Below are positions 1 through 48,637 of a stretch of 48,637 bases of DNA, in pieces. Location: contig SUPR01000014.1 of the NCBI GenBank assembly GCA_005191425.1, positions 1 through 48,637 on the forward strand, read 5' to 3'. The DNA comes from Candidatus Helarchaeota ASGARD archaeon Hel_GB_B. GTDB lineage: Archaea > Asgardarchaeota > Lokiarchaeia > Helarchaeales > HEL-GB-B. Position numbers and translations under genes: made by a program. The notes beneath the pieces were generated by a model. That model was not told the DNA's origin. It ran no database searches and was given only the letters and a program-made list of their open reading frames with translations. The number at the start of each line of letters is the position of its first letter. The first letter of the stretch is position 1.

Positions 1-124
1 GATGTTTTTTTCTTCACGAACCCCGCACAATATATCAAATTAATTGTTTCAAAATTTTTAATTGAAAAAAAGTTGATTTTTTCCATTAATATGAATTCTC
101 TCTCGTTTTTTTTTATTTTTTATT

Positions 125-766
125 TTAAGTCAAAATTTCATTACAATAGGGGCAAAAATTCCAGTTTAATTTTATTCTTTTACCACAATGAGGACAGAAA
201 AACAATTCTTTGCGGGATTTTCTCACCATTTTTGCGATCTCTTTCTGTTTGACTTTTTTTAAAGCATCTTTTGCCGCTTTCCTAATATCTATAATAATAT
301 TTCTATTTTTTGTTCCATAGGCATTTTTAGGAATTTGGAAAATAGAAAGTACCAATAAAATCGTTATTAACAGAAATAAAATTGAAAATGCAGTTATAAT
401 TATTCCGGATGAAATATTATCAAAGTCAAACATTTGCGTAAATATTGGATAAAAATATAAACTACCTAAAAAATCTCCTAATAATAGTATTACAAATAAT
501 ATTCCTAACAATAATTTTAAGAGTGGACTAAATACTATTTTATAATAAACCCATAAATCATTTCCTTTTTTAGTATAATATATTTTAATGATTTTTTTCC
601 ATTCTTTATTGAAAAATAAAAAGTTCAATTTTTCTTTTCTAAATTGGTAATTATATAAGTCCATTTTTTTGATATAATACTGTTTCCATAAGTCCAATTT
701 ATCTCCAACATCTTCTAATAGTATTTCTTTTTCTAAAACAACTGGACAATTAGAATAATTATACAT
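125..766 (-). CDS. Membrane protein with C-terminal zinc ribbon (paralogue 1 of 3)
   Basis: I do not recognise a named family. The 213-residue protein has a charged N-terminal half, a conserved D-L-W-V motif near residue 70, two hydrophobic segments (about 80-105 and 119-145), and a basic linker. It ends in a rubredoxin-like zinc ribbon with Cys at about 191, 194, 205 and 208. It is the last gene of a three-gene minus-strand run of paralogues and starts 15 bases after its neighbour stops. A GGGATG-type ribosome-binding site precedes the ATG. By topology the ribbon and the N-terminal region should lie on the same side of the membrane, probably the cytoplasm (inference). The zinc ribbon may mediate protein contacts. 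Function unknown. Confidence 0.75.
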   Translation of the reverse strand: MYNYSNCPVVLEKEILLEDVGDKLDLWKQYYIKKMDLYNYQFRKEKLNFLFFNKEWKKIIKIYYTKKGNDLWVYYKIVFSPLLKLLLGILFVILLLGDFLGSLYFYPIFTQMFDFDNISSGIIITAFSILFLLITILLVLSIFQIPKNAYGTKNRNIIIDIRKAAKDALKKVKQKEIAKMVRKSRKELFFCPHCGKRIKLNWNFCPYCNEILT

Positions 767-781
767 ATTTTTACATCCCTT

Positions 782-1441
782 TTAAAGCCTAAATCCACAA
801 TAAGCACAAATCTTCCAATTTGGACGAACTTCTCTATTACACGAAGGACATATTTTCTTTCCACTAAATACTTTTGTACCTTTTGTCAGAACATTATCTG
901 CCGAATAATGAATCGCATTTTGTATTGAATATCGAACAAGTGGATAATTCGGAAGACCATAGATATGTGAGGTTGAACCAAATGATATTAATAATAATAC
1001 AATCACGAAGACCGAAAAAATTGGTATTAAAAAAATCATAAAACTATCTAAGTAATTATCTTCTCCAAAATTATAACTATTAAAAAAATACAGAATAGTA
1101 TTTAAAAAAATAATACATGCAAGAGCTCCTATTGTTATAAATACCAATACTATAAAGGATGTGGATAGTCCAACTTTTGGATTAAACCAAATATCCTCAT
1201 CATCAATTTTATAATTTATTTTGATGTCCAAAAACTTTTGTTTTTTAAAAGTCCATCCATTTTCTAATTTGTTTATAAAAATGAAATTTCGCATTTCCAT
1301 TTCATTTAAGAAAACCTGTTCAAATAAATCCAATCTGGGTAACAAGCCTTCGATTTTAATATTTTTTTCAATAGTCTGAATACACATAGACCTTTTATTC
1401 TTTAAATCAGCATTCTCTGTTGTATAAAAATTTCTTACCAT
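782..1441 (-). CDS. Membrane protein with C-terminal zinc ribbon (paralogue 2 of 3)
   Basis: This 219-residue protein repeats the architecture of both neighbours: N-terminal soluble region, a D-I-W motif, two membrane segments (about 93-118 and 132-155), then a C-terminal ribbon of two Cys-x2-Cys pairs. Its ATG overlaps the last codons of the upstream paralogue by 7 bases, so the two are probably translationally coupled. Sequence identity to the neighbours is low outside the tryptophan motif and ribbon, which suggests an old tandem duplication. I cannot assign a function. Confidence 0.75.
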   Translation of the reverse strand: MVRNFYTTENADLKNKRSMCIQTIEKNIKIEGLLPRLDLFEQVFLNEMEMRNFIFINKLENGWTFKKQKFLDIKINYKIDDEDIWFNPKVGLSTSFIVLVFITIGALACIIFLNTILYFFNSYNFGEDNYLDSFMIFLIPIFSVFVIVLLLISFGSTSHIYGLPNYPLVRYSIQNAIHYSADNVLTKGTKVFSGKKICPSCNREVRPNWKICAYCGFRL

Positions 1442-2118
1442 CTCTGGTCCTCCACCCTCAAATTTTCTCTACAAATGGGACAGATTTTCCAATCCACGCT
1501 TATTTTTTCTCCACAATTGGGGCAGACCCCTGCCTTTATTTTTTCTATTTTGTATTCACTATATAAATACTTTCTTTTAATCTTATCTGCGCTTTGCTTA
1601 ATTGTTTTCTTAATTTCATGTAAATCTTTTTGCTCTTTGCTATAATTTGGTAATGGATTGACTTTATTGAAAAAATTTTGAAAAATAAAAGATACAATGG
1701 ACATGGCTATAAATATAATTATAAATGGAATAAATGGCTGGAATGAATTTATTAATATATCTAACCCACTTGTATGTAAAGAATCACCAAAAATCGTAAA
1801 TACACCAAAAAAAACAACACACAGAAATATTATAGTCCCAATTACCATTCCAGCCCCCAGGAGTGTATAATACGGGTGCGATTTAAATTTTAAATAGACC
1901 CAGATATCATTGTTATTAACTAAATAATTTAAACGAATTTTCTTAAACTTTCTATTTATGTTAACAATTTTATCATCCAAACTTCTTACTTTATATCCTC
2001 TAAATTGAATTTCACTCTTAAATTCATCCCACCACTCTTTATCATACGAGGCAATCTTTCGTACTGGAAATTCTTTTTCCATAAGTTCTAAATCTATATT
2101 ATATGAAATAATTATCAC
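1435..2118 (-). CDS. Membrane protein with C-terminal zinc ribbon (paralogue 3 of 3)
   Basis: First gene of the tandem trio. It has an N-terminal charged region with the D-I-W-V motif, two membrane helices in the middle, and a C-terminal ribbon (C-P-N-C and C-P-I-C). The longest frame begins at a GTG (2116-2118), but that GTG is part of the GAGGTG ribosome-binding site, so it is unlikely to be the real initiator. In-frame alternatives are an ATT six bases after GGTG (start near 2109) or the ATG of the M-E-K-E-F stretch. Coordinates given are the longest open frame. Function unknown; likely co-transcribed with the next two genes. Confidence 0.7.
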   Translation of the reverse strand: MIIISYNIDLELMEKEFPVRKIASYDKEWWDEFKSEIQFRGYKVRSLDDKIVNINRKFKKIRLNYLVNNNDIWVYLKFKSHPYYTLLGAGMVIGTIIFLCVVFFGVFTIFGDSLHTSGLDILINSFQPFIPFIIIFIAMSIVSFIFQNFFNKVNPLPNYSKEQKDLHEIKKTIKQSADKIKRKYLYSEYKIEKIKAGVCPNCGEKISVDWKICPICRENLRVEDQRW

Positions 2119-2815
2119 CTCGAAATCTAAAAATAAATCACAAGAATAATTTTTTAAATTGTTGAATTTTTATAACCATTTCTTATTTATATTAATTGTA
2201 ATTTCTTATTTAAATTATTTATCCAATGAGATCATATTGAAATCTGTTTATTAAAGGCTATTTAAAAATCTTGCATTTTTAATTATTGATAATGATTTTT
2301 ATTTTATTAAAATTTGAGATAATATTTCTTTTTAAAACAAATTATTTCATTTATCAATAATTCTAAAAAGAAATACTAATTGAAATAAAAATATGGCTCT
2401 TAGATACGGATGCGCTCATAAAATATAAAATGGCTGTTGGTAATGAGTTTTTTTATTATGATACCTTTTTTATTTAACAATATCATATATAAAATCAGTT
2501 TCATAATCAAAATCTAAATCAACTAACCGTAAGTTTCATAACTTGGATGAATATATAATAGTGGAGATGAAAATATATCTGATAGTCGTAAGAAATTCTA
2601 AAAATCTATTATAAAGTCTATTAAAAACTGGCGAGAAATTAAAGTCGGAAATTATATATGTAAAAAAATCCATTTAATGAAAGCAACTGGAAATAAAAAA
2701 ACTCCATTGTTGTTCAATTAAATAAAAATATTAAAAAATGAACAAGAGGGTGAAATTTATTAATTATTGATAATATAATTTTTTGTTGTATTCAGATATA
2801 AAATGAAGTTGGTTA
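2119..2815. other. Long AT-rich intergenic region
   Basis: About 700 bases with no intact gene. The first 250 bases are AT-rich, hold the promoter of the zinc-ribbon trio (reading left), and show nothing else. The rest contains broken coding stretches reading right, listed separately. Confidence 0.6.
2367..2721 (+). pseudogene. Decayed gene, possibly a PIN-domain protein
   Basis: Two open stretches on the plus strand are interrupted by stops and frame changes. The first (2367-2477) encodes I-W-L-L-D-T-D-A-L-I-K-Y, which resembles the N-terminal acidic motif of PIN-domain nucleases (a hydrophobic strand followed by D-T-D/N). The second (2602-2721) encodes a plausible C-terminal segment with W-R-E-I-K-V-G-N-Y-I-C and ends at TAA. 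A middle piece in another frame may bridge them. No start codon with a ribosome-binding site is visible. The total length of about 110 codons fits a small PIN protein, but the family call is a guess. Confidence 0.3.
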
Positions 2816-3316
2816 ATGAATTTTAAAATAGTGATAAGAATGCCCAGAAGACAAGTCGTTATTGGACGAAAAACTCATGCTAAGGGAGAAACTTTTGAAT
2901 TAGAGAAAAAGGACAGATATTTTTTAAATGTATCTTTAATGTCATTAAAAACAAGAAGAGATTATGATATTGGGAGAGGTGGTGAATTTTTCTTTAGAGT
3001 TCATAGAAAAGGTGAATTACGGGGAAGACGGTCTCCAGATCATGGCCAAATTGAACTTATGGAAAACCAGGTATTTGAAGCCCGTCAAGACTTCACGCTT
3101 TGGACTGAATTTATTCGGTTGAAGCAAGGAGACCCAAAAGAAGTTAATTTACATATCAAGTTATTTGAGCATGATTTAATAAAAAATGAAAAAATAATTG
3201 ATGAACATATTGCAATTAAATTAGGGATGGCACAAGCAAAATATTTAGTTATTGAAGATAAAAAAGGGAATACTAAAGCAAAATTAAAGATAACTTCTGC
3301 AAGAACTAGATTTTAA
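2816..3316 (+). CDS. Hypothetical beta-rich protein
   Basis: I do not recognise this 166-residue protein. It has no membrane segment, signal peptide or cysteine motif. It is strongly basic at the N-terminus (R-M-P-R-R-Q, then many K/R) and shows alternating hydrophobic/charged residues typical of a beta-sandwich. A C2-like fold is one possibility but no calcium-binding aspartate loops are evident. The chosen ATG has only weak GGT-type upstream complementarity; an internal ATG at residue 9 is an alternative. It converges on the CoA-transferase genes with only 25 bases between the stops. Confidence 0.65.
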   Translation: MNFKIVIRMPRRQVVIGRKTHAKGETFELEKKDRYFLNVSLMSLKTRRDYDIGRGGEFFFRVHRKGELRGRRSPDHGQIELMENQVFEARQDFTLWTEFIRLKQGDPKEVNLHIKLFEHDLIKNEKIIDEHIAIKLGMAQAKYLVIEDKKGNTKAKLKITSARTRF

Positions 3317-3341
3317 ATTTCAATATTTTTTATTTTATTGC

Positions 3342-4160
3342 TTAAAGTTTGTCTAAATATTTTATCCATTCGGGTTTTAAGATATACAATTGTGAAATCG
3401 ATTCTCTAATTACTTCTCGACATACTTTTATCTCTTCGACAGTCGGAGGGTCGACCAATTTTACGTCATCGGGGACCTTTAATTTCCATCCTGTATTTTT
3501 CAAGACATCTTCGATTTTAACATTATAATATATAGAATCAAGGAAAGCTTCTTTATCTTCTTTATCAAACTTTAGAATACAAAGTGGAGTAATAATAGCT
3601 TCAGGTTTGGCATTGATGGGATAACCCAGTTCATATTTTGTATTTCCTCCATTTAGAAATCCTAGATCTGTGATAAAGGAAACTTTTGGGACTAATCTTC
3701 TTGGATTATGTTCATCCAAAAGCCAATATAACTTTTTTGATAGGGCAGCAACTTCCGTTGCACCACCTCCTCCAGGAAGACGATATTTTGGTCTTTCATA
3801 ATTACCTATTGAAGTAGTATTACAATTTCCATATTTATCAACTATGGACGCCGATAAAAATGCAATATCAACTTCACCTCTTTGTAAAAACCCCAATGAA
3901 TCAATTGAATCTCCAATATAAATTGAATCTTGGACAATAATTGGGTCTATTATTGAGAATGGTAATTTCTCAGGCATTGACTTATGAACTGTTCCTGTTT
4001 CCAAAATTATATTAATATTTGGTGCATGTAATCTGTTTGCTATTTGTAATACAAGAAATGGCCATTGAATACCACCGAAAATTACATCATTATTTTTTAT
4101 TTGTCTGGCTGATACTATTAGCATCATTTCAAACCCAGTAAATTCTTTACATCTCTTCAT
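3342..4160 (-). CDS. CoA-transferase subunit B (glutaconate CoA-transferase type)
   Basis: Beta subunit of a class I CoA-transferase, which moves CoA between carboxylic acids through a glutamyl-CoA thioester. The 272-residue length, the L-E-T-G-T motif with Glu54 (position of the catalytic Glu in GctB-type subunits) and the G-G-G-G-A loop near residue 130 support the call. It lies 18 bases after the A subunit on the same strand, preceded by a GAGG ribosome-binding site, so the two form an operon. Substrate cannot be fixed from sequence; related pairs act on glutaconate, 3-oxoacids or steroid side-chain acids (IpdAB type). Confidence 0.88.
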   Translation of the reverse strand: MKRCKEFTGFEMMLIVSARQIKNNDVIFGGIQWPFLVLQIANRLHAPNINIILETGTVHKSMPEKLPFSIIDPIIVQDSIYIGDSIDSLGFLQRGEVDIAFLSASIVDKYGNCNTTSIGNYERPKYRLPGGGGATEVAALSKKLYWLLDEHNPRRLVPKVSFITDLGFLNGGNTKYELGYPINAKPEAIITPLCILKFDKEDKEAFLDSIYYNVKIEDVLKNTGWKLKVPDDVKLVDPPTVEEIKVCREVIRESISQLYILKPEWIKYLDKL

Positions 4161-4178
4161 TTTTAATCCTCTATATTT

Positions 4179-5111
4179 TTAAGTTCCAAAATTAATTCCA
4201 TGACTAAATTTCGGAGTAGCTTTCAATTCTTTTATTCGATTTTTTCCCAGAATTTTTAAATATTCCTGCCGATCTTCCACACCTAAAACCCATTTCTCAA
4301 GCCATTTCTCCCACATTTCAATAGTTTTAGTTTCTTTTGCATATTCAAAAATATATTTAATGTCCGTATTATAGAAGCCCTGGACATTACCTGGATGTCC
4401 GCCCCATGGCTCTTCAACAACTCCAGAAACGCGGAATCCCGGCACGATGGTTAAATTAGGGATCTCCTTGATTATTTCTGTATCTACTATTTCCTCACTA
4501 ATTACTATGATTTTTTTACATGCATTTATTCCTAACTTTATATCACCTATAAGGCCCCAAATCTGGGCATTTCCATCCCTATCAACTCTCTGACAATGTA
4601 TAAATCCAACGTCTGCTTTAATTGGTGGGACTACACAAATACTATCATCTGAAAATGGTGACTTAACTACACCGAACTTGTTTTTTATTGATTCTGGCTT
4701 ATCATAAATATCTGTTCCAACTAACGATCTTATTGGCATGAATGGGATATTTAAATAACCTGCTAAATATGACATATTTAGCCCAAATAAAGAATATTCG
4801 TGATAGATAACCTTTTGAGGTATATTTTTTTCAAATGCTCTCTTAAAATTCCATAATGGTTGGGGACCAATTCCATCCCAGACATGTGATGTTATAATAT
4901 AATTTGTACTACCAGTCCCTATTAATTGGTCAAATATTAAACCTCCTGCACACCTTGTAATTTTCAAATTTTTCTTCCCCTGTCTGATTATTTCATGCAC
5001 CACTGAATAAACACTACAATTCCCAAATCCCCCGAAAAATACCAAATCTCCATCGTTTACATATTTCTTTACTGCCTCCTTAACTGTCATTAATTTATTA
5101 TCCGAAATCAT
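4179..5111 (-). CDS. CoA-transferase subunit A (glutaconate CoA-transferase type)
   Basis: Alpha subunit partner of the downstream gene. The family's N-terminal glycine-rich CoA-binding motif is visible near residue 27 (F-F-G-G-F-G-N), followed by an L-K-I-T-R-C-A-G-G strand-loop and the C-terminal helical region. Length 310 residues matches GctA/IpdA-like subunits. An ideal GAGG precedes the ATG by about 8 bases. As first gene of the pair it carries the promoter in the AT-rich gap upstream. Expected to act in the cytoplasm as a heteromultimer activating or exchanging organic acids. Confidence 0.87.
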   Translation of the reverse strand: MISDNKLMTVKEAVKKYVNDGDLVFFGGFGNCSVYSVVHEIIRQGKKNLKITRCAGGLIFDQLIGTGSTNYIITSHVWDGIGPQPLWNFKRAFEKNIPQKVIYHEYSLFGLNMSYLAGYLNIPFMPIRSLVGTDIYDKPESIKNKFGVVKSPFSDDSICVVPPIKADVGFIHCQRVDRDGNAQIWGLIGDIKLGINACKKIIVISEEIVDTEIIKEIPNLTIVPGFRVSGVVEEPWGGHPGNVQGFYNTDIKYIFEYAKETKTIEMWEKWLEKWVLGVEDRQEYLKILGKNRIKELKATPKFSHGINFGT

Positions 5112-5445
5112 TTTAAATTCCTCTGACCATTATTACCAAATCCTGATTTTTTAAATTAAAATTATCACTCGATATTAAGAATGTAAATAATTATTTATGA
5201 ATTTCAAATAAATTAAATATCTTTAACATAACATCTTTATTTTAAAACTAAATTTTAAAGCAGATAAACCTAATTTCTTAAAATTTATCATTAATAAAAT
5301 TCTCCTTAACAGATAAATTATTGATTTTTTCTAAAATATTAATTTATTGATTGATTTAAATAAATAGAATAATTCACAATTAATTTTGTCTTTGTTAAAT
5401 ATAATTAGATAAACTTTTTAACTCAAGAGAAAAATTATACTATAT
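5112..5445. other. AT-rich divergent intergenic region
   Basis: About 330 bases between divergent genes. It holds the promoters of the CoA-transferase pair and of the Cys-rich small protein. I see no RNA gene, repeat or ORF worth reporting. Confidence 0.6.
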
Positions 5446-5655
5446 ATGTTAGATAGGTGCAATTATAACTGCGACAATTGTGAAAAAAGTCCATTTCGAA
5501 GGTCTGCATTTAGTATGGTAGAGGTCTTATACAGAAATGACCCATATATAATAAAAGCCACTAATTATTTAAACAAAAAATTTGGTATTAATAAACCTCC
5601 AAGATATTGGGCATGTCAAATGCAAAAAGGAAAAATTCCAAGATCTCCTTGGTAA
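5446..5655 (+). CDS. Small Cys-rich protein
   Basis: A 69-residue protein with Cys at 5, 9 and 12 near the N-terminus and one more (about 57) near the C-terminus. The four could bind one metal ion or a small Fe-S cluster. The C-terminal half is basic and proline-containing. There is no clear ribosome-binding site, so the message may be leaderless. It stands alone between the CoA-transferase operon and a convergent helical-repeat gene. I do not recognise the family. Confidence 0.55.
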   Translation: MLDRCNYNCDNCEKSPFRRSAFSMVEVLYRNDPYIIKATNYLNKKFGINKPPRYWACQMQKGKIPRSPW

Positions 5656-5829
5656 AATTATAGTCCTTATTGTTCTATTTTTCATGGTACTATTAATAAT
5701 TTTTATGTTTCTTTTTTATTAAAGACAATGAATCTTTAATTTAAGATTAATATTTTCTTGATTTTTTTTGAGTATAATTAAAAAAATAAAAAGAAAAATA
5801 CTAAAAGATTTTAAATAAAAATTTTCAAA

Positions 5830-6306
5830 TTATTTATAATGTTCTTTTATATATTTTTGGATAAATTCTTCTGATTTTTCTATTAATTTTAAGACATCAG
5901 CTGTTTCCTTTTTAATCAAATCATTAATACTTTCTTTTACTTTATGTTTTTTACTTTCTTTCCATGCCCGCTTATAAAATTCGAGTGCTTCATCTCTGCC
6001 ATTTTTGTATTCTGCAAACATTCGTGCCATTTCTATATCTGCCATTACAACTCCTTCAAAATCCTTATTTTTATTTTTTAAATCGTGTTTTCGTTCAATA
6101 TAAATTAGAGCTTGACGAGGCTTTTTTAATATCTTATGATAACATTCAGCAATTTTATCAAGAGTTTTATAGGCATCGTCCCATGCAGTCAACGACTCAA
6201 AACGTTTCCATGCCTTTATAAAGAAATTAACTGCTTTTTTAGGATTTGGTTTATCTGCTTCTAAAAATGATAGCCCTTTCTCATAAAATGATTTTGCTTT
6301 TTCCAA
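5830..6306 (-). CDS. TPR/SNAP-like helical repeat protein
   Basis: A 158-residue all-helical protein with at least two TPR-like units: A-x3-F-x-K-A-W near residue 25, and A-L-E-F-Y-K-R-A-W near residue 105. Similar solenoids occur elsewhere in this window. The start is TTG, set by a GGTG ribosome-binding site seven bases upstream. No membrane segment. Likely a cytoplasmic protein-protein interaction module; the partner is unknown. Confidence 0.7.
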   Translation of the reverse strand: MEKAKSFYEKGLSFLEADKPNPKKAVNFFIKAWKRFESLTAWDDAYKTLDKIAECYHKILKKPRQALIYIERKHDLKNKNKDFEGVVMADIEMARMFAEYKNGRDEALEFYKRAWKESKKHKVKESINDLIKKETADVLKLIEKSEEFIQKYIKEHYK

Positions 6307-6722
6307 ATAATTTCACCTTTTAATACAAATTTTGTTTTTTAATGATAAATTCTTTAAAATAATATAAATTTATAAAGTATTATAATGATCTTGCTAATTT
6401 TTTTTATATTCTTTTATAAATTATAATCTAAATAAATACTTTTCAATAATATTCAGAGGAGCTTAAACGAAAATAAAGTATTAATTTATTAATAATTGTT
6501 CATCTACTTTAGAATTTTAAAGTATTAATACTCTTAATAAAATAATTGAATGATTTTATAAAAATGTAAGTAAAAAATTCAAATTTATCCTTATTTTATT
6601 AACACGAAAAACCTAAAATAACTGCAGGCCGTCAATCTTCGATAAAAAAGAATTTATAAAATTAAAATCGGTAAGAATATCAATTAAATTACTTATTATT
6701 AATTAATTATGTTGGTGATAAA
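6307..6722. other. AT-rich intergenic region
   Basis: About 415 bases between divergent genes. A GAGGAG sequence near 6458 is not followed by an open frame. Apart from promoter-like A/T tracts before the gene at 6723, I see nothing. Confidence 0.55.
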
Positions 6723-7847
6723 ATGAACATTTCAAAAGATAATTTAAAAAAATTGGATAAATTCAAAGGGTATCTAAATAATGATCAGGTAACTGAATTA
6801 TTTAAAATATTTGATATTAAGTTTGCAGCTGGACATTGGTGTGCTGGAGATTTTATGGATCGATTTATGACCGTTGGCTATAATGACCCAGATAAATTGA
6901 GTTCTGATATAATTAGCCAAATAAAACGGGTAGCAGATGCAAAAATTGTAGGAATTGAATTTCATAATAATATTTTTTTGAATGGAAAAGGCGCTATTGA
7001 CTATGATGTTATTAATACCGTTAAAGAAACCTTAAAAAAATATAATATGGTCGCTACTAATATGAACACAAATTTATGGGGGGCTCCTAAATGGAAATTA
7101 GGTGGAGTAGCAAATCCTGATAAGAGAATAAGAGAAGAAGCTTTACAAGTATTAATTCAAGCAATTGATATTGCGAAAGAAGTAGGGTGTAAGTCTGTCG
7201 CTTATTGGCCGGGTTCTGATGGCTGGGATTATAATTTTCAAATCAATTACGGAGTTATTTTAAAATATTATATTGATGGTTGTATTGAGGTAAATAAGGA
7301 AGCCAAGAAAAAGGGCCTAAAATTTGCAGTTGAAGCCAAACTTCATGAGCCTCGTGAAGGAAATATTGTCATTGGAACGACTGAAAAAGCAGGATTAGTC
7401 TGTAAACAAGTTAATGAAGCGTGTGGAGGAAATAATATGGGTGTTGCTATTGATTATGGTCATGTACAGATGTATGCAGGTGAGCCAGCAGACAATCTAT
7501 ATACAATGAAACAATTTGGAGTTCCAATTCATAATTTTCATGTAAATAATGCAAAACTACATTCAAATGATGAGGACCGGATAACTGGTACTGGTGACAT
7601 TTGGAGGTTTATTGATTTTTGTTATGCTGCTATTGATACTGGATATGAAGGATGGTTTGGAGAAGACCAATTTGAATATAGAACTGACCCTGTCCAAGCA
7701 ATGACATTATCTCGTGAACTATTTGGCAATTGTATGAAAAAAGCACTCATAATATATTCTAAAAAAGATGAACTTGAAGAAGCACAATCAACTGGAAATG
7801 CAATTAATACTATTAATATAGTTAAACGAATAATTTTCAATGAATAA
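6723..7847 (+). CDS. Xylose isomerase-like TIM-barrel protein
   Basis: A 374-residue member of the xylose isomerase-like TIM-barrel superfamily (sugar isomerases/epimerases using divalent metals). Visible family features are E-A-K-x2-E-P-R at 204-211 (compare E-P-K-P-N-E-P-R in XylA), D-Y-G-H with His247, F-H-V-N-N near 272-276, D283/D285 and E314-D315. Compared with XylA, the Glu before the H-E/H-V motif is Asp244 and one metal-binding Asp position reads Asn275, so metal geometry or substrate may differ. A GGTG ribosome-binding site sits five bases before the ATG. It is transcribed alone. The GH51 arabinosidase at the window's end gives a pentose context, but no xylulose kinase is present. 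Confidence 0.8.
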   Translation: MNISKDNLKKLDKFKGYLNNDQVTELFKIFDIKFAAGHWCAGDFMDRFMTVGYNDPDKLSSDIISQIKRVADAKIVGIEFHNNIFLNGKGAIDYDVINTVKETLKKYNMVATNMNTNLWGAPKWKLGGVANPDKRIREEALQVLIQAIDIAKEVGCKSVAYWPGSDGWDYNFQINYGVILKYYIDGCIEVNKEAKKKGLKFAVEAKLHEPREGNIVIGTTEKAGLVCKQVNEACGGNNMGVAIDYGHVQMYAGEPADNLYTMKQFGVPIHNFHVNNAKLHSNDEDRITGTGDIWRFIDFCYAAIDTGYEGWFGEDQFEYRTDPVQAMTLSRELFGNCMKKALIIYSKKDELEEAQSTGNAINTINIVKRIIFNE

Positions 7848-8290
7848 ATCAAATTCTACTTTTATTTTTTCTTTATTTATGTGAAATGGACAAAATTTAT
7901 AATTAATATATCTGTATATTTACTTACGGAGATTCGGAATAATCCTTGATCAATATTCTATCATATTTATATATTATAATCATGGAATTGGCTAGAAATT
8001 TAATATATTAACGGAATTTAACTATAAACAATTTAAACACTTGAAGCTTAAAATATTATAGTTAAAAATTATTCTAAAACATTGTTTAATGAAGTCAATC
8101 ATTTTAATAAAAGAAATTTTTAACAATAATTAATATATTAATTTACCAAATCCTAACTTATTTATTATCATAAATTAAAGAATAACCCAAATAATCTTTT
8201 TTAAATAAAATTTTTATAAAAATCTTAAATCGTAAATATAAAGATTTTTTGAAAAAAAGTGATTATTGTTTAAAATAGAGGTATTTGTAA
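7848..8290. other. AT-rich intergenic region upstream of glyA
   Basis: About 440 bases. The last 60 contain a TATA-like element and a GAGGT ribosome-binding site for glyA. I looked for a riboswitch-like structured leader and found none; the rest is AT-rich and featureless. Confidence 0.55.
8234..8243 (+). promoter_or_regulatory. Putative TATA box for glyA
   Basis: AAATATAAAG lies about 50 bases before the TTG start of glyA. An archaeal start site about 25 bases downstream would leave a leader of about 25 bases that still contains the GAGGT ribosome-binding site at 8278-8282. Inferred from sequence only. Confidence 0.4.
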
Positions 8291-9535
8291 TTGTTAAAAT
8301 ACATTAATGAAATTGATCCTGAAGTTGCAAAAGCATTAAAAAATGAATTAAAGAGACAAGAAGAAGTCTTAGAATTAATTGCAAGCGAAAATTATGCCCC
8401 AATGGCGATATTAGAAGCCCAAGGTTGTGTAATGACTAATAAATATGCAGAAGGTTATCCCGGCCATAGATATTATGGGGGTTGTAAATATTACGATATA
8501 GTTGAAGATTTAGCACGTGAAAGGGCAAAACAGCTATTTGGAGCAGAGCATGTAAATGTGCAGCCGCATTCTGGGACACAAGCTAATATGGCCGTCTATT
8601 TTGCCGTCATAAAACCTGGAGATACTTTAATGGGAATGAAATTAGACCATGGCGGGCATTTAAGTCACGGATCACCAGTAAATTTCACTGGAAAATTATA
8701 TAATACTGTTTCTTATGGCGTAGATGAAGAAACTGAAATGATTAATTATGAAAATATTATGGAACTTGCAATTAAATATAAACCCAAGATTATAATTGCT
8801 GGTGCTAGTGCATATCCGCGAACAATCGATTTTAAGAAATTTAAAGAGGTAGCTGATGAGGTAGGAGCTTATCTTCTTAGTGATATTGCTCATATTGCTG
8901 GTTTAGTTGCTGCTAAAATCCACCCAAACCCTATAAAATATTCACAATTTGTCACAGGCACTACCCAAAAGACTTTAAGAGGACCCCGAGGTGGATATAT
9001 TTTTTGTTTTAAAGAATTTGCTAAAAAAATTGATAGTTCAGTATTTCCGGGTGTTCAAGGTGGGCCACTTATGCATGAAATTGCAGCAAAGGCTGTTTGT
9101 TTTAAATATGCAATGACCAAAGAATGGAAAGAATACCAAAAACAAATAGTGAAAAATGCCAAGGCTATGGCAAATGCTCTTTTAGATAATGGATTTAAAT
9201 TAGTTTCAGGTGGCACAGATAACCATTTAATGCTCGTCAATCTGTCAGATAAAGATTATACAGGGAAAGATGCTGAAGAAGCTTTAGAAAAAGCCAATAT
9301 AACTTTAAATAAAAATACTATTCCGTTTGAGAAAAGAAGTCCTTTTATTACTAGTGGTATTAGAATTGGTACACCTTGTATTACCAGCCGCGGAATGAAA
9401 GAAAATGAGATGAATATTATTGCAAATCTAATTACAAGAGTTCTTAATAATATTAATGACAAGAGTGTGATTGAAGAGGTAAAAAAAGAAGTCTTAAAAT
9501 TATGTAAAGATTTTCCTATTTATCCAGATCTTTAA
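8291..9535 (+). CDS. glyA: Serine hydroxymethyltransferase
   Basis: PLP enzyme interconverting serine and glycine while charging a folate with a methylene group. The 414 residues show the full family signature: A-S-E-N-Y near 31-35, Y-A-E-G-Y-P-G-x-R-Y-Y-G-G at 52-64, H-S-G-T-Q-A-N, and S-D-I-A-H-I-A-G-L around 197-205. The PLP-binding lysine is K227 in [12 protein letters not shown]. The start is TTG with GAGGT eight bases upstream. It is followed at about 95 bases by folD, the next enzyme in folate C1 metabolism, on the same strand. Together they suggest use of tetrahydrofolate or a close analogue. Confidence 0.96.
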
Positions 9536-9629
9536 CAATATTTTTATTTATAACTATCTTTATTTTTCTTTAATATTAATTCTTAAATAAAATTTCCAAT
9601 TTTATTTGATATAAGTAGGTGATATTACG

Positions 9630-10475
9630 ATACTTTTAAATGGGAAATTAATTGCAGAAAAGATCCGTAAAAAGCTAAAAGATGAAATTAATGAACTTAA
9701 GAAAAAAACAGATAAAATTCCCACTTTAGCTACTATTTTAGTCGGTGAAAACCCTGCATCTCAAATTTATGTACGGATTAAACATAATGCATGTAATGAA
9801 GTTGGTATTAATTCTAAAATCATTAAATTATCCGAAAATATTTCTGAAAATGAATTAGCTCAAAAAATAGAGTTGTTAAATATGGACGATTCTATTCATG
9901 GAATTCTACTCCAGCTACCATTACCACAGCATTTAGATTCCAATAAATTTTTTGACCAAATTGATCCAGCTAAAGATGTGGACGGATTTAACCCTAAAAA
10001 TTCAGGCAATCTTTTAATAGGAAATGAAACATTTATTCCTTGTACCTGTAAAGGAATCTTAACAATATTCAAGGAATACAATATTGAATTAAAGGGAAAA
10101 AATGTGGTAATTATAAATCATAGTAATATAGTTGGTAAACCTCTCGCTTTATTATTATTAAATAAAAATGCAACTGTTTCAATTTGTCATGAATTTACTC
10201 AAAATATAACTTATTATACTAAAAATGCTGATATTTTAATAATTGGAATTGGAAATGCTCGATTTATAAAAAAAGAAATGATTAAAGAAAATGCTATTAT
10301 AATTGACGTTGGTATTAATAGGATTGAAAACAAAATAATTGGGGACGTGGATTTTGAGGATGTAAAAAATAAAGTCTATGCTATTACACCTGTTCCTGGT
10401 GGTGTAGGGCCAATGACTGTAGCATCACTTCTTGAAAATACAATTTATGCTTTTAAAAAGTCATTATTAACATAA
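9630..10475 (+). CDS. folD: Bifunctional methylenetetrahydrofolate dehydrogenase/cyclohydrolase
   Basis: FolD oxidises methylene-THF to methenyl-THF and hydrolyses it to formyl-THF. The first in-frame ATG (9873) would delete the N-terminal 81 residues. However, the frame is open and homologous upstream: L-L-N-G-K, then V-G-E-N-P-A-S, then Y-V-R-I-K-H-N-A-C with the catalytic Lys at about 51. Downstream are G-I-L-L-Q-L-P-L-P, the Rossmann G-K-P motif and C-terminal P-V-P-G-G-V-G-P-M-T. No ATG, GTG or TTG exists in frame between the upstream stop (9612) and these motifs. With GGTG at 9618-9621, the start is probably ATA at 9630 (8-base spacing, 281 aa), ACG at 9627, or ATT at 9624. Functionally paired with glyA. 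Confidence 0.92.
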   Translation: MLLNGKLIAEKIRKKLKDEINELKKKTDKIPTLATILVGENPASQIYVRIKHNACNEVGINSKIIKLSENISENELAQKIELLNMDDSIHGILLQLPLPQHLDSNKFFDQIDPAKDVDGFNPKNSGNLLIGNETFIPCTCKGILTIFKEYNIELKGKNVVIINHSNIVGKPLALLLLNKNATVSICHEFTQNITYYTKNADILIIGIGNARFIKKEMIKENAIIIDVGINRIENKIIGDVDFEDVKNKVYAITPVPGGVGPMTVASLLENTIYAFKKSLLT

Positions 10476-10759
10476 TTTTATAGGTGTAAATTTAATAAAA
10501 TAAATCAATAAAAAGAAAATAGATTTTTTATAATTTACTATCTTTATGCTATTCAAATCATAATTCTCATTGATAATGGAAAAAGGATCTTCTAATGCAA
10601 AAGAATAACAAATAAGAAAAAATAAAACTTATTTATTCTCATATTAACTGCATGTTTACCTTATTTTTTGAAAAATTTAATAAATTTTTAAATATGAAAA
10701 AAAGAGCATCAACAAATTTTTACCAACATTTAATTATTTGAATTTTTTTAATAAGATTA

Positions 10760-11614
10760 ATGATTCATGAAATTTACATAATAACTTCATCAGGCACCAC
10801 GCTCTATTATTATTCGAAAAAAAGAGCCAATGTAGATAAACAAATTATTTCATCATTAATAACTGCATTTGAATCTTTTTCAGATGAAGTATTTTTTAGC
10901 AAAATACAAAAAATCGATTTAGAAAATCGTAGGCTCACATTTCTCAATTTAAATATTGAGAAATCTTTTAAGAACCCAGAAATAAGTTCTATATTATGTT
11001 TTTGTGTTTCTGATTTAGTGGATCACCCATTTTCATTACAGAGATTTTTAAAAAGAATTTTAAATAAATTTATCGAGTTTTTTAATACTCAAAATTATAC
11101 TAAAGGGTTAATGAAACAAATTCCTGAATTTGATGAATATTTAGATAAGAAGATCAAAGCTTCAATTCATCCAAGAAACTGGCTTTTTATTACAGTTGGT
11201 TTTATAATATGTTTAATAGCTTTTTATATTACTACCTTAATATTTTATCAAAAAGGAATTGTGGAATGGCGTGATTTTCTAGCTTTTAGTATTGGAACTT
11301 CTTTAATAAGCCTATCTGGGCTATGTTGTGGTTCAAAACTCTGGAGTATTTTAATTGCATTAACAACGACTTTTGTGATTTCTCCATTTCTAATGTATTT
11401 ATTTAATGAATCTGGTATTGTGTCTTTTGTTTTTTCTGCAGGTAGCTTAAGTGTTATTTCAGGGTTTTTCGGTGGATATATTAGTGAAAGATTGTGGCTA
11501 TTTAAATCAGAAAAATATACATTAAATTGGAAAATCTACATTTTAATTATTATATGTGGAGCTGTTATTTGTCTAATTGAAATTTTCTTTATTTTTCCAA
11601 GTATCATTTTTTAA
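10760..11614 (+). CDS. Longin-like domain membrane protein
   Basis: The N-terminus (E-I-Y-I-I-T-S-S-G-T-T-L-Y at 4-16, then a helix) has the strand-turn-strand look of longin/roadblock-type domains found in Asgard and eukaryotic trafficking proteins. This soluble part spans about 1-135 and is followed by four or five hydrophobic helices from about 143 to 284. There is no ribosome-binding site before the ATG, so the message may be leaderless. It is transcribed alone after folD. The longin assignment rests on the first 60 residues and is tentative. A role at the membrane with small GTPases is conceivable; an Arf/Rag-like GTPase lies about 2 kb downstream on the opposite strand. Confidence 0.6.
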   Translation: MIHEIYIITSSGTTLYYYSKKRANVDKQIISSLITAFESFSDEVFFSKIQKIDLENRRLTFLNLNIEKSFKNPEISSILCFCVSDLVDHPFSLQRFLKRILNKFIEFFNTQNYTKGLMKQIPEFDEYLDKKIKASIHPRNWLFITVGFIICLIAFYITTLIFYQKGIVEWRDFLAFSIGTSLISLSGLCCGSKLWSILIALTTTFVISPFLMYLFNESGIVSFVFSAGSLSVISGFFGGYISERLWLFKSEKYTLNWKIYILIIICGAVICLIEIFFIFPSIIF

Positions 11615-11827
11615 TAATGAAAATTAGCACCGATTACATCTAATATTTAATAAAGTATTTCGGTAAAAATTAAAGGAAAATCATAAATTTTTCATATTAC
11701 ATCTATATATATCTGATCATTTTATTCATTTAATCTAAATTCGAGGATTTATAATAAAATTCTGTTATCTTTTAATATCTACCAATTATTTTTCTCAATA
11801 TTTTCATTTTCAAAAATTTTAATTTAA

Positions 11828-12979
11828 TCAAACTAGACCTATAATTCCATATATTCCTGCACTATGTGCCTTAATTGCATGGTTTGGGCAACCTTCTACG
11901 CAACATAAACAGCTGATACAAGTTGAACGCCTAAATTCAGGATACTGAGTAATTTTATTTAATGAAATACTTCCAGTTGGGCATAAATCAATACAAGTCC
12001 CGCATTTTATACATTTATACCTTTTAACTCTTGGAATTTTTCTGGTAGCTCGACTATATAGTGGTTGTAATAACCCTAAAGTATCTCCAATAGTAATCGT
12101 TGGAAAATTCAATTTACATTTTACATCATTAATAGAATTTCCCAGAATTTCAATTTGGTTGAGGTCTGCTATTCCTAATCCTCTCTGGTGACAATATTTT
12201 AATGTAGGGACATTAAAAGGATTTATACCACCAATTGATACTGCAACAGAATCAAGAGATACGCTATTTGTTGCTGTTATTATTAGTCCAAGTTCTTTCA
12301 TAACACCAAAAGAGGGCCCTCCAGTGCCATGCATAATATTAATTGCATCCATTATAATTAGGTTGTCCTTATTAATTTTCTTAATATAACTATATAAATC
12401 TGTCAGGACTACGCTAAATTTATCTGGAGAATTCCCATAAGAATGTGACCTTGATTTTACCTTACCAATTTGAACTCCCCAATAATTTTTTACTCCACCC
12501 GTAAATTTAGTTAAAAAATGCGTTTTCCATTTTGGTATATTAATTATAAAATCTGCATTTACAAAATTACTTGATATTGCCGTTTTTTCTAGTCGCTGGA
12601 ATTTCATTATTTCTTTAGAAATTAAAATTGGGTTTTCTAAAAAGGAAGTCCACTCAACTTCATTTTCAATTTCTGTTATAATATCAAATCCTGATTTTCC
12701 TTTATATTTTACCTTTTTGTAGATTTCTAATGCAGTCTTTCCACCCGACATTGGTGAATCTCCTATTATTGGGGTACCTCCTTTATTTTTGACCCATTTA
12801 GCAATATTTCCCACTATTTCAGGACTCGTGATCGCATTTTTAGATGGCATTAAACAATTAGGTTTTAAGAGTACTCTTTTTCCTTTTAGGTCAAAACTTC
12901 CTACTAAATTTATTGACGATTCGATTGCTTGATAAATGCCGGAGTATTCGTTAACTCTAATTATTGAAACTCTATTCAA
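11828..12979 (-). CDS. DUF362 protein with C-terminal 2[4Fe-4S] ferredoxin domain
   Basis: The N-terminal ~300 residues form a DUF362 domain, recognised from V-L-L-K-P-N near residue 40, G-D-S-P near 100 and K-W-K-T-H near 155. The C-terminus carries two classical ferredoxin motifs (C-I-K-C-G-T-C-x3-C-P and C-I-S-C-L-C-C-x3-C-P) for two [4Fe-4S] clusters. DUF362-ferredoxin proteins are common in anaerobes, with an uncertain redox role. The longest frame starts at a GTG (12986-12988) inside the AGGTGG ribosome-binding site. I prefer the TTG at 12977-12979, six bases after GGTG. Divergent from the tRNA-binding-domain gene. Confidence 0.88.
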   Translation of the reverse strand: MNRVSIIRVNEYSGIYQAIESSINLVGSFDLKGKRVLLKPNCLMPSKNAITSPEIVGNIAKWVKNKGGTPIIGDSPMSGGKTALEIYKKVKYKGKSGFDIITEIENEVEWTSFLENPILISKEIMKFQRLEKTAISSNFVNADFIINIPKWKTHFLTKFTGGVKNYWGVQIGKVKSRSHSYGNSPDKFSVVLTDLYSYIKKINKDNLIIMDAINIMHGTGGPSFGVMKELGLIITATNSVSLDSVAVSIGGINPFNVPTLKYCHQRGLGIADLNQIEILGNSINDVKCKLNFPTITIGDTLGLLQPLYSRATRKIPRVKRYKCIKCGTCIDLCPTGSISLNKITQYPEFRRSTCISCLCCVEGCPNHAIKAHSAGIYGIIGLV

Positions 12980-13045
12980 ATGTACCACCTAAGTTTTTAT
13001 TTACTAATTAAACACTAATTATAAATATATATTGAGGTATTTAAA

Positions 13046-13738
13046 ATGAGTTTAGATGTTTCAAAAGACCCACGTATTTTGATGGTTGAATATGTAGTAA
13101 ATAAATTGACTGAAATGACTATTAATAAAAGGTATAAACTTCCTTCTAGCAAAGAAAAAACTCTTGTAGCTATTAATAAATTAAATTCAACCATTAAAAA
13201 TATCAAATATAGTTATATTCCACCATTAGATCTCATTAATAACACTTCAGTAAAAGAAATAGATTTAATGGCAAACCAATTTTGGGATGCTATCATAAAA
13301 AATAATGATATTAATGAACAAAACCTAAATATTTTAGAGCTAAAATTTATTTTTAATATTTTAAAAGGTTTTAGAGCACGGTTAGAATTTGGAAATGAAG
13401 TTTCAATTGATAAAGCAATTGATATTATCGCAGTAAAGGTCATTTCAGTTTCAAAATTAAGTAAAAATGAGAATTTATATTTATGTAGAGTTGCTGATGG
13501 TGAAAAAATAATCAATATCATTACTAATCTTAAAAATATTAAAAAAAATTCAGTTATTCCAGCAGCAATTCTACCTCCAAGAGTATTTGGACAAGAAATC
13601 AGTGAGGCTATGTTTTGTTCTGGGAATGATATTCCCGCATTGCATGATAAAGTGGGGGAAAGAATAACAAATTTATCTGAAGATTTATTGAAAGAAGTTA
13701 ATCATTTTATTATCCAAATGATCAAAAGTCTAAAATAA
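13046..13738 (+). CDS. tRNA-binding domain (EMAP/Arc1p-like OB fold) protein
   Basis: The C-terminal ~110 residues (from about 122) match the tRNA_bind OB-fold seen in Trbp111, the MetRS C-terminus and Arc1p/EMAPII. Visible features are I-I-A-V-K-V-I-S-V, L-Y-L-C-R-V-A-D-G-E, I-I-T-N, the P-A-A-I-L-P-P strand and S-E-A-M-F-C-S-G-N-D. The N-terminal ~120 residues are helical and may serve dimerisation or synthetase docking. GAGGT lies eight bases before the ATG. Likely a stand-alone tRNA-binding or synthetase-assisting protein in the cytoplasm. Confidence 0.85.
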   Translation: MSLDVSKDPRILMVEYVVNKLTEMTINKRYKLPSSKEKTLVAINKLNSTIKNIKYSYIPPLDLINNTSVKEIDLMANQFWDAIIKNNDINEQNLNILELKFIFNILKGFRARLEFGNEVSIDKAIDIIAVKVISVSKLSKNENLYLCRVADGEKIINIITNLKNIKKNSVIPAAILPPRVFGQEISEAMFCSGNDIPALHDKVGERITNLSEDLLKEVNHFIIQMIKSLK

Positions 13739-13766
13739 TTATAAATGATTTTAAATTTAAGGTCTA

Positions 13767-14855
13767 TCAATCATTCTCCTTCCCAGCTTTTAATCTAAAA
13801 ATGCCTTTCAATTCATTTATTAATTGAGATTTTAATTGAACTCGTGGATTTAATTTTGGTTCCTTAAAAATTTTTCTTGGTTTGAATTGTATTCCAGTAT
13901 TTGGGACTAATTTATATAACTGAGAAATATCTTGACGCAATTCATCAATTTGTTTAAAAACAATTTGTAATTGGTTACTCAACGAATCTTCAATAGTAAA
14001 TAATGAATTAAAGTAAGTCAAAAAATCACTATTTTGAAGATTTGCTAAATTATAAATGCTTGACTTATAAATTTTAAATTCAAACTTGTTTGTCAATATT
14101 GTCTCAATTTTTTCGGCTAAATATTCAAACTTTTCTTCAAATATTATATCATTAACTATTTCAGGGTCATATTTATGGATTAAAACAATGAATTCACAAT
14201 CTTCTTTCTTATTGAAATTTGCAATTATATTTGCAATTTCTCTTAAATATTTTAAAGTTTCTTCAAATCTTCGCTCATCTTGGATATCAATGACATAAAA
14301 TACAAGTGATAAATGATCAAAATATCTATGTGGGTTTTTTAAATATAAACCTCGATATTTTTTCTGCCCTCCAAGGTCTAAAATACTAATATTAAAATTT
14401 CTTAATAATAGATGCTCTCGTTTCATACCAATTGTGGGCTTAATCTTTGAAATTTCATCATGTTTAATTGACTTCTTAAAAATATTAATTATTGTAGATT
14501 TACCTGCATTATCTAGTCCTATAAATGTTATTTTAGTCTTTATTTTCGATTTTATATCTATAATTTCCGTAATCCTTCTTTTTAAATTTAAAATTTTATT
14601 TGTAAAATTAATATCACTAAAAATTTGCTTATTTTCAATAATTCTCTTGAAGTGTAATTTATATAAGCCATTAATTGAAAAAATTTTAAAATCTTCCTTC
14701 AAGATTTCTATTTCATTTTTGTTTAAATCTTTAATAGCACTAATTGGTAGCGTTAAAAATTCATCTAAAGAGAAATTAAATGATTTTATTTGTTCATTGT
14801 TCAATAATTCTTTAATTAAGTCGATATCAAGCCTTTCTGATTCTATGATTTCCAT
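13767..14855 (-). CDS. Arf/Rag-like small GTPase with N-terminal helical domain
   Basis: The GTPase domain occupies about 105-290 of 362 residues. G1 is G113-L-D-N-A-G-K-S-T (Arf-type), the switch I threonine is in P140-T-I-G, and G3 is D160-L-G-G-Q with the catalytic-type Gln164. G4 reads H227-K-Y-D rather than N-K-x-D; H-K-x-D is characteristic of eukaryotic Rag/Gtr GTPases. A G5-like K-S-S-I-Y follows. Residues about 25-70 resemble a helix-hairpin-helix-like domain (L-P-I-S-A-I-K-D-L, then F-S-I-N-G-L). There is no myristoylation glycine or prenylation motif. The C-terminal tail is basic. Such GTPases are abundant in Asgard archaea. Convergent with the preceding gene. Confidence 0.88.
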   Translation of the reverse strand: MEIIESERLDIDLIKELLNNEQIKSFNFSLDEFLTLPISAIKDLNKNEIEILKEDFKIFSINGLYKLHFKRIIENKQIFSDINFTNKILNLKRRITEIIDIKSKIKTKITFIGLDNAGKSTIINIFKKSIKHDEISKIKPTIGMKREHLLLRNFNISILDLGGQKKYRGLYLKNPHRYFDHLSLVFYVIDIQDERRFEETLKYLREIANIIANFNKKEDCEFIVLIHKYDPEIVNDIIFEEKFEYLAEKIETILTNKFEFKIYKSSIYNLANLQNSDFLTYFNSLFTIEDSLSNQLQIVFKQIDELRQDISQLYKLVPNTGIQFKPRKIFKEPKLNPRVQLKSQLINELKGIFRLKAGKEND

Positions 14856-15021
14856 AATTATCTAAAAAGCTTTTTGAAAAGTAATATTTCTAACTTTTAT
14901 AAGATTTATACCAAATTTTTCTAATGTTTATACACAAAATAAAGAATAAATTAAAGGGAATTTTGAATAGGGCATTTAAAAAAATTAATAATGGTAATGA
15001 ATAAAAAGTATTAATATTTTA

Positions 15022-15966
15022 TTAAGAACAAGCGGTATTCTTAATTTCATTTATTTTCTTCCGAAGAGTTACATCTGAAATAAACGAAATTTTTGCAATT
15101 TTACTCTGATTAATTTTATATTCTTTATATTTTTTCATAACTATATAAATAGCAGCAGCTGCATAGGATTTTGGATCTCCGCTCACAATTAGTCCATGTT
15201 TTTTTGCATTTTCAAAAAGGTTAATAGCTTCTATCTGATATTGAGATGGAATTTTTAATTCATCACCAAACCTGGAAATAAAAGGTGGAATTTTTTGTGG
15301 CGGTAAATTTATATCTAATTCATTTAGAATAAGCCGATAATTTTTCGCGATTTTTTTCTCATCAATTTGCGAGGCATATGTTATTTCTTCTAAAGTTCGA
15401 GGTAAATCTAAAAGTCTAATCGCAATATAAATACAAGCAGCTACTAATTGGTCAATTGACCGACCTGTTGTTAGCCTTTTACTTAATACAACTTTAAAAA
15501 TCCTATTTGCCTCGCGAATTACCTGCTTAGGAAGCCTCAATACAGCTGATATCTGCCCAAACTTGGGATTCGCTACCATAATATTTCTTTCATATGAATT
15601 TGTAATCGATTTTTGAATTTTAGCGAGTTTCGCATATTTTATCTTGTTTTTTACAGATAAAGGATAACCAAAAATATCCATGTTATTATTTGAAATTAAA
15701 GTTCTATAACCATGGTTATTATAAAATGGCTCATTAATCCTTTTATTTTTTATATCATCAGCAGAAAAAATACGATTTTCACTCATAGATAACATAGGGC
15801 CTTTTACAACACCACAATTTTCACAAACATAAATGCCCCTATATAAAATTATATTTGGATTATCACAACATTTTTCATCAAAATCAGAAGATTTAACATC
15901 TGGCTTAAATTCTATATCTGTATTAATTCTAAATTCCATCTTTTTATATTCTAAATCTTCAGCCAT
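15022..15966 (-). CDS. tfb: Transcription initiation factor IIB (TFB)
   Basis: Archaeal TFIIB homologue that bridges TBP-TATA and RNA polymerase. The N-terminal zinc ribbon is visible as C-C around residues 33-34 and C-x2-C-G around 47-51. A B-reader/linker region and two cyclin-like repeats follow (about 110-205 and 210-305; T-G-R-S-I-D-Q-L-V-A-A-C-I-Y-I-A in the first, P-K-S-Y-A-A-A-A-I-Y-I in the second). Length of 314 aa is typical. The longest frame has a TTG immediately before ATG; I use the ATG at 15966. Its upstream region carries an inverted repeat around a TATA-like tract and repeated palindromes, so it may be regulated. Genomes of this group often have several TFBs. Confidence 0.95.
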   Translation of the reverse strand: MAEDLEYKKMEFRINTDIEFKPDVKSSDFDEKCCDNPNIILYRGIYVCENCGVVKGPMLSMSENRIFSADDIKNKRINEPFYNNHGYRTLISNNNMDIFGYPLSVKNKIKYAKLAKIQKSITNSYERNIMVANPKFGQISAVLRLPKQVIREANRIFKVVLSKRLTTGRSIDQLVAACIYIAIRLLDLPRTLEEITYASQIDEKKIAKNYRLILNELDINLPPQKIPPFISRFGDELKIPSQYQIEAINLFENAKKHGLIVSGDPKSYAAAAIYIVMKKYKEYKINQSKIAKISFISDVTLRKKINEIKNTACS

Positions 15967-15980
15967 CAAATTTATTATAC

Positions 15981-16014
15981 ACCTTAGAAATCTATAATAT
16001 TTTTAAACTAAGGT
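15981..16014. promoter_or_regulatory. Inverted repeat flanking the putative tfb TATA box
   Basis: Perfect 7-base arms, ACCTTAG at 15981-15987 and CTAAGGT at 16008-16014, enclose a 20-base A/T tract centred about 32 bases before the tfb ATG. That is where an archaeal TATA box of a leaderless or short-leader message would lie. The placement suggests an operator bracketing the promoter. If the message starts upstream instead, the same stem would hide the AGGTG ribosome-binding site. Both readings are inference. Confidence 0.4.
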
Positions 16015-16104
16015 TCTAAATCCTTTAAATTATAAATTTCATCCTTGATCTAATGATAATAAAAATCAATGGTTCTATTTAAATATTATGAAGAATTTTG
16101 GGAA

Positions 16105-16201
16105 ATAACTATGTTATACAGCTAAACATTGCGACATAACTTTGTTATACCAAAAAACCTTTTTTTATTATTTCATATTCGTTGCGACATAACACCGCCA
16201 T
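16105..16201. promoter_or_regulatory. Three phased copies of an ATAAC-N3-GTTAT element
   Basis: Copy 1 (16105-16117) and copy 2 (16136-16148) are perfect interrupted palindromes, ATAAC-TAT-GTTAT and ATAAC-TTT-GTTAT, both followed by AC. Copy 3 (16189-16201) keeps the left arm and has a degenerate right arm (GCCAT). Copies 2 and 3 share the 12-base left flank TTGCGACATAAC. Offsets are 31 and 53 bases, close to three and five helical turns. This looks like a multi-site operator for a dimeric regulator, about 140 bases upstream of tfb and over 400 upstream of the gene at 16629. Confidence 0.5.
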
Positions 16202-16628
16202 ATCGTAAAAAATTAAAATAACTTCAATAATTTTAGTTTTTATTAAAAAAATTTTTAAGAATAAGATATCAATATTTTTCTTAAAATAGATTCAAATTTT
16301 AGTTTTTTCCTAATAATTTCTTTTGATTTTAATGTAGTCTTTTATAATATCTGATATATTTTGCTTTTTACCCATATTTTTTTCTAATATTAATTATATT
16401 TTGGTATATTTTTTTGAATAGACTTTTACTTATTATTAGTCATGACTTTATTTTTTTAAACCCCGCATTTTACGTAAAAAAATCAAGAAAAATTCATTTT
16501 ACAGATTTTTTTATTATTTTTAAAATAAGTCATATTTTTATTTGATGAATGTTTATTCAAATTAATAACATTGGTTAGATCAATCATCGTCAAATCAATC
16601 GCCTAATATAATTATATTGAGGCATGGT

Positions 16629-18311
16629 ATGTTGGTATTCAATATAGAAGAGTTGGAAAGAATTGCCGAAAATCACCTACAAACGAAAAATTACTTGAAC
16701 TGCGCGCAAACGCTTTCTTTAATTGCTGATTTTTTTATAAACAAGAATGATGAAGAAAAATACAATTTTTATTATCAAAAAATTTTGAATTGTTTTAAAA
16801 TATCCGCTGAACAGGAAGATATCGACTTTATGGAAGCAGCTGAAAGATGGTGTGGAGCAGCGTGTTTGGCAAAAGACATTGATTTAAATGAGTATAAAAA
16901 GTGCGTAAATAAAATGGTCGAATCTTTGGAGTCTGCAGCATTAAATGCATTAAAAAAAGAAAATTATAATGATGCTGGTGAATATTATCAACAAGCTGGC
17001 AAATATATCAAAGATGAATTAGACGATAAAAAATTTCAGAACTTTTTTAAAAAAGCTATTGAATGCTATTCAAAAATAATTAATGTAAGAATAAGTCCAG
17101 ATCAAAAGGAAGAATTAGCAAAATTTTATATTAAAATTGCTCGACTTTATGAAGAATTGGACGACCAGGCAAATGCTTTAAATCTATATAATGAAGCTAT
17201 CCAAGCAATTGAATCAAATAAAATAGTCTCTTCCTATGAACTTTTGGCAAAAATCTATAATTATAAAGCAAAATGTTTACAAAAATATCCTGTCGAAAAA
17301 GTCGACCCTGAGGATTTAATATTAAAATCAATAAATTATCTCAGTCTAGAAGCTGATAGAAATTTGGAATTAAAAAATTACTTGAAAGCTGCTGAAAATC
17401 TTTGTCTGGCAAATAATTTATACGAAAAAATACAAAAGAAGGAATTAAATATTAAAAATTTAATCATAAAAGAAGCAAATTGTTATAAATATGTCGCTGA
17501 TATGTTAAAATCGAACGGCGATATATTACAAGCTGCGAAATTTGAGAGAGATGCTGCTTTTTGTTATTATAAATTAAATGACCATAATAAAGCAATAAAA
17601 TTACTATTAATAACAGCTGAACAAATGGAAAATGAAAAACAATATTTAATATCAGCTGAAAATTATCGTGATGCCAGTTTAGTATATGATCAATTAAAGG
17701 ATTATATTAATTGTGGTGAATGTGCATTTAAAGGTGGGAATCTCGCGAAAATTGGTGGCGACGAATATAGTGCACTTGAAAATTTCAAGATTGCATTCAA
17801 TTGTTTCAGTAAAATAGGGGAAAAAGACTTAATTCATAAATGTAAAAAAGAATTAACTAACTGTTTATCCAAAATTGCAGAAGGAGAAATTGAAGTAAAA
17901 AATTATCACTTAGGGGGAACTTATTTGTTTGAAGCTGCTAAGTATGAAGACAATGAAGACCTTTATAGGTCATATCTTGGGCGGTCGTTGGATTCCTATT
18001 TGAAAGCTATTGATATAGCTATTGATGATTCAAACTATTTTATTGCAGCTTATTCTTTATGTTGTGCAGGACTCGTGATGGTCCTATTAAATCGAACAAA
18101 TGACATAATCAATATACTAAAGGAATATCCTGAATTAAATAATGAACGATATACCTTATTTCTTAACGACTTTGTAAATTCTATATTAACTAAAGATATA
18201 TCTAATCAAAAATTAAAAAATATCAAAGAAAAATACTATAAGCTTATTTCAAATTCTAATGAAATTCAAAACCTTGTTTCTTTAATAGAACAGCGCGTTG
18301 GGGAAAATTAA
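16629..18311 (+). CDS. SNAP/TPR-like alpha-solenoid protein
   Basis: A 560-residue all-helical protein made of repeated helix pairs with TPR-like A-x2-Y/C-Y-x-K-A spacing (for example A-G-E-Y-Y-Q-Q-A-G, A-L-N-L-Y-N-E-A, A-A-E-N-L-C-L-A and A-F-C-Y-Y-K-L-N). The pattern resembles alpha/gamma-SNAP adaptor proteins and is common in Asgard genomes. No membrane segment or signal peptide. I choose ATG 16629 because GAGG at 16619-16622 lies six bases before it; a TTG at 16617 extends the frame by four codons but overlaps that site. Likely a scaffold for protein complexes. The SNAP link is by general pattern, not motif. Confidence 0.75.
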   Translation: MLVFNIEELERIAENHLQTKNYLNCAQTLSLIADFFINKNDEEKYNFYYQKILNCFKISAEQEDIDFMEAAERWCGAACLAKDIDLNEYKKCVNKMVESLESAALNALKKENYNDAGEYYQQAGKYIKDELDDKKFQNFFKKAIECYSKIINVRISPDQKEELAKFYIKIARLYEELDDQANALNLYNEAIQAIESNKIVSSYELLAKIYNYKAKCLQKYPVEKVDPEDLILKSINYLSLEADRNLELKNYLKAAENLCLANNLYEKIQKKELNIKNLIIKEANCYKYVADMLKSNGDILQAAKFERDAAFCYYKLNDHNKAIKLLLITAEQMENEKQYLISAENYRDASLVYDQLKDYINCGECAFKGGNLAKIGGDEYSALENFKIAFNCFSKIGEKDLIHKCKKELTNCLSKIAEGEIEVKNYHLGGTYLFEAAKYEDNEDLYRSYLGRSLDSYLKAIDIAIDDSNYFIAAYSLCCAGLVMVLLNRTNDIINILKEYPELNNERYTLFLNDFVNSILTKDISNQKLKNIKEKYYKLISNSNEIQNLVSLIEQRVGEN

Positions 18312-18468
18312 ACCACAAATTTTTGGGGGGAAATTTTAGTTAACTATTTTAATTAAAATTATTTAAAATAAATTATATTTGAATAATAATAATTATTTAA
18401 TAAATTTCAAAAATCATTATTTGAAGTATTATTTTTTATTTGGTTAAAAAACAGCTTTAATTAAAAAG

Positions 18469-18606
18469 GTGAGTAAAATATCGGAAATATCTGACAAAAA
18501 GAAATTTAAGATTGTAAAAAAAGATTTATTAGTCGGACTTAAATATGCAAGGACTCTTGACGAGATAATTGCATTATTAAAAAGAAAAATTAGAGAATTG
18601 ACATAA
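18469..18606 (+). CDS. 45-residue ORF, paralogous to the N-terminus of the next gene
   Basis: A short frame encodes a basic helical peptide ending in Y-A-R-T-L-D-E-I-I-A-L-L-K-R-K-I-R-E-L. This matches K-A-R-S-L-D-E-I-I-S-I-L-K in the zinc-ribbon protein 15 bases downstream, so it is a real product or a recent duplicate. The only canonical start is a GTG that forms part of the AAGGTG ribosome-binding site; an ATA at 18478 sits six bases after GGTG and may be the true start. Probably co-transcribed with the next gene. Confidence 0.6.
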   Translation: MSKISEISDKKKFKIVKKDLLVGLKYARTLDEIIALLKRKIRELT

Positions 18607-18621
18607 TGGAAGTTTTAAAAT

Positions 18622-18975
18622 ATGTTATCTGATAGAAAAAAATGGGCATTGGTAAGAAAACAATTGTATGTTGCAATTAAAAAAGCTCGGTCATTAGATG
18701 AAATTATTTCCATATTAAAAGACTGGTATGCAGAATTAACAGATTCGGATAGTGAAGACTCAATTCCCCATATAAATGTACAAATTAACCCTTCAGTTGA
18801 AAAGGCATCAGTACCTTCAGAAACTACTTCTGAAATGTTCGAGGCTCCTGAAGAATTTAAAAGGGAAAATTTAGAAGAGAAAGTTGAATTAATAACATGT
18901 CCCCATTGTGGAGAAAAAATTGAATATACTCAAGGGACTGTCTTTTGTCCAAATTGTGGTATGCCCATAGATTAA
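18622..18975 (+). CDS. Small zinc-ribbon protein with N-terminal helical motif
   Basis: 117 residues. The N-terminal ~45 form a helical unit shared with the preceding 45-aa ORF (K-K-A-R-S-L-D-E-I-I). A Ser/Glu/Pro-rich acidic linker (about 45-90) follows, then a C-terminal zinc ribbon with C-P-H-C-G at about 93-97 and C-P-N-C-G at about 109-113. The layout suggests a small adaptor. It overlaps the convergent TPR gene by 4 bases. Function unknown. Confidence 0.7.
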   Translation: MLSDRKKWALVRKQLYVAIKKARSLDEIISILKDWYAELTDSDSEDSIPHINVQINPSVEKASVPSETTSEMFEAPEEFKRENLEEKVELITCPHCGEKIEYTQGTVFCPNCGMPID

Positions 18976-19685
18976 TACATATATTCTGGTAGAGTATTCA
19001 AAATTCTTTGAATTCGCTGGGCTAAATCATTATTACCTGTTTGTTTGCATATTTCTAAACCTTTTTTTAATGTATCTTCAGCTTTATTGTAATTTTCAAT
19101 TGTTATTAAAGCTGAACCTAAATAATACAAGATAGTAGCTCGTTCAGATATAATTTCTGGGTCATTTGAATTTTTAGTCATTTGAAATGCTTTTTCCAAT
19201 GTTTCTATTACTTCATTGGGGTCTCCGAATTTACTTGTGGCTATTGGAAGGTAAAAATTTCTGATATCTTCTATGGAATATATTTTTTCAGGTAATTTAT
19301 CTTTTGTAATCTTTTCAGTTTCAGATTTAAAAGCTTCTATAGAGTCTATTTTTGCAAGTTCAATTAATTTGTCAATGAAATCTCGCGGGTCCTTTTTTAT
19401 TTCCTTTAATTTTTTATCAAGTTCATTTAAATTATTGACAAGAAAAGAGTTGGATGCTTTATTTGCAATAAGAAGTCCCTTTTTAATAAATTTCTCAGCT
19501 GCAGAAAAGTTATTTATATAAATATTTATAAGCGCAGAATAATAAAAAATAAGTGTCCTGAATGTAGTATTATTCATTAAATCTTTTACATCAATTACCT
19601 TTTTAATTCTAAGCAGAGCATCATCAAAATGTTGACTTGTTATATCCGTTTTTATCGTATCAAAAAATTTATATATTTTCTCTAT
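18972..19685 (-). CDS. TPR-repeat protein with non-canonical start
   Basis: TPR solenoid with repeats visible as L-I-F-Y-Y-S-A-L-I-N-I-Y, then I-L-Y-Y-L-G-S-A-L-I-T-I-E-N-Y-N-K-A-E-D-T-L-K-K-G. The first in-frame ATG (19577) lies inside a repeat. The frame stays open and TPR-like for at least 36 more codons upstream (H-F-D-D-A-L-L-R-I-K-K-V), with no ATG, GTG or TTG there. I place the start at ATA 19683-19685, six bases after GGGGCG; that gives 237 residues. The gene converges on the zinc-ribbon gene. Likely a cytoplasmic scaffold. Confidence 0.7.
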   Translation of the reverse strand: MEKIYKFFDTIKTDITSQHFDDALLRIKKVIDVKDLMNNTTFRTLIFYYSALINIYINNFSAAEKFIKKGLLIANKASNSFLVNNLNELDKKLKEIKKDPRDFIDKLIELAKIDSIEAFKSETEKITKDKLPEKIYSIEDIRNFYLPIATSKFGDPNEVIETLEKAFQMTKNSNDPEIISERATILYYLGSALITIENYNKAEDTLKKGLEICKQTGNNDLAQRIQRILNTLPEYMY

Positions 19686-19844
19686 TTTTAACGCCCCATT
19701 TATACTTTTAATAAATATAGACGATAATAATATACAATTGGAGAACTCAATTATATAATTTTTTATTTTTTCATTTCATAAATTCTGAAGAAAAATTTGA
19801 AAATTGATTTTTATTAAGTGATAATATTTTGAATTGTTTAATTA

Positions 19845-21485
19845 TTATTTAAATTGTATAACCATACCGGGCAATTCTTCGGTGAGTTTTCCTTCGTCCA
19901 TCACAACTTTTCCATTTACAATGACCTTATGGATACCTTTTGGAAATGATATAGGGTTCTGGTGTGTTGCTGTATCAATAACTGTATCTGGGTCAAAAAT
20001 AACAATATCTGCTTTAAAATCTTCTTTTATTATTCCTCTATCATCAATAGAAAATTTTTTAGCAGGGAAACCTGTCATTTTGTAAATTGCTTCTTCAAGA
20101 GAAATAATTTGTGATTGGCGGGCGCACCTACCTAAAATCCGAGGATAAGTACCTAATACTCTGGGGTGAGGTTTTCCCACATTTGGACATAAATTATCCG
20201 TTGAAAACATTAAATATGGTGATTTCATGAGTTTAATTACATCTTTTTTTTTCATTAAGAACATTGAGATTAATATAGCACCTTCTTCCTCTCTTAATAA
20301 ATTTAAAGTTGCATTATATATATCAACGCCTGGGTATAACGTGTTAATGACATTTTCTAATGTTTTTCCTTCAAATTCGTGTTTATACTTCATGGACGTA
20401 ATTATCACTTTTTTCTGTAATTTGTCCATTATCAGTTTCATCCAGACCATTTTTGGGATAAACCGTAGAAACCATGGAATACCGACCATTTTCCACAATG
20501 TATTTTTAAACTCATTAATTATTCGTTTTCTATTTACGGGTGATGTAAGATTTTGTCTAAAAGCTTTATCGCCGCCATCAAATACCCAAGGTTGTAGTAA
20601 TCCACTCAATACGCTATTTGCAGCTGTATATGGGTACATATCTCCGTTTACATCTACACCGAACTCTCGTGCATTTTTAATCATTTTATTTATTTTTTTT
20701 ATGATATATTTTGTAAATATACTACCTGCAACTTTAACATGTGAAATTTCGACAGAAGCACCTGTACTTTTCCCAATTTCAAGAGCTTCATTTATAGCTT
20801 TTATAATACCTCTACCTTCATCTCTAATATGAGTGGAATAGATTCCACCATATTCACCGACCACTTTAGTTAATTCAATTAATTCATTTGTTGTTGTTAT
20901 GGAGCCTGGTGGGTAGATCAAACCTGTGGAGATACCAAAAGCTCCATCTTCCATTCCTTCTCGGACTATCTGTTTCATCTGTTTTAGTTCATCATCGTTA
21001 GGCTCTTGGTTGTCCATTCCCATTACATATACTCTAACATTACCTTGAGGAATTAAAAACCCAATATTCAGTGTGCAACCATTTTTATTAATGTAATTCA
21101 TAAAATCACTAATTCTATTAAAGAATTCAATATTTAATGACCCTAAAATAAACGAAATATAATTTTGGTAGTAATTTCTCACTGTTTCATTCATTGGTGC
21201 GAGTCCAATTCCACAATTACCAACAATTTCTGTAGTAATTCCTTGCATAATACTATATTTAGCGTATTTGTCTAACAAATATGAAAAATCAAAATGAGAG
21301 TGGACATCTATGAACCCCGGGCAAACAACTTTTTTACTTGCGTTAATCACCAAATCAGCAGTTTCTGAAGTATTACCGGTTTGAATATTAGTAATTATTC
21401 CTTTATCTATTAGTATATTCCCAGAGAACCTGTTATTCCCTGTTCCGTCTATGATTATTCCATTTTTTATTAGAATATCGGTCAT
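19845..21485 (-). CDS. N-acyl-D-amino-acid deacylase (D-aminoacylase family amidohydrolase)
   Basis: A 546-residue metal-dependent amidohydrolase. It shows the N-terminal composite-domain motif D-G-T-G, the metal-binding H62-S-H64-F-D-F, and G-N-C91-G-I-G-L-A-P, where D-aminoacylases use a Cys metal ligand. Further motifs are S-T-H-I-R-D-E-G, E-I-S-H-V-K and a late S-T-D-N. These enzymes hydrolyse N-acyl-D-amino acids or related dihydropyrimidine-like substrates. A GGTTG ribosome-binding site precedes the ATG. No signal peptide, so probably cytoplasmic. It lies downstream of the acyl-CoA synthetase on the same strand (about 130 bases), so it could be co-expressed. Confidence 0.87.
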   Translation of the reverse strand: MTDILIKNGIIIDGTGNNRFSGNILIDKGIITNIQTGNTSETADLVINASKKVVCPGFIDVHSHFDFSYLLDKYAKYSIMQGITTEIVGNCGIGLAPMNETVRNYYQNYISFILGSLNIEFFNRISDFMNYINKNGCTLNIGFLIPQGNVRVYVMGMDNQEPNDDELKQMKQIVREGMEDGAFGISTGLIYPPGSITTTNELIELTKVVGEYGGIYSTHIRDEGRGIIKAINEALEIGKSTGASVEISHVKVAGSIFTKYIIKKINKMIKNAREFGVDVNGDMYPYTAANSVLSGLLQPWVFDGGDKAFRQNLTSPVNRKRIINEFKNTLWKMVGIPWFLRFIPKMVWMKLIMDKLQKKVIITSMKYKHEFEGKTLENVINTLYPGVDIYNATLNLLREEEGAILISMFLMKKKDVIKLMKSPYLMFSTDNLCPNVGKPHPRVLGTYPRILGRCARQSQIISLEEAIYKMTGFPAKKFSIDDRGIIKEDFKADIVIFDPDTVIDTATHQNPISFPKGIHKVIVNGKVVMDEGKLTEELPGMVIQFK

Positions 21486-21617
21486 ATTTTCAACCTATAT
21501 TCGATAAATATTAAGTGAAATCATATTCATCAATATAATATAAAAAAATTTAGTATCAAATAAAAATTAAAAAGTAAAAAAAATTGAATAAAATTAGACA
21601 TGAATTTTTTTGTTTTT

Positions 21618-23369
21618 TTAGCTGGATTTTTTTTGTTTTTTTAATTCTTTTTGTAATAAAGCTCTCCTCATGACTTTTCCAACTGGTGTTTTTGGTATCA
21701 TTCCTACAAATTCTACAATTCTTGGCCATTTATAACCAGCCATTTTTTCTTTAGCCCAATCGATGATTTCTTGTTCAGTAATTTTACCTTGATATTCAGG
21801 TTTCAATTTAATAAAGGCTTTAATTTTTTCTCCGACAATTTCATCTGGGTCTGGGACGCCAATAACTGCACATTCAAGAACTGCTGGATGCTCATAAAGT
21901 GATTCTTCAACTTCCGCCGGTAATATTCGGTATCCTTTATATTTTATTTGTTCTTTTGTCCTGCCTACTATATAAAAAAAGCCTTTTTCGTCCATATAAG
22001 CTATATCTCCAGTTCTTAGCCAGATATTTCCGTTCTCGTCTTCAACAAGTGTATCTTTTGTAGCTTCAGGATTTTTCCAATAACCTTTCATAACTTGAGG
22101 GCCTCTTATTAATAATTCACCGCGTTCTCCGACTTTCAATTCAGTAATATAATCTGGGGGTTGGACTATTTTTGCGTCAGTGTCAATTATTGGAAAACTA
22201 ATACTCTCTGGATTAATATCTTCCCAGCAGGCAGCTACTGTGCACATGCAAGTGACTTCTGTGAGGCCATATGCATTTACTACTTTTAATCCTGTTTTGT
22301 CATGCCAAATTTTTGCTACTTTTGGCGGGAGGGCAGCAGCTCCGGATGCGCTAAATTCCAAGGACGAAAGGTCGCTTTTTTTAAAGTTTGGATGGTTAAT
22401 TAAAAAATTGTACATTGTGGGAATACCCGAAAATGTCGCAAGTTTATATCTATCTATCATTTTAAGGACTTCCCCAGCATCAAAACTAGAATAAATTATC
22501 AAGCTAATCACTCCTAACACGCATGAATTAAGGACAAAAAAACCCATTCCATGACATAGTGGATTACAAGTTAATGACCTCACTTTTCCCAATTCTGCGA
22601 GAGTCTCTTCAACTGAGCCTCTCCATGAACCAGCAACACCTGTATATAAAAATTGAAACGAATTTGATAGAATATTTGAGTGCGTTAACATAACGCCTTT
22701 TGGGAGACCTGTCGTCCCACCTGTAAATAATAGTGCACCCAAATCCTCCTTAATATTAATATTGACCTTTGGAAATAATGGGCGATACTTTTCAAGCAGT
22801 TTTTTAATAGTTATTTCATCAGGTTTGTCTGATGATATTTTAATTATATTTTCAACATTTGCTTCTTTACATGCGCGTTTTACTGTTCCAAATAATCTCT
22901 CATCCGTAATGAAAACTTTTATTATTCCCGATGAATTAACAATATGAGCAACTTCCTTTTTTTTCAATAACGGATTTACAGGAATTAGGATACCCCCTGA
23001 TTGACTTGAGGCATAAACTGCAAAAATATATTCTGGACAATTTGGAGTCATAATTGCTATTCCATCGCCTTTTTTAATTCCAAATTCGTTCATAAATACA
23101 TTTGTTAATACATCTACATAATAGGAAGTTTCATAAAATGTATATTTATCATTAGTCTGGGGAAAATGCATCATTATGTTATTGGGGAAATCTAACGCGG
23201 ATTTTTTTAATAAACAATGAAAACCTTCAAGTTCTGGATATTTTAAAGTTTTTGGGATATAATCTGGTCTATTTTTAAGCCAAGGTCTACCCGGTCTGAC
23301 CCATGGACTTTCATGGTCAAAATCTGCTACTTCCAGGCGATCATAATCACATCTTTCTTCATTAGACAA
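21618..23369 (-). CDS. AMP-forming acyl-CoA synthetase
   Basis: ANL-superfamily adenylating enzyme of 583 residues that activates a carboxylic (probably fatty) acid to its CoA thioester through an acyl-AMP. Visible motifs are the P-loop F-T-G-G-T-T-G-L-P-K-G (A3), N-A-Y-G-L-T-E (A5), R-T-G-D-I-A-Y (A7), the hinge region, and the C-terminal catalytic Lys in P-V-G-K-V-M-R-R (A10). The start is TTG, set by GGGTG seven bases upstream. It has a plus-strand relative at 28.8 kb. Chain-length specificity cannot be read from sequence. Confidence 0.92.
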   Translation of the reverse strand: MSNEERCDYDRLEVADFDHESPWVRPGRPWLKNRPDYIPKTLKYPELEGFHCLLKKSALDFPNNIMMHFPQTNDKYTFYETSYYVDVLTNVFMNEFGIKKGDGIAIMTPNCPEYIFAVYASSQSGGILIPVNPLLKKKEVAHIVNSSGIIKVFITDERLFGTVKRACKEANVENIIKISSDKPDEITIKKLLEKYRPLFPKVNINIKEDLGALLFTGGTTGLPKGVMLTHSNILSNSFQFLYTGVAGSWRGSVEETLAELGKVRSLTCNPLCHGMGFFVLNSCVLGVISLIIYSSFDAGEVLKMIDRYKLATFSGIPTMYNFLINHPNFKKSDLSSLEFSASGAAALPPKVAKIWHDKTGLKVVNAYGLTEVTCMCTVAACWEDINPESISFPIIDTDAKIVQPPDYITELKVGERGELLIRGPQVMKGYWKNPEATKDTLVEDENGNIWLRTGDIAYMDEKGFFYIVGRTKEQIKYKGYRILPAEVEESLYEHPAVLECAVIGVPDPDEIVGEKIKAFIKLKPEYQGKITEQEIIDWAKEKMAGYKWPRIVEFVGMIPKTPVGKVMRRALLQKELKKQKKSS

Positions 23370-23434
23370 ACGAATTCACCCTTACAAAATAAAAATTAAT
23401 TTGATTAGTATTATTGAATTTTTATTAAAAATTT

Positions 23435-23520
23435 AATTAATTAATATTATTAATAATAAATATTAAATAGATTGATAAATTTAACATTTGAAGATTTATT
23501 ATTATTACTAATAATTAATT
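23435..23520. repeat. Imperfect inverted repeat, two 27-base arms
   Basis: Arms 23435-23461 and 23494-23520 match in inverted orientation at 24 of 27 positions with a 32-base spacer, in the gap between the divergent acyl-CoA synthetase and the membrane-protein gene. Both arms are A/T only apart from one base, so chance similarity in a low-complexity region is possible. A dyad operator for divergent promoters is the other reading. Confidence 0.35.
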
Positions 23521-23555
23521 AAAGAAATCATTAATCAACAAGGCGTTTTTATAAA

Positions 23556-24575
23556 ATGAATCAAGAAATTGACCATAATTCTGAATCAATAAAGTCTATA
23601 TACCACCAAATACAGGGATTTTTTAAGAATCCATTTGATTATAAATTAAGCCTTAAATCATTATCCTGGTATTTAATAGCTTTAGTAAGTTGTTATTTAA
23701 TTTCAAGTTTATTTCATGGTAGTATAAATATTCCAGTTAATATAAGTGAACTACCAAATGGTGCTGGACAATTTTTTCCGTTTCCCTTACCTGATATAAT
23801 CGAACTTATTTTTATGGGTCCAATATTCACTCTAATCTATTTTATTATAATGAAAATAATGATAAAAAAAATTAAGATTGAAAAAAAGCGAGATTCTTAT
23901 ATTTCAGAATTTTTGGAGCTTATAAGTATTTTATTAGTGGGAATATTGGTAGCTGGACATTTTATCCATGTAACTTATAACTATGCAAGTCATCTTTATG
24001 ATTTACAATTTGGTGGATATGATACTTCTAATTTATTTTTATTTTTATATTGGTCTGACGAATGGTTAGGACATCATCTTATTCATTTTGCATTTTTTTT
24101 CCAGATAATTTTATTTTTAATAGTTGAATATAAGCTTAACGATCATAAAATTATGAGTTGGGACGAAATCGCTCTTTCTGTTTCATTAGGGATTGGTCTA
24201 TTTATTTTATTGGGATGGGCTACTTATGAAGGGCAATGTACTTTTCCATTAATGCTACTTTGCTTCATTTTATTAATTGTAGAAATAATTATTATTTTAA
24301 TAAAAAGGTTAAACCCACTAAGATTTCCTCTTATTTTCATTACAATGATCTCAAATATAATTGTAGTCGGATTCTATTTTTTCTGGATATTTAGTTATGG
24401 AATTAAACCATATTATCCTTTTATATATCAGCCGTCCGAGTTGAGCAATTACTTTGACCCGGTAAATCATTTATTAGAAATTTTTATTATAATTGCAATA
24501 ATTTATTTATCTCTTTTTACAATAAAATTTATCAAAAATTATAAAAAGAAGGACTTAAAAAATGAACCCAAATGA
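23556..24575 (+). CDS. Multi-pass membrane protein of unknown function
   Basis: 339 residues with about eight hydrophobic segments. A distinctive His/Trp cluster lies in the middle (H-F-I-H-V-T-Y-N-Y-A-S-H-L-Y and W-S-D-E-W-L-G-H-H-L-I-H), which could bind metal or haem within the membrane. I do not recognise the family. The ATG follows an AAGGCG site. Its last 14 bases overlap the nitroreductase gene, indicating translational coupling and perhaps a shared redox role (inference). Confidence 0.7.
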   Translation: MNQEIDHNSESIKSIYHQIQGFFKNPFDYKLSLKSLSWYLIALVSCYLISSLFHGSINIPVNISELPNGAGQFFPFPLPDIIELIFMGPIFTLIYFIIMKIMIKKIKIEKKRDSYISEFLELISILLVGILVAGHFIHVTYNYASHLYDLQFGGYDTSNLFLFLYWSDEWLGHHLIHFAFFFQIILFLIVEYKLNDHKIMSWDEIALSVSLGIGLFILLGWATYEGQCTFPLMLLCFILLIVEIIIILIKRLNPLRFPLIFITMISNIIVVGFYFFWIFSYGIKPYYPFIYQPSELSNYFDPVNHLLEIFIIIAIIYLSLFTIKFIKNYKKKDLKNEPK

Positions 24576-25062
24576 AATTTTAGAATTAATGAAAAATAGG
24601 CGGTCAATTAGAGAATATACGGATACACCGATATCTAATGAAGATATTAATATGATATTAGAAGCAGCTCGATGGTGTCAAAGTGGGAGTAATAAGCAGC
24701 CATGGCGATTTATTGTGATTAAAAATAAAAATATAATAGAAAAACTTGCAAAATTAGCTAAATATGGCCACTTTGTTAAACGAGCTCCTGTTGTAATTGC
24801 CGTTGTATCTAATAAAAAAGTATCACCAAAATGGTATATTCATGACTCTTCAATGGCAGCTCATCAAATTTGTCTAATGGTATCTGCTCTGGGATTGGGC
24901 ACTTGTTGGATAGGGAGTTTAGACCGTGATAAAGGTGCAGAATTATTAGGTCTCTCAAAAGATGAATTTCTCACAACAATTCTACCTATTGGACACCCCC
25001 AGAAAATTCCTAAACCAACACCTCGAAAACCATTAGAAAAAATCGTTTCTTATTTAGATTAG
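24562..25062 (+). CDS. Nitroreductase family protein
   Basis: Compact FMN-binding nitroreductase-family protein of 166 residues. It starts with the family signature R-R-S-I-R-E-Y, followed by G-S-N-K-Q-P-W-R-F (FMN phosphate/ring contacts) and the C-terminal G-L-G-T-C-W-I-G motif. Members reduce nitro groups, quinones or flavins, or act in dehalogenation; the substrate is open. AAGGA lies upstream of the ATG, inside the preceding membrane-protein gene, so the two form an operon. Confidence 0.9.
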   Translation: MNPNEILELMKNRRSIREYTDTPISNEDINMILEAARWCQSGSNKQPWRFIVIKNKNIIEKLAKLAKYGHFVKRAPVVIAVVSNKKVSPKWYIHDSSMAAHQICLMVSALGLGTCWIGSLDRDKGAELLGLSKDEFLTTILPIGHPQKIPKPTPRKPLEKIVSYLD

Positions 25063-25238
25063 TGGTGCAAGTTAATTAAAAAACTGTAATTTAACCTAAA
25101 ATTCAACTTCATTTTTTCTTGTCCAACCGTTAAAAAGTTTTTAAAAAAATTCATGTTCAATATTAAAAAGCATAAATTCTAGATATATCTTTTATTTTAC
25201 ATTACTTTTTATAAACAAAATTAAAGAAAATAACAAAA

Positions 25239-27036
25239 ATGGAAAACGAAAATCTGAATAAAGACCAAAAGGTCAAACAAAAATCAAAAAGGACTGATGT
25301 TTTTAAAAAATCTGGCAGTTCAAGAGTAATCGCTTCTGCAAGTTGGACTATATTAATAGCTGTTATCGGTGCAATCATGTTATTTATTTATCAAGTAATT
25401 GCCGGAAATTATTATGGAGAAAGTGGTGGGCTTTCATATTTTAGTGTGACAGCTGCGATCCTTGCCATTTCAACTGCTATAAGTGTTGGGACTGGACAAG
25501 CTTTTATTAAAATTGGAAAAGAGCGATACACAATTGATGGAATAGAAAAAGGTAATATTAAAATAATTCAAATGTCTAAAATCAATATGTTATTTGGGTT
25601 GATTATTACTGGAGTCGTCCTAATAATTTCGGTATTTAATTTTACTGATCCAGTATTTTTCATAATATTAATTGGAGCTTCAAGTGGCATCTTAATCACT
25701 TATATTAAAGATATTTTAGGAAATATGCTGGGAACTCTTAATCGGTTTGATATGTTAGCCATAGTTGGAGGTATTTATGGAGTTATTGTCTGTATTTTTG
25801 GTTTCTTGATTATTTCTTTGAATTTACCGCCTCAATTTCTAGCTTTTATTCCTACTATTATGATAATTATAATGTTAGCCCTGTCAATTTTTTTCTACAA
25901 TAAAATTAAGACTGTTAGTTTTAAGGATTTATTTTTTAGCTTGAAAAAATTTCCGATTGAAAAACGGTTTGCAAAACATTATATTATTTATGGAATTGAA
26001 TGCACAATCAGTAATTTGGTAGTATTTGGTATTTTTTCTCATATTGTGTTAATAATGACTTTTATATGCTATAATTATTGGGGTACTTTTTTAGGGATCA
26101 CAACTAGTGTCCTAAATATGACTCAAATTCTTACATTAATTGATTCTTTTGTTTTTATCGAAGTTGCTTTGATTTTTTTTTTCAGGTCCATTAAATGTTG
26201 AAGTCAGTGAAGCTTACGCAAAAAAAGATTATATAACAATGGAAAAATCAATAAATGCAGTTGGAAGGATTGGTATAATTATTGCACTTCCTATATCTTT
26301 AGCCATGACTTTTATGGCACCTCAATTAATCAAAATGTTTGCTTTAGGGTCGGTATCAAAAGGTTCTCCTCCAATATTAGACCCTTCCTTATTCTTTCAA
26401 GCATGGCTTACACTCTCTATAACTTCATTTGGTCAAGCTTTCTATGGATTAGCATGTATATTTGGAGCTGCTCTAATTGGGGCAGGAAAAGCTAAAAAGG
26501 CAGCAATGGGCTTCGGTATATCCGCAGTCCTTCTTTTTTTAAGTACTCCTGCATTAATTTTTCTGGTCGGTATTATTGATGATTATTTCCCTATTTTTGG
26601 CGTTTCTACATATTCATTAATTGGAACTGGATTTGCATTTTTATTAAGTGGAATATTTGTATTACCTTATTTAGCTCGGGCTACGAAAACTGTTCTTAAA
26701 ATTAAATATGATCTACGAGTTAAAAGATTAATCCCATGTTTAATTATCCTTGCAATATATCTTATTTTAATACCAATTGATTCTGGAGCTTCATTTTTAC
26801 TAAATTATTTTCCCACTCTTGGATTTGATCTTTTAAAGTTAATTCTCTTAACAATATTTCTTCTTATAGGGACTCTTATTAGTGGCGTTTCACTATGCTT
26901 TTTTGGAGTGATCGGAAAAGGTGATGGTAATATTTTAAGAGATACATTTGCTTCATTTAAAATGGGGATATTAGCTAAAATCATAATTAAAATCGGAAAA
27001 TTTATCTACTACTTAAATCCAATGAACCCTAAATGA
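25239..27036 (+). pseudogene. Polysaccharide/lipid flippase (MATE/Wzx-like) interrupted by a frameshift at a T10 run
   Basis: Two adjacent frames (25239-26201 and the continuation through 27036) together encode one multi-pass transporter of about 598 residues and about 14 helices. It resembles the polysaccharide-flippase branch of the MOP superfamily. The break is at ten consecutive T at 26173-26182. With nine T the reading continues I-F-F-S-G-P-L-N-V-E-V-S-E-A-Y-A directly into the second part, whose first 20 or so codons have no start. Causes could be an assembly homopolymer error, a real mutation, or transcriptional slippage. Both halves look well conserved, so I favour error or slippage over old decay. 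It would move lipid-linked sugars or polyprenyl carriers across the membrane. Confidence 0.7.
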
Positions 27037-27073
27037 ATTAAACAATGAGATAATTATAAATAAGATGTATTTG

Positions 27074-27097
27074 ACCTTTTAGTATACTTAAAAAGGT
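27074..27097. terminator. Hairpin with T-rich tail, possible terminator
   Basis: ACCTTTT (27074-27080) and AAAAGGT (27091-27097) form a 7-base stem around a loop containing the 8-base palindrome AGTATACT. A T-rich stretch (TTACTTCTTTTT) follows. It lies 38 bases after the flippase stop. Could instead be an operator. Confidence 0.35.
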
Positions 27098-27288
27098 GTA
27101 TTTACTTCTTTTTAATTTAAAAAATTCAATCATTTCTATTCATAAGTGCTTTTAATTTCTTGTTCAATCATATTCATAATATGCAATTAAATATGATTAA
27201 TAAAGCTATACTAATAATTTAAAAAGAAATAGTAATAAAAAATTGGGTATATTATTAATTTAATTAAATGGTATTTGTGTGAATTTAA

Positions 27289-28122
27289 ATGTGTGATTAT
27301 TGTCTAAAATATGGCGATGGACATAAATGGTATTTAAATCCCAAAAACTTTTCGGAGGAAACATTACATTCTGCTCGAGTTCAACAAGCCAGGATCATAG
27401 AATTTTTGGGTGGTAATTATAAAATGGAATTTGAAATTGGTGCAGCAACAATTATTGATTCGCTTATTCCAGATTTACATGACCACCACAATCTTGAGAT
27501 TGTAAGTACAAAAGTAGAAACAATGCATGGTGGACAGGTTGTACCACTTGAAGATGCACTTAAAATTATCGATTTATGTAATGGTAAAACAATTATTGTC
27601 CCATGTTATTGCAGACGCCATTTTGGTGGACTAGAAGATGTTATGACCTGTATGTTTTTACACCCAATTCCTGAAATGGTCCCAAAAAACCGTCCCTATG
27701 AAAAATATATAATTTTAGATAAAGAAGAAGCTAAAAAGAAATTACGCGAATTTGATAAGATTGGTTATGTTCATACAGTTTTCTGGGCACCAGTCCCGGT
27801 TCCAATAGTGATTTGTAATTGTGAATATCCATATTGTATCGGTTTAAAGTCTAGATTGAATTATAATGTAGTAAACGCCACTCGTAAATCTGAATATATT
27901 TGTGTTGCTGATGATTCTAAGTGTGATGCATGTGGTGGAGAGCCAAAATGTATCAGTAGGTGTCAATTTGGTGCAATTAAGAAAAAAATATCTGAAAATA
28001 ACAAAGTAGTGGTCAATCCCTCTCAATGTTTTGGATGCGGCGTATGCAGAGTTGCTTGCAGACAAGGTGCCCTTAAATTAATAGATCGCTCCGAATTTCC
28101 CGCATTTAAAGATGATTATTAA
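27289..28122 (+). CDS. Multi-cluster Fe-S (ferredoxin-like) protein
   Basis: 277 residues rich in cysteine: C-D-Y-C at the start, C-Y-C-R-R near 105, C-N-C-E-Y-P-Y-C near 180, then a ferredoxin-like C-terminal domain (C-D-A-C-G-G-x3-C-x3-C and C-F-G-C-G-V-C-x3-C). At least two [4Fe-4S] clusters are expected. Such proteins accompany oxidoreductases in anaerobes. A second small ferredoxin frame begins immediately after its stop, with GGAGG overlapping the junction, so the two are one transcript. The electron donor and acceptor are unknown. Confidence 0.8.
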   Translation: MCDYCLKYGDGHKWYLNPKNFSEETLHSARVQQARIIEFLGGNYKMEFEIGAATIIDSLIPDLHDHHNLEIVSTKVETMHGGQVVPLEDALKIIDLCNGKTIIVPCYCRRHFGGLEDVMTCMFLHPIPEMVPKNRPYEKYIILDKEEAKKKLREFDKIGYVHTVFWAPVPVPIVICNCEYPYCIGLKSRLNYNVVNATRKSEYICVADDSKCDACGGEPKCISRCQFGAIKKKISENNKVVVNPSQCFGCGVCRVACRQGALKLIDRSEFPAFKDDY

Positions 28123-28136
28123 GGAGGCGAATTGCT

Positions 28137-28382
28137 ATTATCCACAAAAAATATAAATTAAAAGTAAATAGAAAACTTTGCATTGACCCCCTTGAATGTG
28201 GAATAAAATGCGTTAAAGCATGTCCTTTTAAGTTATTAGCATATATCCAAACTAAAACTCCACCACCTGGAGCTCCTCCAGAGCGATATAAGATTGTTTT
28301 CGCCTTTAATATTTTATGTTATAATTGCGGGAAATGCCAGGAAGCATGCCCAGTTAATGCTATTTCCATTAAATTAATATAA
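28137..28382 (+). CDS. Small 2[4Fe-4S] ferredoxin with non-canonical start
   Basis: An open frame immediately after the preceding Fe-S gene encodes about 81 residues. It has two ferredoxin cluster motifs: C-I-D-P-L-E-C-G-I-K-C-V-K-A-C-P with a widened first spacing, and C-Y-N-C-G-K-C-x3-C-P. A perfect GGAGG (28123-28127) precedes it, but no ATG, GTG or TTG exists in frame before the first cluster. ATT at 28137 (9-base spacing), ATT 28131 or ATC 28140 are the candidate starts. It ends at TAA 28380-28382. Likely a partner electron carrier of the upstream protein. Confidence 0.8.
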   Translation: MIHKKYKLKVNRKLCIDPLECGIKCVKACPFKLLAYIQTKTPPPGAPPERYKIVFAFNILCYNCGKCQEACPVNAISIKLI

Positions 28383-28824
28383 TTAACGTATTTCTTTAAT
28401 TATGAAAAAAGTTATAATCTTATTGTTTAATCAATGTTTATATTCTCCTTTTTTAACACCCCTCATTTGACAATTTATTTTTTCAATTAAAAAAATATTT
28501 TAAAGGAAATCTTTATCTGTTTTCTAATTAAAAATAAAATTTTATTAAATGAGTAAAGAACAAAAAATATACTTAAATAATATGAGTATTTTATAAGGAG
28601 AAATATTATTATAATTTTAAAACAAAAATTCCATTTAATTTTTATTTAAATCAATAATGAAAAAAATAAAGACTTTTTTACCTATACTTTATTAAAAAAT
28701 CATTAGATTAATCTTTAAACATATAAATATTTAAATTACGAATAAAATAAAATTAATTAAATATATTTTATTAATAGTTTCATATTAAAGAAAATAACTC
28801 TTTTTATAAATTAGGTGATTAAAA
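28383..28824. other. AT-rich intergenic region
   Basis: About 440 bases, AT-rich. A GGAG ribosome-binding-like site near 28597 is followed by only about a dozen open codons lacking a normal start. Promoter-like A/T (ATATAAAT near 28721) precedes the acyl-CoA synthetase. Nothing else seen. Confidence 0.5.
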
Positions 28825-30540
28825 ATGGTTTATTATAAAGTCGAAGGAGACAGATTATGGTATAAATATTGGCCAGAAGATATTCCCAAGAATATAGACA
28901 TACCTGATGATATAAGTATTGATGATATGCTTAAGGGTACAGTTTCAAAATATCCAGATTATCCTGCGATGGTATTTAAAGGAAAAACGTGGAATTACAA
29001 ACAATTAGATGAAGCAGTAGATGCATTTGCAAAAGGTTTACAAGATTTAGGACTACAAAAAGGGGATAGAGTTTGTATTAATATGCCAAATCTTCCTCAA
29101 TATATGATTGCATTTTTTGGAGTTATGAGAGCTGGTGGTGTAGTAAGTCCTATTGTACCACTCCAAAAGGCCGCTGAAATTCGTCACCAGATCAATGACT
29201 CAGGAGCAAAAATGTTGATTATACTTGATGTATTTTATGAAGAAGAAGTTCAAAAAATAATTGATGAATTACCACTTGAAAAAGTAATTTTAACTGGTAT
29301 TGGGGAGGCGTTAAAACCTTTTGTCCGAATAATCGGAAACCTCTTAGGAAAAGTTCCGAAAATGAAAAAATGGCCAACTGGTGATAAGTTTGTCAAATTT
29401 AAAGATTTACTTAAATCGCAAGGTAAGCCAAAAGAGGTAAAATTTGATACTAAAAATGATTTAGCAGTTTTAATGTATACAGGAGGTACAACTGGACTAC
29501 CTAAAGGAGCTATGTTGAGTCATTTTAATCTTGTAGCTAATTGTTACCAATGTGAAGCTTGGATCCCTGGTACTGAACCTGGAAAAGAAGCGACAGTTGG
29601 TGCACTCCCATTTTCTCATATATTTGGTCTTACTACTATGATGCTAGTTGCTATTAAACTTGGTGCTAAATGTATTCTTATTCCTGATCCAAAAGATATA
29701 CCTGACCTTATTTCTAATATTGTCAATAATAAGGGAACTTTATTTAGTGGTGTAAATACTCTATTTAATAAGATTAATAATGATCCCAAAGCTAAAAAAT
29801 TTGATTTATCATGTTTAAATTCAGCTCTCAGTGGTGCAGGGCCATTAGCATTAGATGTCCAAGAAAAATTTGAAAAATTAACTGGTGCGAGAATTGTGGA
29901 AGGATACGGATTAACTGAAACATCACCAGTAGTTTCTGCAAATCCACTTAGTCAAAAAGGTAAAAGAAAGATTGGGACTGTTGGATTTCCATTTCCCAAT
30001 ACTGATGTCAAGATTGTTGACCCGAGTACAAAAGAAGAAATACCCCAACCAGGTAAGGAAGAAGATGTTTCTACCCACGGAGAAATTGCAGTTAAAGGCC
30101 CACAAGTATTTTTAGGGTATTATAATAGGCCCGATGCTACTAAAAAAGATCTTCGTGATGGATGGGTATATACGGGTGATATTGGGTATTTTGATGAAGA
30201 CGGATATTTGCATATAATGGACAGGTTAAAAGACTTGATTAAATACAAAGGGCACTCGGTATATCCACGAGAAGTCGAAGATTTGATGTATCAATATGAA
30301 CCGATTAATGAAGTCGGTGTAATCGGAGTTAAACTAGAAAGTGGTGAAGAAACCATTAAAGCATTTGTCTCATTAAAAGATGAATATAAAGGTAAAATTT
30401 CAGTTGAGGACATTCAAAATTGGTGTAAAGAAAACATCGCCGGTTATAAATGGCCCAGAATTATAGAAATTATCGATGAAGTTCCTACAACTAACGTCGG
30501 AAAAGTACTTCGTCGAAAATTAAGAGAACGCATAGAATAA
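28825..30540 (+). CDS. Long-chain AMP-forming acyl-CoA synthetase
   Basis: 571-residue ANL-superfamily ligase. Motifs: Y-T-G-G-T-T-G-L-P-K-G (ATP P-loop), L-P-F-S-H-I-F-G, E-G-Y-G-L-T-E, Y-T-G-D-I-G-Y, D-R-L-K-D-L-I-K-Y-K-G-H, and C-terminal T-N-V-G-K-V-L-R-R with the catalytic Lys. The pattern is closest to fatty-acid CoA ligases (FadD-like). A GGTG site seven bases before the ATG fixes the start. It is monocistronic here. Together with the ligase at 21.6 kb and the hydratase at 35.6 kb it supports acyl-CoA metabolism. Confidence 0.94.
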   Translation: MVYYKVEGDRLWYKYWPEDIPKNIDIPDDISIDDMLKGTVSKYPDYPAMVFKGKTWNYKQLDEAVDAFAKGLQDLGLQKGDRVCINMPNLPQYMIAFFGVMRAGGVVSPIVPLQKAAEIRHQINDSGAKMLIILDVFYEEEVQKIIDELPLEKVILTGIGEALKPFVRIIGNLLGKVPKMKKWPTGDKFVKFKDLLKSQGKPKEVKFDTKNDLAVLMYTGGTTGLPKGAMLSHFNLVANCYQCEAWIPGTEPGKEATVGALPFSHIFGLTTMMLVAIKLGAKCILIPDPKDIPDLISNIVNNKGTLFSGVNTLFNKINNDPKAKKFDLSCLNSALSGAGPLALDVQEKFEKLTGARIVEGYGLTETSPVVSANPLSQKGKRKIGTVGFPFPNTDVKIVDPSTKEEIPQPGKEEDVSTHGEIAVKGPQVFLGYYNRPDATKKDLRDGWVYTGDIGYFDEDGYLHIMDRLKDLIKYKGHSVYPREVEDLMYQYEPINEVGVIGVKLESGEETIKAFVSLKDEYKGKISVEDIQNWCKENIAGYKWPRIIEIIDEVPTTNVGKVLRRKLRERIE

Positions 30541-30668
30541 AATACTTATTTTATTCAATTTTTAAATCATTTTTTATATATTTTTTCTGATTAAACATGA
30601 ATTTAATTTTTTAGAACAAAAAATATGAAAATAATTAAAAATAAAAATAGTTTGATTTTATATTTCTT

Positions 30669-31862
30669 TTAGATAATTGCAAATTTCCTTAGTATTTCTT
30701 TAAATTCTTCGTCAGTTAATGCTGATTTTCTTATTCCGCTTCCAAATAAATGTTTTTGCAAATAATTTGTAAGGTTCTTTATACGACTATCTTTTTCATT
30801 AATTTCAGGCATAAATTCTTTAATTTTATAAATAATTACTTTTTTACCTGAATATGGGCCAACAAGTAATCTCCGGACATTTCCAACGCTTTCAGGGGGA
30901 AATGGTTCATATGTCTCTGGGTGCTGTATTATACCTGCCGTATGAATTCCTGATTGATGAGTAAAAGCATTCATCCCTACTATTGCCTTATTAGATGGAA
31001 TTCTTACTTCAGTGGCTTTGGATATTTTTTTACAGACTTCCGTTAAATATTTAACATTATATTTATCTACTCCATGGTGGAATTTTAAGTTCATTATTAC
31101 TTTTTCTGTTTCTGCATTTCCTGAACGCTCTCCCATTCCTAACATAGTAGTTGATGCCCACTTACAACCATGAGATAAAGCAATTAAAGTATTTGAAACT
31201 GCATTTCCCAAGTCATCATGTCCATGATATTCAAAATTGATTTTAAAATGAGTACATAAATATTCGATTTTATCTGGAATACTTTTATTAATTGAAATTG
31301 TCTCACTAGTATGATGTGGACTACCTACCCCTACTGTATCACATATCCTATATGTATCTATCTTTAAATCTTCCAATAATTGAATAATCTTTAGCTCAAA
31401 ATCCCAATCTGCTCTTGTACAGTCTTCTCCATGATAAAAAACTCTAAGGCCATGGTCTATTGCATATTGAACTATCTCTTCTATCCTTTTATATGCAGTT
31501 TCACGGTCTATATTTAATTTATATTTAAGATGAATATCTGAAATGGGGTGTGAAATACCTACTTCTTTTATATTAGGAAGATGCAATGCGTCGTCTATAT
31601 CACTTTTGTTAGCTCGAACCCAAATAGCAACTCTTGTTTTATCCGGAATTTCTGACTCCAATATTAACCTTGCAGATTGTCGATCAATGTCATACCAGGT
31701 ACCAAACATTTCAATACGTTCTATATTAATTTTTGATAATAATCTTGCAATTTCTAGCCTCTCTTCAGGGTTAGGTGCCCTAATGCCTGGCATCTGTACT
31801 CCATCGCGCAGCGTAGTATCGTCTATACACCTTGTCATCATCTCTTTTTGAGATAAAGTCAC
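30669..31862 (-). CDS. Homocitrate/isopropylmalate synthase-family enzyme
   Basis: DRE-TIM acyltransferase that condenses an acyl-CoA with a 2-oxoacid. Seen: D-T-T-L-R-D-G-V-Q at the N-terminus (metal Asp and catalytic Arg), H-G-H-D-D-L-G-N (metal His pair), G-M-G-E-R-S-G-N, and H-Q-S-G-I-H. Length 397 lacks the C-terminal leucine-regulatory domain of LeuA (about 500 aa), so homocitrate synthase, Re-citrate synthase or citramalate-type activity is more likely than leucine-regulated isopropylmalate synthase. Start GTG is five bases after GGTG. Lrp-type RAM-domain genes lie upstream on the same strand beyond gene debris. Confidence 0.85.
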   Translation of the reverse strand: MTLSQKEMMTRCIDDTTLRDGVQMPGIRAPNPEERLEIARLLSKINIERIEMFGTWYDIDRQSARLILESEIPDKTRVAIWVRANKSDIDDALHLPNIKEVGISHPISDIHLKYKLNIDRETAYKRIEEIVQYAIDHGLRVFYHGEDCTRADWDFELKIIQLLEDLKIDTYRICDTVGVGSPHHTSETISINKSIPDKIEYLCTHFKINFEYHGHDDLGNAVSNTLIALSHGCKWASTTMLGMGERSGNAETEKVIMNLKFHHGVDKYNVKYLTEVCKKISKATEVRIPSNKAIVGMNAFTHQSGIHTAGIIQHPETYEPFPPESVGNVRRLLVGPYSGKKVIIYKIKEFMPEINEKDSRIKNLTNYLQKHLFGSGIRKSALTDEEFKEILRKFAII

Positions 31863-32013
31863 ATTAACACCTTTTAAAAAATTAAATTATTTTTTTAACA
31901 AAATTATGTAAATTTTTTTAGTTTTAAAAGAAAAATTAATTATTAATATGTTAAAATTATTTCTTATTTTTAAAATATTTCGACAATATGTGATTTTTTA
32001 CAAAAAAATAGAA

Positions 32014-32196
32014 TTATGACTTGAGTTTCCCGACAAAAACGTATGAATATTTTAGATCTTTATCTAATAACTTAAAATTTGAGAAAATCTTTAAGTATGA
32101 ATGCAATTCAAGAAATATTCTATTTTTTAAATTTAGTATATCAGAAAATTCATTAAAAATATAATATAAAAGATTAATTAATTTTGCGAATAGAAC
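32014..32196 (-). pseudogene. C-terminal gene remnant
   Basis: An open frame of 60 codons encodes protein-like sequence (E-L-H-S-Y-L-K-I-F-S-N-F, then Y-S-Y-V-F-V-G-K at the end). It is preceded by a stop and has no start or ribosome-binding site. The ending resembles C-termini of small class I methyltransferases, but the family is not certain. Probably the tail of a deleted gene. Confidence 0.4.
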
Positions 32197-32202
32197 TCAA
32201 TG

Positions 32203-32222
32203 ATAAATAAATAAATAAATAA
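32203..32222. repeat. (ATAA)5 microsatellite
   Basis: Five perfect tandem copies of ATAA in the debris-containing gap, immediately beyond the 5' edge of the minus-strand remnant. Slippage-prone; no function inferred. Confidence 0.7.
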
Positions 32223-32346
32223 TACGTTTAATTAGCGAAATCACATTTTCCTTAAAAAATGTTGTGTAAAATAGTTTAATAATGTTATAAAATTATATTC
32301 ACAAGAATTTTGCTATTTAAGATCATAATAAGAATTCTTATGCTTA

Positions 32347-32451
32347 TTAAATTTTTTTATATGATACAACAGCCAACGTCAAAGACCAAATTTTAATATT
32401 ACTTCTTGGAAGTAGAAAAAAATTATATCCATCATCATATTTTCTAAAGTT
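32347..32451 (-). pseudogene. Second C-terminal gene remnant
   Basis: A 34-codon minus-strand frame encodes D-D-G-Y-N-F-F-L-L-P-R-S and ends L-A-V-V-S-Y-K-K-I. It begins after a stop with no start codon. It looks like the tail of another lost gene. It lies between the remnant at 32014 and the RAM gene, so this 600-base gap has collected at least two gene fragments. Confidence 0.35.
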
Positions 32452-32469
32452 CTAAATTACAGTGTAGCT

Positions 32470-32694
32470 CTATTTATAATCCTTAAGGACTATAAACGTG
32501 TTGGTATTTGTAATACCCTCAATCATATCAATTTTATTTATCATAATTTCATTAAGTTCTTCCATTTCATTTACATGAATTTCTACCATAATATCAAATA
32601 TTCCTGTTAGGCTGGAAATTTGCTTTATTTGTTTGATTGACTTTAGTTGATCAATAATTTGTTTCCATTTACCTGATTCAGCTTTTATTACCAT
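32470..32694 (-). CDS. Stand-alone Lrp/AsnC RAM domain protein
   Basis: 74-residue protein consisting only of the alpha/beta RAM (AsnC_trans_reg) ligand-binding domain, with no helix-turn-helix. The alternating pattern V-I-K-A, a helix, the central T-G-I-F-D-I-M-V-E-I-H-V strand (glycine-Asp turn) and a final V-L-K-D-Y strand fit the family. Stand-alone RAM proteins bind amino acids and modulate Lrp-type regulators. It starts 21 bases after the stop of a transporter that carries its own C-terminal RAM domain, so they are one operon. AAGGG lies upstream of the ATG. Confidence 0.85.
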   Translation of the reverse strand: MVIKAESGKWKQIIDQLKSIKQIKQISSLTGIFDIMVEIHVNEMEELNEIMINKIDMIEGITNTNTFIVLKDYK

Positions 32695-32715
32695 TAAACC
32701 CTTTATAATAATGTA

Positions 32716-34158
32716 TCACTTCCTTTTTAATTCAAATTCTATATGGTGATTTACTTCAATAACACATTCTAATTGTTTTAATTTATCTATAAAGTTTTTC
32801 AATGTATAAAATGTTGGAAAATAGGTTTTAATAACAATATCATATTCACCTGCAATTACCATGATTTCACAGATATGTGGGTTATATTTTAATCTAGATA
32901 AAAATCTTTCTAACTTTTTAGGTTTAATTTTCATAAATATAATTGATTTAATACAATGTTTTTCATGATAATATCTCAATAGCATCACGATAATCATTAA
33001 AATCATTGCAATTGTTAGTAAAAATAAGTCATAATTAATTTCGTCCCCTATAAATAGTCCAATAAAAATGGAAGCCATGGGCTCAAATACACTCAGAATT
33101 GAGATCCATTGATCCCATCTAAGGGACCTAGAAGGCCAATTATTTTGACTTTGAAAATAAACTAGATATGGAATAATAGTACAATTAACTCCAATAGCCC
33201 AAGTCCAATAATTCTGAAAAATATATGGAATATACTGGAGTTCTTCAATAAATTTATTAATATCATTTGTCAAATAAATATTTTTAATTGGAAACAATGG
33301 ATAAATGACAACGAATAAAATTAGTATGATTAAACTGAATAAAAAGAAAAATGAAACTTTAATTAATGATTTTACAAGCTGAAAATTTGTGCTTTTATCT
33401 TTAAAACTTAGAATTCGCTCTTTTTCATATTCCGTAAAATCATCTATTCCTGAAAAAATAATAAACAAAAACCAAAATATGATTGTTAAAATCAATGAAA
33501 TGACCCCGAAAATCGTGGACTCTGCAGAAAATATTAATGGTGCGCTTATTATTGTAAGAATTCCTGCAATAAATAAAGTAATTAAATAAGATATTTTAAT
33601 TGAATTTAGATTTTCATATTTTCTTAGCATATTATATATCGCAATAATAATTGTAACCCCTACGGTGTTGATTATAGCAGAAAATATTACTCCAAGAAAA
33701 TTATAACTTAAAAAATAAAATAATATACTGAAGAAATAACTAAATCCTAGAAGAAAATAATAAATTATATAATAGAAATGCATTTTTTTACTTTTATAAT
33801 TTAAATTTGTTGAATGATTTGGGAGGGCACTTTTAATATTTCTTTTAAAATCATTATAATTGAATTGGAACCACTCAAATAGACTATTTCTCTTCTGAAC
33901 TTTATTAAATAAAATAAAAGAAAATATGAGAATAAACCCAAAAATTGAGGCTATTAATACTCGAATAAATGTGATCATTAAAACTGATTCTAAATTTAGT
34001 TCAAGATAATAATAAGGCCATGGGACTATTCCCCATAATATCGTTGTCATTAAAATGGCTATATGATTTACCCTTTTTAATAGCGAAATAATTGAAATTA
34101 TAAATATTATGATAAAAAATACATTAAATAAGAGGACTGAAATTGTTTCTTCAAGCAT
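32716..34158 (-). CDS. DMT/EamA-type transporter fused to a C-terminal RAM domain
   Basis: 480 residues. The first ~395 hold about ten hydrophobic segments. L-W-G-I-V-P-W-P-Y near residue 41 and E-P-M-A-S-I-F-I-G near residue 363 match the two EamA repeats of drug/metabolite transporters, many of which export amino acids. Two hydrophilic loops (about 95-125 and 240-260) interrupt the repeats. The last ~80 residues (I-K-P-K-K-L-E-R-F-L, then I-A-G-E-Y-D-I-V-I-K) match the Lrp/AsnC RAM fold and resemble the free RAM protein next door. I infer a transporter sensed or gated by amino acids on its cytoplasmic side. Confidence 0.82.
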   Translation of the reverse strand: MLEETISVLLFNVFFIIIFIISIISLLKRVNHIAILMTTILWGIVPWPYYYLELNLESVLMITFIRVLIASIFGFILIFSFILFNKVQKRNSLFEWFQFNYNDFKRNIKSALPNHSTNLNYKSKKMHFYYIIYYFLLGFSYFFSILFYFLSYNFLGVIFSAIINTVGVTIIIAIYNMLRKYENLNSIKISYLITLFIAGILTIISAPLIFSAESTIFGVISLILTIIFWFLFIIFSGIDDFTEYEKERILSFKDKSTNFQLVKSLIKVSFFFLFSLIILILFVVIYPLFPIKNIYLTNDINKFIEELQYIPYIFQNYWTWAIGVNCTIIPYLVYFQSQNNWPSRSLRWDQWISILSVFEPMASIFIGLFIGDEINYDLFLLTIAMILMIIVMLLRYYHEKHCIKSIIFMKIKPKKLERFLSRLKYNPHICEIMVIAGEYDIVIKTYFPTFYTLKNFIDKLKQLECVIEVNHHIEFELKRK

Positions 34159-34392
34159 ATTTTATCAAAATCCCTGAATTAAATCTTTTAATAAGGAATA
34201 TAACTAATTAAATAAAAAATATATGGAGAATTTTGATCGTACTAAATGAAATATACCATAAAAGATATCTAATTATCAATTAATTATAAATCTGATCAAT
34301 TCGATTTAAAAAAAATATCTTGCACTAACATTTAACCATTTTTAAAATAATTATTAGTTGTAAGGAATAACCCTCAAAGAAAAATGATGTAA

Positions 34393-34515
34393 ATGACAAA
34401 AAATAAAAATGAAATTGAAAATAAGGATGAATGTAATTCTCCAATAGGATGAATATTGATAGACCTAGCAAAAAAAGCTTATAAAGGTCTAAAATCGCTG
34501 ATAAAAAAGAAATAA
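34393..34515 (+). pseudogene. 40-codon ORF with one in-frame TGA
   Basis: From ATG 34393 a frame of 19 codons reaches TGA (34450-34452), then continues for 20 protein-like codons (I-L-I-D-L-A-K-K-A-Y-K-G-L-K) to TAA at 34513-34515. The second half forms a basic amphipathic helix. A tryptophan-to-stop mutation is the simplest reading. Lokiarchaeal genomes are known to encode selenocysteine machinery, but nothing here resembles a known selenoprotein. No good ribosome-binding site. It sits in a 500-base gap that otherwise shows nothing. Confidence 0.3.
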
Positions 34516-34666
34516 AAATATGGATCAGAAATACTTATATCAATAAAATTGAGGGTATAAGTAATTGATTTGAATGCACCAATCAATTCTAATCTAACAA
34601 TATTTTTTAGCGTATAATTATTGAAGAACAATTATGTTAAATAAAGATTAATGGTTTTGATTACAA

Positions 34667-35530
34667 ATGAAGATGAATATTGACTGTGTCATCTGTTTTC
34701 AGAGGCAAGCATTAAGAGCACTTGGTGAGACCGCCGATACAAAACTCAAAGAGCGTGTATTAAGAAGTGTTATGTCGTTACTTTTAAATGAAGACTGGAC
34801 GAAAACGCCCCCCAAACTTGCTGCTAAAGTCTATAAATTAGTAAATTCAATATCTGGACTTAAAGACCCCTATAAAGAATTAAAAAGAACTTCCAATGAG
34901 TTAGTACTTCAGATGTATAATAGATTAAAAAAAGAATGCTTGGAATCATCTGATCCAATATTATATGCATTAAAATTGGCAGTTGCAGGAAATATTATGG
35001 ATATTGGAGCTGCTGATTCATTTGATATAGAGAAAACTATTGAAAAAGTTATGACTGCAGAATTTGCATTTGATTCATCACAAAAATTGAAAAATAATCT
35101 TAAAATGGCTAAATCCATTCTATATTTTGCGGACAACAGTGGTGAAGTAGTATTTGATAAATTGTTAATTGAATTGATATTAAGCAAATTTCCAAACATA
35201 AAAAAAATCACATTTGTGGTAAAAGCTGGACCAATCATTAACGATGCTACAATGGAAGATATCGACCAGATAAGTTTGAGATCATTTTCTCAAGTGGTTT
35301 TTAAGACTATTGGCAATGAACTTTATCCTAGCTCACCATCTAGAGATTCTGAAGAAGTAAAGCAGTGGATTTATGGACATGATATTATAATTAGCAAAGG
35401 GCAGGGAAATTACGAGGAACTCAATATCTATAAGGACTTAAATAAAGTTTATTACCTTTTGATGGCAAAATGCCCAGTAATTGCACGCGATCTAGGAATT
35501 AAAACCCAAAGTTTCGTAATATATTCGTAA
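34667..35530 (+). CDS. DUF89 family protein (damage-control phosphatase type)
   Basis: 287-residue DUF89 protein. The archaeal/bacterial subgroup signature C-x2-C occurs at the N-terminus (C7, C10). The metal/phosphate site is D156-N-S-G-E160 with D164. The K186-A-G-P-I-I-N-D-A-T motif follows, and S-K-G-Q-G-N-Y-E lies near residue 245. DUF89 enzymes hydrolyse phosphate from damaged or excess sugar and nucleotide metabolites in a metal-dependent way. No strong ribosome-binding site; the ATG two codons downstream is an alternative. Monocistronic. Confidence 0.88.
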   Translation: MKMNIDCVICFQRQALRALGETADTKLKERVLRSVMSLLLNEDWTKTPPKLAAKVYKLVNSISGLKDPYKELKRTSNELVLQMYNRLKKECLESSDPILYALKLAVAGNIMDIGAADSFDIEKTIEKVMTAEFAFDSSQKLKNNLKMAKSILYFADNSGEVVFDKLLIELILSKFPNIKKITFVVKAGPIINDATMEDIDQISLRSFSQVVFKTIGNELYPSSPSRDSEEVKQWIYGHDIIISKGQGNYEELNIYKDLNKVYYLLMAKCPVIARDLGIKTQSFVIYS

Positions 35531-35632
35531 TATATAATTATAATTATTTTTTCAATTGAAATTTAAAGCGAATAATTTTAAATCAATGTGAAATGTAGTA
35601 TATAATAAAAACAAAAATAATGAGTTGATGCT

Positions 35633-36433
35633 ATGAGCGATAAAAACCAAATTATCCATTTAGAAATTAAAAGAAAAATAGGGATAATTACTTTTGACAA
35701 TGGAGAACTAAATGTATTTAATAGAGATTTAATTATAGCATTTAGAGATTTATTAAAAGAGATAAAAAGCGACCCCCAGAAACAAAGAAAAATTAGGGTA
35801 ATTCTAATTAAATCAGCAAGCCAAAAAGCATTTAGTGCAGGGTTCGACCTAAAAGCAACAGAAGCAGCCAGTGAAGATGTTATAAAATTATTTTTAGTTG
35901 AAGGTAAAAAATTTATTTATGACTTAACAACAATACCGACCCCTACAATTGCTTTAGTAAATGGCTATGCAATAGGAATCGGTTTCTTAATATCTTTGGC
36001 ATGCGATTTCAGATATTGCACAGAAGATGCCCAATTTCAATTACCTGAAATTATATATGAAGGTATGTTTCCAACTCATGGTGCATGTACTAATCTACCA
36101 AAAATAGTAAACAAGATTTCTGATGCTAAATATCTCTTAATGACCGGAGACCGAATCAATGCTCAAACAGCTGAAAAAATGGGCATCATCGACAAAATAT
36201 TTACTACTAAGGAAGAGATGATAGACGCAGGAATTAAATTAGCTAAGACAATGAGCACAAAAAATCCACTTATTATGCAACTTATTAAAGCTGCATTAAA
36301 TACATGTAAAGATTTAAATATTAAAGAGGGAATGGCTATAGAAACTGAAGCATTTGAAATAATAAAAAATATTCATGAAGATAAAAATGTTCTTAAGAAT
36401 AAATTTATAAAAAAATACCTCCTAAAAGAATAA
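35633..36433 (+). CDS. Enoyl-CoA hydratase/isomerase family protein
   Basis: Crotonase-fold protein of 266 residues. The CoA-binding/oxyanion motif F-S-A-G-F-D-L (67-73) and the second oxyanion loop G-I-G-F (115-118) are present. P138-E139 near the P-x-G loop matches the second catalytic glutamate of hydratases. The first catalytic Glu position (G-G-G-x-E in hydratases) reads Leu119, so ordinary hydration is uncertain; isomerase, hydrolase or decarboxylase activities occur in such members. GTTGATG precedes the ATG. Fits the acyl-CoA theme of the window. Confidence 0.87.
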   Translation: MSDKNQIIHLEIKRKIGIITFDNGELNVFNRDLIIAFRDLLKEIKSDPQKQRKIRVILIKSASQKAFSAGFDLKATEAASEDVIKLFLVEGKKFIYDLTTIPTPTIALVNGYAIGIGFLISLACDFRYCTEDAQFQLPEIIYEGMFPTHGACTNLPKIVNKISDAKYLLMTGDRINAQTAEKMGIIDKIFTTKEEMIDAGIKLAKTMSTKNPLIMQLIKAALNTCKDLNIKEGMAIETEAFEIIKNIHEDKNVLKNKFIKKYLLKE

Positions 36434-36434
36434 A

Positions 36435-36605
36435 TTATGGCTCATATAGTTTGTACTTGTCTTTTATCTCAGCAAATTGAACAACTTGTACCATATGACC
36501 CCTGTGTTTAGAATCAAAAGCTTTCTCTAATTTTTGACCTTCATAAGATGCATCTAAATTAATATAAACTTTACAATTATGACATGCCTTTACTAATGGG
36601 TTCAT
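36435..36605 (-). CDS. 56-residue putative zinc-binding protein
   Basis: Short minus-strand gene with ATG preceded by a strong GGGGTGAT ribosome-binding site. C-H-N-C at 8-11 and H-R-G-H at about 37-40 give a CCHH set that could hold one zinc. The rest is a short beta/helix protein ending Y-K-L-Y-E-P. The stop is only one base beyond the hydratase stop (convergent). Family not recognised, but the start signals and composition look real. Confidence 0.65.
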   Translation of the reverse strand: MNPLVKACHNCKVYINLDASYEGQKLEKAFDSKHRGHMVQVVQFAEIKDKYKLYEP

Positions 36606-37007
36606 AAATAATCACCCCTTTTCCTGACTTGATTTAATTTTAATATTAATGTTATTTTATTGAAATATTTATTCTCTAAATATTATAAAATCAACATAAA
36701 TTATTATATATTTATGTCATTTTAGTTTTTAAAAAATATGTTTTTATAGAAATTCTCAACTGTTGGTTAAATAAACTATCGAGCGAATTTATAAATATGT
36801 TAAAGAAGAATTCTCTATATTAATTTTGTTCAAAAAATAAATTTAAAAGTAATTGTTTAAATATATTAAATATACATTGTTTATTCAGAAAATGGTTTAA
36901 TAAAAGATTATAATACCGAAATTTAACCAAAAAATTATAAAATAATATTAAAAAAAATAAAAATGCAATTGGTTTTAAAAATTTTAACTAATTAATAGGG
37001 TATTTTA
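36606..37007. other. AT-rich divergent intergenic region
   Basis: About 400 AT-rich bases between divergent small genes. A GGG site precedes the gene at 37008. I see no RNA gene or repeat. Confidence 0.55.
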
Positions 37008-37340
37008 ATGGAGATTGCTTATTATTCAGAAAAAAATAAAATTAAAAGAATTGGCTTAATATATCTTGGAGCTGAATTTGTTTATATTTATGATGCTAAT
37101 CAAAAAATGATATCTTTATTAACAGGGAATGAACTTCTTAAAAAATATAAAGAATATATTGACAGTGGGTTTGAAGGTTGTATAGAATGTGAACTTACTC
37201 AAAATATAACAAAAGGTATATCAAAAAATCTTGATGAAATAATTGAGTTTGAGATTAAAATACCTGAAGCAAATGAAATAGTTAAAAAAATTAATGAAAA
37301 AATAGGCAAAAAAACTGGCGAAAAATTTCCTTATTTTTAA
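37008..37340 (+). CDS. Hypothetical small alpha/beta protein
   Basis: 110-residue soluble protein with an N-terminal beta-rich half (I-G-L-I-Y-L-G-A-E-F-V-Y-I-Y), a short G-C-I-E-C motif near residues 55-60, and a lysine-rich C-terminal helix. No recognised family, membrane segment or signal. AGGG lies eight bases before the ATG. Convergent with the next gene, 6 bases apart. Confidence 0.6.
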   Translation: MEIAYYSEKNKIKRIGLIYLGAEFVYIYDANQKMISLLTGNELLKKYKEYIDSGFEGCIECELTQNITKGISKNLDEIIEFEIKIPEANEIVKKINEKIGKKTGEKFPYF

Positions 37341-37346
37341 TGACAT

Positions 37347-38384
37347 TTATAATTTGTATAAATATTCTGAGATTCCATTTCCTTTAGATTTTTCCAGCGA
37401 AAATTGATGAATTTGTTCTGAAATGACGGTCTTAACTTTAGACGGGACTGGAACTGGTAAATCAATAGATGTTCTGCGCTCAGATTCTATATGATAGTGG
37501 ATACCTTTTTCATCGGTAATTTTAAAAATGGATTTTTGGGGTCTAGTATTTTTCTGACCAAATTTATCTTCAAATTCTACAAATTCAGTTTCTATTTCAG
37601 CTTCGGTCACTCTATTATTTCCATATTCATCTGAAATAAATCCTGATACCAGTATTTTATCTCCTATACATACTTTTGCCACGTTTATTGTTTTATCATC
37701 AAATTGAACTGCAATCCAATTCCATTTATCGACAACCTTCCACTCTCTTACACCCCATGAATGATCTCGATGCCCAAAACAGTTAATTTTCCTTATTTCC
37801 CCGGTCTTTTTAAATTTTAAAGTTCCAGAAACAACACCCGCTTGCTCATAATGCTGCTGAGAGGCTTTCCCGATAAGGTCTAAATATTCTTTAAGGTATT
37901 CTACAATGTCAAGTCCTTCTAAATAACTAAATGGTTTAAATCTATTTTTCCATGTTATTTCCAAATCAAAAAGTTTATCTTCAAATTTCAATTTCCATTC
38001 AGTATGTGGGGCGACCAATTCATATTTAACTTTTTTATCCAAATCCCATTTATTTTTCGGCATTTCTTCTATTTTTAACCTATTCACATACACTCTTGGT
38101 TTGTTATCAATAAATAAAACAGATAATACATTTGAACCTTTTTCATATGGATTATAAGAAATCCTTGAAACCCAGTCAACCCCAGATTTCTCATCAATAA
38201 AATTAAAATACCAAGATTCACTCCAGTTTGGTAAATATTCGGGATAAATATGACTATATTCGTCTTCATTTTTCAATATTAATGAATCATCCTGCCCTAT
38301 ATATTCTAAAAATTTCAAATAGTTTGCGTCCAATTGTATTTTATTTTCTTCCAAAAATTTCCGTATTCGGTCTATATTTGACAT
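37347..38384 (-). CDS. Lipocalin-like (AttH/CrtC-type, DUF7064-like) protein
   Basis: 345-residue soluble beta-rich protein. The hallmark G-H-R-D-H-S-W-G-V-R-E-W near residue 205, followed by W-N-W-I-A-V-Q-F, occurs in bilobed lipocalin-like proteins related to AttH/CrtC, often found near acyl-CoA, terpenoid or steroid genes. Function in this group is not established; hydration or binding of a hydrophobic substrate is possible. Start ATG follows AGAGGT. No signal peptide. Confidence 0.7.
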   Translation of the reverse strand: MSNIDRIRKFLEENKIQLDANYLKFLEYIGQDDSLILKNEDEYSHIYPEYLPNWSESWYFNFIDEKSGVDWVSRISYNPYEKGSNVLSVLFIDNKPRVYVNRLKIEEMPKNKWDLDKKVKYELVAPHTEWKLKFEDKLFDLEITWKNRFKPFSYLEGLDIVEYLKEYLDLIGKASQQHYEQAGVVSGTLKFKKTGEIRKINCFGHRDHSWGVREWKVVDKWNWIAVQFDDKTINVAKVCIGDKILVSGFISDEYGNNRVTEAEIETEFVEFEDKFGQKNTRPQKSIFKITDEKGIHYHIESERRTSIDLPVPVPSKVKTVISEQIHQFSLEKSKGNGISEYLYKL

Positions 38385-38834
38385 TTACTAAACCTCTTTT
38401 CAAATGATTAATAATTTCTAAAGTTTATTAATCTGTATTCAATATAAATTCATAAATAAATATTTTAGGTAATGGGAATTGAAGAAGATAAAACAATATC
38501 TTATAGTTCAATTTTATTGGACTATTTATTTCAAGAACAAAGAGTAAAAAATAAAATTAATTTTAAATATAATTTTGGATTCCAAATTGTAATTTTAATT
38601 GTTAAGTTAAATGAAGAGAGAAATGAATATTTAACTTAAAATTCTCGTTTTTTAGTTTGTAATTTATTTCAGATTAATCACCATCAATTTTAAGTCTTAA
38701 ATTTAACTTCAAATTTTTAGTTGAAATTATAACATCGAATTTAGAATGTAATAAAAAAATGATGGGGAACTTTAAAATTATTAACTCAGTATAGTTGATA
38801 GTCAATGAAAATGTTGAAAAGTGAAGTGTAAACG
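38385..38834. other. Intergenic region
   Basis: About 450 bases between divergent genes. Contains one possible small ORF (38472-38639) and otherwise AT-rich promoter-like sequence. Confidence 0.5.
38472..38639 (+). CDS. Possible 55-residue ORF
   Basis: ATG just after an AGGT sequence (spacing too short for an ideal site) opens a 55-codon frame with a hydrophobic stretch F-Q-I-V-I-L-I-V and a charged end. No similarity recognised. In such AT-rich DNA a frame this long can occur by chance, so it may not be a gene. Confidence 0.25.
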   Translation: MGIEEDKTISYSSILLDYLFQEQRVKNKINFKYNFGFQIVILIVKLNEERNEYLT

Positions 38835-40313
38835 GTGGAAGACAAAATAAACGAAAAAGATCTGAAAAAAATTAATCAAATAGACTATTTTTTCAACCCC
38901 AAAAATCTTGCCATAATAGGCGGTGGTAAAGTAAACCCATTTACGGTATCTAATATAATATTAAGTAATATTTTAGCTGAAGGTTATATTGGAAAAGTTT
39001 ACATAGTCGATATTAAGCCACAAGCAGATAAAATAAAAGGTTTAAGAGTATACTCGTCCATTTTTGATGTACAAGAAGAAATCGACCTTGCTTTAATCAT
39101 TGTGCCTGCTTCTGCAGTTGAAAAAGTTGTCGAACAATGTATTGAAGCTAATGTGAAGGCGATTATAATAATTTCAGCTGGATTTGGTGAATCTCTTCTT
39201 TATGACGAAACAGGAATTAAATTACAAAAGAGGATCAATAAACTAATTCGTTCGACCGATACTAGAATTGTAGGTCCTAACTGCAACGGTGTTTATAGCC
39301 AGACTTGTAGGTTAAATGCCACACTGGGCCCAAGAATTATACTACCTCCTGGAAATGTTTCCATAGTAACTCGAGGTGGAACAGCAGGAGTAATGTTGAC
39401 TATAGAAGCTGGAAAAAGAAATATTGGGTTAAATAAATATATTGGGATTGGAGATGAATCTGACCTCAATCTTCAAGATTTTATTTATTATTATGAACAT
39501 GATACACACACAAAAATTATTGGTACATATACTGAGGGAATAAAAAATGTAAATTCATTCTATAAAATACTTAAAAATGTAAAAAAACCTGTCGTCTTTT
39601 ATAAATCTGGAAATACTTATTCAGGAATGAGAGCAGCTCTTTCTCATGTCGGTGCAATTGCAGGTCAATTTACAAAAATGATTTTCGATAATGTATTAGA
39701 GCAATTAAGAATAGTTAAAGCAGAAAGTATTGATGAACTTTTAAATTTTGTTAGTGCAGTTTCAATTTCACCATTACCTAAAGGTAAAAAAGTAGGCATT
39801 TGGACTCCTGGAGGTTCAATGGGGGTAATAATGACTGACAATTTGGAAAAAGTAGGACTAGAAGTCCCCCAACTATCAAAAAATTTAATAGAAAAATTAG
39901 ACAAATTACTTAAGGTTAAATATTGGAGTCATAATAATCCTGTTGATGTAACTGACTCTTACAGCCCGCAATCAGTGGACAAATCAATTGATATTTTGCT
40001 ATCAAGTGATAATATTGATGGTGTAGTCGTATTAATTGGGCTACTATTTTCAAAAGACGAAAGTTATGTCGATTTTAGCTTTATTAATGAATTAGACGAT
40101 GTTTTTCAAATGTTTATAGAGCAACTAGCTAAAAGATTTGGGCAGCTCATAAAAAAATATAACAAACCAATCTTTATTCTAGCTGATAACAGAGGAAAAA
40201 TTGCTTCTATGTTTAAAAAACGAGGTGTTATTATTTTACCGACTTTTGAATCTATTGCAAAGACTTATAAAATGTTATATGATCAATATAGATATGAAAA
40301 AAATTTAAAATAA
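38835..40313 (+). CDS. ADP-forming acyl-CoA synthetase alpha-like (CoA-binding/ligase) protein
   Basis: 492 residues: N-terminal CoA-binding Rossmann domain (F-N-P-K-N-L-A-I-I-G-G, then V-D-I-K-P), a central succinyl-CoA ligase-like domain (G-P-N-C-N-G), and a second ligase domain with A-L-S-H-V-G-A-I-A-G holding the phosphorylatable His. This is the alpha-type half of NDP-forming acyl-CoA synthetases. The ATP-grasp beta part is absent here and must be elsewhere if the enzyme is active. The start GTG forms part of C-GGTG; an ATA nine bases after GGTG is an alternative. A PEP-type swivel domain gene follows 137 bases on. Confidence 0.85.
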   Translation: MEDKINEKDLKKINQIDYFFNPKNLAIIGGGKVNPFTVSNIILSNILAEGYIGKVYIVDIKPQADKIKGLRVYSSIFDVQEEIDLALIIVPASAVEKVVEQCIEANVKAIIIISAGFGESLLYDETGIKLQKRINKLIRSTDTRIVGPNCNGVYSQTCRLNATLGPRIILPPGNVSIVTRGGTAGVMLTIEAGKRNIGLNKYIGIGDESDLNLQDFIYYYEHDTHTKIIGTYTEGIKNVNSFYKILKNVKKPVVFYKSGNTYSGMRAALSHVGAIAGQFTKMIFDNVLEQLRIVKAESIDELLNFVSAVSISPLPKGKKVGIWTPGGSMGVIMTDNLEKVGLEVPQLSKNLIEKLDKLLKVKYWSHNNPVDVTDSYSPQSVDKSIDILLSSDNIDGVVVLIGLLFSKDESYVDFSFINELDDVFQMFIEQLAKRFGQLIKKYNKPIFILADNRGKIASMFKKRGVIILPTFESIAKTYKMLYDQYRYEKNLK

Positions 40314-40450
40314 CCCAATTTCCTAAAATTCCACCCCTTTACTCAATTATAACCATTTTTATTTTTCATTTTCAATTTTAAGTAGAAAATAAATAAATAA
40401 TAAAATTAAAAAATCATTAAAATTATCTTTATTTTATTTGGTGTTATAAA

Positions 40451-40807
40451 ATGAAAAAAATAGCTGAAGGATTATCTTGTTCTTCAAAAATTGAAGCTGT
40501 AGGCGAGTTAAAATTCGTTGAGTCTGTTGATGACGTTATAAAATTGTTCGATAATGCAAATGGAAAAATTTGTATTGTAGAAGATAGTGGTACAACAACT
40601 TTAGGACCAATTCTTTCTGATTTATCCGGAGTACTTTGTACTACGGGTTCTGAAGGGAGTCATTTGGCGATAGTTTCTCGTGAGTTTGAAATTCCTTGTA
40701 TTATGGCGTTAAACATAAAAAAAGAAGATATCTTGGCATTAAACGGGAAAAAAGTCAAAATCGTTACTGAAGATAATAATAAAGGCGTTTTATATTTAGT
40801 CGAATAA
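40451..40807 (+). CDS. Stand-alone PEP-utilising enzyme mobile (swivel) domain
   Basis: 118 residues corresponding to the phosphohistidine swivelling domain of PEP synthase/PPDK. The active-site motif T-G-S-E-G-S-H71-L-A-I-V-S-R carries the phosphorylatable His, and I-P-C-I-M-A-L and G-x-K-V-K-I-V-T complete the fold. ATG has GGTG seven bases upstream. The matching PEP-binding TIM barrel is encoded by the convergent gene that follows. No ATP-binding domain lies in the window. Confidence 0.85.
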   Translation: MKKIAEGLSCSSKIEAVGELKFVESVDDVIKLFDNANGKICIVEDSGTTTLGPILSDLSGVLCTTGSEGSHLAIVSREFEIPCIMALNIKKEDILALNGKKVKIVTEDNNKGVLYLVE

Positions 40808-40988
40808 TTTACTTAATTATTGTTAATAGTGAAAATTAGAATAATAAATTTAATCCTAATCTTTTTATTTTTAATATTTATCAATTAAAGTTGAAAAATA
40901 ATCGGCATTTAAATTTTTTAATAAAATCAATAATTATAATCTTTTATTCTTTATAAATAAATGATACAATATCAAATTAAATTAATAA

Positions 40989-41885
40989 TTATCTATACTT
41001 CTTAAGAAATTCTCGAATATTTGGTATTGATGATGGAGTAACGCTGATACTATCTATATTTAAGGTAATTAATTTTTCTAGAAAATCTGTATACCTTGAA
41101 GCTGCTTCACCACAAATAGAACATGTTTTTCCTGCAGAATGAGCCCCTTCAACTATCATTTTAATTGCTTTTAATACCGCTGGGTTTCTTTCATCAAAAT
41201 AGCCCATATTTGACAATTCGGAATTGTCTCTATCTACAGCTAGGACGAATTGACAGAGGTCGTTTGAACCAATACTATATCCATCGAATTCTAATTTATT
41301 AAATTCATCTATTAATAGTGCCATTGCAGGAGTTTCAGCCATCAGCCAGATTTTAAATGTTTCACTTCTTTCCAGTCCTTCTTCTTTCATAATATCTAAA
41401 CATTTCTGTGCCTCCTGTACTGTTCTGATAAAAGGGATCATAACCCAAATATTGTCATACTTTTTTCTAAGTTTTAATATTGATTGACATTCAAGCCGGA
41501 ATATTTTATTAAATTTGTCTGAGATAAACCTAGACGCACCCCGGAGTCCCATCATTGGGTTATTTTCTGGCAATTCATATTCAGAACCTCCAAGTAAATC
41601 ATGGTATTCATTTGTTTTAAAATCAGAAAACCTAACTACCATCGGTCTTGGATAAATTTCACGAGCTACCATTCCAATACCCTCCAATAATTTTTCATAA
41701 TATACTTCACTTTTTCCAGTATCTATAAGCCAAGCAGGATGTTGTCCAACAAATGTAGCTAACATAAATTCAACGCGAAATAATCCAATACCATCGAATT
41801 CCAAATCTTTATATTTAAAAATCGTCTTAGGAAATCCTATATTAATATATATTTTTGGTAATTTATACTTCATTTTTGACTTCAT
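40989..41885 (-). CDS. Stand-alone PEP-binding (TIM-barrel) domain of PEP synthase type
   Basis: 298 residues equal to the C-terminal catalytic domain of PEP synthase/PPDK. Seen: G-I-G-L-F-R-V-E-F-M (Arg), P-M-V-V-R-F-S-D-F, N-P-M-M-G-L-R-G, M-A-E-T-P-A, S-I-G-S-N-D-L-C-Q-F, and the catalytic Cys in C-S-I-C-G-E-A. The N-terminus begins exactly where the domain begins in fused enzymes (K-I-Y-I-N-I-G), so this is a natural stand-alone domain, not a truncation. No clear ribosome-binding site. Convergent with the swivel-domain gene 180 bases away; together they could rebuild the PEP half of the enzyme. Confidence 0.87.
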   Translation of the reverse strand: MKSKMKYKLPKIYINIGFPKTIFKYKDLEFDGIGLFRVEFMLATFVGQHPAWLIDTGKSEVYYEKLLEGIGMVAREIYPRPMVVRFSDFKTNEYHDLLGGSEYELPENNPMMGLRGASRFISDKFNKIFRLECQSILKLRKKYDNIWVMIPFIRTVQEAQKCLDIMKEEGLERSETFKIWLMAETPAMALLIDEFNKLEFDGYSIGSNDLCQFVLAVDRDNSELSNMGYFDERNPAVLKAIKMIVEGAHSAGKTCSICGEAASRYTDFLEKLITLNIDSISVTPSSIPNIREFLKKYR

Positions 41886-42133
41886 ATAATTTTTAAAACA
41901 TTATTTTCTAAAAAAAAGTTTTGATTTTAGGGAAAATTTAGAATATTTACTATTATTTAGTTAATATCCAAGACCTTTAAAATAATAATTGAATTAATTA
42001 ATAATTAAATGAAAAATTGGAATATTAAGTGAGTGAAAAACAAATTTTCAAGGATATTAATCTGTTTAATCATAATTGAAATTATTAATTTTAGACTCAA
42101 AAAATTTAAAATAAAAAAAGGAGAAAAATTAAG

Positions 42134-42550
42134 TCATTTCCAGGCTTTTGGCTGGCCTATACACTTTAAGTCGAACACTGCTAATAATATTCCAATTCCA
42201 AAAAGGATTATATAAGCAATAATCAAATAGGGGACATTATTAATGTTTAAAAATGAATACATCAATGGAGCAATGCAGAGAAAAAATATTGAAATTATTG
42301 AAACAAGTATATAGATCCAACTCATGTTTTTAGTCCATCTACCATAGCTATGGTCACTTCTATTGATATATCTGAAATTAAGGATAACTAGCCCAAAATT
42401 CTTGAAAAATACAATAAGGAAAAAAATTGTTGCTATATATTCAATAATTAAAATTCCCATAAATGGCAATATATTCAGAACCAGTGCTGCACTATTAAAC
42501 AAAATCACAATATATGAATAATATGTCATAAAATATTTTATTTCTACCAT
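42134..42550 (-). CDS. Small four-helix membrane protein
   Basis: 138 residues with four hydrophobic segments (about 10-30, 34-53, 75-97 and 107-130) and short loops containing N-R-S-D-H-S-Y-G-R-W. Family not recognised. Its GGTG ribosome-binding site overlaps the stop of the upstream esterase gene, 9 bases away, so the two are co-translated and may act together at the membrane. Confidence 0.65.
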   Translation of the reverse strand: MVEIKYFMTYYSYIVILFNSAALVLNILPFMGILIIEYIATIFFLIVFFKNFGLVILNFRYINRSDHSYGRWTKNMSWIYILVSIISIFFLCIAPLMYSFLNINNVPYLIIAYIILFGIGILLAVFDLKCIGQPKAWK

Positions 42551-42559
42551 TTATATCAC

Positions 42560-43921
42560 CTATGCATACCTCGTAGCTGCTAAAAATCTTTCAATATAAT
42601 AAAGAGAAATTTGACCACCAGGACTATTGAATATATAATCAAAAGCATGACCAACAAATGGAAATTCAATTAAAATAGCTGGATTTGTAGCATTAGCGTC
42701 ATATGCATCTTTTAATTCCCGAGACTGCTCGACAGGTACTAATTCATCGTTTTCTCCATGTAAAAGTAAAATCGGTGGTGCATTCGAATCTACCATAGTA
42801 ACGGGTGATATCAAATTATTAAAACTTGTATTTGACAAATCTCCTCCAAACATTTCTTTCATCAATTCAATTGGATTACCTATTAGTCCTAATAAAGGGT
42901 CATTAATCATATACATTAAATCCGCGAAATTAGAAACCCCATAAAACGGAATTAGACCTTTGATTGTAATATTCTCGGTTGGAAAAATAGACCTGTATGT
43001 ATTATTCCAACCAATGAAACATTCAGTTAAATGACCACCTGCAGAATTTCCTGTTATATAAACACAAGATAAATTAACCTTGTATTGCGAGGCATTACTC
43101 ACTAAGAAATGCGTGAAATTTCCTAATACTTGGTGAATTTGTTCTAGTACCGAATAACTCTTATTTGTAAGCTGTCTGCCTAATAGACCTTGTACCCATC
43201 CCAATGTGTCGTCTAATTTTGTATTTCCTATTGTCATGTTCGGAAAATGTGCCAGTCCATATTGTATATCAAAAACTACATAACCTTGATGTGCTAAATA
43301 TTTTGACGCTTGAGGTCTGTTTTCAGGAAATCCCTTATTTCCAATAATCCAGCCTCCACCATGAATATTTATAATTGTTGGGAATGGTCCTGTACCATGT
43401 TTTGGACAATAATAATCAAATTTAAATACATCATTATAAATCGGAACTTTAAGATATGGTATGTCGTAAGTAACATTGCAATCAAATGATTCATAATTGT
43501 TATAAAGCTTCCAGAAATCAAAAGGTGTCTTCATAAATTTAGATTTTAATTCTTGGGGAATTTTGTCCATGTAGTTTGCACCAAACACTTGAGCAAATTG
43601 GGCATTTCCATCTATAATTGGTTTTTGAGTCCCTGCAATTAACGGTAATGAATTTAATGAAACTACAACTAACCCAAAACAAATTGGGACCAGCCATAAT
43701 TTACGCTTTTTTCCATGAAGACGAGTCATTATTAAGATAATTATTGGATAGAATAAAATTGAATAGCAAGCTAGTGCCGGAAATAAGCAATTGACAAGAG
43801 TACTAAATATTGTAAACAGTTTTCCAAAAACTATTAAAAGTCCAGTGTATAGACCCCAGAGTAAAATTAAGTATCCCAGTATCAATAAAAAATATTTTAA
43901 AATTTTTTTTATGAGACTCAT
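42560..43921 (-). CDS. Membrane-anchored alpha/beta-hydrolase (esterase/lipase)
   Basis: 453 residues. Three N-terminal membrane segments within the first ~95 residues are followed by a hormone-sensitive-lipase/carboxylesterase-type domain. It has H-G-G-G-W (oxyanion hole), G-N-S-A-G-G (nucleophile Ser), G-E-N-D-E-L-V-P (acid) and F-V-G-H-A-F (His). Several N-x-S/T sites fit an extracytoplasmic, N-glycosylated catalytic domain. Likely hydrolyses esters at the outer face. First gene of a pair with the small membrane protein. Confidence 0.85.
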   Translation of the reverse strand: MSLIKKILKYFLLILGYLILLWGLYTGLLIVFGKLFTIFSTLVNCLFPALACYSILFYPIIILIMTRLHGKKRKLWLVPICFGLVVVSLNSLPLIAGTQKPIIDGNAQFAQVFGANYMDKIPQELKSKFMKTPFDFWKLYNNYESFDCNVTYDIPYLKVPIYNDVFKFDYYCPKHGTGPFPTIINIHGGGWIIGNKGFPENRPQASKYLAHQGYVVFDIQYGLAHFPNMTIGNTKLDDTLGWVQGLLGRQLTNKSYSVLEQIHQVLGNFTHFLVSNASQYKVNLSCVYITGNSAGGHLTECFIGWNNTYRSIFPTENITIKGLIPFYGVSNFADLMYMINDPLLGLIGNPIELMKEMFGGDLSNTSFNNLISPVTMVDSNAPPILLLHGENDELVPVEQSRELKDAYDANATNPAILIEFPFVGHAFDYIFNSPGGQISLYYIERFLAATRYA

Positions 43922-44383
43922 TATTTTATCATTGTAAATTTTGAATTATAATATAATTTATTTATAACTTATAATATTTTGATATTAACATTATATTTTG
44001 ATGGTGGTTTAAATTTAATTTTCATTTAAACCTATATTTTTATTATTATTAAGTGAATCCATATCATATATAAAAATTCCTTATAAATAAGCATTTAAAA
44101 AGAGAAAAATAAGTAAATTTTCCGCTTGAAATCCAGAAAAATAATCCAAAAGCAATTATTGTAATCTATTAAGTATTATTAATGAAATTACAATAGAAAT
44201 TATAATATTTTTATCAAAAGACTTTATAAATTTTTATATTAAAATTGTGAATTTAATGTTTTTCTTAATGAACCTCTAAAATCTTTTTAATATCTCTTGT
44301 ATATTCCCAATTTAAGAACTATAAATATTGATTTCTTATTAATTTAAGCATTGTCAAAAATATTGTCCTAAAAAAAAATTTAA
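43922..44383. other. AT-rich intergenic region
   Basis: About 460 bases, very AT-rich, between two minus-strand genes. I see only promoter-like A/T tracts for the esterase gene and no open frame, repeat or RNA. Confidence 0.55.
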
Positions 44384-46075
44384 TTAGGATATTAAATTTA
44401 AAGCATCTTTTAAAATGTCTTCGTGGTCAAAAGCTAAGTCAGTGTTTTCAATTTCTTTTAAAGGTAATATTTCTACGCGAGTAGATTCATCACTACATTT
44501 AAGATTAGAGAAATCACCTTTTACAATACATAAAAATGCAGTTGTGGCTACAGCACCTCTTGGATCACGTCCAATTCTATCATATAAGCCAACTTTCCGC
44601 TTAATTATAACATCTAGCCCTGTTTCTTCTTTAACTTCTCGTATTACTGCTTGTCTTGGAGTTTCTCCTTTCTCTATAAAACCTCCAGGAAATGCATAAT
44701 ATCCAGCATATGGCGGATATTTACGTTTAACTAAAACTATATGCTCCTTATCTTTGTCTAATATAATTGCATCAACTGTCCTTCTAAATTTCTTACTGAT
44801 TTCTACTACTCTAATCTTCATATAATATAAAGACACATACATTAATACTGTTGCTAAACAAATTGAGATAATGATTTGCAGCCAAAAAATAAACTGATTT
44901 CCTGAATATAGGGCATTCATACCACTATCTAGAGCCAATGCAATATCTGAGAGAATACCTATACCAATTAAAAGATTTAATACCTTCATTCCACGTTGCG
45001 TCTTTTTTTGGTTCTCTTCATTTTTTTGTTGATATACTACATACATAGATTCTTGAATTATAGAAAATTTATTATCGATTCTATTTAAAAGTTGATTTAA
45101 ATTAAATTCATCAATCAAGTGTTTTAGCACTTTGGTAAAATGCTGTCTTCTATTATAATTCAATTCATTATAAAATGAGCTCATTTGTGTCTGAATTATC
45201 CCTCTTAATAGTGTTAGGTCTTTAATTTTCTTCTCGATTATGTTTAAGTCCATAAAACTTTTTAAAATGAAAAGGGCATCTAATGAATTATTAAATGCCA
45301 TTAAAGCAAATACAATTGCCCTAATTTTAGCCGTTGGTATTAAAACATTTGAAATTATATATGAATCAAAAAATTGTTCAAAATTTTCGGGTGCCATATA
45401 TATAAACCCAGAATTTCTTCTTATAAAATGGAGTTCTGATAGTCTATTAGATAGATTTTGTTTAACTCTGTTTTTATATAATTCATCAGAATAATCTGAC
45501 CAATGTCCTGAATATATTTCGATCCATTTTCCAAGATATTTTCTGTATTTTTCAATATTTTCATTAGACCATTTAAGGTCTGGTGGACTCATTTTATTTG
45601 AAGTTAAAAAAATATAAATTGGACTTTCAACATCGAAAAATAAATATTTTTTACGGACTTTTGATGCATATTTCTTTAATTCGTTTAAAACGATAATTGG
45701 AATTTGTTGAATTAAAATTGGTTCTATTAAATTTTTTTTATCTGGGTCATTTTTGTAATATTCTACTTCAAATTCTAAATAACCTAATGTATTATACTTA
45801 ATCCCAATATTTTCATTTTTAAATGGGAATGATTCTATTAATGTTTCCCATTTACCCTTTATCGAAAAATTTTTTCCCATCTCTTTAATTTGTTTAATTT
45901 TTTCCTTATCCAAAAATGCCTTCTTTAAATCGTTATCAGTTATATTATTTAATTTATTTATAATAATATTCTCTATTTGATTGATGCTTTCTTCTGCATT
46001 AATATAATCTTTATTCCAGATAACTGAGATAAACCAATATTCTTTATTATAAATAAATTTAACACCGTCTTGCAT
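44384..46075 (-). CDS. CorA-like two-helix membrane protein fused to a C-terminal NUDIX hydrolase
   Basis: 563 residues. Residues 1-360 form a soluble, largely helical domain. Two membrane helices follow (about 364-383 and 395-418). The first ends in G385-M-N387, the signature tripeptide of CorA-family Mg channels, and the arrangement (big N-domain, two C-proximal helices) is CorA-like. Residues 430-563 are a NUDIX domain with an intact box: G465-F-I-E-K-G-E-T-P-R-Q-A-V-I-R-E-V-K-E-E484-T-G-L. NUDIX enzymes hydrolyse nucleoside-diphosphate-linked compounds with Mg. No CorA sequence similarity outside the tripeptide is obvious, so the transporter idea is tentative; the NUDIX call is firm. Confidence 0.82.
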   Translation of the reverse strand: MQDGVKFIYNKEYWFISVIWNKDYINAEESINQIENIIINKLNNITDNDLKKAFLDKEKIKQIKEMGKNFSIKGKWETLIESFPFKNENIGIKYNTLGYLEFEVEYYKNDPDKKNLIEPILIQQIPIIVLNELKKYASKVRKKYLFFDVESPIYIFLTSNKMSPPDLKWSNENIEKYRKYLGKWIEIYSGHWSDYSDELYKNRVKQNLSNRLSELHFIRRNSGFIYMAPENFEQFFDSYIISNVLIPTAKIRAIVFALMAFNNSLDALFILKSFMDLNIIEKKIKDLTLLRGIIQTQMSSFYNELNYNRRQHFTKVLKHLIDEFNLNQLLNRIDNKFSIIQESMYVVYQQKNEENQKKTQRGMKVLNLLIGIGILSDIALALDSGMNALYSGNQFIFWLQIIISICLATVLMYVSLYYMKIRVVEISKKFRRTVDAIILDKDKEHIVLVKRKYPPYAGYYAFPGGFIEKGETPRQAVIREVKEETGLDVIIKRKVGLYDRIGRDPRGAVATTAFLCIVKGDFSNLKCSDESTRVEILPLKEIENTDLAFDHEDILKDALNLIS

Positions 46076-46200
46076 AATTATTCTATAATTTTATTTAATT
46101 TATAAATTTTGATTAAATCAAATTGAAAAACAGCAAGAAATATTTAAACCATATTTTTATTTTTAAGAAATTAAGTCATTAATTATAATCCAGTCAATGA

Positions 46201-46812
46201 TTACTCTTCAATTAATATTACTCGGGCGGGGGCACCTTCGGCTTTAATTTTTAGTGGTAGTCCAATAAATGTATAGTTTTTTGGTCGTATTTTTTTTAAA
46301 GATAAATTTTCAAATATTAATACTTCATTTTCCAGTAGTATCTTATGGACTTCTTTTGGCCCAATACTTAAATAATCAATACCAACAGATTTAATGCCCT
46401 TTTTTACCAGATATTCGGCTCCATTTTTTGATAAAAATACAAAATCGTTCTTAAATTCATTATTGTTTAATATTGAATTTTTTGTTTTAATTAAGATAAT
46501 TTCATTTTTTTCAATAACAAATTTTTTTAAATATTTTTCCGTTATACTTTCTCCAAATGGAATTTCCATTAAATCAAGAACCTGACACTCGCCATAACAT
46601 TTCTCTAATGGAACATTCTCAGCTCCTGGACTTTTATCTTCAATATGTAATAAAGTATCAATATGAGTGCATGTGTGAGTGCTCATACAAAATTCTGAAA
46701 TATTCCATCCATCAGAAGCGATATTCTTTATTTTATTTATCTTTACGCTAGGGTCGCCTGGATATACTAATATATTTTCGTCAATCAATTTTGATATATC
46801 ATGAATTTTCAT
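46201..46812 (-). CDS. Cyclase family protein (kynurenine formamidase-like)
   Basis: About 203-residue metal-dependent hydrolase of the cyclase family. D-I-S near the N-terminus, Y-P-G-D-P, and the metal motif H46-T-C-T-H50-I-D52 with H56 (usual form H-x-G-T-H-x-D; here Cys replaces Gly) support it. Members hydrolyse N-formylkynurenine, isatin or cyclic amides, and others are uncharacterised. I choose ATG 46812, which has GGGTTG six bases upstream, over an earlier in-frame TTG that overlaps this site. Monocistronic. Confidence 0.85.
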   Translation of the reverse strand: MKIHDISKLIDENILVYPGDPSVKINKIKNIASDGWNISEFCMSTHTCTHIDTLLHIEDKSPGAENVPLEKCYGECQVLDLMEIPFGESITEKYLKKFVIEKNEIILIKTKNSILNNNEFKNDFVFLSKNGAEYLVKKGIKSVGIDYLSIGPKEVHKILLENEVLIFENLSLKKIRPKNYTFIGLPLKIKAEGAPARVILIEE

Positions 46813-47007
46813 TATTTTCAACCCTTATGATATTTTGTTCATATTTTAGATGTAATAATTTTTAATTAAATTCTTAGGAATTCAAAATATCTTTCATTTT
46901 TCATATAATAAGAAAAATATTTAGATTTTTAATTTTTCAATAATGTTTTCCAATAATTAAAAAAGAAAATCTAATTTGATATTTATTAAAATAAAATTTT
47001 CTACTCT

Positions 47008-48582
47008 TTATTTACCTAAAAATTGAAACACTACTACAGAATGCGCCGGGAATTTATATTTAAATAGATCATTATTACATACAAAATTAAGTTTTTGTAC
47101 TTTTATTGTATTTGGATTTTCTCGAGAATTAATAGCAAAAGGGGTGTCATGCGTGAGAATATATCCGATAACATTTTCAGGTGTAAAATTAAGAGAATCA
47201 GAAAATTTTATACAGGTATCTATATTTTCATTTAAATGTTTGTTTACGCAGAAGAGAGTTAATTTTGATTTATCTCTTGATATCATAGCTGCAACATCTA
47301 ATACTGGCTTCATAATTGGTGGAATATTTGCAAATTGTTCTGAAATAATATTTTTACATTTTACAGAAACAGATAACAGCGAACTATCTTTTAACCACAC
47401 ATCACTGTACATTTTGAAAACAAGGTAATTTGGATTTACAATTATCTTGTCATCATATGTCAGAATCATCCCTAATACATTGACCATTTGAGCAAAGTTT
47501 GCCATTCCAATTGTTTCTGCTTGTTTTATAAATGTATTAATCATGCAGGCTGTCCATAATCCATCCCTAAGGTTATAATGTGGTGTATCTGCTCGGTATA
47601 CTTGTCTCCACCGATACCAAATGTTCCATTCGTCAAATGCAATTTTGACTTGTTCAAGTCCATTTTTTCCTAGTGTCGAAATAATATCTTGTCTGGTCTT
47701 TAAAATTAATTCTTCAGCCAAATAAGGAGAATTTAACATACTATAATATACATTTTCATTTTTAGGTAATGCTCTCCATCCTAATAAATATGAAATAATG
47801 TTAATTGTAGGTAGATAGAGGTGAAGAGTTAAATAATCAACATAACCTTTAGCAACTCTTAAAAATGATCTATTCCAATCGGATTTCCATCCAACTCCCA
47901 ATAATTTAATATTTGAATCAATTTTCCGCATTTCTTTGGCGAATTCAAGGTATTTTTTTCCATATATATCACCTGTTTTACAATGCCCTTTTTCCCACCA
48001 CCCAAAAATCTCGTTTCCAATGCCCCAAAATTTAACATTATATGGTTCAGGGTGTCCATTTTTTGCTCTTAATTTTCCATATTTCGTATTCAAACTACCA
48101 TTTGTATATTCAACCCATTCGGCAGCTTCTTTAGGCGTCCCAGTCCCAAAATTTATATTAATATATTTTTCAGCCCCCAGTTTTTCGCATAATGTTAAAA
48201 ATTCATCAGTTCCGAAATGGTTCTTCTCTTTAGGTCCTATATTAAAACCTTTGATTAGTCCAAAAACACTTTTAAATCCTCCCCAAGCTTTATTTTTCCT
48301 AATTGGGCGAGAGCTCCGGGGACCAATACCATCTTTCCAATGATATGTATCTGAGAAACATCCCCCCGGATATCTTATAATTGGTGGTCTTAGACTACTT
48401 ATCCTTTCAAATAATTCTGTCCGAACCCTATCTAAGGGCGGTTGCATTAATGTCTGTTCGGTTTTTTTATAAGTCCAGACTCCGTTATTGATACACATTC
48501 CTAAATGCTCAATAAAATGACCAAGGATTAAATTTGATACATTAATCAATCGAGGAAGTTTATCAATAAAAATCTCAGCCAT
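47008..48582 (-). CDS. GH51 alpha-L-arabinofuranosidase
   Basis: 524-residue retaining glycosidase releasing arabinose from arabinans or arabinoxylans. The acid/base is E191 in W-G-I-G-N-E191, and the nucleophile is E318 in A-F-D-E318-W-N. Other family marks are R-Y-P-G-G-C-F, N-x-G-T-G-T-P and a C-terminal beta-sandwich. No signal peptide, so it should act inside the cell on imported oligosaccharides. GAGGAAATGAT precedes the ATG. No sugar transporter is in the window; a xylose-isomerase-like protein lies at 6.7 kb. Confidence 0.93.
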   Translation of the reverse strand: MAEIFIDKLPRLINVSNLILGHFIEHLGMCINNGVWTYKKTEQTLMQPPLDRVRTELFERISSLRPPIIRYPGGCFSDTYHWKDGIGPRSSRPIRKNKAWGGFKSVFGLIKGFNIGPKEKNHFGTDEFLTLCEKLGAEKYININFGTGTPKEAAEWVEYTNGSLNTKYGKLRAKNGHPEPYNVKFWGIGNEIFGWWEKGHCKTGDIYGKKYLEFAKEMRKIDSNIKLLGVGWKSDWNRSFLRVAKGYVDYLTLHLYLPTINIISYLLGWRALPKNENVYYSMLNSPYLAEELILKTRQDIISTLGKNGLEQVKIAFDEWNIWYRWRQVYRADTPHYNLRDGLWTACMINTFIKQAETIGMANFAQMVNVLGMILTYDDKIIVNPNYLVFKMYSDVWLKDSSLLSVSVKCKNIISEQFANIPPIMKPVLDVAAMISRDKSKLTLFCVNKHLNENIDTCIKFSDSLNFTPENVIGYILTHDTPFAINSRENPNTIKVQKLNFVCNNDLFKYKFPAHSVVVFQFLGK

Positions 48583-48637
48583 TTATAATCATTTCCTCTA
48601 TTTTGAGTCCTTTCTATGTTTTCTATAATATTTCAAT

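Follow-up and report, generated by a model that had tools for sequence, protein, structure and literature searches.

A DMT-type transporter of Asgard archaea carries a C-terminal RAM domain and is encoded beside a free RAM protein that may gate it

In the Helarchaeota genome Hel_GB_B, two neighboring genes on the reverse strand encode a 480-residue transporter of the DMT/EamA type with a C-terminal RAM domain (32716..34158) and a 74-residue stand-alone RAM protein (32470..32694), separated by 21 bases. All coordinates refer to the window, that is, the whole 48,637-nucleotide stretch that was analyzed, and both reading frames and the gap lie exactly where an earlier sequence-only reading had put them. 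In the transcription of archaea and bacteria, RAM domains are the classic means of sensing amino acids; what stand-alone RAM proteins do has been described as unclear. Here, one RAM domain is fused to a membrane protein, the other one is free, and only the free one retains the effector-site motif. Our analysis of these features makes it somewhat probable that the free RAM senses an amino acid, joins the fused, ligand-blind RAM and thereby gates transport, probably efflux. No transporter of such design was found among open-access papers, in agreement with the initial impression that none had been described.

The membrane part of the transporter (residues 28-400; 32959..34077, reverse strand) belongs to the EamA/DMT superfamily by profile, with EamA (PF00892) matches in 23 of 30 family members (best 6.8e-10), and by its ten-helix fold; transport activity is predicted. 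The window protein itself gave no Pfam EamA match up to E=1, and an hhalign comparison with two EamA proteins of the host genome returned a probability of 66% and an E-value of 5.5e-5 over 299 columns. An AF2 model built from a 30-row alignment (mean pLDDT 83, pTM 0.81) showed a DMT-type helical bundle, whose helix 378-400 passes directly into a beta-alpha-beta-beta-alpha-beta fold at residues 403-473 (strands 403-411, 429-434, 441-447 and 466-473; helices 413-423 and 450-462). Using Foldseek, the membrane part matched the DMT transporters Vrg4 (5oge; TM-score on target 0.65) and 5i20 (0.64), which we take to be YddG, while the tail matched DM1 (2e1a; TM-score on target 0.91, 1.1 Å); the E-values of these searches were weak (about 1e-3), with both halves being consistent with the sequence evidence. 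Indeed, the profile PF01037 matched residues 409-473 with 34 bits (cut-off 25) and was found in 27 of the 30 family members. Profile and model thus both returned the RAM fold that had been proposed for the tail, and not another fold, for the domain at residues 403-473 (32740..32952, reverse strand). The ten helices ascribed to the transporter hold for the DMT core; what the count had left out is an extra N-terminal helix (residues 2-24; 34087..34155, reverse strand), which is visible in the alignment and the AF2 model of the window protein, is shared with its closest relative (G003) and is absent from most family members.

Two features bear on how the two halves are connected. First, the even-numbered loops of the core (2/3, 4/5 and 8/9) carry a net positive charge, and by this positive-inside pattern the C-terminus, and hence the RAM tail, is predicted to be cytosolic. 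Second, the last membrane helix is joined to the RAM domain by the motif R-[YF]-x-H-E (residues 395-399; 32962..32976, reverse strand), which is strongly conserved in the 30-row alignment (R in 29/30, Y or F in 30/30, H in 26/30 and E in 30/30).

The free RAM gene starts 21 bases 3' of the transporter gene on the same strand, and its product matched PF01037 over residues 3-71 of 74 with 55.6 bits, which bears out its first description as a stand-alone RAM protein. Its AF2 model (pLDDT 95) matches the folds of STS042 (2zbc) and DM1 (2e1a), the latter with 1.0 Å over 69 positions. The conserved effector-site motif, identified by alignment with DM1, STS042, PH1519 and PH0140, is present as Thr64-Asn-Thr66 (32497..32505, reverse strand). 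No profile match to an HTH or other DNA-binding domain was obtained in either the transporter or the free RAM protein, as had been expected of a system acting without DNA binding. The free copy is therefore a DM1-type stand-alone RAM, with a single RAM domain, no HTH and the effector motif kept. Its frame is open for seven codons 5' of the ATG (YIIIKGL; window 32694-32715), where GGAAGTGA spans the transporter stop. Since the alignment suggests that the first strand begins in this stretch, translation may actually initiate as many as seven codons before the ATG, at a non-ATG codon (ATT/ATA), as in locus L134 (475-735).

To assess how widespread this arrangement is, we searched 97 related genomes at the protein level and found homologues in 49 of them. 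When 228 genomes of the phylum were searched with a profile, full-length copies were recovered within the same class, along with a single copy from another class (G086) and fragments in a further family (G173). The complete fusion genes number 46 and are spread over 44 genomes of Asgard archaea, all of them Lokiarchaeia, as judged from named copies, except for a single genome that belongs to another class, and all 46 carry the RAM tail; the fusion is thus conserved in relatives. The free RAM gene accompanies it almost always, as had been surmised: in 42 of the 46 cases it lies on the same strand within 116 bases (median gap 21). For 41 of these paired loci the free RAM gene was called (40 downstream, one upstream), and the 42nd, without a standard start codon, was recognized by eye. 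An apparent loss of the free RAM at L134 was rejected, as the frame is present at 475-735 and lacks only an ATG, GTG or TTG. The four unpaired fusions all belong to one family (f6). Three of them are followed by a same-strand RAM gene at a distance of 2.1-4.7 kb, and for the fourth the contig stops about 2 kb downstream. At the f6 loci L136, L137 and L141, where the nearest free RAM gene lies 2-5 kb downstream, a gene resembling those of sugar hydrolases (GH4-like by eye) and one for a membrane protein of no known family often precede it. Another family (f5; loci L135, L140, L145 and L152) has two diverged, paralogous free RAM genes in tandem after the transporter, an arrangement that suggests hetero-oligomers of three RAM types.

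Most family members share only 22-27% identity with the window transporter (50% for the nearest), which indicates that the linkage between transporter and RAM is old. Moreover, the pair is retained amid gene neighborhoods that otherwise differ. Chance adjacency was rejected given the 46 conserved genes, the 7-13 RAM matches per genome and the background stand-alone RAM genes, none of which (0/7) adjoins a transporter. Complete homologues of the membrane part without a RAM domain were not found in the 228 genomes of the phylum, the short ones being located at contig ends or at an N gap. A seemingly split form in G074 (locus L154), with a membrane ORF and a separate RAM ORF, was likewise rejected, as the break is a run of 16 N. 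There was no match to the fusion in plasmids, and a pattern scan of 84,980 species, which reaches close relatives only, so that distant fusions could escape it, returned Lokiarchaeia only. Across the family, mean identity is highest for the free RAM (0.51), followed by the membrane part (0.43) and the fused RAM (0.37). The distances of the membrane part and the free RAM correlate with r=0.93, a value that still contains the shared species history and is therefore no proof of contact.

The two RAM domains differ in the residues that the canonical effector site requires. In RAM proteins, the effector pocket is built by strands and loops that two separate dimers contribute (PMC2995911), and the conserved Thr-x-Thr, also discussed in PMC8707732, corresponds to Thr132 and Thr134 of ST1022, for which mutants are named in PDB titles. 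We scored this motif on the alignment to DM1, STS042, PH1519 and PH0140. While 45 of 53 free RAMs carry [ST]x[ST], the other 8 lacking the first Thr/Ser, and all 53 have S/T at the second position, the motif occurs in none of the 48 fused RAMs. The difference persisted in non-redundant sets (Thr-x-Thr in 0/30 fused vs 22/28 free RAMs; Fisher 7e-11). In a second alignment, 3 of 25 fused RAMs had S/T at the second position only, which is probably an alignment effect. As for the background, the second T/S is kept in 17 of 19 regulators and in 8 of 8 stand-alone RAMs, one of these eight being a partner free RAM. With Thr-x-Thr lost from the fused and kept in the free RAM, the canonical site is apparently out of reach for the fused copy on its own, but could be used by the free copy. 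This suggests that the two RAMs split their roles, the fused one serving for docking and the free one for sensing.

The genomic context is suggestive of amino acids, which differ between lineages. In the main Lokiarchaeia family, the neighbors comprise a divergent ornithine aminotransferase, carbamate kinase, ornithine carbamoyltransferase, lysine 5,6-aminomutase alpha and beta, the reactivase KamB and gamma-glutamyltransferase; much of this lysine/ornithine synteny comes from related genomes and reflects shared descent. In G074, a run of trpA, trpE and trpG continues on the same strand with a free RAM and a family transporter (L154, 5400-10001), the third copy in this genome, whose 3' part is lost in the 16-N gap. 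Another G074 copy has aspartokinase and an Asp/Glu racemase in its vicinity, and a racemase is also found 3' of one G023 copy. The only amino-acid-type neighbor in the window itself is a gene for a 397-residue protein resembling 2-isopropylmalate, homocitrate or citramalate synthases (30669-31862, reverse strand), about 600 bases downstream of the free RAM; this protein scored below every NCBIfam cut-off shown. Because neighbors differ between clades and the lysine/ornithine context stems from related genomes, both substrate and ligand are uncertain. A shared operon context as the cause of the pairing was rejected family-wide, given that the neighbors differ by clade. The surroundings also hold genes of other kinds, namely an ARMT1-like damage-control phosphatase divergent from the transporter (window 34667-35530, forward strand; PF01937, 4.9e-60), three consecutive ORFs of 320, 265 and 277 residues with no Pfam match at 1e-5 (window 25239-28122, forward strand) and, near the pair in nine loci (L113 10182-11774 and relatives), a gene for a 530-residue protein with no NCBIfam match at 1e-10.

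In the mechanism that we favor, the transporter and the free RAM would be made from one transcript. As RAM domains assemble via dimers and dimer-dimer contacts, the free RAM would join the RAM tails of the transporter, giving a hetero-oligomer beneath the membrane. The free RAM would then bind a cytosolic amino acid, which probably differs by lineage and is perhaps a basic one in the main Lokiarchaeia group. Ligand binding would alter the RAM assembly, and the R-[YF]-x-H-E junction would relay this change to the last helix, which would switch transport on or off, most likely the efflux of surplus amino acid. The direction of transport is a guess, since DMT proteins include importers and exchangers, and the gene adjacency could reflect co-expression alone. 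Given the precedents of MthK, AmtB-GlnK, SbtA-SbtB and DM1-FL11, we nevertheless consider the odds to be slightly in favor of a free-RAM-gated transporter over the readings discussed below. For the more specific picture in which fused ligand-blind and free ligand-sensing RAMs form a hetero-oligomeric ring that gates a DMT transporter, a device that would have evolved in Asgard archaea, the chances appear to be just short of even.

The fused RAM might instead be a mere oligomerization module, with the free RAM acting as a DM1-like demodulator of Lrp transcription factors that is co-transcribed by virtue of a shared amino-acid response. Such a role is in line with the hetero-octamers that DM1 forms in vitro with the full-length regulator FL11 (PMC2995911), the occurrence of Lrp-type regulators in genomes with the fusion and the unusable canonical effector site of the fused RAM. 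However, in a RAM tree of 80 columns, which is poorly resolved, fused, partner-free, regulator and other stand-alone RAMs group by kind (7 label changes vs 43 in shuffles), and the partner free RAMs cluster apart from both Lrp regulators and other stand-alone RAMs. Together with the persistence of the pair in otherwise changing neighborhoods, which suggests a transporter-specific function, this makes the demodulator role rather unlikely, about one chance in several. Somewhat less probable still is a scenario in which the tail holds or releases the free RAM depending on transport activity, with the released protein tuning Lrp regulators or enzymes, so that the signal would originate at the membrane and reach the cytosol, much as in the sequestration of GlnK by AmtB. 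The small soluble partner encoded next to the transporter would fit this idea, and so would the resemblance of the ferredoxin-like RAM fold to PII proteins, given that SbtB, which is PII-like, attaches to SbtA on its cytosolic side (PMC8352866); yet the covalent RAM tail suggests control of the transporter itself, and the downstream target is conjectural. Lastly, that the fused RAM itself binds a different, non-canonical effector, leaving the free RAM as an auxiliary or redundant sensor, is improbable: near the pocket, the Gly and Asp of the GxYD loop are still present in 48/48 and 45/48 fused copies, respectively, and the free RAM retains them too, but Thr-x-Thr is gone from every fused copy, and no other part of the system is conserved as poorly as the fused RAM.

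If the free-RAM-gated transporter is correct, RAM domains would have a second, faster use in the direct control of transport, and amino acids would control transport through a domain so far known from transcription. Stand-alone RAM proteins would gain a testable job, and the amino-acid homeostasis of Asgard archaea could be approached from a new side.

Several known systems come close to the pair. Lrp/AsnC transcription factors combine an N-terminal HTH with a RAM domain, whereas the window pair has RAM but no HTH. In Pseudomonas aeruginosa, the Lrp/AsnC protein PA2577 and the EamA transporter PA2576 are paired by neighborhood as well, but there the control is transcriptional, through a DNA-binding domain, and the genes are divergent (PMC8707732). 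The transporter shares the ten-helix fold and the EamA profile matches with the EamA/DME branch of the DMT superfamily (YddG, Vrg4 fold), and differs from the ordinary EamA proteins of the host genome, which, among those inspected, end without a RAM tail. The free RAM closely resembles Pyrococcus DM1 in its fold, with Thr-x-Thr kept, and RAM hetero-octamers are known in vitro from DM1 and FL11 (PMC2995911); FL11, however, is a DNA-binding regulator, while the partner RAM of the window pair is part of a membrane transporter. The post-translational control of a transporter by a small soluble ferredoxin-like sensor, as proposed here, is established for AmtB-GlnK and SbtA-SbtB (PMC8352866), where the sensors are PII proteins instead of RAM and neither AmtB nor SbtA carries a fused sensor copy. 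The closest likeness is to the K+ channel MthK, a membrane protein with a C-terminal ligand-sensing domain that assembles with free copies into an eight-domain ring (PMC9440719, PMC2573919), namely a gating ring of four fused and four free RCK domains (PMC9440719). In MthK, the RCK sensor belongs to a channel and the free copy arises from an internal translation start, whereas here the domain is RAM and not RCK by Pfam and Foldseek, it is carried by a DMT carrier, the ring is a proposal and the free copy has a gene of its own, which has diverged and encodes a different binding site. Should this ring exist, unrelated parts would have given rise to a counterpart of the fused-plus-free RCK gating ring.
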